From positions 910,808-974,807 of the forward strand of contig BCKL01000001.1 in assembly GCA_001600635.1 (NCBI GenBank): 64,000 bases of DNA, read 5' to 3'. Both the position numbers and the translations under genes were made by a program. The notes under the pieces were generated by a model. The model was not told the DNA's origin, ran no database searches, and saw nothing but the letters and a program-made list of their open reading frames with translations. Each line of letters starts with the position of its first letter. Position 1 is the first letter of the stretch. This DNA comes from Leucosporidium creatinivorum (taxonomy: Eukaryota > Basidiomycota > Microbotryomycetes > Leucosporidiales > Leucosporidiaceae). Below are positions 1-64,000 of this stretch, one piece after another.

Positions 1-1457
1 ATCCGGGCTGACCGGCCTACTCGCTTTAGCACTCGCGACGCCCTCGCCCCTTCCTGGCCGACCCGCTTTCCTCCCCCTAATGACACACACCCGCACCGCC
101 TGACCAGCAGCGAAAGTGCCTTCCACTCTCAGCACGCCAGCAGCGAGCAACCTTCCTCCATTCCCACCTCCTCCGCCATCTCGCTCGCCGCGAGAGATAG
201 CTCGGTACGCTCCCTCGTCGACGTAAATTGTTCCTCGAGGGGTGAGGCCGTGCAGGATCCAGAAACGGCGGGAGGTGAGTGGACGGGGTTTCGGGGTGAA
301 GAGAGTATGGGCGGGGACGGAGGAGGGGAGGGCCCGGTCGGCGAACTCGACGCCGGGGAGGAGGGAAGAGGCTTCTGTTGGCGAGTCTTGGCCGACGGGA
401 GCGGCTTCTGGAACGTCGGGAGCCGGAGCGGCGGGAGATGTAGGAGTCGAAGGAGCGGCGATGGGGGTGGGAGCATGTTGGGCGTGGGCTTGGACGATGG
501 AGAGAAGTCGTGATGGGTCTGAGCCGAGAGTGATGACTGTGGCGCAGCCGGCGGCGGTAGCGAGCTCAGCGGCGATGAGCTTGGTCTCCATTCCTCCCGT
601 GCCAAGCGAGGAGCCTAGTGTCGCCGTGCTGACTGTGAAAGCGGGCCGGAAGATGAGCGCCGAGATGAGACGAGCTGAAGCGTCGACTTACCCATCTTGC
701 GGACCTCCTCAATATCTCGCACCTTGGTGACGAGCCTAGCACCGGGGACCTTCCGGGGGTTGTCCTCGTAAAGCCCCTCCACGTCGGTAAGCAGGAATAG
801 GTAGTCTGCTCCGCACATGCCGGCTGCGATCGCCGAGAGGGTGTCGTTGTCGCCGAACTTGTTGATGTGGAGGATCTCGGAGACGGAAATGGTATCGTTC
901 TCGTTGATAATGGGGATGACACCGAGCGAAAGGAGGGTGGAGAGCGTAGTGGTAGCATTGAGGTAGCGAGACCGCTGCGAGACGAGTCAAACGACCGAAT
1001 CAGCTTACTGTGACGCTCGGTAACAGCACAACTCACATCGGCAATATCATTCCTAGTCATGAGGATCTGAGCAATGGGCTGCTTGAGCATCCCAAAAAGC
1101 TGATCCCACAGAGCGATGAGCCGCCCTTGACCGATAGCTGCCAGCGCCTGCTTCTCGCCAATAGGGCGCTTCTTGCCTCCTGCCAGCGCAGGAAGCTCCA
1201 TACGATGCAGTCCCATGCCAATAGCTCCCGACGAGACGATCACGACGCGGTGACCGAGAGAACGAAGCGAAACGCAGGCCTCGACGAGCGCGGAGAGGGT
1301 CGCGACTTGGGGGAAATGGGGAGGCTCAGGGTGCAGAATGGAGGAGGAGCCTGTAGGAAACAGATCAGCGGGGGAAAGGCTTGCTAGTGCTGAAGAGCGT
1401 ACCGAGCTTGATGACAATCGTCAGCGGCTGAGCTGAAGCTGAAGTGGTGGGCGCCAT
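1..1457 (-). CDS. PRO1: Glutamate 5-kinase (gamma-glutamyl kinase), C-terminus beyond window
   Basis: Catalyses ATP-dependent phosphorylation of glutamate, the first step of proline synthesis, in the cytosol. The start is [10 protein letters not shown] followed by LTIVIKLG, the amino-acid kinase opening strand. Spliced exons give [12 protein letters not shown], the QALAAIGQG segment, [10 protein letters not shown] and FGDNDTLSA, which are hallmark substrate and nucleotide-binding segments of the family. The last exon carries [13 protein letters not shown] and then, after a Ser/Pro/Ala-rich linker, the start of a PUA domain ([19 protein letters not shown]). Three introns are visible, near 1390, 985 and 650. 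The reading frame stays open to base 1, so the true C-terminus lies outside. It is divergent from the GSKIP-domain gene, with 160 bp between start codons. Confidence 0.93.
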
Positions 1458-1617
1458 GACGAGCTAGAAATGTGTATGTACAGCTGGAGGCGAGCCAAGA
1501 TGCTGTACGGAGCTGCTGCTGCTGAGTCGAGTAGTGACAAGCTATCGAGGTGACAGTAGAAGCGAAAGAAGCGAGCTCCGGCAGCTCTCCCTCCTCCACG
1601 ACCCCTTCGAATCCAAG

Positions 1618-2109
1618 ATGACCACCTCGTTCTCTGCCGAAGAGCTCACTACAGCTCTGTCAGAAGTAGCAGCATGGGGACTGCGCTCGGATTCGCCCTA
1701 CCAAGTCCTGCCCCCTCAATTCTCCCCGCCAAACGAATCGCGAGCCAAAGTCGAGCTGCTGGAGGATGGCGATTCGGCCGTGATTGGCGTGTCGGAGAAG
1801 GGCTGGAAGATCTACTTGAGGAGCGTCGTCGATTTCGACGTGAGTACCCTCAGATCGCTCTGCAGACGGGCAGGAGGCTCGTGTTGACCTTCGCTCGACT
1901 TCCTTTCGCAGCGGCTACCTGCAGAGAGCGCCGCCAAGGACGACCAGTCGTTCGAGACTCTGGATAACCTCCTCGCCTACCTCTCCCCCGAGTTTGAGCG
2001 AAAACGGATGGAGCTGTTGACGCAGAAGCTCGAGGGGATCTCGGTGCGGAGGAGCTGGAAGGGCGATGAGGAAGCAGAAGTTGCGGAAGAGGCCGGGAAT
2101 GAGCATTAA
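1618..2109 (+). CDS. GSKIP-domain (GSK3-interacting-protein-like) protein
   Basis: Two exons, 1618-1839 and 1912-2109, give a protein of about 139 residues. The spliced sequence shows an N-terminal helix, a central beta segment (AVIGVSEKGWKIYLR) and a C-terminal helix pair with ETLDNLLAYLSPEFERKR and LLTQKLEGI. The last part aligns with the LLDTLSPAYREAF...LLQRLEAL stretch of human GSKIP, the core of the GSKIP/DUF727 domain. In animals GSKIP scaffolds GSK3-beta and PKA; a role for single-domain fungal homologues is not established. An in-frame upstream ATG at 1534 would add 28 residues of low-complexity sequence, so the 1618 start is preferred. The assignment rests on motif recall, not a search. 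Confidence 0.75.
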
Positions 2110-2503
2110 AGATGTGCGCTGAAGTTTGTATGGTCAGATCGTGACCTCAGGGTGCACGAGACAAGCTGCAGCCGGGTTCGGCGATGAGCTCGTCGCCGCG
2201 TCCAGCTTTCGAAGAGCTCGTAGAGGCTTCTTCAGACTCTGCAAGAGACTTCCGCTGCCTCCACAGACTGCTCTTCGCTCTTGACTAGCTCGTACTCCCT
2301 CGAGACTTGTCGAAAGCCTCTGGCTCGGTTCATTCGGCCATGGCAGCAGCAGACGAGCCCGCTGCACAAGGCGGCGTCAAGGGGAACACTTGAGCTCTCT
2401 CGGTCAATGCGGCTGCTATGTACAGTTGTCGTTGCAGGAACCCTACGACCGCCGTCAGAGTCTACGCTCTGGAGCTCAGCGAGCGATTCGGCTGTCCTCC
2501 CTT
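2110..2503. other. Convergent intergenic region, no gene seen
   Basis: Lies between the GSKIP-domain gene (plus) and the secreted-protein gene (minus), so it should hold two 3' UTRs and terminators. Only short ORFs of skewed composition occur; none has a recognisable domain. Confidence 0.5.
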
Positions 2504-3156
2504 TCAGGCCGAGGTAGCGTCAATGGTGATGAGAGGTGCAGCAGCGAGGAAGGGTGCAGCTCCACGACCTCCCTCTTGCGACTCGGTCACCTCGAGACCT
2601 GCGATGGGAGTGGGAGCATCGGACTGGTCAGCAAGAGGGAGCATTTATCGCCGAGCTCCGAAAACTCACGACCGGTCCAGGAAGTCGTTCCCTCAGGTCC
2701 AGCGAGCTCTGGGATCCTGAAGGCACCAGTGATGTTCTGATCGTTGACGTTGAGATGGGAGAGGTAGGCCGCGAGCTGTAGATGGAAGCGATTGTCGAAG
2801 GAGAGGAGGCAGGCCGAGGAGGGTGAAGCATCAGCATTGCTCCTTGTGCGCAGAAGAGCAGCTGCCCGACTCACAGTGATAGCGTTGGCGTTGTATTCCC
2901 TGCCGTCAAGCGTGTCGAACGTCTTGAGAACGATGTTCAGCGAGTCCGTCCAAGCGCCTTTGGTGATCACACGCTGATAGACAAAGTCGATCTTGTCGCC
3001 GACCGTGTAGCGGGTGTCGCCAGCGGGAGTTATCACCTCTCCCGAAGGCCCGGCATCTCCGTATTGGCGTGGGCTGAGGTCGAGGGTCGCCGAAGTGGGA
3101 AGCGCCGAGGCAACGGCAGCGAAGGCGAGAGTAAGGAGGGAGAGGGAGGAGTGCAT
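2504..3156 (-). CDS. Small secreted protein, function unknown
   Basis: Three exons encode about 159 residues. The N-terminus is a clear signal peptide (MHSSLSLLTLAFAAVASALP, Ala-rich cleavage region), followed by a possible dibasic-free propeptide ending near SPRQ. The mature part begins with VITPAGDTRYTVGDKIDFVYQ. An early TYxxGDxIxF-type strand is common in small fungal extracellular beta-sandwich proteins of the Kre9/Knh1 or Ser-Thr-rich GPI type, but I cannot assign a family firmly. Introns start near 2878 and 2597, with standard GTGAGT donors. No cysteine-rich effector pattern, GPI tail or membrane segment is visible. Probably cell-wall or extracellular. Confidence 0.7.
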
Positions 3157-3651
3157 AATGTTGGGATGAAGAGTGTTGAGGAGAACCTGAGTCGGTGAAA
3201 AGAAGGCGAGGGAGATGAATTGAGTGATCTAAAGAGAGGAAGGTCCAGGGAGACCGGCAAGGAAGCCTACCTTTTGTACCCTCCGCCGACCCACAACTCT
3301 TTCACCGCTTCCTCCACTGACGTTCTTTCCCCATCACAGCACAGCGCCGAAGATTCCGAGAGCAGCGCCGACCAGCTGCATGGGAAGCATGCTGAACCCA
3401 CATCGCTGCTTGTCTGGGCCGCAGATGACGTGAGGGCGGTGTCGAAGAGAAGGTTGATCTTGCATAGGAGCGAGCGAGCTGGCGAGCTGCGAGTAGTGAA
3501 GAATGATGGGGTCGCCTACTTACTGTAGCGCCGAGACCTGGTGAAAAGTGCCGAAGCGGCCGATATAACGAACGCCAACGGCCGAGCTGTCTCGAAAATG
3601 CCTGAGAGGGATTCAGTACAGCCTAGCTACATCTCGCCACCAACTCCACGC
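3157..3651. promoter_or_regulatory. Upstream region of the small secreted-protein gene
   Basis: About 495 bp between the start of the secreted-protein gene and the stop of the thioredoxin gene, both on the minus strand. It holds a promoter and the thioredoxin 3' UTR. No TATA box or coding sequence stands out. Confidence 0.4.
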
Positions 3652-4452
3652 TCAGATACTGGGCACTGCACCCTCTCCACCCTTCGAATACGTGTACCAC
3701 ACCCAGAGAAGCCCTACAAGCGCGATGACCTTGACGTAGCCGAAGCCTTCGCCTCCGCCAGGGGCTGGACCTCCAGAGAGGCTGTGTCCGGTGCCGGGGA
3801 ACATGGGAGCAGCTGCTGATCCACCTCCGGAGCTGTGTTTCCGAAGAGCAGCCTCGATGCTGGGCGAGAGAAGGGGGTCAGCGGATGCGAGTTCGGCGAT
3901 GATAGGCGAGCTCACGCGGCGGCGTTGGCGCCCTTGACTTCGTCGACCTTGGCCCCATTCTTCAGCAGAATGAAGGTGGGCATAGCACGGATTGAGTACA
4001 CCTTGGCGATGTCTGCAGCAGCGTCGACGTCGACCTGTCGGAGAAGGGAGAGGGTTAGGCTGGGTTCTCGGCGAAGAAAGAGGCCACGTTCCCCTACCTT
4101 GCAGAAGGTCACATCTCGGTATTGCTGGGACATTGCTTCGTATTTGGGAGCGATAGCATGCTGTTAAGAGAACGTCGGTCAGCCATGCCAGGGGGCGCTC
4201 GGAGTCTGGCGACTCACGCAAGGACCGCACCTGTTCAGGGAAGCACAGGGAATAGCAGATTAGCTTTCTAGAGGTATCGCAGAGCAGCTGCACCTCACCA
4301 AGTAGCGTGGAAGTCGATCTGACGAGTCGGTCGTCAGCTCGCGAACCGGGCGCCAGCTGCAGGCGAGTACTCACGATGAGAACCCTGTCCTTCTTCGCAG
4401 CGAGCAGAATTTCATGTTCAGAGATGTTCTTGAGGTGGGTAATGAGGCTCAT
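3652..4452 (-). CDS. Thioredoxin with C-terminal membrane anchor
   Basis: Six exons encode about 167 residues. The thioredoxin fold is complete: LIIDFHATWCGPC with the active-site dithiol WCGPC, then KVDVDAAADIAKVYSIRAMPTF with the cis-Pro loop, and FILLKNGAKV. Two introns lie inside the WCGPC codons and directly after them. After the domain comes a Gly/Ser/Ala-rich linker and a hydrophobic stretch (VKVIALVGLLWVWYTY) some 13 residues from the C-terminus, as in tail-anchored proteins. The family reduces protein disulfides; here it would probably do so at a membrane facing the cytosol. It is not TXNL1, because no PITH domain follows. The start codon is only 14 bp from the proposed start of the divergent phosphatase gene. 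Confidence 0.9.
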   Translation of the reverse strand: MSLITHLKNISEHEILLAAKKDRVLIVSTRLQLAPGSRADDRLVRSTSTLLGEVQLLCDTSRKLICYSLCFPEQVRSLRESPDSERPLAWLTDVLLTACYRSQIRSNVPAIPRCDLLQGRGTWPLSSPRTQPNPLPSPTGRRRRCCRHRQGVLNPCYAHLHSAEEWGQGRRSQGRQRRRVSSPIIAELASADPLLSPSIEAALRKHSSGGGSAAAPMFPGTGHSLSGGPAPGGGEGFGYVKVIALVGLLWVWYTYSKGGEGAVPSI

Positions 4453-4466
4453 CGTGGCGATTTAAA

Positions 4467-7400
4467 ATGCGAGTGAACAGCAGGAGGACAAGCAGCAGGA
4501 GCTCGCATCTCGCCTCTTTCCCTCCGCTCCAATCGTCGACTCGTCTCTTCGCATCGACTCGTGCTACAGAACAGCCACAGAGCAGCTCGCCTTCCTCCAG
4601 CACAACAAGCAGGCGCCCCACCTGCCACTGCAACCGACGCGCTGGCGAACCACTCGCTCTACCTCCTTCGGGAGCCTCGAGCCCTCGTCCTCGCCTCGGA
4701 GCACCAATGCCTGGTCTTTCGCAAGCCACCGACCAACGCAGAGTCTCAGGGAGCCGCCTCGGTCGTCGTCGAGTTCTTGCCGAAGGAGGAGGTGGACTTG
4801 GACGCTGCGGTGCTGCTGAATGGGCGAGTCTCTGGCTGCTTGGGAGTACTGAGGATTGCAGATGGTGAGTGGAGCTTTCCTGCGCTGCTCTTGAGCCGCT
4901 GCAACTGCTGTAGCTGGCTCTCACACCCAGACTGACGTCGCGCTCCTCCTTCCGCAGAGACCTTCCTCCCCATCATCACCTCGGCTACGACTCTCGGCTC
5001 ACCGTCGAGCTCCCTCGTCGGCTATGGAGTCGAGCCCATCAGCCGAATCCTCCAGGTCGACTTCTACTGCCTCACCTCGTCCGCCTTCGATGGCCTCAGC
5101 TCCGCACCCGTCGACAGCGACATTCTGGACGACACTGCCTCGTATCAAGCCTCGGGATCTCGAGCAGAGCCGCTGGAACATCCCTGCGCCCCCATCCGCA
5201 AGATTCTGTCGGCCGGCAGCTTCTACTACGCGACTGGATTCGACATTTCGACTCGGCTCGAGGTTCGGCAAGCGCGCGAGAAGGCCAGCGAGAAGGGCAA
5301 GGAGGTCGAGCACGAGGAGTTCGACTCGAGATTCATGTGGAACACCTTCCTCGTCAATCCTCTTCTGGACTTTAGGACCTCCCTCACGCCAGCAACTCGA
5401 GACCTCTTCGACCGACAGGCTTTCATCGTCCTCGCCATTCAGGGATACGCCGGAACCTACAACATCTCGCTCGGTGGTCAGCCTGCTGTGCTCAGCCTCA
5501 TTAGTAGGCTCGGCTGGAAGCGAGCGGGCACGAGGTTCAACGTTCGGTGAGCTCTCAACCTCGTCGGCCTTCGCTTGCAGCTTGCTGATGCCCTTCGACC
5601 GCCCGCAGAGGAGTCGACGACGCGGGCAACGTCGCTAACGCCGTCGAGACCGAGTGCATCCTGCGCACGCCTTCGACCTGCTTCTCCTACGCCCAAGTCC
5701 GAGGCTCGGTCCCTCGTTCGTCTCGCTTCTCTGTCGGAGAGCATATCGACCACTCGCTGACTGGGTCCATTCCGAGCAGTCTTCTGGGAGGAAGGAGGCC
5801 AGCAACCGTTCGCGCTCAAGATCACCATCACTCGCCCGCCCGAAGCCTCCCTCCCCGCCTTCATCCGCCACTTCGAAGACCTCGTCGAGACCTACGGCGA
5901 CGTCCACGCCATCAATCTCCTCTCCGACGAGAAGGAAGGCGAGATCGCCCTCACCAATGCCTTCGAAGCGCATCTCGTCGCCGCTGGTCAAGCCGAGGAG
6001 TCGATTCGAGAGCATTGTGCTATCACCGGCTTCGACTTTCACGCCAAATCGCGCCTCGGCGGTATTGAGAGCGTCAAGGCTCAGCTGGCGTCGGCGGTTG
6101 GGGCCGTGGAGGAGCAGTTTGGCGCGTGCATAGTTGGCGTCGACCGAGATGGATCGGGCTCAATCGTCACTGGCCAACGAGGTGTCTTCCGTACCAACTG
6201 CAAGGGTGGGTCAGCCTCGCTATTGCCAGGCTGACATTAGCACTGACACGCGATCCCCCACAGACTGCCTCGACCGGACCAACGTCGTGCAAGACGTCCT
6301 CTCCCGCTTTGCCCTCGAGAACTTCATTCTCAACGCCGACCCTTCGTGGCGAAACTCCGACTCAGCGCTGTGGAACTCCCATCGAGTGCTATGGGCCGAA
6401 AATGGCGACGCTCTGAGCAAGCAGTACACCGGCACCGGCGCCCTCAACACAAGCTACACTCGGAGCGGCAAGAAGAGCTTCGCTGGCCTGCTCTCCGACG
6501 GCATGAAGAGCGTCGGTCGAGTGTACCAGAGCCAGTTCGTCGATGGAGGGAAGCAGAGAGCCATCGACGCCCTCCTTGTGAGTTTCCACCAGCTGTTCTC
6601 TCAGAGCGCTCGCTGATCTTCGCCGAACCTGCAGGGCCACCTCGCCAACTCGCAAAAGATCCGCGTCTTCAACCCCATCAACGATCAACTTCGGGCTCGA
6701 CTGCACGAGCGTGCATCCGAGTACACCTCGCACGAGGACGTCACCCTCTGGTGCGGCACTTACAACCTCAACGGCAAGGCGCCGGGCTCCGAATCTCTCC
6801 TCCCTTGGCTGTTCCCTCAGTTGGGCGAGTCCCCATCTACTCGTCTCTAGACGTTATGACGCTGACCCCTACCATCCTATAGGTCCGGACCCGAGCTTGA
6901 TCGTCATCAGCTTCCAGGAGATCGTGCCCCTCACGCCTCAGATGATCATGGCCACCGATCCCGAGAGGCTGTAGGTCTGTTGTTCGGGTTTATCTCTTCC
7001 GTACCAACCTACTTCTCGTCTGCAGTCGTCGATGGGAAGCACACATCCTTCGCTGCGTCGCTGAGCGCCCCGGCAAGAAGTCCGACTACCTCCTCCTGCG
7101 CTCAGGCCAGCTCGTCGGAACCGCCTTGATTGTCCTCATCAAGACCGAGCTCGCCAACGAGGTCCGCAACGTGGAAGCGGCAACCAAGAAGACGGGATTG
7201 AAGGGCATGGCCGGCAACAGTCAGTCCCCTTCCCTTCGCCGAGCAGCGGCTCGCTGACGGTTGTGATGACTCGCAGAGGGAGCTGTGGCGATCCGCCTCG
7301 ACTATTGCGATACATCTTTCTGCTTCCTCACCGCTCATCTCGCCGCTGGACACTCGAACGTCGAAGAGCGAAACTCGGACTGGGCAACCCTCGAGCGAGG

Positions 7401-8705
7401 GCTTCACTTTTCGAAGGGCAAGGGCATCTCGAGTCACGAGTGAGCTCGCACTCGACTCTTCGCAGCTTATGCCTCGGGCTAATCATGCTCACTTCGTAGC
7501 AACGTCGTATGGGCTGCTGACACCAACTATCGCATCTCGCTGCCGAACGAGGAAGCTCGCCGACTCGCGCAGGAGGACGACTATGCTACGCTACTCGCTG
7601 CTGATCAGGTGCGCGACACTGCTCCTCACCTCGGTCGAAGCAGTCGCTGATCTCTCTTGCCTCTACAGCTCGGTACGGTCATGCGAACCCGAGGCGTCTT
7701 TGCAGGCTACTACGAAGCGCCTGTACTCTTCCGACCGACCTATGTGAGCTCAATACTACTCGGCCTGCTCTTTCTGTCCTTCACTGACGTCTTCCATTGC
7801 CAGAAATACGACAACCTTTCGGATCGGTACGATACCAGCGAGAAGCAGCGTATCCCGGCGTGGACCGACCGCATATTGTACAGCGGCCAAGATGTACGTC
7901 CTTTGCGTCAACAGCCTCACCGAGCCCTCGCTGAACCTCTCGCTCCTACTCAGATCGATGTAAACCGCTACCAGCGCGCCGAGCTCATGGCTTCGGACCA
8001 TCGACCAGGTGAGCTACATTGAACTCATCTCGCAAACGCTGCTAATCTCGGCTATCGCCCCAGTCTACGCCATCTTCCGTGCTCGCATCCGCTCGGTCGA
8101 CCAGATCAAGCGCGCCGCTATTCGCAAAGAGCTCTACACCGAGATCATCGCACATGCACCACAAGAGAAGCTGGACGACAAGCTGTCGCGCTTCACCAAC
8201 GGCGTAGCTGCTGGAGATTTGCCGCCTCCCTCGGACGATTCGCAGGCCTGGTGGAACGACCGAGGTGAGCTCCTCGGCTAGCCCGTGCGGCGTCGATCAG
8301 CGCTCATAGTCTCCTCCTTCTCGCGCAGACGGCAACTTTGACATCGACCCTCCCTCTTCTGCTCCGCGCAACCCCGGCGTCACTAACCCCTTCGACTCGG
8401 CGAACTTTCTTCCTTCGCCCTCATCTCGACCGACGCCGCCTCTCGTGCCCAAGAAGCCCGTCGGCGCGACTCCTTCCGTTCTTCGCAAGGCTCCGCCTCC
8501 CGCTCCCGCCGCTTCCATCTCCCTCGACGTTGCACCCGGCAAGCAGGACGACTCGCTTCTCACGCCGAAGCCGAGACCGCCAGTCCCTCGGCGACCGGAA
8601 GCGCAGGCGGTGGTCAGGAGATCTGTATCGAGCTCGTCTTTACTTGATGAGGGTGAGGATGAGCCTGTTAGTGGGAGCTGGCAGGTGATTGAGCCGGTCA
8701 AGTGA
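4467..8705 (+). CDS. Synaptojanin-type phosphoinositide phosphatase (Sac1 + 5-phosphatase)
   Basis: A gene of about 14 exons encoding roughly 1,080 residues, homologous to yeast Inp52/Inp53 and animal synaptojanin. The N-terminal Sac1 domain contains the RTNCKDCLDRTN catalytic motif, so the CX5R loop is intact, unlike in yeast Inp51. The 5-phosphatase domain follows with GTYNLNGKAP, SFQEIVPL, WAADTNYRI, IPAWTDRIL and SDHRPV. The C-terminus is a Pro-rich tail (PRPPVPRRPE), a likely SH3-binding region. It should turn over PI(4,5)P2 and PI4P during endocytosis and Golgi traffic. The start is uncertain: no ATG is in frame in the first long exon (from 4570), and the best solution is a 6-nt first exon (ATGCGA, 4467-4472) spliced to 4570. 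One intron (5716-5779) uses a GTTCGT donor. Confidence 0.93.
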
Positions 8706-8894
8706 GAGAGAGGGGCCTGGAAGGCTCGGCGTTTTAGGCTATCTCAGAGTGTTGTTAGATTTGCGAGAACCTGCACTGTATTGCACTCTGCCGAACTGCC
8801 GAGTCGGCGATCCTTCCGCCTTCGCTTCAGAGCTGACGAGTGGAGCTCATAACCCTTGCTCTCCGACCGTTCACTGCTTTCTTCCTCTGCTTCA

Positions 8895-10161
8895 ATGGCT
8901 TCCAAGACCCTTGCGATTATCCTCGGTGCAGGTGAGTGTAGGTGGTGATTCGCTACTGCTCCAGCTCACCGCCTACTCGCCTGCAGGACCAGGAACCGGA
9001 CATGCTCTCGCCATCGCGTTCGGCAAGGGAAACGCTGTAGCACTCCTCGCTCGTCGCAAGGCGTCTCTTGAATCTGTGTGTCAAGCTGTAGAGAAGGAAG
9101 GAGGGGTTGTGAGTGTTCTCAGCGCCCCGAACCGCCTACCAAAGCTCACGTCTCTCGCTGCAGGCCAAGCCCTTCACCTGCGATGCTTCCGACAAGCAGT
9201 CAATTCTCGACGCTTTTGCTTCGATCAAAGCCGAGTTCCCCGACCATCACGTGAAGGTGAGCAGCTTTCCACGTCTCGCCCGAGTAGGCTCGGCTCTCTC
9301 AGAGTCTCCCCCTCTCGTCCGAGCTCCTGCGGCTTCGCTCGATACTCCTCCCCGGACTGTTCGCTAACATGAGCCTCGCTGATCTACTACAGACTGCCGT
9401 ATTCAACGCCAACAACCCGTTCCTCATGAAGCCCTTCCTCGACCTCACCGAGGACGACCTCAAGCCTGGCCTTGACCTAAACGTCTACGGCGCATTCACC
9501 TTCTCGCAGCAAGTCATACCGCTTCTTCTTGAGGCCGGCGGGGGGTCCCTCATCTTCTCGGGAGCTACTGCTGCTCTTCGTGGAGCAGCCAACCTCGCTG
9601 CCTTTTCGCCTTCCAAGTTTGCCCTGCGCTCGCTCAGTGAGTCTGGTCTCGACTCGAAAGAGCCCCGGGTCCTTTGTTTGCAAGAAGGCTCAGTATGCGA
9701 ATTGGGCTTTCAGTTCAGCCAAAGTCTGGCCGAACGAAGAATCGCGAGAGCTAACGCCGAGCTCCCTTCCAGGCCAGTCTCTCGCTCGAGAGTTCGGACC
9801 TCAAGGTGTACACGTCGCTCACGTTGTTCTTGATGGTGAGTTCTCTCCCTTCACTCTCCGCCCCGTAGCTGACCCTCGGTTCAGGATTCATCGACACGCA
9901 CGCCTTGACCGAGCGATTTGGTGCCGCCGAGGATGGCAAGGTGAGCACGATGAGTCTACGGAGCACGTTCCAGCGCCTAACGGATCATCCTGCAGCGCAT
10001 CAAAACGGCTTCCATCGCTGCTGCCTACGTCAACCTCGCCAAGCAGGACCGTTCGGCTTGGACCCAAGGTTCGTAGCTTCGCCGATAGCGCTTCGGCCAC
10101 ATTGCTGAACTTCTCTCCTGCTACAGAGCTCGACCTACGTCCTTACTCGGAGACCTTTTGA
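8895..10161 (+). CDS. Short-chain dehydrogenase/reductase family protein, atypical active site
   Basis: Seven or so exons encode about 240 residues. The start MASKTLAIILGAGPGTG is the Rossmann nucleotide loop (GxGxGxG type), followed by ALLARRKASLE, CDASDK and a final helix pattern typical of SDRs. The usual NNAG becomes FNANNPF and the YxxxK catalytic pair becomes FSPSK, so the catalytic tyrosine is replaced by Phe while Lys and an upstream Ser (FSGATAALRG) remain. The segment SKFALRSLSQSLAREFGPQGVHVAHVVLDG closely recalls a bacterial and fungal SDR subgroup in which this change is normal, so it may not be decay. Substrate unknown. It lies 189 bp downstream of the phosphatase gene on the same strand. 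Confidence 0.88.
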
Positions 10162-10575
10162 GTGATAAGACACCTGAAAATGAAGTGAAATTGCCAGGCA
10201 AGACAGTCCGGCGAAAGGAGAGAGAGGAGGCTGTCCAAGTTCGGCGACGGGTAGACTTCATGGAGCAGTACAGCGAGCTTGAAGAGGAGCTTTTCAGAGC
10301 CTGCAGACGCCCAGACGGTAAGCTCGGTCTGAAATGGGAACGGCTCGCAAGGTCCCTGCCTCGCCGAACTTCAAGGTTGCGCTTCCGCCTTTTCACACGA
10401 CTTCGACTCGACCGACACTAGGGTGTAGCTCGTTACTTGCCTGCTCCCGCTTGGTCTCCACCGTCCTGTAGGTCATCAGGCCCCCCTCAGGCCGCTCCCC
10501 CCCACGCTAGCTGACGCTGACTCCCCTTCTGGTCCAGCAGCTTTCTCTCGCACTCGGCCTTGGTTTTGCAGTGCC
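10162..10575. other. Intergenic region, no gene seen
   Basis: Holds the 3' end of the SDR transcript and the promoter of the Sip5-like gene. One 87-codon Arg/Glu-rich ORF (10158-10421) overlaps the SDR stop codon; it has no recognisable motif and is treated as chance. Confidence 0.45.
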
Positions 10576-12696
10576 ATGGGGAACAGCCAAAGCTCGTCCA
10601 ACTCGTCCTCGCATGGCGGGACACCTTCCTCATCCAACCGCTCCCGCTCGTCTACTACGGTGGGCTTCTCCGACCAGGTCGTCGACGGTGGCAGCCTCGA
10701 GCCGCTCTCCTTCATCTACGCCTCGTCCATCGCCGACTACTCGCGCCCTACGGTACACAAGCTCATTGCAGAGCGCAAGCTCGCCCCCTTCCACCTCGGC
10801 CTCAACGACTACGAAGAGGACTGGGACTTGGAGCAGCTGCTCGCCGCCCTCCAGGATGGCGAGCGCCAGGCCTCGCAGAACCTCCGGGACGCCCACCAAG
10901 CGGCCATTGGTGCCGTACAAGAGGCTGAGGCGGCTCAGTTGACCATCCCGCCGGCGACACGCAAGAGCAAGGAGGGTGCCGCCGCTGTGGCCTCTGCGGT
11001 CATGCAGCGAGAACGACTCGCCGAGGTCATCAAGCATCGGGAGAAGCGCGGCGGAGGAGGACTGCACGGCGTTAGCAAGACCGAGCAAGCCAGGCAGTAC
11101 CAGAGTAGGGCCATCGAGTGTCCTATCTGCTTCCTGTGAGTTGCGTCCCTCCCTTATCATTCACTTCCCTCGCCTGCGGGGCCGCCTCGGCGCAGAACGG
11201 GGTACTGACTCGCTCTTCTCGTTGCATTCCAATTCACCTACAGCTACTACCCTCCACCCCTCGTCCACACGCGCTGCTGCGACCAGCCCATCTGCACCGA
11301 GTGCTTCGTCCAAATCAAGCGTGCAGAGCCCGACGCTACCCATCTCGAATCGGAGCCTGCAGCCTGCCCGTACTGCATGGAACCTAACTTTGGATGTATC
11401 TACGTCCGCGAGCCTGTACGTCACTTCCCTCTTGCTGCGATGAGCCTCGGGACGAGCAGCGGCGAACGCTGACGCTCCCGACCTCGTCTCTTTCTCCGCT
11501 CGCAGGCGCGTCCCAGAGCTCAAACGACACAGAACAACGCTGGCTCGAGCGCATTCTCGATGACAGAAGATGGCAGCGCTCCCGTAGCCAAGCCCAAGCC
11601 GCGACGCAAGTCGTTTGCTCACACCGAGAAGGAGGTCGTTACGACGGGTAAGTTCGAGGTCTCGCTCCTCTTTCAGATGTTTACTGACGCTAATCACTAC
11701 CTAGATCAACTTCATCCCGACTGGGAGGCCAAACTTGAAGCTGTGAAGGCAACCGTCGCTCGCCGAGCCGCTCGGAGGGTCGTCTTCCGCCAGGTCGGCG
11801 ATCGTCTCATCCCAGTCGGCATCACCTCTGGTCGCGCGGGAGATGGCGGGAACACGACGATGAGCACCACCCAGCTCCCGCCAGGCTTCGCAGCGCAGGT
11901 CGCCGCCGCCATGGACGCCAGCTCGGCCAGCGGGAACAGTCGAGCGAGTCGCTCCTCTCGGCGGCGGAACCAGGAGGTGGCGGCATATCTCCAGACGATG
12001 GGAGTCGACGTTGGACAGGATCTCGAGGAGATGATGGTGGAGGAGGCGATGCGGCTGAGCATGCTGGAGGACGAGGAGCGGCAGAAGAAGGAGCGCGAGG
12101 AGAAGGAGGAGGCGGCCAAGTCTGACGGACAGGCCGCCACGAGCAGTGCACCGGTCGCCGAGACGTCGGTGCAGGGAGCGTCAAGATCTACTTTCGACAC
12201 GCCCAGCACCTCACAGACCACCGCCTCCCTCCTCTCCGACGCCATCTCGGCGCCGATGGGCTCGGCTTCCCTTCTCGACCCTTCTCCCAACCACCCCCCA
12301 GTATCGCTTCCTTCCCTCCCAGTTCTCACTCCCTCGCCTGCTCTACCAGCCTCAAGCAACCGCGCATCCCCTGCCCCCGACTCGCAACTTTCGCCGCCAT
12401 CCGCTCCTCCTCGACTACCCTCCCTCGACCTCGGTACTCCCTCCGCTCCCCTCGTTACTTCACGACTCGACTCGAATGCGACGCCGACGCCAGCATCGGC
12501 GCCAGCACTACAAGACTCGGCACCACTAGCCGTCACTCCTTCGGCGAGCTCTGTTACCTCCTCAGTCTCGGCCTTGTCGTCGGTCGAGGATCCTCTATCG
12601 GGATCGGCAGGCTATCAGCAGCTGGAGGACGATGGAGAAGATGACGATGATGCCAGTGTGAGGGAACGGATGGCGGCGACCTCGGTCTCGGCTTAG
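10576..12696 (+). CDS. SIP5: Sip5-like RING-type protein, predicted N-myristoylated
   Basis: Four exons encode about 620 residues. The N-terminus MGNSQSSS fits the N-myristoylation consensus (Gly2, Ser6). Next comes the conserved block [23 protein letters not shown], then a RING-like zinc module across the first splice site: [27 protein letters not shown] and later CPYC. The central segment has [16 protein letters not shown], and the C-terminal half is low-complexity Ser/Pro with an acidic end ([10 protein letters not shown]). The layout matches fungal Sip5, whose yeast member binds Snf1 kinase and the Reg1/Glc7 phosphatase. The likely role is in glucose or stress signalling; ubiquitin ligase activity is possible but unproved. 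Introns near 11,140, 11,418 and 11,650. Confidence 0.9.
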
Positions 12697-12868
12697 GGGC
12701 GGCTTCGATTGTAGTATGGTATGGCAGGGACACTCGCTCTTCTCGTTTAGTGAACTGTACTCGATGTAACGTGCTTGATATCGTACCATATCCCGAGCTC
12801 GGTCACCCAGCCAGCAGCTTGCACCGCTTCTCCTCTCGCTTCATCTTGCTTGTTTGCTCGAGTACACC

Positions 12869-15034
12869 ATGGGACTCTTCTCCAAGCTCAAGACCTCGGC
12901 GCAGAACAAGGTGAACGATTTACAGACCAGCAACTCGGCCTCTGCACCTCAGCAGCAGCAGCAGCCGCTCGCGTCCTCCTCGACCTCGAACCTCTCCTCG
13001 CCATTCATCGTCGCTCGCAACAGCTCTCTCTTCCTCGGTACCACTCCGTATCGCTTTGCTGGGTAGGTCGCCTCTCTGTCTGCTCTCACTCCAGTTAAGC
13101 GGCTGCTCAAGATGAGGTCATTGACGACGATCCATCTGCTGCAGCTTGAATGCCCCAGAGCTACTCGATGGAGACGTCAATGGTCCCTTTGAGTATACCA
13201 ACACCTTCCAATCTCTTAGTGCCCCTGGAGCTTTCAGTCGAGCTGTAACGAGGACTTACACCTTACGCGTGAGTTTCGAGTTCGACCGAGAGCCCACAGA
13301 GATGGGGAAAGGTAAGCTGACCCTTTCAATACATCTACCAGATCAAGAGCAAGAACGTCGGTCGCGGTCACATCAACGGTAAGGGCCTCGCTCAGCTCAG
13401 CAGGGCTCGCCGAAGCTGACCTCCTTCCTCTGGCAGGCTGGAACTCGAGCTGGGGCGACTGGGAGTGGGATGAGGAGCGACTCAAGGTACGCCGCTGTTT
13501 GCAAGATCTCCCGCCCTCTCTCGCTAATCACAGCCGACCAGGAAATCGACCGAGTCATCGCCGAAGCTGGTCGCCATGGAGCGCGCCTCATCATTCCCAT
13601 CATCTCAAACTTTGACTCCGAGGATACAAACTGGGTAGGAGGATGGATGGATCTGATCCGTCTGAAGAAGGGTTTCGCCAGCAACGAGGAGGCCAAGAGG
13701 AGCGGCGTCGACTGGTGGACGGATCACGAGATGCTCGAGTCGTTCAAGCTCATCATCGACAAGCTCACTTCGCGCGTCAACCATGTCACTGGAGTGTGCT
13801 ATGCCGACGACCCGACTATTCTCTCGTGGGAGACCGGTGAGTCTTGCTCCCCCGCTCGCCGAGCCGTTCATCACTTGTTCGCACGCGCTGACTGCTCATT
13901 TCGCAATCTCGTGCAGGAAATGAGATGTGTGTCAACGGTATGCGGCCTGCACCGGCTTCCTGGACCTTGACCGTCGCGGCGTAAGTTCGATGTCTCCCCA
14001 TGCTCGGCGTTCGCTCACCTCCGCTCACTACCAGCCATCTCAAGTCGAGGGCGCCAAATCATCTCGTCATGGATGGATCTTTTGCTCGTACTGAACACAT
14101 TGGCTCTTGCTGGCCTGTTGAAGTGCTGCAGTCGCCGTTCGTCGTCTTCCCCCGAGCTCTTGTGCGCCGAGCTGACTCCCTCTCCTCACAGACTCGTCGA
14201 CATCATCTCTTACCACTACTACGGCGCCGGCGACATCAGGCGTGTCAAGAAGGATTGTGAACTCGCCAAGAAGTATGGCAAAGTGTGAGTCGGGCCGTGT
14301 TACGCATCGCCGAGGCAAGCTGACGTCCATTCGTCCTTCGCAGCTTCATTGCCGGCGAGTTTGGCTTCTTCTCGCAACCCAACGAATATGCTTCGTTCCT
14401 TTCTGCGCTCGACTCGGCAGGTGGTGAGCTCTCTTTGAGTTTTGACCCTTCCTTGGCACGAACTCACTCGGCTTTCGCAGGCGCCGGTGCGCTCGTTTGG
14501 AGCCTTCGACCCGCGTCGGCTCGCGGAGGGTACAAGACTCACGGCGAGGGAGATGGACAGTGGAGCTATCGTAAGTTTCAACTAGATTCGCTCTCCTCCT
14601 GGTCGCCTCGACTGACGACTGGTTCGCACTTCGCAGACCTGCCGGGCTGGGAGCAACCTCAACACCGCGATTTCGACCCTCGCTCCTCCTCTATCGTCGC
14701 TGCGATCCGTTCCGCCTCGTTCAAGATGAATCGCGAGAAGGTGCCGCCTTGCCCCGTCCCCTCGGCGCCAGGAAAGCCCTTCCTCCTCTCGCCTCATCAA
14801 ATCGCTTGGACCGCTGCTGTGTGGGCTTCCTCCTACGAGCTCATCCTCCGCAATCGTCAGACGGGTCAAGAGCTGGGGAGGAGACAAGTGTGGGATTGTA
14901 CTAAAGAGGGAGAGCTGGCGGTGGACGTTGGGATGGAGCTCGGCGTTGCCCCGAGGGAGGTGCTCGGCCTCAGGCTGCGAGGGATTGGAGTGGAGGGAGC
15001 TTCCGGGCCAGAGTCGGAGGAGTTGTCGTTGTAG
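12869..15034 (+). CDS. Glycoside hydrolase family 5-type enzyme (mannanase-like), no signal peptide
   Basis: About ten exons encode roughly 480 residues. The GH5 barrel opens with SPFIVARNSSLFLGTTPYRFAGLNAPE, continues with INGWNSSWGDWEWDEERL and GARLIIPIISNF, then the acid/base strand SWETGNEM (Glu of GNE) and the nucleophile strand FIAGEFGFF. YHYY and LVWSLR are further barrel motifs. This is closest in memory to GH5_7-like endo-beta-mannanases, but subfamily and substrate are inferred. The protein starts MGLFSKLK without a secretory signal, so it is cytosolic or, if Gly2 is myristoylated, membrane-attached. A C-terminal region of about 120 residues resembles a small beta domain. One intron (14137-14191) has the variant GTTCGT donor. 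Confidence 0.85.
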
Positions 15035-15497
15035 AGAACTCGAAGAGCTGATGAACACGGACGATTGAGCTTGCCGAGCTTGCTGTCGATCTCAGAAGCT
15101 CTCTTGTTCGCTGCACTCGTTCGCTCACTGGCTCGCTTCGACTGAAATGATTCGGAACGTCATATTTTGCGTTCATGTCCTAGACAAGGGCTAGTTAACT
15201 TTTGGGGGGGAGTAGCGAGGGGGAGGTCGGCGGCGAGGCGCAAGGCCGTCGCGCACGAGAGAAAGAGATGCGAAGGAAGGGTAGTTGCGAGGGGTGAGAA
15301 CGACGAGAGGGTGGCGGGTGATCGCTGTTGACGCGTAAACGATGGGTATTGAGTGGAGAGCGGGGGTTGCTGTTGATACATGATTGGCCCTCCGGTGGAG
15401 TCGATGCTGTTGAAAACGAGAGGAAGGGAGAGGCGGCCGTGCGTAAATGGTGGCGAGGAAGGGAGAAAGTGTCTGTTGATGGGGAAGAGATCGAAGG
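15035..15497. other. Convergent intergenic region, no gene seen
   Basis: Separates the GH5 gene (plus) from the Ecl1-like gene (minus). Only short shadow ORFs are present. Expected to hold both 3' UTRs. Confidence 0.45.
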
Positions 15498-17415
15498 CTA
15501 CCAGAGATCGTCGTGACCGTAGGCGGCACCCGAGATGGCGACCTCGCGACCCATCCCCCTCCTCAGCAGGGAGCGACTCCTTCCCCTCGCCCTTCCGCGC
15601 TCGTCGTCCTCCTCTTCTTCTTCGACGACTGCCTCCTGCAAGTCGTCCTCGTCCCTCCTTCCTCCTCGTCCTCGACCCCTGCTCTCCCTCCCCCTACTCT
15701 CATGACCGACCGACTCCCTCCTCCTCGACCTCGACTCGCGCCCCTCGCGATCCGAGGCAGCGCGACTCGACTGCCTGCCGCGGGAGAGACTGCGCTCCGA
15801 AGCAGGAGCTCCGACGACGGCGCGCATGCTGGAGCGACCGCGGGCCTCGAAGCCATCGGGCTCGACGAAGCTGTCGGGGAAGCGAGTAGTCGACCGTCCT
15901 CGGCCGGCGGTGGGAGGAGATGGTGGTGGTGAAGGGAAGGGAGAGATGCCAGAGATGCCAGAGGCGGTGGTGGCAGAGATGAAGTGGCCGGCGGTGAGCT
16001 GAGGGCGAGAGGAAGCGGCGGTGGAGCCACGGATCGTAGCGTTGGGGTCCAAGGAGGAGGCGGGCTCGGGTTCATCATCGGCGACGGGCGTGGGTGCTGG
16101 AGATCCGCGAGAGAAGAGGAAGCGAGTGGGACGTCCAAGGGGTGGTGCAGAGCCAGAGTTGCGACGAGCGAGGGCCGCGGCATCGACCGAAAGACTACGC
16201 TTCTCCTCCACTGGCGCCGAGGGGGCGGCCGAGCGACCGCGAAGGATCTCCTCCATATCGTCCTGGACTGGCGCTGCCTTGTCGGCGAGTTGGGAGAAGA
16301 GGTAGCAGGCGAACGCCGAGTGTCGTCCATCGTCCTCCTCCCCCTCCGCTTCCCGACCCATCTCCAGATCATCCAACGGCTCAATCGCACCCAGTCCTCC
16401 TTCCAGGCCTCTCAACGCGCGAATCCTCGGCGACATGAGCACATCGCCGGCCTCTGCGGTGGAGGTCAGCGGCCTGAGAGCTCCCGCCGGCGCCGAGGTC
16501 CACGACTTGCGACGGTTCTTGTCGTCCTTGGCCTGCTGGACGTCGACGAGGTGAGGGCGAGCTGGTACTCCAACGCACCCTGGGCGCCCGCAGTTGGTCG
16601 TGCGTGGTGGTAGTGCGCGAGAGGGAGCAAGTGGCCTCTCGGAATCCTCGAGATCGAATTCGGGAATCGACTTGGTTGAGGTGAGTTGCGGGGACCAAAA
16701 GACGGGTGGTGTAGCGCGACGAGATGATGGCGAGCTTGGTGTGAGTGCCGGGGAGGAGTGGACGATGGCGGCGCGCTCGCGGTAGTAGAGAGGTGCGGGG
16801 ATGGTCTGCGACGGCTTGTTGCTCTTGCGGTGGTAGACGAGCTGGTCTGCTGGAGGCTCTAGCCGCCTGTCGCCGAATGGAGTCGCTTCCGAGTTGTACG
16901 AGAGCGCCCAGTTGCTGGCGGCGGTCGGGAAACGGACTCCGAGGGGCAGCGAGTGGCCGCCGTAAGGGAACTTGTGCGCCGGCGCTGGCAGGTCGAGGTG
17001 TGGTGGCTCCTCGCCGAGATCCCCAGTAATACCGCGCGGTGATGGTGAGTTGTTGGCCGAGGAAGGTGGAGTGGAGCAAACCGACTTGGCGGACGAGACG
17101 AGAGCCGGAAGCGCGGAGAGGGATGGCGAATAGTCGGGCGAGTTCTGGGACGGCTCGGCGTCGGATCTCCTACATTCCTTGGAGCAGTACGATCCTTGTG
17201 AAGGGCCTCCACAGCTGTTGCACGGGAGTAAAAAAAGTCGGTCAGCTTCTGCGGCCGTGATGCGGGCGTCCTTTCGCCTGCGAAGGCGCAATTCTCGCAA
17301 AGGGCTGTAGGACTCACCGGAGGCAGAAATCGCCAAAGGCAAGGCTGTCGTCGTACTCGTCTGCAAAGTCGTCGACTGCAGGCGCGCGCGGCATGGGCCG
17401 GAGCAAGGCTGGCAT
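15498..17415 (-). CDS. Ecl1-type zinc-binding protein with RS-like tail
   Basis: Two exons encode about 610 residues. The small first exon (MPALLRPM... to FGDFCL) splices to give FCLRCGGPSQGSYCSKECRRSD, a CxxC...YCSxxC zinc motif very near the N-terminus. This is the signature of the Ecl1/2/3 family, small proteins that extend chronological lifespan in fission yeast and respond to zinc or sulfur starvation. The rest is long and mostly disordered: Ser/Pro-rich sequence, a conserved-looking SWTSAPAGALRPL segment, NWALSYNS, and an Arg/Ser/Glu tail (SRSRRRES, SRGRGRGG, then an acidic run) before GREVAISGAAYGHDDLW. A long continuous frame also extends upstream to 17459, but splicing from 17415 restores the zinc motif and is preferred. 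Probably nuclear and regulatory. Confidence 0.75.
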
Positions 17416-19291
17416 AGAGTCCTTGGCCGTTTTCGAGAGAGCCGGCGGGCGAAGCGCACGAGGGCGTTAAGGCGAAAGGGAAAGGATGAGAGGTGGTGGT
17501 CGGGTGTAGCTCTAGCTCTAGTCTTGTTCTAGTTGACTATCGAAGGAGGATGTAGTCGCCTGGCCGGGAGCAAAAGAGGGCACGACTCGAGACCGAGACG
17601 AAAGAGAGGACAGCAGCGGCTGTTCTGACGCGAAGGGGACGGCGGACGACGACGAGGGGCCTGTAGGTGAGTGACGAGGTGCAGGCGTGTGCAGGTGATG
17701 CGGTTAGCAGAGGCGTGAAGGTGAGCCGAGTTGAAGAGCGAGCGAAGTGGTGAAGGAGAGAGAATAAGCTGAGCCGCTCGACGCTCAGGGAAAGCTAAAG
17801 GGAAGCGATCCCTGAAAGCTTGAGTCAGAGCGCTCAACCTCTATTTCGCGCTACAAGTCAGGACATTGTACCTCAAAGGATCTACAGTTACATCTTTAGC
17901 AGGCTCCATCTCCCTACAGAAGCTCCTTGCTTGCCCCAACCAGCGCCGAAACTCTCGCCTCGACCCCTCCGCCGAGCTTTGGGCTCCGAGTCTCTCAAAG
18001 CGCCTGCCGCCCCAAGCTCATCACATCCCTCGCTTCCCTTCGCTCTGTACGATTTTCTTCTCCCTCCCGAACTTCCGAAGCTTGGCTCGTTCCCGCTTGC
18101 ATCAAACGCTCAGGCGACAAAGGGAGGGCCGAGCGCTCCGAGCCGACAATATGCCAGGGTCGCCCTCCGAGCAGCGCTCCGGCAGCTATCTTTGGCCAGC
18201 TTTGTCGATTTCCGCTTGTACGACGGTAGAGCTGGCTTGTAGAGCGGTACAGCGTTACAGAGCAGAGATATCGAAAGTTTCTCCTTCACACGTTTTGACC
18301 TCCTCACTACCCCAGCCGGAGGCCCCCTCATTGACCCCCTTGCTCCTTTTCGCTTCGTAGCCAACTCGCGCTCCGTTGTCGCTGTAACTCGAACCAAAAA
18401 GAAGCTACATGGAAGCCCGAAGGATGCCTCGGCGCCCAAAAAAAATTACCTCCCTGCACATCGCCAACGGATCGTGACCTCGGCGTCGTGAAACGTCAGA
18501 GCCTGCAAACTCTTACTACTCAACAGAGGGAACTTTGCTCCCGTCTTAGAAGGCGTACCGATTCGCAAAGTCCGCCTCTTGCAGCGAAAAGCCTGCCTGG
18601 CAACTTGCAGGCTTTGCCCGGAGCCGTCCGCCGTCGTACCGAGATGAGCACGAGCTGCAAGGCTGCAGGGAGTTCTGCCTTGCATGCCTGGGGAGAAAAA
18701 AATCTAAAGTTGTGCATCAGATGAGCACACCGAGCTGAAAACACTCAGAAAGCGTTCAATTTGCCTCCAGCCGCAGTTCGGCGCCGAGCAGCTCTCCCGG
18801 CGGCTCTCCCTTCCTTCGAGTTCCGTGAAGCGGCAACGGCACCAGTATCCGGTTCCCCCTCACTTTTGGCGTCCACAAACCTCCAACCTCCAAGGCGGAG
18901 AAATCTGCACCATCTCACGCCGGATCAAGCGCCGAGCTTTCATCTCCCCCTCGCTGCTGGCGCTCCCCCCACGCTCGGGCCAGGCTGGTGAAAACGCTTC
19001 GTCTGCCCGTCGACAAGCCTCGATGCGTGGAAGAACAAAGAGCGACAGGATGCAGCAAGCCTGGCTGCCAGGGTCGGCAGTCCCTTAGCGTCGTTGCGAA
19101 GGTGAGAGGGAGCCAGCCGCAAGCCGAAGCAAATCCTTCGCCGAACTCGTTTTCTGATCTGAACTGATGTGTAGGAGGCGCTGCAGTTGCATGCGAACAA
19201 AGAAATGACGAAGTAAACTACAGAATGAACCGCATGTGAAAGAGAAGACTAAATGAACCCTGGTACTAAGCAAGCCGAATCCTCTCGAAGC
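17416..19291. other. 1.9 kb gene-poor region
   Basis: The longest stretch without a supported gene. It lies between the start of the Ecl1-like gene and the stop of the copper ATPase, both on the minus strand. Overlapping ORFs of 100-164 codons occur in several frames (17820-18242, 17866-18360, 18110-18439) but none shows a domain. Short A-runs occur near 18,437 and 18,695. It may be an extended promoter or 5' leader of the Ecl1-like gene, or a noncoding RNA locus; nothing here decides between these. Confidence 0.4.
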
Positions 19292-22200
19292 TCAAACCCT
19301 CTCCTCGCCCGTCAACTTGATCCTCCCCGCCGCCTCGACCAAAGGGATGTCCTCCTCATCCTCGTCTTCGTCCGTCGACTCACTCCTCAACAGCCCATAC
19401 TCGCTCGGCCTCCTTCCCTCACCACCTCCCCTCTTCCTCTCGCCCTTTCCTCTCGGCAGCCATCCAGCGACCGAGTCCTTCAACGCTCCCAGAATCTCAA
19501 AGAGGAATCCTTCCATCTGATCGCCGAGAGGGTCGTCGGCGCGACGAGCGATGCGAGGACGACGCCACCAGCGGAGAGTGAGGGAGGAAGCGACGACCGA
19601 GACCGAGGAGAAGGCCATCGCGGCGCCGGCCATCATGGGGTGCAGGTGGATGTTCCAGGGGAGGAAGAAACCCATGGCGAGAGGGATGCCTGTAAGTTGG
19701 AAGTCAGCTACGTGGTCTAAGGTCAAGAGCGAGCAGAACAACTCACCGACGAGGTTGTAGATGGTCGCCCAGATGAAGTTGAGGCGGATCTGGCGGAAGA
19801 TGCGGCGAGAGAGGTCGAGGGCGGCGACGACGTCGAGAAGATCCGACTTCATCAGTACGATATCAGCCGCTTCGATAGCGATGTCGGTGCCGGTGCAGAG
19901 GGCGATTCCCACGTCGGCGACGGCGAGAGCGGGCGAGTCGTTGATGCCGTCTCCGACCTGTTGTAGTGAGAATAATGAGTCATCTGTGGAGTCGAGCGGG
20001 ATAACAACTGAGACTACTCACCATGGCTACACGATGACCCTCCTTCTGCAACCTCTCGACGATGGCCCTTTTGCCGTTCGGACTCACTCCCGCATGCACA
20101 TCCTCGGGCGCGATGCCCACATCCGCCGCGATAGCTACCGCCGTAGCGAGTTGATCGCCCGTGACGACCGACACCTCGATGCCCATCCACCTGAGGGCGT
20201 CGATGGCCTGCCTCGCTTCCCCCTTGAGGGTGTCGGCGAGCGAGATGACGCAGGCGAGGGATTGGTCGATGGCGACGAGGATGCAGGTGCGTCCAAGCGA
20301 CTCCTCGCGCTGCTTGAAGGACTCGTGGGAAGGAGGAAGGGAGACGTGGGACTGGGAGAGGAAGGAGGCGTTGCCGATTTCGATGGTGTGGGTGGAGGTG
20401 GCGGACGACGACGAGATGGAGGGGAAATCTCCGGAGACGTTGCAGCGTACTCCGAGGCCTGTGACGCTCTCGAAAGCAACGACCTCGAGCGACGAAGGGA
20501 CCTCGTGGAGACCGAGCGAGCGAAGACCCCACTTGGCGACGGCTTTGGCGAGGGGGTGCTCCGACTTGGTCTCGGCGGCGGCGAAGAGAAGGATGGCATC
20601 TTCTTGCCACCCCGCGATCGACTGGCCTCCCTTGAGCTCAGCCTGAGCGTCCTCGAGTCCCGTACGGTCGGCCCACTTGACTCCGACGACGTCGAGCTTG
20701 CCGACCGTGATGGTGCCCGTCTTGTCGAGGATGATGCGGTCGACTCGATGGCTAGCCTCGAGAGGTCCAGCTCCCTTGATGAGGATGCCGTTCTGAGCGC
20801 CGACTCCAGTGCCGACCATGACGGCGGTCGGGGTCGAGAGGCCAAGGGCGCAGGGGCAGGCGACGACGACGACCGAAATGCAGAGCTTGAGGCAGACCAT
20901 GAACTTGTTGCTCCCCTTTTCCTCGAAGACATGGGGAAGGTGCGAAGTCGAGTGCGAGATGACCATCCAGACCACGAAGGTGACGAGACCGAGCGAGATG
21001 ACGGTAGGGACGAAGTAGCCTGCGACCGTGTCGGCGAAGGCTTGGATGGGAGCCTTGGACGTCTGCGCTTCTTCGACGAGGTGGACGATCTGCGCCAGCG
21101 CCGTGTCCTTGCCTGCGCGAGTGACCTTCATATCGAAGGTGCCCGACCCGTTGACCGTTCCGCCGATGACCAACTCGCCGATCGCCTTGGAGACGGGCAT
21201 GACCTCTCCCGTCACCATGCTCTCATCCACCGACGATTCTCCACGAATGACGGTCCCGTCGGCGGGGATCTTGTCGCCAGGGACGATCTTGACGGTGTCG
21301 CCCACCTGAACGAGCTCGGTGGGGACCTTCTTCTCCTTGGTGCAGGCGGGGGCGTCGGTGTAGATGATGGCCTGACTCGGAGCGAGGCTCATGAGCTGAC
21401 TGAGAGCGGTGCTCGTCTTGCCCTTGGCGAGGTTCTCGAGGTAGCGGCCGAAGGTGATGAAGGTGATGAGCATGGTGGACGTTTCGAAGAAGACTTTGGG
21501 ATGGTAGTCGGGGTCGGAGGAGAAGGGAGCGAAGAGCATGGCGGTGATGGAGTAGGTGAAGGCGGCCGAGGTTCCGAGGACGATGAGGACGTCCATAGTC
21601 GCCGAACGATGCTTGACGGCGCGCCAGGCGGCGGTGATGAACCTCCATCCGATGCCAAACTGGACGGGGATGGTGAGGAAGAGACAGAGGACATCGCCGA
21701 GGTAGATGCCTTGCGTAATCTTGCAGTCGACGAAGTAGCGGAGGAAGGGGACCATGGGGCAAACCATCGAGAGGATGAAGACGGGGAGGCCGAAGCAGAA
21801 GGCGCGCTCGAAAGCGCGCTTCCACTCCTGGATCTCCTTGGTGCGAGCGAGCGACCTGAGCTGCACGGCATTGTTCTCGTCCGAGGTGAGGGTAGCGTCG
21901 AAGCCAATGTCCGAGATGAGGTCGACGACGTCGCGCGCGCCCGAGATGAGGAGGGGGTCGTAGGTGATGTTGGCGCGCTCAGTTGCGAGCGAGACGACGG
22001 CGGAGAGGACGCCAGGGGTAGAGTTGAGGGATGATTCGATGGAGGAGACACAGGCGCCGCATCTGGAAGTGAGCAAGCATCAGCTCGGGCTCGTTCTTCA
22101 TGCGCTCGGTAGCACTCACGTCATGCCGTAGACTTGTAGTGTAATGGTATCTGCCACGACCGGCTGTATCGGACTCGCCTCGAAGCCCATGTCCTCGATT

Positions 22201-22679
22201 TCCTGCTCGACAGACGCGAGAGTCAGCTTTCGTCGCTCCTGCTCGAGTGTGAGAGCTGCACATACCTCTGCCAGCTTCTCGGGTGACCAGAAAGCAGGGT
22301 CGTATTCGATGACTGCTCGCTCAGCGCTGTAAGGGAGCAAGAAGAGGTCAACCTGGCTCGTTCGCCTGCGTCGACGAGCGTCCGCTCACAGTAGAGCCAC
22401 TTTGACACTGGCAATGCCGGCTTGATCCCTCAATCCTCCTTCGATGGATGCCACGCAAGCGCCGCAAGTCATCCCTGGTCACCGAGACAGGACACCGAGG
22501 GTCAGCTCTCCTCCGCTCGACGCGCCTCAGCCACCCGAGCTGCCTATTCTCGTTCAAAGCTCACCTTCCACCTTGAGCTGAGCAGTATGAGGTACATCGA
22601 GCGTAGGACCTCCAAAGCTTAACACGTCCAACTCGTCCTTGTCCTCCAACAGCGGCTGCTTGACGGCGAGCGGATCCAT
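19292..22679 (-). CDS. CCC2: Copper-transporting P1B-type ATPase (Ccc2 family)
   Basis: Six or more exons encode about 1,000 residues. Two heavy-metal-associated domains lie at the N-terminus, each with GMTCGACV-type Cys pairs formed across splice sites. Then come the membrane helices with the CPC metal site ([13 protein letters not shown]), the TGE actuator motif ([10 protein letters not shown]), the phosphorylated Asp in [11 protein letters not shown], the SEHPLAKA nucleotide-domain motif, and [13 protein letters not shown] formed across the intron near 20,000. In yeast Ccc2 loads copper into the secretory pathway for multicopper oxidases such as Fet3. The C-terminus is a basic then acidic tail ([16 protein letters not shown]). 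The start at 22679 ([11 protein letters not shown]) is chosen because it leads directly into the first HMA domain; the frame stays open upstream to 23108. Confidence 0.95.
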
Positions 22680-23398
22680 CGTCTTTCGTGTGTCTCGCTG
22701 ACCAAGGGGCAAAGTGGCGGAGAGGGCGCTGTAGGTGTACACAGACGAGGTGCTCCGTAGTCGACAGTCGAGTCGTCCAGCGGCCTCGCTCGCCAAGTCG
22801 TGAAAAGCTGGCAATAGATCGAAAGTCAAGAGGAAGAGCGGCAGTTCCGCGAAGGCGGAGGTGAATCTCGGTTCGGGCGGAAGGCGAGTCGAAGTTTGGA
22901 AGCTCGGTTCTGTATTGAAGCGGCTCGGCAGGATCTCAAGATCGTAGACATCCCCCTCCATTTCACCTAGACCATCTGCGCCTCTCCGACGGCCCGGCTG
23001 CTCCAGCTCGGCGCTCATCTCACACGACTCAGCGGCCAGAAAGCCGGGAGTACGAAGCAGAAGTAGGAGGATACAGATCAATCCGCCCCCACCCCTTCCT
23101 CTCCTCATCGCGAGACCTCTCCCTCTTCTGTCAGGACAACAGCTCGGCGCTCAAACTCGCTCCTCTCTCCGCCGAGAATGGAAAGTCGACAGTGACCAGA
23201 GTTCCAACGAGACTAGAAAAGGGGGGAATAGCAGCACCAGTCTGCTCAAATGTATAAGGATAAGAGTGGACAAGATGCCCTAGCGAAAGGGCAGCAAGAC
23301 GACCGAAAGTTCGGGAGGGGCGGGAGAGGAGGGGACGGGATGGGGTATCGCCAGCGAGGTATTGGTAGGTATAAGATCGAGTGCGAGTGGTGTAGGCC
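22680..23398. promoter_or_regulatory. Upstream region of the copper ATPase gene
   Basis: About 720 bp between the ATPase start and the stop of the next minus-strand gene. An open frame continuous with the ATPase runs to 23108 but lacks any HMA or signal motif. No clear copper-response element was recognised by eye. Confidence 0.4.
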
Positions 23399-25424
23399 TT
23401 AGTGGCGGCAGACCTTGAGGTTCTGGTAAGATCCGAGTTGGTAGCCAGTGCGGCCGAGGACCCATCCGTTCAGCATTTGGTCTGTGGAAGTAAGGGAAGT
23501 GGTGGAAGAGAGTGGCAGGTGAGAGGGAGTAGAGAGGATCAGTTTGGGACGCAGAGGCGGCAGCTGTTCGGAGACTGACAGAGGTAGTCGAGGTTTTGCT
23601 GCCAGTCGCAGTTGACCGGGTCGGAGGCGTAGCGAGTTGCCATGGAGTAGGACAATCCAGGAGTCCATCCATTATAGACGCCCATGGCAGCAATCACATC
23701 ACCGCCGTTCCCATCGAGCTCGCCCTTGAAGTACTGCAGGAGGAGGCGAGAGAGTCAGCGAAGCGCTTCGGCGAAGATGGCGAAGGCGAGCTAGCGGCTC
23801 TAAACGCCAATCAAGGGTGAGGAAGAATATGAAGAACCGTAACAACGTACAGCAGCAGCAGTCTTGATGTTGAAGTAGGGCTCCTGGCAGCCCGCCTTGT
23901 CGCGACCTTGGCACTTGTCCTGTGTGATCTGCATGAGGCTGCGGGAGGCAAGGGAGTTAGTGAAAGTGTGCAGAGCATCATGTCAAGCACATCCTCTTAC
24001 CCGAAAGCTCCTCCGTTGTCACCAGCGACCTGTGATGAGCGAGAGAAGGTGAGCCGAGCGGTCCGATTCGGGCGGTCGAGCAAGAACTCACGTCGTGCTG
24101 GCAAGTAGACTCCTGAAGAGCAAATGAGGCGAGGAGGATAGCAGGAACGCCGGTCTCCTGCTCGACCTGCTCGAACAGCGAGAAGTACTGCTCGCAAGGC
24201 GCCCAGACCGAATTACCGGCGAGGGCCTTCTCGAGGCTGACGACGGTGAGATGGTCAAGAGTGACGCCAGAGGGAGGGGTCCATCCAGCATCGGGGTTGG
24301 ACTGAGAGAGTCCACAGTTGAGCCAGTCTGTGCCAAGTACCGTCAGCGAGGCTCTGGACCTTGTCGGCGCTCGTGCAGCGCCGACCGAACAATCACGGCG
24401 AGAAAACACTCACTCTCGGATCCGTTGGGCTCCTCGGGGGTAGCTCCAGAGGGTCCACAGTTGGAGTCGACGAATCCGATGAGGCTCTTGCCCTTGCCGG
24501 AGAAGACCTTGTCGAGCTTGACCGAGGAGGACTTGGTCGCGGCGACCTTGACGTTGGCGCTGTAGGGTTCATCGGAGTCAGCTCGCACGCTCGAGCAGGT
24601 AATAACGTCCGAGGTAAACGTACGCCTTGGCGGCGGCAGCGGCCCTACGAACGATGAAACAAAAGTCAGCCCATGCTCGGCGACCTCGGCGAGCAAGCAG
24701 CCCTCACTTCTCGGCCTTCTTCGCAGCCCTCCTAGCAGCCTTCTCTTCGGCGACCTTCTGGGCAGCAGCTTCCTCCTCGGCCTTCTTCGCAGCAGCAGCG
24801 GCCCTGTCAATGCGAGCGAGCCGTTAGCTTGGGTCGGCGGGGAAGAGGGGGAGGAGCCAAACACTCACGCCTCAGCCTTGGCGGCGCGTTCAGCCTTGGC
24901 TTTGGCTACAGCACTGTACGAGCGAATAGAAAGATCAGGTTTGTTGCACCCTTCTCGACGCGCCCAAGCACCTTCTCGTGATCGGCGCCGAGCAAACAAC
25001 AAAGTCCGAAGGGTCGGGCGACTCACGCCTTCTTTGCGACGGCGGCGGCAGCGGCGTCCTCCTCGGCCTTCTTAGCAGCAATGGCAGCAGCTTTGGCAGC
25101 GGCTTTGTCGTCGGCCTTCTTCTTCTCCTGGGCAGCGAGAACCGAAGCGTCGACGGGCTTGACAACGGCCGAAGCTGTCTCGAAGTCGGCGAGGGCCAAC
25201 TTGGCCACCTGGGCAATCTCGTGGATGGTATCCTTCTTCTCCAGCGAAGCGTTGGCGGCGAAGGTGCCAGTCGAGGCGTCGGCGCCGACCAGAGGGGCTC
25301 GAGCTTCGAGGGAACGCGACTCGCCGAAAGAGCGGGCAGCGCGGCGGTGGTTGGCAGGGAAGCGGTTGGAGGCGGTGGCGAGGGACCCTACAGAGGCGAG
25401 GGCGAGGAGAGTAGCGGTCTTCAT
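23399..25424 (-). CDS. Secreted lysozyme-like (GH23/SLT-type) protein with Ala/Lys-rich stalk
   Basis: About ten exons encode some 460 residues. The start MKTATLLALASVGSLATAS is a signal peptide. Next come an NHRRAARSF propeptide-like region and a long Ala/Lys/Glu-rich segment likely to form a helical stalk. It spans several small exons: 24869-24913 (45 nt), 24708-24803 (96 nt) and 24624-24644 (21 nt), all symmetric phase 2. The C-terminal half is lysozyme-like: ILLASFALQESTCQHDV supplies the catalytic Glu position, then AGDNGGAFGLMQIT, AAYFKGELDGNGG and AAMGVYNGWTPG, the usual SLT/GH23 order. The family cleaves bacterial peptidoglycan; in a fungus that would suggest defence against, or feeding on, bacteria. 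Activity is inferred. Confidence 0.82.
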
Positions 25425-25906
25425 CTCTGTGGTCGGGTGTTAGAGGCGAGAGCGGAGACTTGGGAATGGATCGAGGAGGTTGAGTGAGCCGGCGGTTGGA
25501 AGGCGAGGAAGCAGGGAGGTGTAATGATGTACTGAGGTCGGTGTGTCCCTGTGTGTCGGGCCTGTGGGTGACGTCCTGTCGAGCTGAAGGGGAGGGAAAA
25601 CGAGGTGAGCGGTGTGGAGAAGAAGGAGAAGGGGGCCCAGCTAGCTCGGAGCAGCATTCTCGCCGAGACCAGCGACACTAGCGGTCCTGCTTAGCCGTCT
25701 TGGATCCTTCAACGTAAAAGCTCCAACGCGTCCCATCTACCGAGCTGCAGCTCTCACCCTTAGTAACATATCACACCCCTCTTCGCTGATCTTTCGAGCC
25801 CACCGCATGGTCCCTTCGGTTCGAATTGACTCGTCTTGCTCTTTCTCTTCTGCTTCATCTTTGGCTGCTCTTCTTTCTCCTGCTGCTCATCGAATCACAC
25901 TACAGT
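25425..25906. promoter_or_regulatory. Divergent promoter region, lysozyme-like / GNAT
   Basis: About 480 bp between two divergent start codons. It should contain both promoters and 5' UTRs. An open frame from 25826 reads into the GNAT gene and looks like a signal peptide, but it has no ATG. Confidence 0.5.
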
Positions 25907-26744
25907 ATGACCGACTCGCCTCCAGCTGCCTCTCCCTTCCTCACGATCCCCTCTTCGCACCCCTCGCTCACCAGCGCCTTCTTCCTCAACCCCCTCACCT
26001 CCGAGCCCTACCTTCCAATCCCGAACACCTCTCTCATCCTCACCCCCTCCCGCCCCTCCGACATCCCCCATCGCGTCGCCCTCCTCACCTCCCCCTCGGT
26101 CGACCCTTGGGTCTTTTCCCCTCCGAAGCCTTACACTACCGAGCACGCTACAGAGCGCTTCTATACCCAACGAGCGGATGAGCAGGCGGTTTTTGATGCG
26201 TGGGAGAGCAAGGGAGTCAAGGGCTTGCCGGTGGGGACTATTAGGGAGAGGAAGGAGGGCGAGACCGAGTTTGTGGGTGAACTGGGGGTGATTCGGGAGA
26301 CTGGGTTCTATGAGATCAAGGATGAGGAGGAGAGGAAACGGGCGATCGAGAACAACAAAGCGAAAGCGGCTGGCGACCCCTCCATCCTCTGGACTTGGTT
26401 CTGTGAGCACCCTTCGGCGCTGGCTCGGCTCGGTCTTCAGCTAATTCTCCTCGCTCGGCTCAGTCCTCCTCAAAGAGTCCTACACCGGCAAAGGCTACAT
26501 CACCCTCATCCTCCGTCATCTTTTCTCCGCCTTCCTCATCCCTCACCTCCACGTTCATTCCATCATCTCGTACGCTTTCGTCGGCAATGAGGGTAGCAAA
26601 GCCGTGCATCTCAAGTTGGGCTTCGTGGAGGAGTGCAGAGAGTGGATCAGGATGCCCGAGTATAGAGGTGGGCAAATGAGGGAGGAGTGGGTGTTCAGGT
26701 GGACGAGGAAGGAAGGGGAGCCGAGCGCCGAGGAGAGCAAGTGA
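25907..26744 (+). CDS. GNAT-family N-acetyltransferase
   Basis: Two exons joined across an intron near 26,404-26,471 encode about 256 residues. The C-terminal exon carries the acetyl-CoA-binding GNAT core: KESYTGKGYITLILRHLF, followed by IISYAFVGNEGSKAVHLKLGFVEEC and REEWVFRW. This is the pattern of RimJ/RimL-like acetyltransferases (PF13302/PF13420 type). The N-terminal half holds the substrate strands RVALLTSPSVDPWVF and TEFVGELGVI. The acceptor substrate (protein N-terminus, amine or antibiotic-like compound) cannot be told from sequence. Start codon 25907 is the first ATG in frame. Confidence 0.85.
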
Positions 26745-27020
26745 GCCCAGGTCGCTGAGATGAAGTGTTGTAGCTTCTAAGAAAAGTGGCGCAGTCTCTC
26801 TAGTAGTTGATGACCACGAAGCCGCGCCGAGAGGAAGTCGAACAGCCTCCTTGTTCTAAGTTCTCGCGAGCAGCGAACAACTTCGCCGAACCTCTCGTCG
26901 CTCTCTCGCGCGCCTGCGATGAATCACAAAACCGCACTCAATCATTTACTGACAATATAAAACCCTGCACAAACGCTTTCACATGGGTATAAGCTCGTCC
27001 CTCCTCTCCCCTCTCTCGCC
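26745..27020. other. Convergent intergenic region
   Basis: Short region between the GNAT gene (plus) and the CENP-C gene (minus), expected to hold both transcript ends. No gene seen. Confidence 0.5.
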
Positions 27021-28633
27021 TCATTCCTCCTCGCTCCCACTCGCACTCTGCTCCTCCTCCTCCTCCTCACTCCCTTCTTCCTCCCCTGCCCCCTGACCTC
27101 CCATACTCACTCTCCTACTCTCCTCCAAAGTATCAGGCCTCGTCGTCCCATCATCATTCTCGATGACCCTCCTCCCCTGGGTGAAGAAGAGCTTGACGTC
27201 CCGGTTCGAGGTGGCCGAGATGGAGTACGAGTTGCCGCGCGGGACGAAGAAGGTCGCGCCGCTGTGGGTGGGGGAGGGGAGGGAGGGGGAGCGTTAGTGA
27301 GGAGGAATGGGAGAAGAGAGGGAAAAAGAGAGATGGACGTACGGCCCAATGGCGAAGCGCGTGCGGTGGACCACGACAGAGACGGAGCCTTCGATGCAGT
27401 AGAACATCTGTTTCAATCTCTCTCCTCGTCAGCGATCGCTCCTTTCTCCCTCCTCCCCTCGAGAGCCAGAACTTACATAGCTATTATCCTTTGCCGGCTT
27501 GGTGGGCTTCTCTGCGCCCGCCGGGATCTGAAGGATACCGCCCGCGAGGTAATCGAGCTCGGTGTAGATCTTCTGAAACATGAACTTGTTGTTGTACGTC
27601 GGGCGCGGGTCGACCATCTTGGCCGTGAAGGCGATGCCTGTTCGATGTTCAACGCAGCGAATCCAGCCTCGTCAACGCCGAGCTCGCGAGAGAGAGACAG
27701 AGAGAGAGAGAGGGAGAAGGAGAAAGAAAAAGGAAAAAAACGCACGTCTCGACACCTCAGCATTCCCCTCCCAACTCCACACAATCCCATCCGGATCCGT
27801 CGCATCATCCACTCCCTCCTCCTCCGGCGGCGCCTGCTCACTCTTAACCCTAACCCCCCTACTCGCACTCCTCGGTCCTCCTCCTCCTCCTCCTCCTCCA
27901 CTCTTCTTCTTGCCCCCAAAAGGCTCGGCCGGCGCCCTGGGAATCCGCACGACCTCCTCGATGGCAATGCCCGATTGCCGCCGCTTGTAGACGACCCGTT
28001 CGTTGCGCCAGTATTCGAGCGGTTGCAGACGTTGCCGCGAGGAGCGGCGGACTGTGCCAGGTGTGGTGTGGTGAGCAGGGGTGGGGAGAGGAAGGATGGA
28101 GGAGGTGAGGTGAGGCGAGCGAGCGGGGGAGAGGAGATGAGAAAGTGGGTGAGGGTGAGGTGGGGAAGGGTTAGCTCTCGTTCGGCGCCTCCCTCCCTCC
28201 GCCTCCAGCTCGACGATCTCGGCCCCAGCCAAAGCCAGAGAAAAGCGAACTCACCGCCCTCTTCATCCTCCTCCACCTCCCTCCGTCTCTTCCTCGCCTT
28301 GACCTGCTTACTACTAGCACTCGCACTCACGACCGTCTCGCCCCTCTTCCTCGCCTCGGCTTGCGCCTTCCTCGCTGCCGTCGCAGCCGCCGTCTTGCTG
28401 CTCTTGCTTGCTCCTCCTCCTCCTCCTGCTTTCTGCGGTGAAGCAGAGGCTCGACCCTCGCCCTTGCCCTTGCCCTTGGACTTGGACTTGGAGGCGACGG
28501 GCTCCTCCACCTCTTCGTCCTCCGAGCCGGATGCCTGCTGCTCGTCCTGCTCCATACTCTGCTCCCCCTCCATATCATACTCTCTTCCCGCTCCATCGTC
28601 GCCAAAGTACTCCTCCTCCTCCTCCTCCTCTTC

Positions 28634-28668
<35 letters not shown>

Positions 28669-30333
28669 CCCCCCCCTCCTCCTCCTCCCCCCCCCCCCCC
28701 CCCTCCCCCCCCTCCTCCTCCTCCTCCTCCTCCTCCTCCTCCTCCTCCTCCTCCTCCTCCTCGCTCTCTTCCCGTTCAACCGCCTTTCCCTTTCCCTTGC
28801 GATCCCCCGCCCCTCCCCCTCCCCCTCCAATCTTGACCTCCTTGCCCGTCTTGCCCAACCGCACTAACGGCGTTCCTCCTACTGAATCTCGTCGACTCGA
28901 GCGGTTGGACGAGGTCGACGCGGCCGAGAGGTTGGACAGGCGCCCGCGGCGGTTCGTGGGCTTCGAGGACGCGGCGGCGGCGGCGGGTTTGGTGGTCGAC
29001 TTCTTGTTGGCCCCAGCGCGAGGGAGGGGTTCGTCGTCCTCTGACTCGGCATCCTCCTCCTCCTCCTCGGACGAAACGACCGCTTTCCGTCCTTTGCCCT
29101 TGGCCGAAGCAGGGCCCGGGCCCTTCTTTCCACCGAGCATCGCCAGCCCTCCCGCATTGCTCTTCCTAGCGCCGCCTTGCGACGACTGGTGGCTGGCCCC
29201 CATAATCTTCCTCACCACCTCCTCCTCATCGTCATCCGACTCTTCCTCGTCGTCGGAAGAAGAAGCAATGTGTATCGGTCGACTCGCGCCGTTCGGCTTG
29301 GAGGAGGAGGTTTTGGCGGTGGTCGAGTGGCGGAGGGAGGAGGGGGGAAGACGAGAGTTGGTGGTGGGGTTGGAACGTTGGTAGGCGGAGGGGGTTAGGG
29401 AGGAGCCTGGTTTGGTTTTGGTCGGAGGGGAGCGAGGGGGTTAGCGAGGGTCCGGCGCCGAGAGAGCAGAGTAGGAGAGAGAGGGAGAGCGAGAGAGAGA
29501 TGACAACGCCGACGCACCATCATCCAACTGCATATCCTCGGTATAATCCCCCTCCTCATACTCCTCCCCTCCTCCCCCACCCATCTCCTCCCCATCATTC
29601 GGGTTATAATACCCCTGCTCTTCCTCCTCCTCTTCCTCGTAGACAGGCACGCTCTTCTTACTAGCACTCTTCTTCACCGTACTCTTGACGCTCCTCCCTC
29701 CCGCTCCCCCCGCCGGCGACGAGGCGGCTCCTCCTCCTTTGGCCGAGGGCGACGAGTGAAAGAAGTTGGAAACGCCTTCATAGCCTTCGTCGTCGCGTTC
29801 GACGGGGGCGACGCGGACGCCGGTTTTCCTGTGGTGTGGTTGTGGTAGCGGGAGGTAGTAGCCAGGGGAGATGATGAGCGAGCGTTCCCACCCATCCAAA
29901 CAAAGCCGACGCGTTGATCGAGTCGCCCAACTCACCTGCCCCGTTCCCCCAATTCGGCATACAAGTCGGGTCGATTCCTGTTCCCTCCTCCTTGAGAGCC
30001 ATTCATAGCCTGAGAAGAGCGCTGCGAGCCGCCAGGGTTCTGCTTGGACGCGACGCGTTGGTCCTCTTCCTCCTCATCATCGTCGTCGTCGTGGTTAAAG
30101 TAGGCGGAAGGACGTTCATTCCCTGCCGAGTCGCGGGGTACGTTGGAAGGGGGGCGGACGCCGGTGATTCTGTTTGAAAGCGGGAGAGGGAGGGGAGGGG
30201 AGGAGATGAGTGTTTGGACGGGTGTGAGGCGGGTGATAGAGTGCACTAGAACCTACCTGCCCTGATTGCCAATATCGTTGTATTTCTGTTGCCTCCCTCT
30301 CCCTTGACGGTCTCTGTCTGGTGCTGGAGCCAT
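27021..30333 (-). CDS. MIF2: Inner kinetochore protein CENP-C (Mif2)
   Basis: About eight exons encode roughly 850 residues. Near the C-terminus RRSSRQRLQPLEYWRNERVVY is the CENP-C motif that binds the CENP-A nucleosome. It is followed by the Mif2-type cupin dimerisation fold (NNKFMFQKIYTELDYLAGGI, MFYCIEGSVSVVV, GATFFVPRGNSYSI). The N-terminus carries two copies of the conserved motif that in yeast Mif2 contacts the Mtw1 complex: KYNDIGNQGRITGVR with AYFN, and LYAELGERGRKTGVRV with SNFF. Each copy is interrupted by a phase-2 intron at the same Arg codon. The middle is acidic, with poly-Glu/poly-Gly tracts from a repeat at 28609-28762. The start MAPAPDRDRQ is 290 bp from divergent VMA1. Confidence 0.95.
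27693..27720. repeat. AG dinucleotide repeat in a CENP-C intron
   Basis: A GA-rich microsatellite in the intron between the CENP-C-motif exon and the cupin exons. It reads as a polypyrimidine tract on the transcribed strand and lies where splicing signals sit. Confidence 0.7.
28609..28762. repeat. GAG/CTC trinucleotide repeat with poly-C runs inside CENP-C
   Basis: A run of CTC triplets is broken by two long C-runs near 28,657-28,676 and 28,688-28,703. On the coding (minus) strand it gives a poly-Glu tract with embedded poly-Gly. Such C-runs are prone to slippage and to sequencing error, so the exact length is unreliable although the frame is kept. Confidence 0.9.
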
Positions 30334-30622
30334 GGAGATGGAGAGGGGAGATGAGAGCGAGGTAGAAGTTGAGTGTTGGCTTGGAGGGAGAGAGGGAGAG
30401 GTGTTGATGAGGTGCAGCGAAGTGAGTAGAGTAGGCTGAGTGATGTAGGTCGATATAGCCCTACAAGCGAGTCGAGACGAGATTAAGTAGACGAGGTAAT
30501 GGACAGAGTACAAGCTGGGGCAAGTCCCCGGCGTCCAAGTCGTCGACTCGGCCAAGCTGAGCGGGAGAGGGCAGCTTGTACTCTCGCTTCTACCACTTTC
30601 ATCTTACTACAGCTCGCCCATC
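30334..30622. promoter_or_regulatory. Divergent promoter region, CENP-C / VMA1
   Basis: 289 bp between the start codons of the CENP-C and V-ATPase subunit A genes. It must carry both promoters and 5' UTRs. No motif is assigned. Confidence 0.55.
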
Positions 30623-33600
30623 ATGGTATGTTCTTCTGTAGCCCTGTAACCCTACAGCTTACTGACTCTCATCTCATCTCATCTCATCTCATCTCATCTC
30701 TCTCCCTCGTGCGCCCGCTCGCTCCTCATCGTCGTCTCCCCGTCTCTCGTCGCTCTCTGTGCTCTGGCTGGCTGGCTCTGCACCATGACAGGCTGGCGCA
30801 ATGGATAACGCAAAGAAGACTATTAGGATTCAGGGTCAGTCCTCGCTCTTACAACTCTGTACCCTCATTCGATGGCTGACCCACTCACTCTCACTCTCAC
30901 TCCCACTCGTCTCTCTCTCTCTTCTCTTCTCCTACAGATGAGGATCGCGAGTCCAAGTTTGGAAGTGTCTTCTCCGTCTCAGGACCCGTCGTCGTAGCGT
31001 CAGTCTCACTCACTACAGCTGAGCAGCAGCCTCTCCTCTCCCCTACGTGCCCCTCGCTGACATCTCTCCCTCTGGCTTCCCCACCTCCTGCACCATGCTC
31101 AACACTCGCTACTCGATACTCTATTCTACACCACAACCAACAGGGAGAAGATGGCCGGTGCTGCCATGTACGAGCTCGTCCGCGTCGGTCATGACGAGTG
31201 CGTCTCTAGTCTCCCGCTTCTCTGCTTTCGCACAGCCTACTTCCCTATAGCAACCTCCGCCCTTTATCTCTCCATTCCCCATCCTACACGACCCCCGCCT
31301 CTGCTCTCCCTCCAACCGCCCCTCCGCTCTCGCCAAAACCCCCCCACTCACCCACCTCCCTCTCCCACAGACTCGTCGGCGAGATCATCCGTATCGACGC
31401 CGACAAGGCCACCATTCAAGTCTATGAAGAGACCTCGGGCATGACGATTGGAGATCCAGTCTTGAGGACGGGCAAGCCCTTGTCGGTCGAGCTTGGGCCT
31501 GGTGAGTTGTGTTCGTTTCGTCTTGGGGCTCGAGGGCTGAGGGGAGGGAGGCTAGAGGGATAGATGGGAGTACGTAGAGGAGGAGGAGAGGAGGAGGAAC
31601 GAGGCATCACCCCCCGAGTAGCGAAAGCCGAGCTAAACCCTCACTCCCTCCCTCCCTTTCTCGCGCCGAACAGGCCTCATGTCCAACATCTACGACGGCA
31701 TCCAACGTCCCCTCAAATCCATCGCCGACCTCTCTCAATCCATCTACATCCCCCGCGGCATCAACACCACCGCGTTGGACCGTCAGATCAAGTGGGACTT
31801 CACCCCCGTCAACTTCAAGGTCGGCGACCACATTTCGGGCGGCGACATCTTTGGGCAGGTGTATGAGAACTCGCTCGTGAATGAGCATAAGATTATGATG
31901 AACCCGAGGGGGATGGGCACAATCACCCATATCGCAGAGAAGGGGTCTTACGCCGTCGACGTTCGTCCTCTCTCTCTCTCTCTCTCTCTCCCCCTCTTCT
32001 CTCCACTCGCTAACCCCCTCTCTCTCTCTCCACCAACGACCAACAGGACATCGTCCTCGAGACCGAGTTTGAAGGCAAGACGACCAAGCATACGATGCTC
32101 CAGCTCTGGCCCGTCCGCGCCCCTCGCCCTACGGGAGAGAAGCAGCAGGCGGACCACCCCCTCCTCACGGGACAGCGGGTGCTCGATTCCCTCTTCCCTT
32201 GTGTGCAGGGTGGAACGACGGCCATTCCGGGCGCTTTTGGCTGTGGAAAGGTGAGTTTTGAGAGGAGCGCCGCGCCGAGGGAGGAGGAGGAAAGAAGCGA
32301 AGCCGAGATGGGAAGCTCATTAACCCCCCTGCTCGCTCGCTTCGATAGACCGTCATCTCCCAGGCCGTGTCCAAGTTCTCCAACTCGGATATCATCATCT
32401 ACGTCGGCTGCGGCGAGCGCGGAAACGAGATGGCCGAGGGTTAGTTCAGTTTCCTCTTTGCCCTCCTCGTGCCCCTGCCCCCCCCNNNNNNNNNNNNNNN
32501 NNNNNNNNNNNNNNNCGCTGCGCTGCGCTGACTCGCGCCCTCCTCCTCTCCCTCACCCCCGCTTCAAACGACAGTCCTCATGGAATTCCCCGAGCTCTCG
32601 ATCGACGTCAACGGCAAACAAGAGCCCATCATGAAGCGCACCACCCTCGTCGCCAACACGTCCAACATGCCCGTCGCCGCGCGCGAGGCGTCCATCTACA
32701 CGGGCATCACCCTGTCCGAGTACTTCCGCGACCAGGGCAAGAATGTAGCCATGATGGCGGATTCTACCAGTCGGTGGGCCGAGGCGCTGAGGGAGATTTC
32801 GGGACGTCTCGCTGAGATGCCGGCCGATTCGGGATACCCGGCTTACCTTGGGGCTAAGCTGGCGTCCTTCTATGAGAGGGCGGGAAAGGCTACTTGTCTG
32901 GGATCGCCGGATCGTACGGGAACGGTGTCGATTATTGGAGCGTGAGTTGGGCGGGTCGCTTCGATGAAGAGGAAGGAAGGGTCGAGTCGAGGAGCTGACT
33001 TCTCTCTCTCGTAATTGACACACAGCGTCTCCCCTCCCGGAGGAGATTTCTCCGACCCCGTCACCTCCGCCACCCTCGGTATCGTTCAGGTCTTCTGGGG
33101 ACTCGACAAGTGAGTTTCGGTCGGTCGGGTCGTTCGAGGTTCGGCGTTGGAGGGAGACAGAGACGACGAAGCTGAACCTCGACCCCCTCTTCTTTCTTCC
33201 TTCACCGCACAACAGGAAGCTCGCGCAGAGGAAACATTTCCCCTCGGTCAACTGGAACGTCTCCTACTCCAAGTAGTGCGTCTGGCTGCTCCGCTTTTTC
33301 CTTCTCCCTCCCTCCCGCTAACCCTGTCCCTCCTCCCTCCCACCACAGCACCCGCGTCCTCCAACCCTACTACGAGGCGACCGAGCCCGACTTCCTCCAC
33401 TACCGCAACACGGCCAAGCAGATTCTGCAAAAGGAGGACGAGCTCGCCGAGATTGTCCAACTCGTCGGCAAGAGCTCGCTCGGCGAGGGGGATAAGGTCA
33501 CCCTCGATGTGGCTAGGTTGATCAAGGAGGACTTTTTGCAGCAGAATGGTATCTCGGTGTATGATCGCTACTGTCCTTTCTATAAGACTGTGCGTTGCGT

Positions 33601-34076
33601 TTTCGCGCTCTCTCTCTCTCTCTACTCTCTCTCTCTCTCCCTTCTCCTCGCCTCCTCCGCGCCGAGCTGACCCCCGATGATGCGACACCGACGAAAACAA
33701 CAGACCGCCATGCTCAAGTGCCTGGTCGCCTACTACGAAGCGGCGGTCAAGACGGTCGAGAACAACCCCATCACTTGGGCCAAAGTCCGCGAGGCCACCT
33801 CGGACGTGTGGTTCAGGTTGACCCAGATGAAGTTTGAGGATCCCGCCACGGGTCAGGGTGAGTTTCCTTCTTTCGAATGATGAGGGGAGGAGCAGGAGAA
33901 GGAGGAGAGAACGCTGACCCCATGACCTTGCGATCGAATCGAGCAGAGGCCATCACCGAGGTGCTCGAGTCGCTCTACAACGACATTGCCACTCAGTTCC
34001 AGGTGAGCTTCATCGTCTAGGCTGTATCTCGAGGCATTCACTGACCTTCCTCTCACTCTAGAATATCACTGAGTAG
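30623..34076 (+). CDS. VMA1: V-type ATPase catalytic subunit A
   Basis: About thirteen exons encode roughly 610 residues, the ATP-hydrolysing subunit of the V1 sector that acidifies vacuoles. The P-loop GAFGCGKT is split by an intron between Lys and Thr. Other diagnostic segments are [78 protein letters not shown] and [12 protein letters not shown]. The first exon is just the ATG at 30623-30625; a GTATG donor follows at once and exon 2 starts at 30792, giving [10 protein letters not shown], which matches the yeast start MAGAIENARK. No intein is present. An assembly gap (32486-32515) lies in the intron after NEMAE and does not touch coding sequence as far as can be seen. Confidence 0.97.
30668..30702. 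repeat. CTCAT pentanucleotide repeat in VMA1 intron 1
   Basis: Seven or so tandem CTCAT units lie between the isolated start codon and exon 2. It is a simple intronic microsatellite. Confidence 0.9.
32486..32515. other. Assembly gap of 30 N
   Basis: Thirty N bases follow a C-run within a VMA1 intron. The true length is unknown. C-rich sequence was probably hard to read here. Confidence 0.99.
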
Positions 34077-34327
34077 AAGAGGCTCGGCGGAGGAGGGGAG
34101 GAGGAGCGAGCGAGCGACAAAGGCGTGCAGCAGAGAGAGTGCAGAGAGAGGGCTTTGTAATCGTTTTGAATACAGTTTTCCGTGTTTCCTATCGTCCTCG
34201 CCCTTCGACTGTCTTGCGAAGCATCCTGCTGCTCATCAACTCGAACCGACTTCAGCTTCGACTTCACCGCGCCCGACGTGGCTTCGACTCCTTGCCTCCG
34301 TCTCGTTCGCTTGCTCGTCTCGTCGCC

Positions 34328-36032
34328 ATGTCGCCTCTCGCGCCGCTCTTGCGGATACTACTGCTACTAGGACTCGTCTGCTCCGTGCTGGCAGGGGCCG
34401 ACTTCTATAAAGTACTGGGAGTGAAGAGGTGAGCTCGAGCTCGAGCTGAGCTGAGCGGGCGACGTTGACGAAGCAGCTGGGGCGTGAGCTGATGCTCGTT
34501 TCGTGTGGTGGTAACAGGTCGGCAACAGACGCCGAGATCAAGAAGAGCTACCGGGTGAGTCTTGCGCGGCGGTAGCTGGATGAGGCTACAGAGGGAGCGG
34601 AGAGGCGGACGCGTAGCTGAGCTCGAGAGCTGACCTTCTCCTCGTCTCGCTGGCCGTGCTGTCGAGCAGAAACTGAGCAAGAAGTACCGTGAGTTTTATC
34701 TCTGTAGATTACCCCTGCTGCTATAGCTGACCAGAAGTGCTACAGACCCCGACAAGAACCCCGACGAAGCAGCAAAGGCCAAGTTCCTCGAGGTGGGCTC
34801 CCTTACTGCCTTCCTGCGCGCTCTTGAGCTCATGTCCACATCATCCACAGGTCGGACACGCCTACGAAGCCCTTTCCGACCCGGTAAAACGGGATCGGTT
34901 CGATCGGTTCGGCGAGGAAGGGTTGAAGCAACAAGGAGGAGGGTTCCATGACCCGTTTGACGTCTTCCGCAATGCGTTCGGTGGTGGGAACCAGCAGAGG
35001 AGGGGCCAGAACATGATTGCCGAGATGGAGGTCGAGCTGGAGGCCATCTACAAGGGCGACACGATGACCGTGAGTCGTCGCTCCGAGGGCGGCTTGAGGC
35101 GAAGAGCAATCGCTGACAACGTCAAACGATCCCCTACAACCAGTTCTCCATCGCCCATAAGGCCATCTGCGAGTCCTGCGACGGCACCGGCGCGCGCTCG
35201 GAGAAGGACATTGTCGACTGCCCCATCTGCGACGGCCGAGGCATCCGTCTCGTACGACACCAACTCGGTCCGGGCATCTACCAACAAGTGCAGATGCACT
35301 GCGATGCGTGCGGAGGACGAGGACGCAAGATCAAGCACGTTTGCTCAGAGTGCAAGGGCCACCGAATCGTGCAGACGACGAGCGAGTTGATCCTGCATAT
35401 TGATCGGGGGATGCCGGAGGGGGCGGAGGTTTTGTTCGAGGGAGAGGCAGATGAGAGTCCGGATCTGCCGGCGGGGGATGTGATTGTCAGGATTCGGAGT
35501 CGGAGGAAGGAGGGCGGGTTCGTCAGGAAGGAGAGCAACCTGTATTGGCAGGAGACGCTCACTGTGGCAGAGGTGAGTTCTCTCCTCGTCTACCCGCAGA
35601 GCGCTCGCTGATCGCTGAATATACTCTACAGGCTCTTCTCGGCTTCAGGCGGACGGTTATGGGTCTCGACGGCCACGAAATTGTGCTTTCCCGCTCGGGC
35701 GTGACTCAGCCAGGTGCGTTCAAGCTGTCTCGTACTTTCTCGAGTCTGAAAGACCTCCTCTCCCTGCTCGACCTCCCGACTGACCCCGCTCGACCTTTCA
35801 GGCTTCGTACAAACGGTCAAGGGCGAAGGACTGCCAGTCTACCATGAATCGGGTCACGGAGACCTCTTTGTCGAGTACTCGGTCGTTCTTCCTACTAATA
35901 TCTCGCCTTCCGCTCGGAGCAGTAAGTCCCTCGCCTACATCCGAAGCCCTGGAGCTGACGTTCCCTCCGCCGACAGGCCTCGAATCCGTCTTCAACTACC
36001 ACCCGGAGACGCCGAAGCACACGGAGCTATAG
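34328..36032 (+). CDS. SCJ1: ER-lumenal DnaJ (Hsp40) co-chaperone, Scj1/ERdj3 type
   Basis: About nine exons encode some 375 residues. The start MSPLAPLLRILLLLGLVCSVLAG is a signal peptide, directly followed by the J domain ([35 protein letters not shown]). HPD is formed across a splice site, and one J-domain exon is only 19 nt. A Gly/Phe-rich linker (GGGFHDPFDVFRNAFGGG) and the zinc repeats CESCDGTG, CPICDGRG, CDACGGRG and CSECKGHR follow, then the substrate-binding beta domains. The protein ends HTEL, an HDEL-like retrieval signal. It should stimulate the Hsp70 Kar2/BiP in ER folding. The position right after VMA1 on the same strand carries no clear functional meaning. Confidence 0.94.
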
Positions 36033-36246
36033 AGTATCATCTTGCAGTAGCTGTTGGGCTTTCATTACATGGCGCAACGATGATAGATGCATCGGCTGTC
36101 GAGTGTGCCGAAGGACCGAGAGCGGTCTCCTTCGCCGAACCTCTGAAGTGCGCCACTCGCGTTGGTTCTCTGTGACGGCGAGCGAATGTGGTCGACCCTG
36201 GCTAGTATCAAAGCTCTTCAGGTGAGATACACTACACCACCTCAAC

Positions 36247-38056
36247 TCAACCCGAAAACTTCTCCGTCAACCGTCGGTAAGAGTCGATGACCGACTCGAA
36301 CGTCTCCTGCAGCTTGTCCTTCTTCTCCTGCTCCTCGAGCTGCGACAGCTGCTCCTTGTTGAAGAGGTACAGTCGGCGCTTGACGGCCAGGCGGAACGAG
36401 CGGGAAGCGAATTCATCGTTCGGGTCGAGCTTGAGGAGGAGGATCATCTCCAGCAGGCGGTAGAATTGGCGCTGTGGAGGGGATGAGTTCAGAAGAGGTC
36501 AGCATGTATAGTAATTCATCTTGGAGCTAAAGGCTCCCGAGTCGGCTGCAGAGTCTGCCCGAGCGTTGAACAGATCAACTCACGTCGGCGATCTTGTACT
36601 TCTTGCGAATGACCTCGGTGACCGTCTTGTCGAAAGGTGCAGTGATGCCCTCGAGCGCGTTGGCACCGATGAGGGTGTGCAGGTCCGACTTGTCGCGCAG
36701 ATCCTCGAAATGCTCGGAAGGGTCCTCGACTGCGAAGGTGGAGCAAAGTGTCAGTCCGGCTATATTGGAAAGAGGGAGAGGTCAGACAGAACAGCTCACC
36801 GGTGAGCTCGCTGATCTCGGGGCGCGAGAGGACGTTGCGGTAGCAGAGGGTGTACAGAGCGGCTGTGAGGGGATCGGGATCAGCGCCGAGGTCGTCTCTG
36901 CTGGGAATAGGGCAGCTCACATCCGTATCCTTGACCTTGGTAGGGAGGAAGCATGACGAATTGACTGGGAACACGAAGAGCGGTGGTTAACACCCTGTTC
37001 CGAGGCAACAGCTCGGCGCTAGGACTCACGCGAGGCGAAGGCGCTTCGTGTCGGGCCAGCAGAAGAACGAGTAGAACGAGACGAAGCCGGCAAAGTGGTA
37101 CGAGTACGTGGAGCCTCGTTTCCGACGCTCGAATCTGTTCAACAAGCGGTCAGCTTTACTCGTGAGGCTGCGAGGATGGGCCGACTCACAGCGTGACGAA
37201 TTCCCAGCGACTGTCCTCCTCGTCGATGTACTGCGCGCCCTCAATGTACAGCAGTACAAAGATCTGCATCCTCCTGTGGTACTCCTTGAACCCCGGCGTT
37301 TCCCAGTTGCTCGAGTAGGCCTCGAAGACCACCTCAACGTCCTCGGCGGCGTCTCCCTCCGGCAGAATCTCCCACGGCCGAGGCGGGCAGCTCATGCCGC
37401 TGCTCTTGCCCTTTCCCTTTCCCTTGCCATTCACCTCCTGATCGTCCTGCTCCCTGAACGCGCCAATCTTTGTCCCCAGCGGCTTGAACTCGAGCGCGTC
37501 CTTCTCGACCGTCTTGAGAAAGTCGGGCCACTGCTTGGCGTAGGCTGGAGGGATGAACTCGTAGAGGGTTTGCTCGGGGTCGTCGGCCTTGACATCGCCG
37601 GCCTCAGGGAACTTGGACTCGTACTCGACATGAAGGTACTGATTGAGGCTGCCCGAGGCGAAGCGGAACTGTAGCGTACTGGGTCAGCCGAGCTCTCGGC
37701 GGAGGATAGCAATGTACACACCTGGATCTCGAGGTTCTTGTAGCCGAAGATGGTCTCCTCTTGGCCGAAAATGGGATAGACGTAGGCGGCCTCAAAGTCC
37801 TTGACGAGCACCTCCTCCTCCTCCTCCAAAGCAGCAGCATCTTGAGTAGAGCGGACTGTAGTAAGGTTACAGAGAGTGATGAGGTGTCAGAGTGGAGATC
37901 AAAGCTGTTAGCGAGCAGATCTCAAGCGCGACTTGGTGGACGCGACGCGTTCGAGGCGTAAAGTGATGGGAGATGGGGAGGTGTAGTGGAGTAGAGTAGT
38001 TTACCTAGCCTCAGCTTGAGCGCTTCAGTTCCATCGGCAGACCAGTCGTCGTCCAT
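36247..38056 (-). CDS. HAT1: Histone acetyltransferase type B catalytic subunit
   Basis: About eight exons encode some 430 residues. The start MDDDWSADGTEALKLRL is followed by FEAAYVYPIFGQEETIFGYKNLEIQ and FIPPAYAKQWPDFLKTVEKD of the Hat1 N-terminal domain. Later come the GNAT core FCWPDTKRLRLAQFVMLPPYQGQGYG, with the acetyl-CoA loop QGQGYG, and VEDPSEHFEDLRDKSDL, which is typical of Hat1. Hat1 acetylates Lys5 and Lys12 of newly made histone H4 with the WD-repeat partner Hat2. The C-terminus is a helical region (FNKEQLSQLEEQEKKDKLQ). The gene converges with the DnaJ gene, with about 210 bp between stop codons. Confidence 0.95.
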
Positions 38057-38675
38057 GTTGAGGAGATGCGAGAGATGAAAAATAGCGGAGAGCAAGAAGC
38101 TGGCTGGAGGTCGAAAGGCGCAGGACTCGCTGATCTTGTGCAGCTTGGATCGAGTCGCTCAAGGGTTCTTAAGCTCTGAAGTGTACTCTTGGAGCGCTCT
38201 CTCACTTCGCTTGATGCACCACAGCAAGCTCGGCGCTGGCTCTTGACTGTCCGGCTTCGCCGAGCTGGCGTCCCCTGCGCTTTTGAAGGGGTGCAAGTCA
38301 AGCTCGACAGCTCCAAGACTACCGGCACATGCCCAGGAGTCTTGAGAAACTCAGAGGGAGCAGCTCGAGGCCGCGAAGCCCATTTCTGACAGGCTGACGA
38401 GCTCGGCGATGGCATCTGCAGCTTTACAGCCACCTGCCGGGCATCAGTGAACGAGTAGGAGTATATTCCGCAGCCTACAGCTTGAATCACAAGTCAGCTG
38501 CACCTCTAGCTGCAGCCAAGACCGAGCGAGACGAAGAGCGAAGAGAGAGCGAAACGAGCTGCCAGCTGCTGCAGCTCTCCTTCCTACCACCCACTTCTCA
38601 CTCGGCTCTTCACTCTCAATACTCTTCTACATACACTCGCTACACTACACTCTCTCCCACACTCCCTCTTCAAGC
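38057..38675. promoter_or_regulatory. Divergent promoter region, HAT1 / Cys-rich secreted protein
   Basis: About 620 bp between start codons of two divergent genes. No further ORF with a recognisable domain lies inside. The plus-strand part just before 38,676 is rich in CT and ACTC, as often seen upstream of fungal starts. Confidence 0.45.
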
Positions 38676-39482
38676 ATGCTCTTCACCCAGGTCTTGCTCC
38701 CTCTCTCCCTCCTCGCCGTTTCCTCTCTCTCGCTCGGCTCGACTGCAGCTGAAGCCGTGGGAGGGCCGGGGGAACTCGACAAGCGCGGAGGAAGATACCA
38801 GCACGGCGGAGGAGGCTACTCGCAGGGCGGATTGGACTTGGAGGGCAAGCTCAAGGTCGGCTTCGGTCACGGTTACTCCCCACTCCAGCAGCACAAGGGC
38901 CACGGTCACGGTCACGGCTACAGCAAGTCTCCGCACTACTCGCACTCGCCCTGGTGGCAGCACCGTCGCCCTCAGAAGCACCAGTGCAAGGCGAAGCACT
39001 GCCCTTGCCCGGCTCATGCGAAGGCCGTCTGCAAGTATGGCAAGTGCAGCTTTGGTGAGTGTTCTCTTTGCTCGAAGGAGGAGAGGTCGGGAGGGAGGGA
39101 GTGCGGTGTGCAGCAGCAGCAGAGAGGAGGAGAGCTCACCTCGGCGCTGCTCTGCTCGACAGAGTGCGACCACGGCTTTGAGCTTCACGGCCACAAGTGC
39201 ATCCCCGTCAAGCGCTGCGACCCTCACTACTGCCCCGACAAGGTCCCTTACTCGCACCCCGTCTGCACCAAGGACGACAAGTGTGGCTTCGGTTCGTCTG
39301 TCCCCTCTCTCTCTTCTCTCTGCTGTCGAGCCGGGAGCTGCTCGGCGATGAGCTCGGTCGAGCGTGCAGGCGCTGATGCTTGCCTTCTCCATCCCTCTCC
39401 CTCCCCACTAGAGTGCTACGCCGGCTACACCCTCAAGAGCGGCATCTGCATCGAGATTGAGTTGCACGTCAACGTCGCCTGA
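38676..39482 (+). CDS. Cys/His-rich secreted protein with repeated exon modules
   Basis: Three exons (38676-39054, 39163-39291, 39412-39482) encode about 193 residues. A signal peptide (MLFTQVLLPLSLLAVSSLSL) is followed by a pro-region ending in LDKR, a Kex2 processing site. The mature part begins with a Gly/His/Tyr-rich segment (HKGHGHGHGY, WWQHRRPQKHQ). Then comes a Cys module, CPAHAKAVCKYGKCSFECDHGF...HKCI, repeated as CPDKVPYSHPVCTKDDKCGFECYAGY...GICI. Both introns cut the module at the same point, before Glu of SFEC and GFEC, and the middle exon of 129 nt is symmetric. Likely an extracellular, perhaps metal-binding or effector-like protein. The family has no name known to me. The second intron has a GTTCGT donor. 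Confidence 0.85.
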   Translation: MLFTQVLLPLSLLAVSSLSLGSTAAEAVGGPGELDKRGGRYQHGGGGYSQGGLDLEGKLKVGFGHGYSPLQQHKGHGHGHGYSKSPHYSHSPWWQHRRPQKHQCKAKHCPCPAHAKAVCKYGKCSFGECSLCSKEERSGGRECGVQQQQRGGELTSALLCSTECDHGFELHGHKCIPVKRCDPHYCPDKVPYSHPVCTKDDKCGFGSSVPSLSSLCCRAGSCSAMSSVERAGADACLLHPSPSPLECYAGYTLKSGICIEIELHVNVA

Positions 39483-39755
39483 GCTTCGGTCAGTATTGCT
39501 CGTCGGGACGCTTGTCGGCTCGGCGCTGATGCTCGGTGTTCGTTACAGTCCGCCGGTCGCGCTGCTGCTCTGTATCATGTTCATAGACATTCGAAGGTCG
39601 GTACCGGGGTGATCGAGGGCTTGTAGGGACATTGAGTCGGGCGTGGGCTTGCAACTCGCCTTGAGCTCGGAGACGAAGCATGACCGTCCGCGAAAGCTCT
39701 ACGCTGCTCGTAGCCTGATGAGAGCTCGGTAAGATTAAGTTGCTCGTTCCAGCCT

Positions 39756-42700
39756 CTACTTGATGCACCGACGATGGATCGCCGCGCCCAATCCCTCCGC
39801 CATCGCACGCCGAGACTCGACCAGCGCATGCGAGAAGTTGAGAAGATGGTCGTCGTCGAGCTGCAGGTCCGGTTCAAGGTCAGCGAGAGATTAAGCGAGA
39901 GAGATCCCGAGGGAACAGCGCTGACCAGAGGGAACTGCTTGAGGCTCGAGACGGCAGTGACCGTCTTTGGTCGCTCCTTCGCGACCTTCTTGCCATGAGC
40001 TGTGACCCGGGCGCCGACGGTGCGTGTGAGGTCGCGAGCGGCGATGCGGAAGTTGCGAAGCCGCTTCGCGTGCTTTGCCTGAGACGTGGAAGTCGGTCAG
40101 CAGCTGTCTTGCGAACGAGGGGGGGAAGCGCGACGAACGTGATCCTGAGGCTTCGTCTCAGCGAGGTCGACGCTGCGCTGCTCAACAGCGACATCGAGGA
40201 GGCAATAGCCCTGTAACAGAAAGGCGAAGGAAGGTTAGCCTCCGTCTCCTCTTGCAGCGTAAATCGCGGCGCACCTCGAGCGCAATCTCGGCGATCTGCA
40301 GCACCTCCCAAGGCAACCGACCCGAGTCCTCCAGCGCCTGCTCAACGAGGGTCGTCTGGCTCTTGAAGAAGGCCAGTGCGTTTTGCTCGGGCTCGGGCTC
40401 GTCGAGGGCGGAGGTGAAGACGGCGCGAATGTCGGAAGAGAGCTTGAGGAGACCGGCTTCCGAAGGGGTGAGCTGCAGCGGTGGGCTATCAGCGTCGAGT
40501 TCGAAGGCAGCGAGAAGAGAGGGATAAGACTGACCTCGCCGGCACTGATGTCGTCGCCTTCGACCAGGTCGGCCTTGAGGTTCAAGAAGTTGGAGTAGAT
40601 GGCGGTGAAAGCGAGAAGCCACGGGGTCTGCGGAAATGAGGGGTCAGCGGGACTAAGACGTCTTGCAAACCGAAAAGAAGTTCACTTGAGTCTTGGGACC
40701 CATCTGCGTCAGCTCCCAGATGGAAGGCTCGTCCTTGGCTTGATGGCTCGGTAGGGTTTTAAAGTCACGGTTGTCAACGAGCTCGGCTGTGAGGGTGACA
40801 GAGTCAGCGAGAGCTCTTGACAGCTCCTATGAAGCTACTCACTCTTCCGGTTTTGCACCAACGAGGTCAGCTGGTGAACTGTCTCGGCCTTGGTCGTCGG
40901 GTCAAGCAGCCCTCGAAGCAGCAGCATCCGCATCGACTCGATCTGGAGTAGATACTTGTTGAGAGACCGAGTGAGGCGATCTTGGAAGACGATGAAGTCC
41001 TCAATCTATTTGCAAGACGAGACGAATCAGCTCGGCGAAGGTCTGGGCTGAGGGGCGGCGCACCTTTGAGTAGTTGTGGTAGCTGAAGACGCGGACGGCC
41101 ATCTCTGCAGCCTCGTGCTCTCCATTCTTGTACCACTTGACTGCCGAGACGGCCTCCTCAAGCCCAAGCGCATCCTGGGCGACGACGAAAGTAGCCCCTC
41201 GGTTCAGGACGAGGTGCGAGAGGGTGTCGTTTTGGATAGCCTTGGGGTTAAGGATGCGGTAGTGGGCGATAGCGGCGGAGGGCGCGCCGAGGAGACGAAG
41301 GATATTGATGGCGAGGATGCGGATCTGATACTTGTGCTTCGAGCGTTGGAGGCTGTACTCGAGGATGACGAGGGCGCGCTCGAGGTAGGAGCGGTCGTCT
41401 ATGAAATGGATGTCAGCGGAGGAACGATGGAACGATAGGTGGAGACGCACGCGAGTACTGCCAAGCGGCGACGAAGGCTTGTCCGGCGAGAAGTGCGAAG
41501 TCGTCGGCCGGTTGAAGATCGGTCGGAGGCAGGCCCTTGCCTGTAAGACAACGAGGGGAGTCAGCTTGATGTGGACCTTGGATTCGTACAGTAGCTTACC
41601 GAGCGGTAGCGTTTGAAAATAGCGTTTGATGAAGCCCTCGGCGGCTGCTACCTGACTTGTCTCGTCCGAGACGACGGCCACGAAGCGAGCAAGCTTGGAA
41701 GCGTTGATGACGCGGTAGACCACCGTGATGCTCTGCAGTAGATCCTAGACGTCAGCTTGGCCCGTACAACTCGGCTCATGCGACTACTTACCAAGTCTCC
41801 CTCAACCTCGGCGAAGGCGGTCATCTTCTTGAACAGCGAGCTCCGCTCCTCGTCGCGGAGGGCTTGCAGATATGGCAGGAGGTCGTCGAAGCAGCACATC
41901 TTGGTCGAGAAGCGTTCAAAGTACTCCTCGAGCGTTGGCAGTAGCGGGTCGGCTGTCGAGCAACTAAGGATCAGCCTCGACTCGCTCCCCAAAGCCGATG
42001 CAAGACTCACCCTCCTTCCACTTCCGTCTCCGCGCTTCCTTCGCAATCTCGAGCAATCCCAGCAGGAACCCTCGCTCTTTGCCCTTGGCGCTGTCGTCGG
42101 CGAGACCACGAAACAGCGCCCGGCTCTTGCTGATCAACTCGGCGCCCTCCTCTGATGGCTGAGCACTGAGTTCCTCGGAGCCAAAGAAGGCCTTGGACGA
42201 GCGGTCGGCGACGGCGAAGGTGCAGCGGATGAGGTAGAGCATGGTGTGCCAATTCGTCTCGCTGTGGGGGGCAGAGAGACGGTGGGTCAGCTCACGAGTA
42301 GCAAAGACCGCAGACGATGTACGCACCCATCCTCCAAAGCCTTGCTCAACCTCTCCCACGACCTGCTCCACTCGCCGCCCTCGATACTGCCGAATCGAAG
42401 CTCGCTCTCCCTGCGCCAGATCTCGAGTCCGAGGCCGCCAGCGCACCACTTGTCGCCTTCCTTGGACGCAAAGTGCGCGAGAAGAGCTTGCCGAGGAGTG
42501 AGGGAGGTGTTGGAGGTAGCGATGGATGGGAGGACGAGCTGTGATGTGGCCGAGGTGGAGGAGACGGCGACCGAGTCGGTGTTGGTGGGCGCAGCCTTGG
42601 CCTCAGCGCGGAGAGCGCGAAGCTCGAGGAATCGAGTGATGAGGAAGTACTCGTGCGCCGAGTCGAACTCTAGGACCTTCTCGGAGGTCGTAGGCGTAGC

Positions 42701-43738
42701 GTCGGCGCTCTCCGTCGCCTCCTTGCCTTTGCCCTTGTCGCTGCCAGCGACCTCCTGGCTCTGATCCGCACCCTCAGTAGCAGCCTCGATAGCTGGTGTT
42801 CCGCTTGGCACTGGGAGTGCGATGCCGGCGGCCTTCGTACGCTGAGAGTAGTGGTCCGATATTTGGCGCTCGGCGAGGGCAAGGAGGATGTCGGTAGAAG
42901 GGTCCGAGACGTCGCGAGCTTGGAGTAGGGTCGACATGACGGACCACCAGGTGTACTTGTCGTTCTTGAAGTTGCGCTGCATGCGCATGCTGATCTGCGC
43001 CGAGGCAACGAGGGGGTTAGTCGGCGAAAGCGCGAGCGAATATGAGGCCGACTCACCTGCTGAGCACTGCGACGCTCCCCGACTCGGACATAATGCAGGA
43101 AAGCCTCGATGGCGACGTTCTCGTTCTTGGGATGCTTCTCAGTAGCCTTAGCGAACAATGCCAGCGTCTCCTCCCCTGCGAAAGCCGAGAAACGATGGTC
43201 AGCGGTCAAGATAGCAGCGGTTGAGCAGCCTCAGCTGTAGATAGAGCTAGACTTACTTCGATCCATCCCTCCCATCACCCACGCCAAGATCTGCAGGACC
43301 TCAGGATCCGCCAGTCCGACACCACTGGCCTGGTTTTTGACTGTCTCGACGACGGAGAGGATCTCCAGCTGGGTTGCAGTTGATACGGGACGAGGACCAG
43401 CGAGAGCGAGTGCTTTGAGGGCCTGCAGAGAAGCTACGAGTCAGCAAGAAGCTCGAAGCAGCTCGGAAGCGAGAGGAAGGCGCACGAGAGCTGTAGCGTG
43501 GTCCGGCTGCTTCTTGAGCAGCTTGGCGCATCCGAGTAGAGCAGTCTTCCACGACGCTACCTCCAACGCAGCTGAGGAGAAGGAAGAGCGTGAGCCGAGC
43601 TCGGAGAAGCTCCTCGAGCGAGCAGGGAGGTGGTCGAAACGTACAGCAGATGGGTTGGATGGCACGGTACTCCAACAGCGCACCCGAGAGCTTCTTGCTT
43701 ATTAGCAGGTTGTTCACCAGCTGGGCGACAATCGACAT
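39756..43738 (-). CDS. NAA25: NatB N-terminal acetyltransferase auxiliary subunit (NAA25/Mdm20)
   Basis: About sixteen exons encode some 1,000 residues of TPR-like helical repeats. The start MSIVAQLVNNLLISKKLSGALLEYRAIQPIC and the series KNENVAIEAFLHYVRVG, KNDKYTWWSVMSTLLQARD, ADPLLPTLEEYFERFSTKMCCFDDLLPYL and HKYQIRILAINILRLLGAPSAAIAHYRIL fit the Mdm20/NAA25 superhelix. Later exons end with SSLKQFPL and LLNFSHALVESRRAM. It anchors NAA20 to ribosomes; NatB acetylates Met-Asp, Met-Glu and Met-Asn starts and supports actin cables. The C-terminal join uses a GTTCGT donor (intron 40079-40138), which restores the frame. Start codon is 78 bp from the divergent ANL-like gene. Confidence 0.88.
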
Positions 43739-43816
43739 TGGACTTCAGCGAGCGATGCGAACGAGAGAAAGCGCGAGAGCTCCTTGTCCTGTGTCCAATT
43801 CGTCGACTCGTGCACC

Positions 43817-45638
43817 ATGGTCGAGCTACCTACCGCGCTACATGTCGACACTACGAGCATCATCCTTGGCAGCTTGGTCGTGATTCTCCTCGCTGTTGGC
43901 ATCTCGCTCCGACCGCCCCCACCTCAGGCTCACCCCTTCCTGCTCGGCCGCCAGTCGACCATTGGGCGCACTCGCCTGCCGTCGGAATCGCCCGTCTACA
44001 CCAACTCGGCTACGGGAGGGGTACGTACACCCCTACGCCCCGAGAAGCGAGTCCGTACCGTCAAGGACATCCTCGAGCTTAGCCAGACGTGCTTGGAGGG
44101 AGGAGAGCGCGGCACTTGGATCAAGGGAGGCGAGAAGCTCGTCGAGGTCGTTCAGGCGCTTCGTGCAGGTCTGCTCAGCACTCTCGGCAACACTCCTGGC
44201 CTCGTCGCGGTGCTCGTCGAGGATCCGACTGGTGCGTCTGCTCCGGATGCGATTTAGGCGGTTCATACTGACCCGTTGCTCCTCTACAGATGCTCTGCTG
44301 GTCACTCTCGCACTTGCACTCAGTCCTCAAAAGCCTCTCGTCATCTCTCCTGGAAGCAACCTCCCCGAAACGGCCCAAGTCACCGCCATCATCCAGTCGT
44401 CGACCCTCTTCGCAGCGGCGCAGAGCATCTCGCGCACGCCTGACGCCAAGTGGATCTCGCTCGGCGGAGCTGGAGAGAAGTCGGAGGCTGCTGAGGACCT
44501 GCTGGTCACTGGTCGCGCTCTCATCGCCAACAACGAGGCGCCCGCTCCCACCGAGGCCGAGCCTTCGGATGTCGCCCTCACTATCGTCTCGGAGGGTGTG
44601 CCCTTGAGCATTACCCATCTTGTGAGTCTTGTCTACACCCTGTGCTCGAGCGACCCAGAGCTAACGACGTTGCTCTGCAGAACCTCACGGCTTCGCTCAT
44701 CTCCTGGGCCTCGCTCTTCCCAGCCTCGCCCAAGTCCACTCGCCCTACGCTCAGCGACTCGCTTCTCTCCTTCCACCACCCTTCCACGCCCTACGGTCTC
44801 GGTCTCGCCCTCTTCTCCGTCTTCACCTCGGCCTCGCTCCTTTTCATCACCCTCCCCGAATCGGCGACGCACACCGACCTGCAAGAGCTCCTCAGCACTC
44901 GCTCGGCCCAGCCTGCCTCCATCATCTTCGCGCCCTCCTCGACCTTCTCCGAGCCCCTCTATAAGCTCCTCCTCTCCAAGATGCTCGGCGATTCAGCCCT
45001 CATCATCCGTCAAGCTCGCAATGGCAAGCTCCGTCTCCTTCGCGAGGGAGTTCTCGCCACCAAGACCTTCTGGGACTCAATCCTCTTCCAGGGCGTCAAG
45101 AAGGAGAGCCGCGTCCACCGCCTGCGTGCCCTGTTCCTCGAGGGTCCCGTCGACCAGAGCCGTTTGGAGATGTTCAGGACGACGTTGGGCGTACCCACGG
45201 TCTCTACCCTCGCGCATGCGTTCCTTCTCTCGCCCCTCGCTGCTGGAATGATGTGGGACGTGCAACGCCTGCCGCACCCTCAAGGAGTGTCGAAGTCGCT
45301 CGGTCCCGTTGGCCCTCCGGTCGCTGGAATCGACGTAAAGTTGCGTGGAGATGAGTCCGAGATTCTTGACGGTACCATCAGGGGCGAGGTGAGTCCTAGC
45401 TGACCTCCTTCAGGTCGAGTCCCCGAGTCTAACCCTTCTCGCCCTCCAGCTCCTCGTTCGCACCCCCCTCCTCCCGCCGCCTTCCACCCTCCCTTCCTCC
45501 CTACTCCTCAACGACTCGCCACTCCCTCAACTTCCCAACTACCCTGGCGCATCCTCCGGAGTCGAGGACAACAGCGGCAAGTGGCTTCGCACCGGCATCA
45601 CCGCCGAGATGGGCAAGGAGGGAGTGCTTTGGCTCTGA
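43817..45638 (+). CDS. Degenerate acyl-CoA-synthetase-like (ANL superfamily) membrane protein
   Basis: Four exons encode about 540 residues. An N-terminal membrane segment (IILGSLVVILLAVGISL) comes first. The fold then follows the ANL order, but the signature motifs are gone. The A3 loop that should read like TSGTTGxPKG is here VSEGVPLSITHLNL, where only the trailing THxNL survives. The YGxTE motif is missing, while GPVGPPVAGIDVKL and GTIRGELLVRTP persist. The C-terminal catalytic subdomain is absent; the chain ends with EGVLWL. So adenylation is unlikely and the protein looks like a pseudoenzyme related to long-chain acyl-CoA synthetases, perhaps of ER or peroxisome membranes. This is inference from recognisable remnants. 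Confidence 0.72.
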
Positions 45639-45824
45639 GCTTAGTGTGATAGGTCGGAGAAAACAAAGCTTCGCATTAGTAGCTGAAGCATCGTCGTAAT
45701 CATCTGTGCTCATTCATCTCGAGCGAGTCGATAGAGATGCCCCGAGAGTTCGGTGCTAGCGAAGCAGCTGCTCTCTTCGGCCTCCGATGCTGGTGAAGAG
45801 CTTCAAAGCTCACATATAACAGCA

Positions 45825-47278
45825 CTAATGCGAATGCCCTCCGCATGCCTCACCTCCATGCGAGTGCGAATGTCCCCCATGTCCTGCTCCCGTATGGCCT
45901 GGGTGACCTCCCGCTTCGTCCACCTCCTCGAACCGTCCTTCGTCGTCCTCGTCCTCTTCCTCTTCCTCGTCCTCCTCATCCATATGACCAGCAGGACCAT
46001 GGCTCTCTCCGCAAGTGCACGGCGTTGGCCATTCTGTAGAGTAGGAGGAGCGTCAGCCATACTCGGCTCGAGACATGCGGAAGAGTCGACTCACCGGGGA
46101 CAGCGATGGCGTAGACGTAGGCTTTCCGATGGCGACCTCCAAGCATAATCTTCTGATCAATCCCCCTCTTGAGGCAAGCGTAGACCCGCTCCCTATCGCC
46201 GCGAGGGTCGTGTCCGAACGCATCCTCGGCGTGCTGCGCCCACACGTCGTTCTTGAGGAATGCCTTTGTGACCTTGAGCAGCAGTTCTGGGTCCTCGTCG
46301 GTCGGTCCTCCGTTCTCGTCACTCGTTCGACGTTCCACAGCTTGATCCAGCACAGCCTTGAGCGGCTCGAAGATGGGGACGTCGGCGTTCCGAGGGTCCC
46401 GGCCGGAACGAGTGTATGTCCGAATGAGGCCGGTGACGAAGCGCACTCCCAAGAAGCTGCCGTCCACTCGCTCGGCGGTGCAGGCGAAACGGAAGGCAGC
46501 AGGCTCGTGGTTGCGCTCGTCGGCGGTCATGCCCTCGGTCTTGATTTGGTGCTTTGCCTTGAACGACTCGAGCTAGGTGAAGGGTCAGCGAACTGTACAC
46601 GCAAGGAGAGTACGATCTACTCACGAGATTGCTGTAGGTCTCGACGATGTCCTCCTGCATCTCGGGAACCCTGTTGATCCAATGGAGAAACGACTCGGCG
46701 TTGCTATCCCGCGCCGACATGAGGTTGAACTTCCGCCGAGAGTTGGACGGGGTCGGGTTGACCTGGAAATGAAGGTGGAAGAGTACAGGTTTGCGCTCGG
46801 GGCCGTAGAGATCTTGGTAGTAGGGGATTTGGAGGACGGCGAGGGCATCGTGAATGATCGAGTCGACGAAGGGACTGAAGGCGTCGAAGGGGTGCTCGGC
46901 GGGTTCTGGCGCAATGAGAGCAGCTGTCCGTTCGTTGGCGATACGTTTACAGTCGGCTTTGTGAGAGGTCCAGGAAGAGGTCTGACGAGGGGTCAGCGAC
47001 GGCGATTCAAGCTGGGCGGGAGTCTTTGCAGCTCACCTGACATTCACGACCACAGTCTGTAGTGAACGAAGAGCGCCGTCAGCCGAGCAGCACAGGTTCA
47101 GGACGTGCCGAGCAGCTCACATTGGGCGGAAAGGCAGCGGCTGCACCGCGCTAGCTTGGCTCCACCGAGTTGAGCTTCTGCAGGAGAGCAGCAGCATTAG
47201 TAGAGTGTACAGTTCCTCCTGCGAGATCAGCGACCACTCACCACTCTTGCCGCAGGCGGAACAATTCAAGGATGACAT
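45825..47278 (-). CDS. MYND-type zinc finger protein with His-rich tail
   Basis: About seven exons encode some 340 residues. The first four exons, some of them tiny (one is 20 nt), build a MYND finger: MSSLNCSACGKS, LARCSRCLSAQYCGRECQ, SSWTSHKADCKR. All Cys and His ligands are in place. The middle has FDAFSPFVDSIIHDALAVLQIPYY, FHLHFQVNPTPSNSRRKFNL and the conserved-looking AFRFACTAERVDGSFLGVRFV, of unknown fold. The C-terminus is acidic (DEEDEEEEEDEDDEG) and then His/Gly-rich (HPGHTGAGHGGHSHSHGG), likely metal-binding. MYND fingers mediate protein contacts. Function unknown. Confidence 0.85.
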
Positions 47279-47541
47279 CTCCGCTGAGCTGAGGCGCACT
47301 TTTTCGAGCTGCAGGTCTTGCTGAGGGTGTGCAATTGAGCGGGTAGTAGAGCAGAGCAGAGATCCGAAGATGACAGGTGTAGCGAGCCGAGATGCGAATG
47401 AGGCGGAGGTCAAGAAGGAGTTTGTCTCGAGTTGGACTTGATCGCTCCAGCGAGCCGAGCTTCGCAGGCAGCCTCTCGCGACCCGAGTTGCTATGTAACG
47501 GCGGGGGAGAGTGTATGACAGCAAGCAAATCGGCACTGCGA

Positions 47542-50500
47542 CTAGAGAGTAACGCCAGCAGGCAAGAGGACACTCTCGCAAGCACTACACACCTCCACGC
47601 CCGGGTCGTTGATCAACGTGCAGGCGGAGCAGGTGAGAACGATCTCGCCTCCCTCGTCCTCCTCGTCCTCGTCGACCTCCATCTCCTCCTCCTCCTCCTG
47701 TTTCTTCTTCTTGCCTCCCTTGGAGCTCTTCTTGGTCGACGAGGCGCTGCTACGCTTGCTGCTAGCGCCGCTCGAGCTGCCTCCTCGGCTGGCGTTGCTG
47801 GCGGTGCTCCTCCTAGGCCTCTTGCTGCCGTTGGTGGCGGGGACGATGGCGTGGTCCTCCTCCTCCACTTCCTCCTCTTCCTCCTCCTTGGCGGCGACGT
47901 CGGCCCCCGAATCGACGTCCATGATTTCGACCGAGTCGTTGCGCTCCTGCGACTGATCCCACCCACCGGCGAGTCCCGTGCCGCCAAATCCCTCTTCCCT
48001 CGCCCTCTTGCCTTTGCCTTTGCCCTTGCTGATGACGGCGTCGTCGATGGTGTCGTCGAGATTGGCCAAGTCGGGGTCGTCCTCGGCCACCTCGAACATC
48101 TCGATCGTGGCGCCGTCGAAGAGGCCGAGCTGCTCGACCGTCTGGTCGCTCTCGAGCTCTTGGTTCTGGTAGAAAAGGCGTTGGCAGATGGTGGGGATAA
48201 AGAGGTGGGTGGCGATCTGGTGGAAGTGAAGCGATCATGTCAGCGAAGGCGAGGGAAGGGAGAGGGAGATGCTCGGCTCACCTCGACCTTGATGTCCTTG
48301 ACCGAATCGCCCTTCTTCATGTTGATGTACCTCAGCTCTTTCTTGAGGGCGATCGTAGACTTTTGCTTGACGCGTGCCGACTGCCTCTGACCGTGGCCGT
48401 AGGTGGTGGGAGCCGAGTGACGGCCGGTGCTCGTCGTCGAAGGCTTGCCCTTGCCCTTGCCTGGTGGAGACGAATCGACGGGCGATGCGGAGCCTGTCAA
48501 GTTGAAGGAATGTCAGTATCTCCACCAACGCAAGCAGGCGAAGGAGACGGCCTACGAATCTTCCTCTCTCCCTTTTTGTCAAAGTCGTTCTCGGTGAGGG
48601 TCTTAATGCCCAGCTGGCACGTCGAGAAGTCCTCGCGTCTGCGCCAAGAGAAGTCAGCGAGGTAGATCGGTGGAGACCGAGACGAGCTCTGTACTCACCT
48701 GGCCTGCAAGCACACATCGCAGACGGCGGGGCTCGTGAGGTACTTGCTGCTCTCGCCGTCTTCGAAGATCTTGATGGGAGGGGAAGCGTTGTAGCTGAGG
48801 AGGGAAGAAAGATTGGAAAGTGAGCGCGGCTCTGCAAAGTCGACGGTCGAGCCATCGAAGACTCACGACTTGACGAGAGCGTTCCACTGCTTCTCGGTGA
48901 CGACGCAGACCTCCTTGGGGCGCTCAGCTTCGCGCTCGAGGTCGATGACGACGCGGCCATGAATGCACATGAACTGCTCGTTGTCGAGGTCGGACGGTCT
49001 CGGGACGTTGGTGGGCTTGCGGCTCCAAACCGTCCACTGGCTGGCGAAGGCTGTCGAGGAAGAGGTCAGGTTCTGCACGAGACTGAACGGCAGGAAAGCC
49101 CTTACAGCGAGGGATGACATAGTTGATGTCGTCCGAAAAGACGATCAGATTGCTGCCAGTGAGACGAGTCTGCAGGAGGTTTTCGAACGACTTGAACATG
49201 GGCTGTCGGAGAAGTGAGGGGGTGAGAAGCAGTCAGCTTCCGGCGCGGCCTAGGGTCTCCTGCACATCGAGCTCACCTTTTCCTTCTTCGCGACCTCCGA
49301 AAGCGCTTGAGCAGACGCCTTGGCCTCCTCCTGCTCTTCGGAGCACTCCTTGCACTTTTTGAGACGGCTGGTCTCGCTGAGGGCGTTCCAAGTCGGGAAG
49401 AGGGAGCTGAGGAGGGCGGCGGCCTGTAGAGGGAGACGAAGATGAGCTATCCGCTTTGTCAAGCGTTGGCGAAGTGAGACGCACCGTGTCGGCGATGAAG
49501 GTGTACTTCTTGGCGTCGGACTGAAGCTTGCCGTGCTCGCAAACGACGTCGTGCTGACGAGGCGCATCGTCCGGGGCAGGGTCGGCGCTCGTGCCCTTGA
49601 CGTGCATCTTGGGGACGGACTTCTTCCAGTCTATGTCGTGGGCAAGTCAGTAGAGTCGCTCGGCGCTCATCAGTCGAGACGGCACTGACCGGTGAGCCAA
49701 CTCCTCGAGATATAGACGGCGTTCTTCTGCACATCTCCCTCCTTCATCTGCTGGTCGAATTCGTGGACGTTGATGTCGTGGTCGCGGTTGTAGAAGGACT
49801 CTGCGAGAGCGCAACACAGCGAGTGAGCGACCATCGTCCAAGAGACGGGAGCTCGACGACTCACCAGCAGCGATTCCCCAAGCACACTCGCGGCAAAAGT
49901 CCTTGTTGACCAGTAGCTCGGGCTGAATGTCGACTCCGAGGTCGCGAAGAGCTATGACGCCGACTTGCGAAACGCGCTTGACTTGCTCGGCCTGGAGGGG
50001 ATCGGCCAAGTCGTGGCAGCAGAGGACTCCAGCGTTGCTGAGGATCTTGCTCGAGTGACCATTCTCGTCGATCTGCATCTCCTCGGCGGCGTTCGAGCCC
50101 TTCGACTCCGTGCTCGTGTCGCCAACGAGGGTCGGCGAGACCGAACCGTCGGCTTCGGCGTGCTCGTTGCCGTTGGTGGGAGGCGCGTCCTTCATATCGA
50201 CGTCCTCAGCGCCGTTCTCGACCTTGTTGACCGATTTGGGACTGGTGGTAGGATTGGTGGAGACGAGGCCGAGCGTCTCGGCGGCGATCTTAGCGGCGGC
50301 CTCAATGGCGTCGAGAGGTAGGTCGTCGGCGCTGGTGCTGGCCTCCTTCTGCTTCTCGTCGGAAGGCGTGGAATTCTTGGCCTTGCCCTTGTCTTCGGCA
50401 GTAGAAGGCGAGGAGGACTTGGCCTTGGACTTGGGAGCGGCGAGACCTTGTTCGACCCAGCGGCGCAGCTCGAACTTGTCGACGAGGAAGCTGTCCTCCT

Positions 50501-53041
50501 GTAAAGCGAGAGGGAGAGAACTCGTCAGCCAAGCATTATCGGTGTCGAGAGCGTTCGACTGATGACTCACGTCCTCGGCGCTGACGTCCCAGTTGAGGTA
50601 GACGGAGCGCTTGGCCTCGCGAGCCTCGTCGAAGTCGGCCTCGATCGACGCTTGCCTGCGAGACGATGAGAATGTCAGCGAGTGAGGCGTCGAGTTCGAC
50701 GCTGTACCTACTTGGCCTTGAACTCGTCGACGAGGGCGGCGTGCTTCTGGTCGAGCTCCTCGACCTTGGCGGCAGCGAGAGGAGGAGGATCGGGAATGGC
50801 GGTGGCGGCCGAGGCCGCGGCAGGGCGCTTGGTGTAGACGAGCATGTCTGTGCGAGAGGGGGGCAGACGTCAGCGTCGTCTCTCGGACCCTCGGACGATC
50901 AAGTCAGGCTACTCACAGGCATCCTTCGACTTGGGGAGGCTGCGAAGGGAGAGGGTTAGCTCGAGCTGGAGATGAAGGGAGTTCAGCAGTGAGTGAAGAC
51001 CTACATAGAACCATCATCGCCGCGAACGAAGCCGGCGCCGGGCTTCTGCTTGTTCGCCTTCTTCTTGACCTCGACGCGCTCGCCATCCTCGTTGTACAAG
51101 TCAGGTCCGTTGAGGTCGTCAATTGCGCTGACGTTCTCGTCGTCGAAGAGGAACCACTTCTTCTCGCTGTGGGAGCGTGAGGGAAGGTCAGCTCGTCGGC
51201 TCGGTCGGAGGAAGGTCGAGCGGAGGAGGCGTACGTCTCGTCCTGCACCTGCGCAACGTAGTGGCCGTGATGCGCACTCTTTCCCTTGTGCATGAGCACG
51301 CCCTTGAGGTCGTACCAGACTTGAGGACGAGCACCTTGAGCGTCGGGAGGGAGGAACTGGCCCATGTCGATCTTGAGAGGGTAGGAGATGTTGTGCTGGG
51401 ACTTGCTGCGGGTGAGCGTATCCATGCTGAAGACGAAGCGAAGGAGGGAGAAGTGGAGGACCTGTGTGATGCGAGAGAGCGAGTCAGGTTCGAGCCGGCG
51501 AGATGAAGGAAGCGCGCCGAGCGACGAACGGGAGGGAGAGTCTCGATGCGGGTGAAGCGGGCAGCATCGCGCTTGCAGCGACAGTTACCACAGTGGTACC
51601 TAAGCAAAAGCGATGAGTATTATTGCCGAGCTCTCGAGCCCGACCGAGAGACGACTCACTGGTTGTCGCCGGTGAGCATCTCCTGCTTCAAGCTTTCGCG
51701 GATGCGGTCTTCCAGCTTGCAGTTGGCCTATGACCGGAGAAGAGCGTCAGAGATGGCTCCTTCCCCTCGTTAAGAAAAATGTGCACCTTGAGGTTGACCT
51801 CGAGTTCGTGAAAGTCCTCGACGCGCTCCGAGCTTGTGTGGCAGGTCTTGCACTTGGTGCCGTAGGTCATCTTGCCCTCGAACTGTATGAGACACATTAA
51901 GATGAGCCTTTAGCGCCTCGGCCGAGCGTCGCCAGTACTCACCTGGGTCTGCACGAGGTTGGCGACGTCGGGGTTGCCGCCCTCGGCGCTGAGCCTCGCG
52001 CCCTGCTTCTTAAACTCGTGGTCGAGGCGTTGCGTGAAGAGCTTGGCGAACTCTTGAGCATCTTGTTGTTCATTTTGATCGAGACGGAGCGAGGCGACGA
52101 GAGGCTCGGGGTCGTAGACGGCTTGCTGAGAGGATTGGAGGAAGGCGAAGAGGACTTGAAGTTGGAAGAGGGGAGAAGCCTGCGACCGAGGAGGTTAGCG
52201 ATGGGGCTGAATCATCGGCAGAAAAGCTACATACCTCGACGTTGCCGTTGTCGGGCGGCAAGCAGGCGTAGACGCCGGCGCGGAAGGGCACGTCGCGGAA
52301 CCAGACCTGCTCGGCGCAAGCAAAGGAAGGGTCAGGGAGAGCGCGCGGTGCTGTTGTAAGAGAGCTGAGCCTACCTGAAGGAAACTGTTGGCGTAGCAGG
52401 TGGCTCCGAGGTTCTGTTGGCGAGGATACGTCAGCTCGACCCTGCACCGCTCGAGAAGAAGGGGTCAACGCACGCGCAACCCGACGGGGATGTCCTTCTC
52501 GCGGTCGTTGGAGGGGTCGATGCCGAGTCCTGCCGCCTTGGAGAAGCTCTTGAGGGCCGTCACTGCGAGTGCGAGCGCGTTAGCGACCTGAAACGCGCCA
52601 AGTAGCTCAAGCGAGCTCACCTGAGCGCTCCCACTTGTCCTGACCGAGCCAGTTGAGGCAGCGAGGATTGTTGCTGCAGTGTTCGGCGGAGCAGGCGTGG
52701 TCGTCGTCGGCCTTACCCTTGCCCTTGCTCCCTCTCTTCAAGTGCTTGAGCTCCTTGGGCGACTCGTCGTCGTCCGAGTCGATGATAATGACTTCAGGCG
52801 AGGTGCGCTTCTCCTGCTCGGGGGAGGCGCCTTTGCTCCACTTGGGCGGGCAAGATCTGAGTAAGAGCGAGTACTCTGGACTGTTGGGAGGCGGCGGCGC
52901 AAGGCCGTAAGCGCGTGCGAGCTGCTCAAAGGTGAGCTGGTGCGGGCCCGAGCTGGAATCGAGTCCAGAGTCGTCCGAGGTGACTGTAGCAAGGTAGTCG
53001 CTCTTGATGGAAGCTCGAGGTTTCGCTCGCTTGGGTGGCAT
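47542..53041 (-). CDS. USP48-like ubiquitin carboxyl-terminal hydrolase with DUSP, UBL and RanBP2 zinc finger
   Basis: A large gene of roughly twenty exons encoding about 1,300 residues. The USP core has the Cys box GLRNLGATCYANSFLQ, QNEQQDAQEFAKLF, zinc ribbon pairs CKTCHTSSE and CGNCRCKRDA, and the His box GKSAHHGHYVAQV. After it come a DUSP-type segment (AVYISRSWLTGDWKK), a ubiquitin-like domain near ELRYINMKKGDSVKDIKVE and LESDQTVEQLGLFDGATIEMF, and a C-terminal RanBP2-type finger (CSACTLINDPGVEVCSAC, C-x2-C-x10-C-x2-C). USP48 removes ubiquitin from nuclear targets including histone H2A. An SPKELK-type Ser/Lys-rich N-terminus precedes the core. It is divergent from OTU1, with 101 bp between start codons. 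Confidence 0.92.
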
Positions 53042-53142
53042 CCTGTACCTCGCTAGTCGCTGAGAGATGTGGCAAGAGCCAACCGCGTTTCGCACTTCAC
53101 CGCGCCTCTTAGCTTCGTACTTATTTTTGCTCGCTCGGCGTC
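53042..53142. promoter_or_regulatory. Divergent promoter between two deubiquitinase genes
   Basis: 101 bp between the start codons of the USP48-like and OTU1 genes. It has to serve as promoter and 5' UTR for both. It contains the TA-rich stretch near 53,120 (ACTTATTTTTGC). Confidence 0.6.
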
Positions 53143-54594
53143 ATGTCTTCAATCACTCTGCGCATTCGGTGAGCTCCGCCTGCTGCTACAGACTACCTGC
53201 ATGCGCCGCTCACCCTGCTTTACACGCGTCCTAGCGGCCCAGCTGGCGCCAGCTCGCTCCAGCTCTCGCCAGAAGCATCTCTAGCAGAACTCAAGCTCAA
53301 AATTGAAGAGCTTACTTCCATCAGGACTGTACGGCAAGAGCGTACGTCCTCTCACCGCTCTCAGGAGCGCTCGCCACCTCGCTTCCGCTGACCTCATCCC
53401 GTCTCCCTTCCACAGTGCGCCTTGGATTCCCGCCAAAACCTCTCACAGGTGCAGAGGATGCTACACTTACCTCGCTCGGCATCAAGAACGGCGAGCCCAT
53501 CATCGTCGCCGAGGTGGAGGCCGTCGCGGAGCTAGCGCCGACACCCGTCGTTCCTCAGAAGCGCTCCTCTCCTCCCGCCATCGCCGAAGCTACACGACCC
53601 GCCCCTCCCCGACCTTTATCTAACTCTACTCGACCACCAGCGCCGCCCGCCGCCCGCTCTACTGGCCCCAAAACGCCGCCATCGGTCGCCGTAGAAGGAG
53701 GCCATCTCGTACTTCGAGTGAGCTCTTATCGTCTTGCTGGAAGGTTCCGTCGCTGATCATCTCTTACAGGTGGTTCCCGACGACAACTCTTGCCTCTTCA
53801 CTGCCGTTGGACTCGTCCTCGAGCCCGGCAAGCCCGATATCGCGCCGACACTGAGGAAGCAGATCGCCGAGGTCATTCGCAATGAGCCTGAGGAGTACTC
53901 TGATGCCGTGTTGGGGTGCGAGACTCTCTGTTGTACTCATGTCGAACTTGTGCGCTGACTCGCGACCTTTCTGCTCTCCTCCTCTTCACTCCTGCCTCGC
54001 CCCTCGCACTCCTCCCCCGACTCGCCTATTCCCGATCTCCTCACCCTCCTCTCTCCACCCGCACTCTTCTCTATACCAATCCCCTTCGCAATCCGAACTC
54101 ACAGACGCCCTCGCGACGAATACATCTCCACCATCCTCAAGCCGAACTCATGGGGCGGCGCCATCGAGCTCTCCATCTTCGCCAAGCAATACTCGACCGA
54201 GATCGTTTCTATCGACGTACAGACTGGCCGTATGGACCGTTTCGGCCAAGGATCCGGCTACGAGACCATCGTGATGCTCGTCTATAGCGGCATTCACTAT
54301 GACGCCCTCACTTTCACCTACCTTGACGTCGTTCCTTGCCTCACTTTCCCTCCACCCAATCTCGAGTTTGATCAAACTTCATTCCCCGCCGACCCGGTAC
54401 TATCGGAAAGCATGCTGGAAGCGGCGAGCAAGTTGGTCGAGCAGCTGAGGAAGGAGCATCAGTACACCGACGCGGCGACGTTCACGCTGAGGTGCGAGCA
54501 GTGTAGGAAGGCGCTGGTGGGAGAGAAGGAGGCGAGCAAGCATGCGATGGAAACGGGGCATACCGACTTTGGGGAGTACGATGGCTCGGGCTGA
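53143..54594 (+). CDS. OTU1: OTU-domain ubiquitin thioesterase (Otu1/YOD1)
   Basis: Five exons encode about 350 residues. The N-terminal ubiquitin-like UBX-like domain (MSSITLRIRGPAGASSLQL, LRLGFPPKPL, LTSLGIKNGEPIIV) precedes a Pro/Ser linker. The OTU domain starts VVPDDNSCLFTAVGLVL, with the catalytic Asp-Cys pair, continues with EYISTILKPNSWGGAIELSIFAKQY and ends with the His strand LVYSGIHYDAL. A C-terminal C2H2 finger follows: CEQCRKALVGEKEASKHAMETGH. This matches Otu1/YOD1, which trims ubiquitin chains on Cdc48/p97 substrates in ER-associated degradation. The intron between DAVLG and RPRDEYI is unusually long at about 180 nt. Confidence 0.95.
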
Positions 54595-54839
54595 GGGGGG
54601 AGTCAGTCGGAGGTTCGGCGGTGGAGAACGAGGACACCGTTGGGGTCTTTGTAGTGGAGGAGCTGTGCTGGTGCATCGAGCGCTATCTTATCGATCAGTC
54701 GCGCCGCCGTCGTTCATGATCGAGAGGCAGAGAGCAGAGAGCAGAGCGCGGCGTTTGCTTTCACTTCGGCGGAAGAACAGATAAAACGACCTCCATCTTT
54801 GCAAAGCTCACAGAACGTCCGTACCACAACTCTCAGCAC

Positions 54840-56923
54840 CTAACCAGAGTGCTCCACCACAGTGGTAACCAACTTGCCCCCCTGCACCACCGTCTTCAAC
54901 TGCTCGGGCACCGCCTTCTCCTCAAAGATGCCCTCCTCCTCTCCATCGACCGGCAGACTAATGTTGATAGCACTAGTCTTGGCCGTGATGATCTCGACGT
55001 CCAACGATTCCTTGGAGAGGTACACCTGACCGCCGTCTGTGCCGTCGATGAGGATCGTGGGGACTTTGCCCAGGATTTGAACGGTGAAGGAGGGGGACGA
55101 GGAAATGGCGAGGGAGGAGACGGTCGAGTCGAGCAGGAGAGACACCTTGGTGCAGTTGACTGTGGGGAGTATGCGAGGGGTCAGACTGAGGATCGAAGAG
55201 AAGGGAAGGCGAAGGCGCACCGAGCGAGATGGCGTTGACCTTGCCCTTGATCTGGATCACCGAAGCTTTGACGTTGTAGACGTTGACGACCTGGTTCAGC
55301 TCGGTCTCGTCGACCAGGATCATTGGGTTGTTCTCGTGGTTCTCCTGCAAGCGAGAGGAGGGGTCAGCGGGCTCAGCCGAGACGAGAGACGAGCTCGGCG
55401 CACGATGTTCCAGGTCTTGCCCTCCAGCGCCGTCTTGGGAGGCTTCTTCTGGAACGACTGAGGCTTGGGAGGCTTCTGAGGAGCCTTGCCGAGAGTTGCT
55501 GCGGTGAGGAGGTCAGCTTCCTGCCCTAGAAGCCAAAGCAAGGAGCGAGCTCACGACTAGTCGAGCCAACGGTGCCGGTCGTCCTCAGCTCGGGGTTCTT
55601 GTGGGTCATCTCGCTCTTGTCGACCTTCCTCAATCCTTTGGTGACGCCCTCGCCCTGGTTGAGAGCCGAGAAGACGGCGCCCATGTCGCCTGCTGCAGGA
55701 GCGGCGGCGGCACGAGTCGCCGAGGGAGCTGGAGGGGCGGAGGGGGCAGGAGGAGCGGCGGGAGGAGCTGGGGGAGGGGGAGGGGGAGGAGGGGGAGCTC
55801 CGCCAGCGGCAGCGGTGGAGGAAGGAGCGGCTGCGTACGACTCGGCGGCGACACCCTATAGACGAAAGGTCGTCAGCCAGCTTCGCGAGGGGCAGAGCCG
55901 AGACGAGTCACGTTGGGGTTCCAAGTGAGGCTGGTGGTGTGGTGCGCCATGATGTACTTGCGAAGCCCTTCGAGAACGCCGGTGAAGCTGCGAGCCCACT
56001 CGACCTGCTTGGGGTTCCTGCGAGGGTTGTCGAGCAGTGAGCAATCATCGCCGAGCAGGGCTCTGAACGCGCGAGACTCACGACTCCTTGAACTCCTTGA
56101 CGACCTTGTTGACCCAGAAGTCCGAGGCATCCCTGTACTCTCCGACAAAAGGTCCAGGCTTGCTCTCCTACAGGGTGGAAACGAGTACGTCAGCTCGGCT
56201 TCCCCTTTCAAACGGCCGACACTCACAGCCATGACCCATCCAAGCGCAGGGATACCCTCGGCAATGACAGTGAGCTGGGTGCTCTCCTTGCTGGCGCGGT
56301 TCTTCTCCTTGAAATCAATCACGGCCATGAGAGCTTGCTGAGTCGGCTTGATGATAGTCTCGTAGGAGGCGGGCGACGAGGGCTTCTTGCACGCGGCGGC
56401 GAGCTGGATGTAAGCCCTCTGGGCGGTGAATCCGTTGAGAGTTTGCTGTGCCTGTAATGCAGCAAGACCCGATGAGCGAGCTGAGCCTTGACTGACGAAC
56501 GAAGGGGGCGAGAGACGAGACGCACCTGCTCCGCAATGAGACCGCCGAGCTCTTGGCTGAGGGCGACGTACTTGGCGACAGGACCATCAATGACCTCGTC
56601 GAATGCCTTGAGGGAAGGAGAAGCCTCCTCAGCAGCAGCGACGGGCGCCGAAGCGGCACCGGCGCTGACGGTGGGGGCGGGCTGGACGGCAGAAGCGCCC
56701 GAGACGAAATGAGGACCTCCGGTCGAGCTCTGGGTCATGGCAATGTCCTCTAGACGGGATGTAGCAGCCTCGAGACGGCGTAGAAGAGTCGAGAGGGATC
56801 CAACGCCTGAGAGCGATGCGTGGCTGAGCAGGGTCCGCGAGCTGAGGCTGTAGGGAAATCAAGCTTACCTGCAGCGGGGAGCCCAGCAGCGGCGTTGGAG
56901 GTAGGCGCGGCAGAAGAGACCAT
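54840..56923 (-). CDS. SRV2: Adenylyl cyclase-associated protein (CAP/Srv2)
   Basis: About nine exons encode some 480 residues. The N-terminus (LSTLLRRLEAATSRLEDIA after splicing) is the coiled coil that binds adenylyl cyclase in yeast. Next is the helical folded domain (SPSLKAFDEVIDGPVAKYVALSQELGG, ASDFWVNKVVKEFKE), a Pro-rich stretch (PPPPPPPPPAPP) that binds profilin and SH3 domains, and the WH2-like KVDKSEMTHKNPELR. The C-terminal beta-helix CARP domain runs from TALEGKTWNI through NPMILVDETELNQVVNVYNVKASVIQIKGKVNAI to VQGGKLVTTVVEHSG. CAP recycles actin monomers with cofilin. Convergent with OTU1 (245 bp between stops). Confidence 0.95.
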
Positions 56924-57037
56924 GATGTGCTGCAGAAAGTCGATTTGGGAGGAGCGAAACCCCCGAAGTTCGACTCGCGAGCTTCTTGGCTTCTTACGCT
57001 CCACTCGCAGCAGCTTCTGTCGACCTCTTGCAGCAGG
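56924..57037. promoter_or_regulatory. Divergent promoter region, CAP / F-box protein
   Basis: 114 bp between start codons of the CAP and F-box genes. It must carry both promoters or the 5' UTRs overlap. Confidence 0.55.
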
Positions 57038-59741
57038 ATGGAGTCGACTACAGAGCCCAAAGTGCTCGACCTTTCGCCCGAGATCCTCTCCCTCATCTTC
57101 ACCCACCTCGACGACGCTCCCACCTCTTTCTCGCTCGTCTGCAAGAGCTGGAGAGCCGTCGCTCAGCAAGAGTACAACCTTGCTCAGTACATCCTCAACC
57201 GCTTCGGGCGACGTCAAGCCATCTACTACGCCATTCTGCACCTCGAAGCGCGCTGCAGCAGCACAATGTTCGAGTTCCTCCTGCGCGCCGGAGCCTGCAC
57301 TTCCATCTACCTCTGGCGGCTGCTCTTGCTTCGCTGTCCTTCCGTTCAACGCCAGCTCTCCTACTTCGATCGCTACCTCCCACCATCCTGGGGCACCAAG
57401 ACCCGCCTAGAGACCATCAAAGCGTTCGGACAACTCTCGGCGACACACCTCGAACTCGGCGGGACAATGGAGGCAGAAATCGCTGAAGAGCGAGGATCGG
57501 AGGCGTTCCGACTTTGGGAGAACCTGCTGCTGCAGGTCAGCGAGGTCCGCGTGAACGCCGAGGTGCAGATGCCCGTGGAGGATATGGACACGGCGAAGGA
57601 GCTGCTGGAGGACTTGTGGAAAAGGCTGGAGGAGGGGATTGTCGAGTAAGTCTTTCTTGCTCAGCTCGAACTCCCTAGCCGCACTCACACTTCACACGTC
57701 AACAGCCGCGGATGGACGCCCTTCTGCCCTCTCGACCCCATCCTGAAGGACTGCCGTCTTCAGCGCGCTGTCTGCCTGGAGCCGCGCCTTCTGCCCCTGC
57801 TCAACAAGAACGGCTGGGATTACGATGGTGACTCGGCTGCTTATCTTCCTTTCCTCGGCTTGCCTGACCCTTTCTTTGTGGAGCAGATGAAGCGAACGAT
57901 GCTTTCGTCCGCTCGCTCCTCCTCTCGCGCAACCCGGGCGTATACGAAGACTCGGATACACCAGGCCACCCCGTCGTCATCAATGGAACGCTCACCACCG
58001 CGAGTCGCCAAGAGATCCTCGCCAGAGATGTCAAGCTGTACGCTCGTCGGTTCCCTCACTTCCGGATCAGCGCTCGTGTGTGCGGCGAGGTCATGAGCGA
58101 GGTGATGCGAGGCGGGAAAAGTGGTGAACTGTCTGGGGCGATACTAGCGATGGGAGAGGTGGGGGAGGACGGACTGGGCTTTGATACTCAGTACGTGCTC
58201 GGCGAGCCTTCTCATGCTTTTGCAGTAGACCGCTGACCTTCCCGTCTCGCAGGGACACTCTTGTCGACAGCATTCGTCTCCTACACGGTACGCGCAACAG
58301 CGTCGTCAACGCCCGCAACATCTATAGCGGCCTCTCGGTCGCCAGCATCACCCTCTACCCCGGGCTCGTCCCTCTGGCTCGCTTCGCTCATCTGCTCGGC
58401 AAGAACAGACCGGACGGTCGCTACCAAGACTGGACGCACGAGTCCTCTCCCATCTCGGGGTCCCTCCGATGCTCGTCTTGGACCGGCGTGGCTGTCACGG
58501 ATCCAGCACCTCCCTGGGCCGAGGATGAGGATCAAGCCCTGGATCAGATCGCCGACTTGATCTGTAACCCGTACGTCGTCTGTCCCTCTCCTCCTCGACC
58601 TGTCGCTGACCACGCGTCGCCCTCAGCTTTCTCCTCTGCGCCGAGCTCATCCTGCGCGAGGAAGCCCTCCGAGCCAAGCCTCATCGCGACCTGCCTGAGG
58701 CTGCGCGCCGCGCTGCTGTTCGCATCGTTCGTATACCAAGCAAGGTGAGCTGCCTTTCTCTTGCCTGCCGCTTTACAAGCCAAGCTCGACAGCCCACGCT
58801 CTCGTTGCGACCGAAGCTGACTCCCTCCACGCTACAGGGCGCCACCCTTCTTAGTCTCGTCACCCAGCACCCCTTCCTCGCCTCGCACATCCGCACCGAG
58901 ATCCTCCGTCACCGCATCTCTCTCGACCTGCTCACCTCGCCCTCAGCAGGCGACACCTCCCGCCCGCTTTACAACTCCCACTACCCCATCTTCCTCTCCC
59001 CTCTCGGCTTCGACTACGAGAACGCTCTCGAGCGCTTCATCATCCCCCTTGGTCCTCATCCCTGGGTCGAAGGATGCTACGCAGCCGACCCTCCTCCTTC
59101 GACGCGCGAGAGCCCTTTCGCCGAGAGCGTTTGGCCCCTCGAACCGCAGCACTACTTTGTGGGAGAAGGAGATAAGAGGAGGGATGTCGGGCGTGTGACG
59201 GGCAAGACGATGGCGGAGGCTCAGCTGGATCCAAGCGATGAGCTGGCGTCATGGACGAAGGAGCGAGAGGTCAAGGACTCGCTGCCGGTTGCAATCGCTT
59301 TGCTGGTGAGTTGAGGTCGTCGTTAGCAGTGCAGAGCTCGAACTGACTTCTTTCTCTCTTGTAGGATATCTTCGGCAAGGACGACGAGGCGCTCGACATC
59401 GTTCTCGGCCACGCCACCCTCAACCTCAACCCGTCGGTCGTCTCCTGCTACCTCAAGGAAGGCGTCCCTCTTCGGTACATCGCTTCAGTCGTCCCTCCGG
59501 TCTCCTGCGCTGATGCCTACCTCGCCCTCGCAGCCCTCATCACCTCGAAGCTCTCGACAAGCTCCAGCTTCCTCGCTTGGAGGCCATCAACTTTCACCTC
59601 GCCATGCAGGAAGCCAAAGCGGCGACGGTCAATGTGGTCGAGGACCAGCCGCTCAATAAGCCCAAGAGGAAGCGCGGAGGAGCAAGGGCTCGTAGGGCGC
59701 GCGAGAAGGCGATGGCGCCCGTCGTTGCGGGAGCCGCTTGA
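57038..59741 (+). CDS. F-box protein of unknown target
   Basis: About eight exons encode some 730 residues. The N-terminus carries a clear F-box (LDLSPEILSLIFTHLDDAPTSFSLVCKSWRAVA), the Skp1-binding module of SCF ubiquitin ligases. The rest has no LRR, WD40 or Kelch pattern. It includes a segment that resembles SirB1/YccV-type proteins: ETIKAFGQLSATHLELGG, ILARDVKLYARRFPHFRI, DTLVDSIRLLHGTRNSVVNARNIYSGLSVA, PVAIALLDIFGKDDEALDIVLGHATLNLN. The C-terminus is strongly basic (KPKRKRGGARARRAREK), possibly a nuclear signal. The intron ending before 57,888 (acceptor ...GGAGCAG) is needed to keep the frame. Substrate unknown. Confidence 0.8.
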
Positions 59742-59841
59742 CCGAAGTCGATAGCCTGGCTTGCTTGTAGTCGTCATGACTGGTGAAGGAGACGCTTTAC
59801 AGATGTACACGACGCCCTAAGGGCAAGCTATGACACAAAAA

Positions 59842-62476
59842 CTACTCCCTCCTCCTCTGCTCTTCCTCGTCTACCTGCTCGTCGGTCAATCTCACGCCGA
59901 AGGTCGGCACGATCGACAGCGCCACCCACACCGCTGCTAACCCAAACACAAGCTCCGGCCACCAGTCTACGACGCTCACATACACTCCACCGAATACTGG
60001 AGGTCCGACGAGCTGCACAGAGAGCGTCGCGAGGACTGCCAGCGAAGCGAGCACTTTTCCGGCGTCGTTCGGGGAGGAGAGGGCGAGGGCGAGGGATTGG
60101 AGCGCGGGAGTGGCGGCGGCGGACAGGCCGACGAAGAGGGTTCCTGTGAGGAAGGGGCCGAGAGAGCGGGGGTTCGGGAGGGACATGGTTATGTAGGCGA
60201 CGAGGGTAAGACCGATGGAGAAGCGAGCGAGGCCGATGTCAAGGCCTACAAAGAATGGGTCAGCGTCGGCTGAGGGCAGAGGAAGAGAAAGAAAGATGGC
60301 ACACTTGAGTCTGCCAACAGCTTGAGGTGCGCCGCCTCCTTGTCCCAGGCCTTTTGCTCTTCGGTGATGGCGCCCTCCGCACCGGTCGGTCGGGCTTGCG
60401 CTGGTGTCGGTGTCGGCTTGCGGAGAGCTCGAATACAAAAGGGGAGGATGCCCAGCAGCATGACAAGCTTGCATAACGAGGCATAGGTGATCCAGTAGCC
60501 CGTTCTGGAGAAGAGCAGGTGGTCAGCTGCTGCTCGGCGACGACTGGAGACGACGAGACTGAGACTTACTCCTCAGGACCCCAGCCGAACTTTCCACGAG
60601 CGTAGACAAGCTTGACGGGCGTCTGGCGAGGTATAAGAGGGTCAGCATGCTCGTGCAGGGCCGTGTTTCTCATGGCCGAGATCGTCAAAAGCGACTCACG
60701 ATGCCCTGCGAGAAGACCAGTCAGCTCGGAGCGCAACAGAAGAGACGACAGGAGACTCACCGGTACGATCATGTACAGAGCGAACGAGATGGCTACCAGC
60801 GTCAGGTTCCACTCCCTGCCCCTTCTCGCCCTCCTCGGGGCGAGCAGCGGCCGATCCTCCTCCGCTCGCTCCGAGTCAGCCTCGCGTGGGAGCACTACCG
60901 CAAGAGGAGCGAACGCATCCAACGGTCTTTTAGCCACTCTCAGCACCTTCTGCCACGCCACGCTGCGCCCGGCCTTGGACCATCGCTCCTCATCGGCGAG
61001 GCGAGCTCGCTCACCCTCAACGGCGGCTTGCTTGGCGCGGCGACGTTCGTCGTAGCGCTGGGAGAGGGAGAGAGATTCGGGGACGACGAAGAGGAGGAGT
61101 AGGAGGTAGGTGATGCGGCAGATGGCGATCATGTAGTAGGGCAGAAGGACAAGGCCCGAGTAGCGGAAGGCGATAGAGCCTGTGAAGCCGGCGAGTGAGC
61201 ATACACGTTCGAGGCAGCTACAGAAACACGTGGTAGCGATGAAAGAACAGCTCCGACGGCCGGAAAATGGGACTGAGGGAAGAGCTCACCGGCGATGGGT
61301 CCAATGGCGACGCCGATGTACTGCACGGCTTCGAAAAGACTGAAGATCTGTGCTCGAGAGCCTCCATGGGTGCAGTCGCTCAAGTAGGCCGAAGAGACGA
61401 TGATACTCGCCATCTGGCCTCCCAGCAAGCCCGAGAGCGCCGTCCCGACGTACGAGAAGCTCATGCCGAGGTACTCTGGGTAGGTGACGAGTCTGTCGGG
61501 TGAGGTAGAAGTCAGCCCTTGTACCGTCGAGTACTACACAAAGCTCACAGGATCATTCCGAAGGCGAGGAAGAGCTCGCCGATGGTCGCCACCGCAAGCA
61601 ACGGCACACGACCTCGCTTGTCGCTCAATCCACCCCAGAAGCCCGTCGAGGCGGCAGAGAGGATCCCTCCGATCATCATAATTTTGGTCACTGCGAAGCG
61701 ATGTGAATTTGTGAGCCCTCGGAGAGCACAAAAGGACTTCGGCGCAAGCTCACTGAACTCGGTCGTCGTCCTCTGCACGGCGGGCGACTTCCTACAGCGT
61801 GACGCCCATTCATCGTCGGGTGGAGGAGCGATCCGGAAGCCGAGGAAGTGGCGAAAGGGGAGAGTAGCTAGAGGTGGTAGATCTTGAGCCGTCAGAGGCT
61901 CGTCGGCCGAGTCGATCAAGCCGAGTGAGTTGGACGTGGTCATGCCGGAGAAGGGGAGGGATGAGAGAGGAGGAGGAGGCATGAAGGGCATCTCTTGCAT
62001 TGGTACTGTGCGGCAAGCGACCTGTAGGAGCACAGGCGTCGGCTCTCGGCTCGAAGCGCTCCGCCGAGACTTCTCACCTGACTAAGAATCTCGAGCTCTA
62101 CCGAAACAGCGGCTCCCTGTAGGAGCGTAAAGACGAAGATGGGCACCATTATCCTGTGGCGCAAGAGGGTGGAGTGAGTCGCTCAGTACAGCTCAACGCA
62201 CCAGCAAGTTGCGTCTCCGAACCCGAACCGCACTCACCAGCCAGGCGAAGGTCGTTTCCACCACGGCAGCTTATTCCTCCTCGAGATACTATCATCCCTC
62301 TCCCTCTGCCGGCTCGCGCCATCTCCACCGAGAAGCGCCGTTCGCTCGTCGTTGCTGACCGCGTGCTCGGTTGCCTCCAACGGGGACGGGTGAATCTGTA
62401 GGACGTGGTCGACGAGGGCGTTGTTGGTAGCAATGGTGGGAGGTACAGGTAGCTCCTCTGCCGTCGAGAGCGACAT
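59842..62476 (-). CDS. MFS transporter, drug/tetracycline-resistance-like
   Basis: About ten exons encode some 620 residues with around twelve membrane helices. The start MSLSTAEELPVPP leads into a cytosolic N-terminus and the first helix (IMVPIFVFTLLQGAAVSVEL). Between helices 2 and 3 is GGLSDKRGRVPLLAVATIGE, the MFS signature GxxxDRxGRR-like loop. Then come LGMSFSYVGTALSGLLGGQ and ISFALYMIVP. A 6-nt exon (60700-60705, Gly-Ile) follows the latter. The C-terminus is acidic (LTDEQVDEEEQRRRE). The order resembles fungal MFS carriers of the TetA/proton-coupled folate group; substrate unknown. Converges with the F-box gene with 100 bp between stop codons. Confidence 0.87.
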
Positions 62477-62822
62477 GATGCCGAAGCGAGTCGTCGAGAT
62501 GGAGCGAAGCTGAAACCAAGGGGGCAGGCGAGCGATTCGGGCAGGGCGGCCGAGGCGTCGAGATGAAGCGCTCCCTTTGTAGTCCTCAAAGCAAGGGGTG
62601 AGGTCTCGTTCATGATGCTGGACGAGAAGAGGAGACTCGAGCTTGCTCGTGCCGAGCAGCAGCCTATTCGAGCCCTCGCGAAAGGGGCCCAACGCCTTCG
62701 CCGAGCCTGAGCCTCTGCCGCCGAGTCGCTCGAAAGATGAACCAGCTCTTTCGAATACAGCGAAAACACTCAGCAGCTACCATTGCTCCTTGACGACCAC
62801 CGAAAGTAGACGGAAAGCGAGC
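62477..62822. other. Tandem intergenic region, no gene seen
   Basis: About 345 bp between the MFS start and the stop of the cupredoxin gene, both minus strand. It should hold the MFS promoter and the cupredoxin 3' UTR. Confidence 0.4.
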
Positions 62823-63968
62823 TCAGAGGGCGAGAATGGCGACCGAGGCGGCGAGAAGGAGCGCCGAGATGGACACGCCGAGGGTGCTGGCGGCTCTGTT
62901 GGGCAATACAGATGTAAGTCGGCTAGCTGAGAGGACGAATGGCGCTGCACGTACCCCGTGGTCGAAGCACTGGCGCTAGGGCTGGCTCCGCTCGCCGAAG
63001 AAGCTGCTCCGCTCGAGGCAGCTCCACTCGAGGCGGCAGCGGTGGCATCGGCGGCCGAGACGCCAGAGATGGCTCCCGTAGCTCCGGCTCCGACCTATGA
63101 ACGCAGCGGGCGACATGAGCGAGAACACGGCGGGAGAGAAGGGAAAGGTCGACTCACGCCCGAGCTGATGACCGAGGAGCCTCCGCTAGACGACGTCGAG
63201 CCCATGGCGGCGAGCTTGAAGGCGGAGAAGGTCTTGTTGCCCGTCGTAGCAGCGTTGATGGAGCCGACCATGCCTGCGGGAGGGAGGTGAGCGAAATGGA
63301 AGCAACGCCGAGTATCGAGCTCGCTTACCCGACTGGCAGTGGGTAGGCCTGCAGAGCGTTCGGAGTTTCAGCTGCACCCTTCTATACTCCCGCGACGAGG
63401 AGACGAAGCACTCACGTAGCGCAGAAGAACCAAATGGGGGTCGACTCGGTGATCTCCAGGGTCCAAGCTGGCGCGCTGGCAGCGCCAGCTTTGACGGGTA
63501 CGGGACCAGAGTTGAAGCCCGTGGCACCGGTAGTAGCGTTAGTCAGGAGACTGCACGGGTCGGCGAACGAGGATTGGGTGACGGTGTGCTGAGCGGGCTG
63601 TGAGAGTGCGAAGAAGGTGAGCTCGGCGTTCCTTTCCTACTCCCCTCGCTTCCTACTGATGCCGCTCTCTCACCTGGAAGACAAAAGTGACGGTATCTGC
63701 CCTCTTCCTCTGTCAGCTAGCCACCCCCATCCCTCTGCAGAGCCCTCACTCACCTCCAACAGCAGCCGTCGTCTCCTCGGGCGTGAAGACGAGTCCCTGA
63801 CCTCCCACAACGATCTATCGCGTGTCAGGCGGTGAGCTATGTCTCTGCAGACCCTTCCCCTGCCACGCAAAAACGAGCATCACCCACCTGGTGCTCGGCA
63901 GCGAGAGAAGAAACGACGAGCGAGCAGAGGAGAGTCAAGGTGAAAGCGAAGGGGTGGAAGGAGGGCAT
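62823..63968 (-). CDS. Secreted cupredoxin-like protein, probably GPI-anchored
   Basis: About seven exons encode some 230 residues. The start MPSFHPFAFTLTLLCSLVVSSLAAEH is a signal peptide. The cupredoxin fold follows: VVGGQGLVFTPEETTAAVGDTVTFVFQPAQHTVTQSSF, with His, then WFFCATPTHCQSGMVGSINA. The type 1 copper ligands His, Cys, His and Met all appear present (C-x5-H-x4-M). The His-bearing piece is a 20-nt exon (splice sites near 63,330-63,349). A Ser/Ala-rich stretch and a hydrophobic C-terminal tail (ISALLLAASVAILAL) preceded by small residues fit a GPI signal. It should sit on the cell wall. Related fungal cupredoxins are common; their functions are unclear. Confidence 0.85.
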
Positions 63969-64000
63969 TGTTGTTGTGTAGGGTAGGTAGGTAGATGGTT

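What the first reader, a model, noticed from the sequence alone, without database searches (positions are those of the whole stretch)
29741..30333. Duplicated Mtw1-binding motif in CENP-C, on a symmetric exon
Two copies of the Mif2 N-terminal motif occur: KYNDIGNQGRITGVR and LYAELGERGRKTGVRV, each followed by an aromatic pair (AYFN, SNFF). Each is split by a phase-2 intron at exactly the same Arg codon, and the exon between (29936-30169, 234 nt) is symmetric. In yeast Mif2 the single motif begins near residue 1 and ends RKTGI, and it binds the Mtw1 (MIND) complex. Two such sites in one CENP-C could recruit two outer-kinetochore complexes per molecule, so this looks like an exon duplication with a mechanistic reading.
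Basis: partly seen in the sequence, partly recalled or inferred. Interest (0 to 1): 0.75.

Follow-up and report, generated by a model that had tools for sequence, protein, structure and literature searches.

The report
Kinetochore protein with doubled docking motif
In this yeast and in many of its rust-related relatives, the centromere protein CENP-C carries two copies of the short motif that in other fungi anchors one chromosome-pulling complex, so each CENP-C may be able to hold two such complexes instead of one.

Summary
The gene (minus strand, 30333-27021) encodes an 848-aa CENP-C/Mif2 in a yeast close to Leucosporidium. It has two Mif2 N-terminal motifs (residues about 14-52 and 92-131), each split by a phase-2 intron in the same Arg codon. 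The copies are homologous beyond chance. A profile made only from copy 2 covers copy 1 in 28 of 28 two-motif Microbotryomycete rows. The pair is old: 28 of 32 Microbotryomycete rows, 5 of 5 named Pucciniales and the one Cystobasidium have two motifs; none of 121 mainly Agaricomycete rows or 11 ascomycete-like rows does. Both copies are conserved far above the linker. Best reading: an ancient tandem duplication of the Mtw1c (MIND)-docking motif in Pucciniomycotina. Copy 2 is canonical. Copy 1 has diverged but keeps the essential Arg, and in this species RxxG, so two MIND complexes per CENP-C are plausible but untested. In 20 of 28 rows copy 1 reads RTTN, so it may be repurposed there. CCAN loss is not the explanation here: CENP-L, CENP-N and a CENP-T histone fold match above cut-off. 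My searches listed no printed description of the pair.

The parts
27021..30333 (-). CENP-C/Mif2 gene, 8 coding exons, 848 aa (30333-30257, 30169-29936, 29828-29518, 29406-28255, 28051-27746, 27637-27477, 27407-27343, 27261-27021)
   Evidence: spliced model with GT-AG introns; Pfam CENP-C_C 87.5 bits and Mif2_N in two stretches; 92% identity over residues 625-805 to Leucosporidium creatinivorum
30257..30294 (-). copy 1, 5' part (residues 14-26, up to the first two bases of Arg26) in exon 1
30170..30256 (-). intron 1, phase 2, inside the Arg26 codon
30091..30169 (-). copy 1, 3' part (rest of Arg26 to residue 52) in exon 2
29974..30090 (-). acidic/polar linker between the copies (residues 53-91), poorly conserved
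   Evidence: mean column identity 0.293 against 0.726 and 0.577 for the copies in 28 rows
29936..29973 (-). copy 2, 5' part (residues 92-104, up to the first two bases of Arg104) in exon 2
29829..29935 (-). intron 2, phase 2, inside the Arg104 codon
   Evidence: hints of the same boundary in two relatives
29747..29828 (-). copy 2, 3' part (rest of Arg104 to residue 131) in exon 3
   Evidence: Pfam Mif2_N 32.6 bits alone; an 8-row Pucciniomycotina copy-2 profile matches K. lactis Mif2 of PDB 5T59 at E 1.1e-6
27987..28049 (-). CENP-C motif RRSSRQRLQPLEYWRNERVVY (motif name recalled)
   Evidence: sequence read directly
27177..27584 (-). C-terminal cupin (CENP-C_C, residues 712-797), spread over exons 6-8
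   Evidence: Pfam

Best explanation
This is the CENP-C/Mif2 of a Leucosporidium-like basidiomycete yeast, with a tandem pair of Mtw1c (MIND/Mis12 complex)-docking motifs at its N terminus. Shown by sequence: the two motifs are homologous copies, interrupted by an intron at the same codon, and both are conserved in most sampled Microbotryomycete rows and in rusts. Inferred: the pair arose by tandem duplication of a block that held the motif and its intron, probably before Microbotryomycetes and rusts split. Copy 2 is the canonical docking site. Copy 1 docks a second MIND complex through the same Mtw1-Nnf1 head, because it keeps the essential Arg, the RxxG (RITG) and the downstream acidic-aromatic segment. 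The linker of 39 residues lets the two complexes sit side by side, so one CENP-C can hold two MIND complexes and a cupin dimer four.
For: Two motifs, same split Arg codon, same phase. Homology beyond shuffles. A copy-2-only profile covers copy 1 in 28 of 28 two-motif Microbotryomycete rows (worst E 0.00076 with the database set to 234 proteins). Two motifs in 28 of 32 Microbotryomycete rows, 5 of 5 named Pucciniales, 2 of 3 unnamed rust-like rows (the third is cut off inside copy 1) and 1 of 1 Cystobasidium; none in 121 mainly Agaricomycete rows (112 with one, 9 with none), 60 other rows of one search (28 with one, 32 with none), 11 ascomycete-like rows (one each) or 1 Smittium (one). Column identity: copy 1 0.726, copy 2 0.577, linker 0.293, after 0.190. 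Copy-2 profile matches Mif2 as crystallised on the Mtw1-Nnf1 head (5T59) at E 1.1e-6. In budding yeast the Arg of RxxG is needed for binding, and Mif2 and Ame1 motifs bind separate Mtw1c molecules (PMC7360964, passages). Mis12 and Dsn1/MIS13 match over cut-off in the same genome.
Against: No binding, stoichiometry, expression or splicing was measured. Copy 1 alone is below Pfam's cut-off (19.1 of 23.5 bits), and so are 3 of 7 copy-1 pieces of relatives (18.4, 15.4, 20.3). The copy-1 profile reaches 5T59 only at 13.8 bits, E 0.41, in the same register, behind 22 artefact matches. Copy 1 lacks the Gly of RxxG in 20 of 28 rows. Two Microbotryomycetes (Pseudohyphozyma P0013, Meredithblackwellia P0031) have only a copy-2-like motif. 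Nnf1 and Mis14 were not detected in the genome (six-frame, exon by exon, so weak evidence).
Confidence: 0.55

Rival explanations
1. Copy 1 is a real, conserved paralogue of the motif but no longer docks Mtw1c. It binds another partner, or acts as a regulatory decoy (for instance holding CENP-C closed until CENP-A is met), while copy 2 alone docks MIND.
For: Copy 1 reads RTTN, not RxxG, in 20 of 28 rows yet is the best conserved of the N-terminal segments measured (0.726). Its own shared features (PP, RDSAGxE) are not in the yeast motif. Its match to the 5T59 Mif2 chain is insignificant. Budding-yeast Mif2 is auto-inhibited (PMC7360964, abstract and passages).
Against: In this species, in two Microbotryum, in three unplaced Microbotryomycete strains (JL201, NB124-2, JL221), in two Sporobolomyces and in 7 of 7 rust or rust-like rows with a whole copy 1, copy 1 keeps the Arg and the Gly. 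Of 7 copy-1 pieces of relatives, 4 pass the Pfam cut-off on their own (Microbotryum 26.1, S. salmoneus 27.0, Puccinia 27.8, Phakopsora 24.9).
Confidence: 0.3
2. Both copies dock Mtw1c but are redundant: only one is occupied per chain, and the spare raises local concentration or buffers loss of one site.
For: In budding yeast the Mif2 N-terminal motif is itself dispensable in otherwise wild-type cells (PMC7360964, passage). The two species with one motif (P0013, P0031) keep a copy-2-like motif, if their models are complete.
Against: Conservation of both copies across classes is more than mere redundancy usually keeps (inference). The linker (residues 53-91) is long enough for two complexes (inference).
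Confidence: 0.1
3. The second motif compensates for loss of other linkers (CENP-T, CENP-U), which is frequent in Basidiomycota.
For: Most CCAN proteins are lost in 23 of 31 basidiomycete orders (PMC7794384, section 6 read). CENP-U was not detected here, though that search rang in no control.
Against: This genome has CENP-L (76.4 bits), CENP-N (36.9 bits) and a CENP-T histone-fold exon (33.6 and 35.1 bits, cut-off 28.1, over positions 41-76 of 108; three archaeal controls rang below cut-off and CENP-S matches the same stretch at 18.2 bits, below its cut-off). Agaricomycotina, where CCAN loss is placed early, show one motif.
Confidence: 0.04
4. Gene-model or chance artefact: one of the motifs is not translated, or the likeness is fortuitous.
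For: No transcript evidence was available.
Against: Shuffle test, independent profiles, and the same two motifs in the deposited proteins of many species.
Confidence: 0.01

Closest known systems
Mif2/CENP-C N-terminal Mtw1c-binding motif of budding yeasts (PDB 5T59, K. lactis Mif2 on the Mtw1-Nnf1 head)
   Same: Same layout Y...G...RxTG....D...E....FF in both copies; copy-2 profile matches 5T59 chain C at E 1.1e-6; the Arg needed for binding is kept in both copies
   Different: The budding-yeast rows seen have one copy at residues 1-37; here there are two, each split by an intron in the essential Arg codon, with a poorly conserved linker between
Ame1/CENP-U N-terminal RxxG motif: the second Mtw1c receptor of budding yeast (PMC7360964)
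   Same: Gives the kinetochore two Mtw1c receptor motifs that compete for one site and so hold separate Mtw1c molecules
   Different: There the two motifs are on two proteins; here they are on one chain. PMC13065467 (section 12, part 1) models the Ame1 site as mainly distinct from the Mif2 site with a small shared surface
Human CENP-T, which carries several outer-kinetochore docking sites (one MIS12:NDC80 and two NDC80; PMC5241120 abstract)
   Same: One linear receptor that recruits more than one outer-kinetochore complex
   Different: In that abstract human CENP-C recruits a single MIS12:NDC80 complex; here the multiplicity would be on CENP-C and for MIND itself
Exon duplications in grass CENP-C (PMC549713, passages)
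   Same: Tandem duplication of coding exons within a CENP-C gene
   Different: In grasses these are exons 9-12 in or after the poorly conserved middle, gained and lost repeatedly, in places under positive selection; here it is a conserved N-terminal docking motif

Membership tests
CENP-C/Mif2 | C-terminal cupin (CENP-C_C) | tested here: met
   87.5 bits against a cut-off of 29
CENP-C/Mif2 | CENP-C motif with conserved Arg and Trp | tested here: met
   RRSSRQRLQPLEYWRNERVVY read directly
CENP-C/Mif2 | Mif2_N domain above Pfam cut-off | tested here: met
   26.9 bits for the whole protein, two stretches, cut-off 23.5
CENP-C/Mif2 | Location at centromeres, CENP-A nucleosome binding | not testable with these tools
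   needs ChIP or binding assay
Mtw1c (MIND)-docking motif, copy 2 | RxxG with the essential Arg | tested here: met
   RKTG in 28 of 28 two-motif Microbotryomycete rows
Mtw1c (MIND)-docking motif, copy 2 | Sequence match to Mif2 in complex with Mtw1-Nnf1 | tested here: met
   5T59_C E 1.1e-6
Mtw1c (MIND)-docking motif, copy 1 | RxxG with the essential Arg | tested here: met
   RITG in this species; across the 28 rows Arg in 28, Gly in 8, Asn in 20
Mtw1c (MIND)-docking motif, copy 1 | Sequence match to Mif2 in complex with Mtw1-Nnf1 | tested here: inconclusive
   5T59_C same register, 13.8 bits, E 0.41; Pfam 19.1 bits alone, cut-off 23.5
Mtw1c (MIND)-docking motif, both copies | Direct binding to the Mtw1-Nnf1 head | not testable with these tools
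   no complex prediction or assay available here
Tandem intragenic duplication | Homologous copies with an intron at the same codon and phase | tested here: met
Tandem intragenic duplication | Same intron positions in relatives | tested here: inconclusive
   no fungal DNA of relatives at hand; hints only: a partial Sporobolomyces blumeae protein (P0006) starts exactly at the Lys after the copy-2 Arg, and a Puccinia sorghi model (P0213) has 8 extra residues exactly there, as a misplaced splice would give
Multi-receptor kinetochore linker (CENP-T-like logic) | More than one outer complex held per chain | not testable with these tools
   stoichiometry needs reconstitution

The most novel reading that the evidence does not exclude
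CENP-C of Pucciniomycotina is an outer-kinetochore receptor of switchable valency. Full-length mRNA gives two MIND docks per chain (four per cupin dimer). Because both introns cut the same Arg codon in the same phase, skipping exon 2 joins the 5' half of copy 1 to the 3' half of copy 2 in frame and gives one intact composite dock: the hypothetical joint scores 33.2 bits against Mif2_N, against 32.6 and 19.1 for the two copies alone. The cell could thus choose one or two MIND complexes per CENP-C by splicing. No skipped product was seen in any row.
Probability: 0.07. Interest if true: 0.85.

Novelty: new variant of a known kind. Interest (0 to 1): 0.6.

Why it matters
How many outer-kinetochore complexes each inner-kinetochore molecule can hold sets how much force a centromere can bear. 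In the human reconstitution CENP-C recruits a single MIS12:NDC80 complex (PMC5241120, abstract), and budding yeast spreads its two Mtw1c motifs over Mif2 and Ame1. A fungal lineage with two motifs on one CENP-C would be a natural experiment in kinetochore valency, testable with peptides and a laboratory yeast. The change of copy 1 from RxxG to RTTN in 20 of 28 rows also offers a case of a docking motif being altered while kept under strong constraint.

Tried and rejected
CCAN loss as the driver: rejected for this species. CENP-U and CENP-I gave nothing, but those searches rang in no control genome and are no evidence of absence. CENP-Q gave only matches below cut-off (6, best 24.7 of 28.5 bits; five controls rang too, below cut-off). 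A genome-wide Mif2_N search did not recover the window's own copies, presumably because each is split by an intron; its single weak hit elsewhere (19.7 bits, E 0.0216, below cut-off, contig C32) was not followed.

A gene tree of the C-terminal part (34 rows) and a tree of the 40-residue motifs (38 rows) were too poorly resolved to prove one origin of the pair or to place the two single-motif species. In the motif tree the 8 Microbotryomycete copy-1 rows form one weakly supported group (83/74), rust copy 1 is a separate, unplaced group, and the copy-1 label needs two changes. Profile scores favour orthology for the rusts (7 of 7 two-motif rust or rust-like rows score higher with the Microbotryomycete copy-1 profile than with copy 2 for their first motif) but not for Cystobasidium (11.5 against 24.8 bits).

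The copy-1 profile against PDB sequences gave designed Pizza proteins at E as low as 5.8e-7. The best two, whose alignments were shown, are sums of six repeat matches of about 4 bits each, so I discarded this group as artefact. A profile that mixed yeast and basidiomycete motifs (A2) matched 5T59 by construction and is not used as evidence.

The first two were scanned again with the right letters and only those scores are reported; the third does not enter any number given.

Full report
WHAT IS THERE. The stretch lies at the 5' end of a gene on the minus strand. A hand-built model with eight coding exons (30333-30257, 30169-29936, 29828-29518, 29406-28255, 28051-27746, 27637-27477, 27407-27343, 27261-27021; all introns GT...AG) gives 848 residues. 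Pfam finds the CENP-C cupin (87.5 bits) and Mif2_N in two stretches. The nearest protein is from Leucosporidium creatinivorum, 92% identical over residues 625-805, so the window comes from a closely related basidiomycete yeast. Its genome is 27.7 Mb in 63 contigs.

THE PAIR. Copy 1 reads QKYNDIGNQGRITGVRPPSNVPRDSAGNERPSAYF and copy 2 reads DLYAELGERGRKTGVRVAPVERDDEGYEGVSNFF. Their local alignment scores 60 against a shuffle mean of 20.1 (sd 4.2, 0 of 20,000 as high); the best stretch after residue 135 scores 30. Alone, copy 2 scores 32.6 bits with Mif2_N and copy 1 scores 19.1, under the 23.5 cut-off. Each intron falls after the second base of the Arg codon of GRxTG. If two introns landed independently inside two aligned motifs of about 120 nt, the same position would be hit about once in 120 (rough estimate).

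HOW IT AROSE. Exon 2 contains the second half of copy 1, the linker and the first half of copy 2. It is therefore not a copy of another exon. The simplest history is a gene with one motif split by one intron, followed by tandem duplication of a block that spans the motif and its intron, with break points in coding (or 5' untranslated) sequence. That makes exon 2 symmetric by necessity. No fungal DNA outside this genome was at hand, so intron sharing could not be tested directly. Two protein rows hint at it: the partial Sporobolomyces blumeae protein P0006 begins exactly at the Lys after the copy-2 Arg, where exon 3 begins here, and the Puccinia sorghi model P0213 carries eight extra residues exactly between that Arg and Lys, as a misplaced splice would give.

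HOW OLD AND HOW WIDE. Three protein searches returned 233 proteins that were scanned, with the window's own, by motif profiles made from copy 1, copy 2 and Agaricomycete motifs. Two motifs: 28 of 32 Microbotryomycete rows (window included), 5 of 5 named Pucciniales, 2 of 3 unnamed rust-like rows, 1 of 1 Cystobasidium. One or none: 121 of 121 rows P0032-P0152 (mainly Agaricomycetes, some unnamed; 112 one, 9 none), 60 of 60 further rows of one search (28 one, 32 none, many of them fragments), 11 of 11 ascomycete-like rows (one each), 1 of 1 Smittium (one). Rows are not species: Rhodotorula toruloides and Puccinia striiformis appear twice. Of the four Microbotryomycete rows without two, P0001 and P0006 are models that lack the N terminus, and P0013 (Pseudohyphozyma) and P0031 (Meredithblackwellia) have one motif that looks like copy 2. 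The third rust-like row (P0193) starts inside copy 1. One search listed only the best 120 of 221 matches, and one search scored only the 7,988 candidates sharing most words. Ustilaginomycotina, Mixia and Agaricostilbomycetes were not sampled knowingly, and the one Atractiella row (P0178, 277 aa) has no motif and probably no N terminus.

ONE ORIGIN OR SEVERAL. In 7 of 7 two-motif rust or rust-like rows the first motif scores higher with the Microbotryomycete copy-1 profile (21.7-28.9 bits) than with copy 2 (at most 9.4, or no match), and the second motif is best with copy 2 (20.4-46.7). In Cystobasidium both motifs prefer the copy-2 profile. The motif tree does not resolve the question, nor does the C-terminal gene tree. 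A single origin before the split of rusts and Microbotryomycetes is likely but not proven.

CONSTRAINT. In 28 aligned two-motif rows the mean column identity is 0.726 for copy 1, 0.577 for copy 2, 0.293 for the linker and 0.190 for the stretch after copy 2; the 13 residues before copy 1 are also conserved (0.688). Copy 2 reads RKTG in 28 of 28. Copy 1 reads RITG in 6, RTTG in 2 and RTTN in 20. Spacing between the two Arg residues ranges from 78 to 133 residues. Of seven copy-1 pieces of relatives given to Pfam, four pass the Mif2_N cut-off alone (26.1, 27.0, 27.8, 24.9 bits) and three do not (18.4, 15.4, 20.3).

WHAT IS KNOWN OF THE MOTIF. In PMC7360964 (passages read) Mif2 and Ame1 share RxxG; changing the Arg (Arg11 in Mif2, Arg10 in Ame1) abolishes binding to the Mtw1-Nnf1 heterodimer; the two N termini compete and sit on separate Mtw1c molecules; and Mif2 residues 1-35 can replace the Ame1 N terminus. 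PMC13065467 (section 12, part 1) gives a dissociation constant of 0.98 uM for Mif2 1-38 with the phosphomimetic complex, none detectable with the auto-inhibited one, and names 5T59 as the Mif2-head structure. A profile of Pucciniomycotina copy 2 (8 rows) finds 5T59 chain C at E 1.1e-6. A profile of copy 1 (9 rows) aligns in the same register but at E 0.41. So copy 2 is the canonical dock, and copy 1 is a diverged relative that in this species still has the Arg and Gly of RxxG.

SURROUNDINGS. The genome carries Mis12 (56.2 bits) and Dsn1/MIS13 (27.9 bits, cut-off 23.5). Nnf1 and Mis14 were not detected by the exon-wise six-frame search, which is weak evidence since short exons escape it. CENP-L, CENP-N and a CENP-T histone-fold exon match over cut-off, so the doubling is not a stand-in for a lost CCAN here, although most CCAN proteins are lost in 23 of 31 basidiomycete orders (PMC7794384, section 6).

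MECHANISM, WITH STEPS MARKED. Shown by sequence: two homologous motifs, conserved, in a CENP-C by domain content. From published work on yeast: such a motif holds one Mtw1c through head 1, and two such motifs bind separate complexes. Inferred: the linker lets two MIND complexes dock side by side, doubling outer-kinetochore load per CENP-C, and the cupin dimer (dimerisation recalled) would make four sites. Also inferred: in rows with RTTN copy 1 may have shifted affinity or partner. Not excluded: skipping of exon 2 would fuse the outer halves into one intact composite motif (33.2 bits), while retention of either intron stops translation at once after the Arg.

NOVELTY. Full-text searches for two Mtw1c/Mis12 motifs in CENP-C, for Pucciniomycotina, Puccinia or Rhodotorula CENP-C, and for exon duplication or skipping listed no paper whose title or shown abstract describes the pair; only the top rows of each search were shown. 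The library holds only openly licensed PMC papers, and supplementary files could not be read. Grass CENP-C genes have exon duplications of another region (PMC549713, passages). I file it as a new variant of a known kind.

Noticed in passing
28610-28770: Exon 4 of the CENP-C gene holds a CCT repeat with C-runs (28657-28676, 28687-28703) coding a poly-Glu/poly-Gly tract; several frames stay open there and L. creatinivorum (P0001) has a far shorter tract, so its length may be polymorphic or misassembled.
   Followed up: partly
32486-32515: A run of exactly 30 N lies inside what looks like an intron of the neighbouring plus-strand gene (putative start 30623; by recall the V-ATPase catalytic subunit A).
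   Followed up: no
P0001 (Leucosporidium creatinivorum CENP-C, 483 aa): The deposited model of the closest species starts inside the equivalent of exon 4 and so lacks both docking motifs; probably an annotation error.
   Followed up: partly
Copy 1 in Rhodotorula, Rhodosporidiobolus and some Sporobolomyces proteins: Copy 1 changed RxxG to RTTN in 20 of 28 rows while remaining highly conserved; Sporobolomyces salmoneus and S. phaffii keep RTTG and carry a two-residue insertion.
   Followed up: partly
30334-30622: CENP-C and the neighbouring plus-strand gene are divergent with about 290 bases between putative start codons, so they may share a promoter region.
   Followed up: no
L002:1177-1803 (G000 contig C6, about 75475): A CENP-T C-terminal histone-fold exon (35.1 bits): this lineage keeps CCAN parts that 23 of 31 basidiomycete orders are reported to have lost.
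   Followed up: partly
P0213 (Puccinia sorghi) and P0006 (Sporobolomyces blumeae, partial): Model oddities sit exactly at the copy-2 Arg/Lys junction (an 8-residue insert; a start at Lys), hinting that the intron there is shared across the subphylum.
   Followed up: partly
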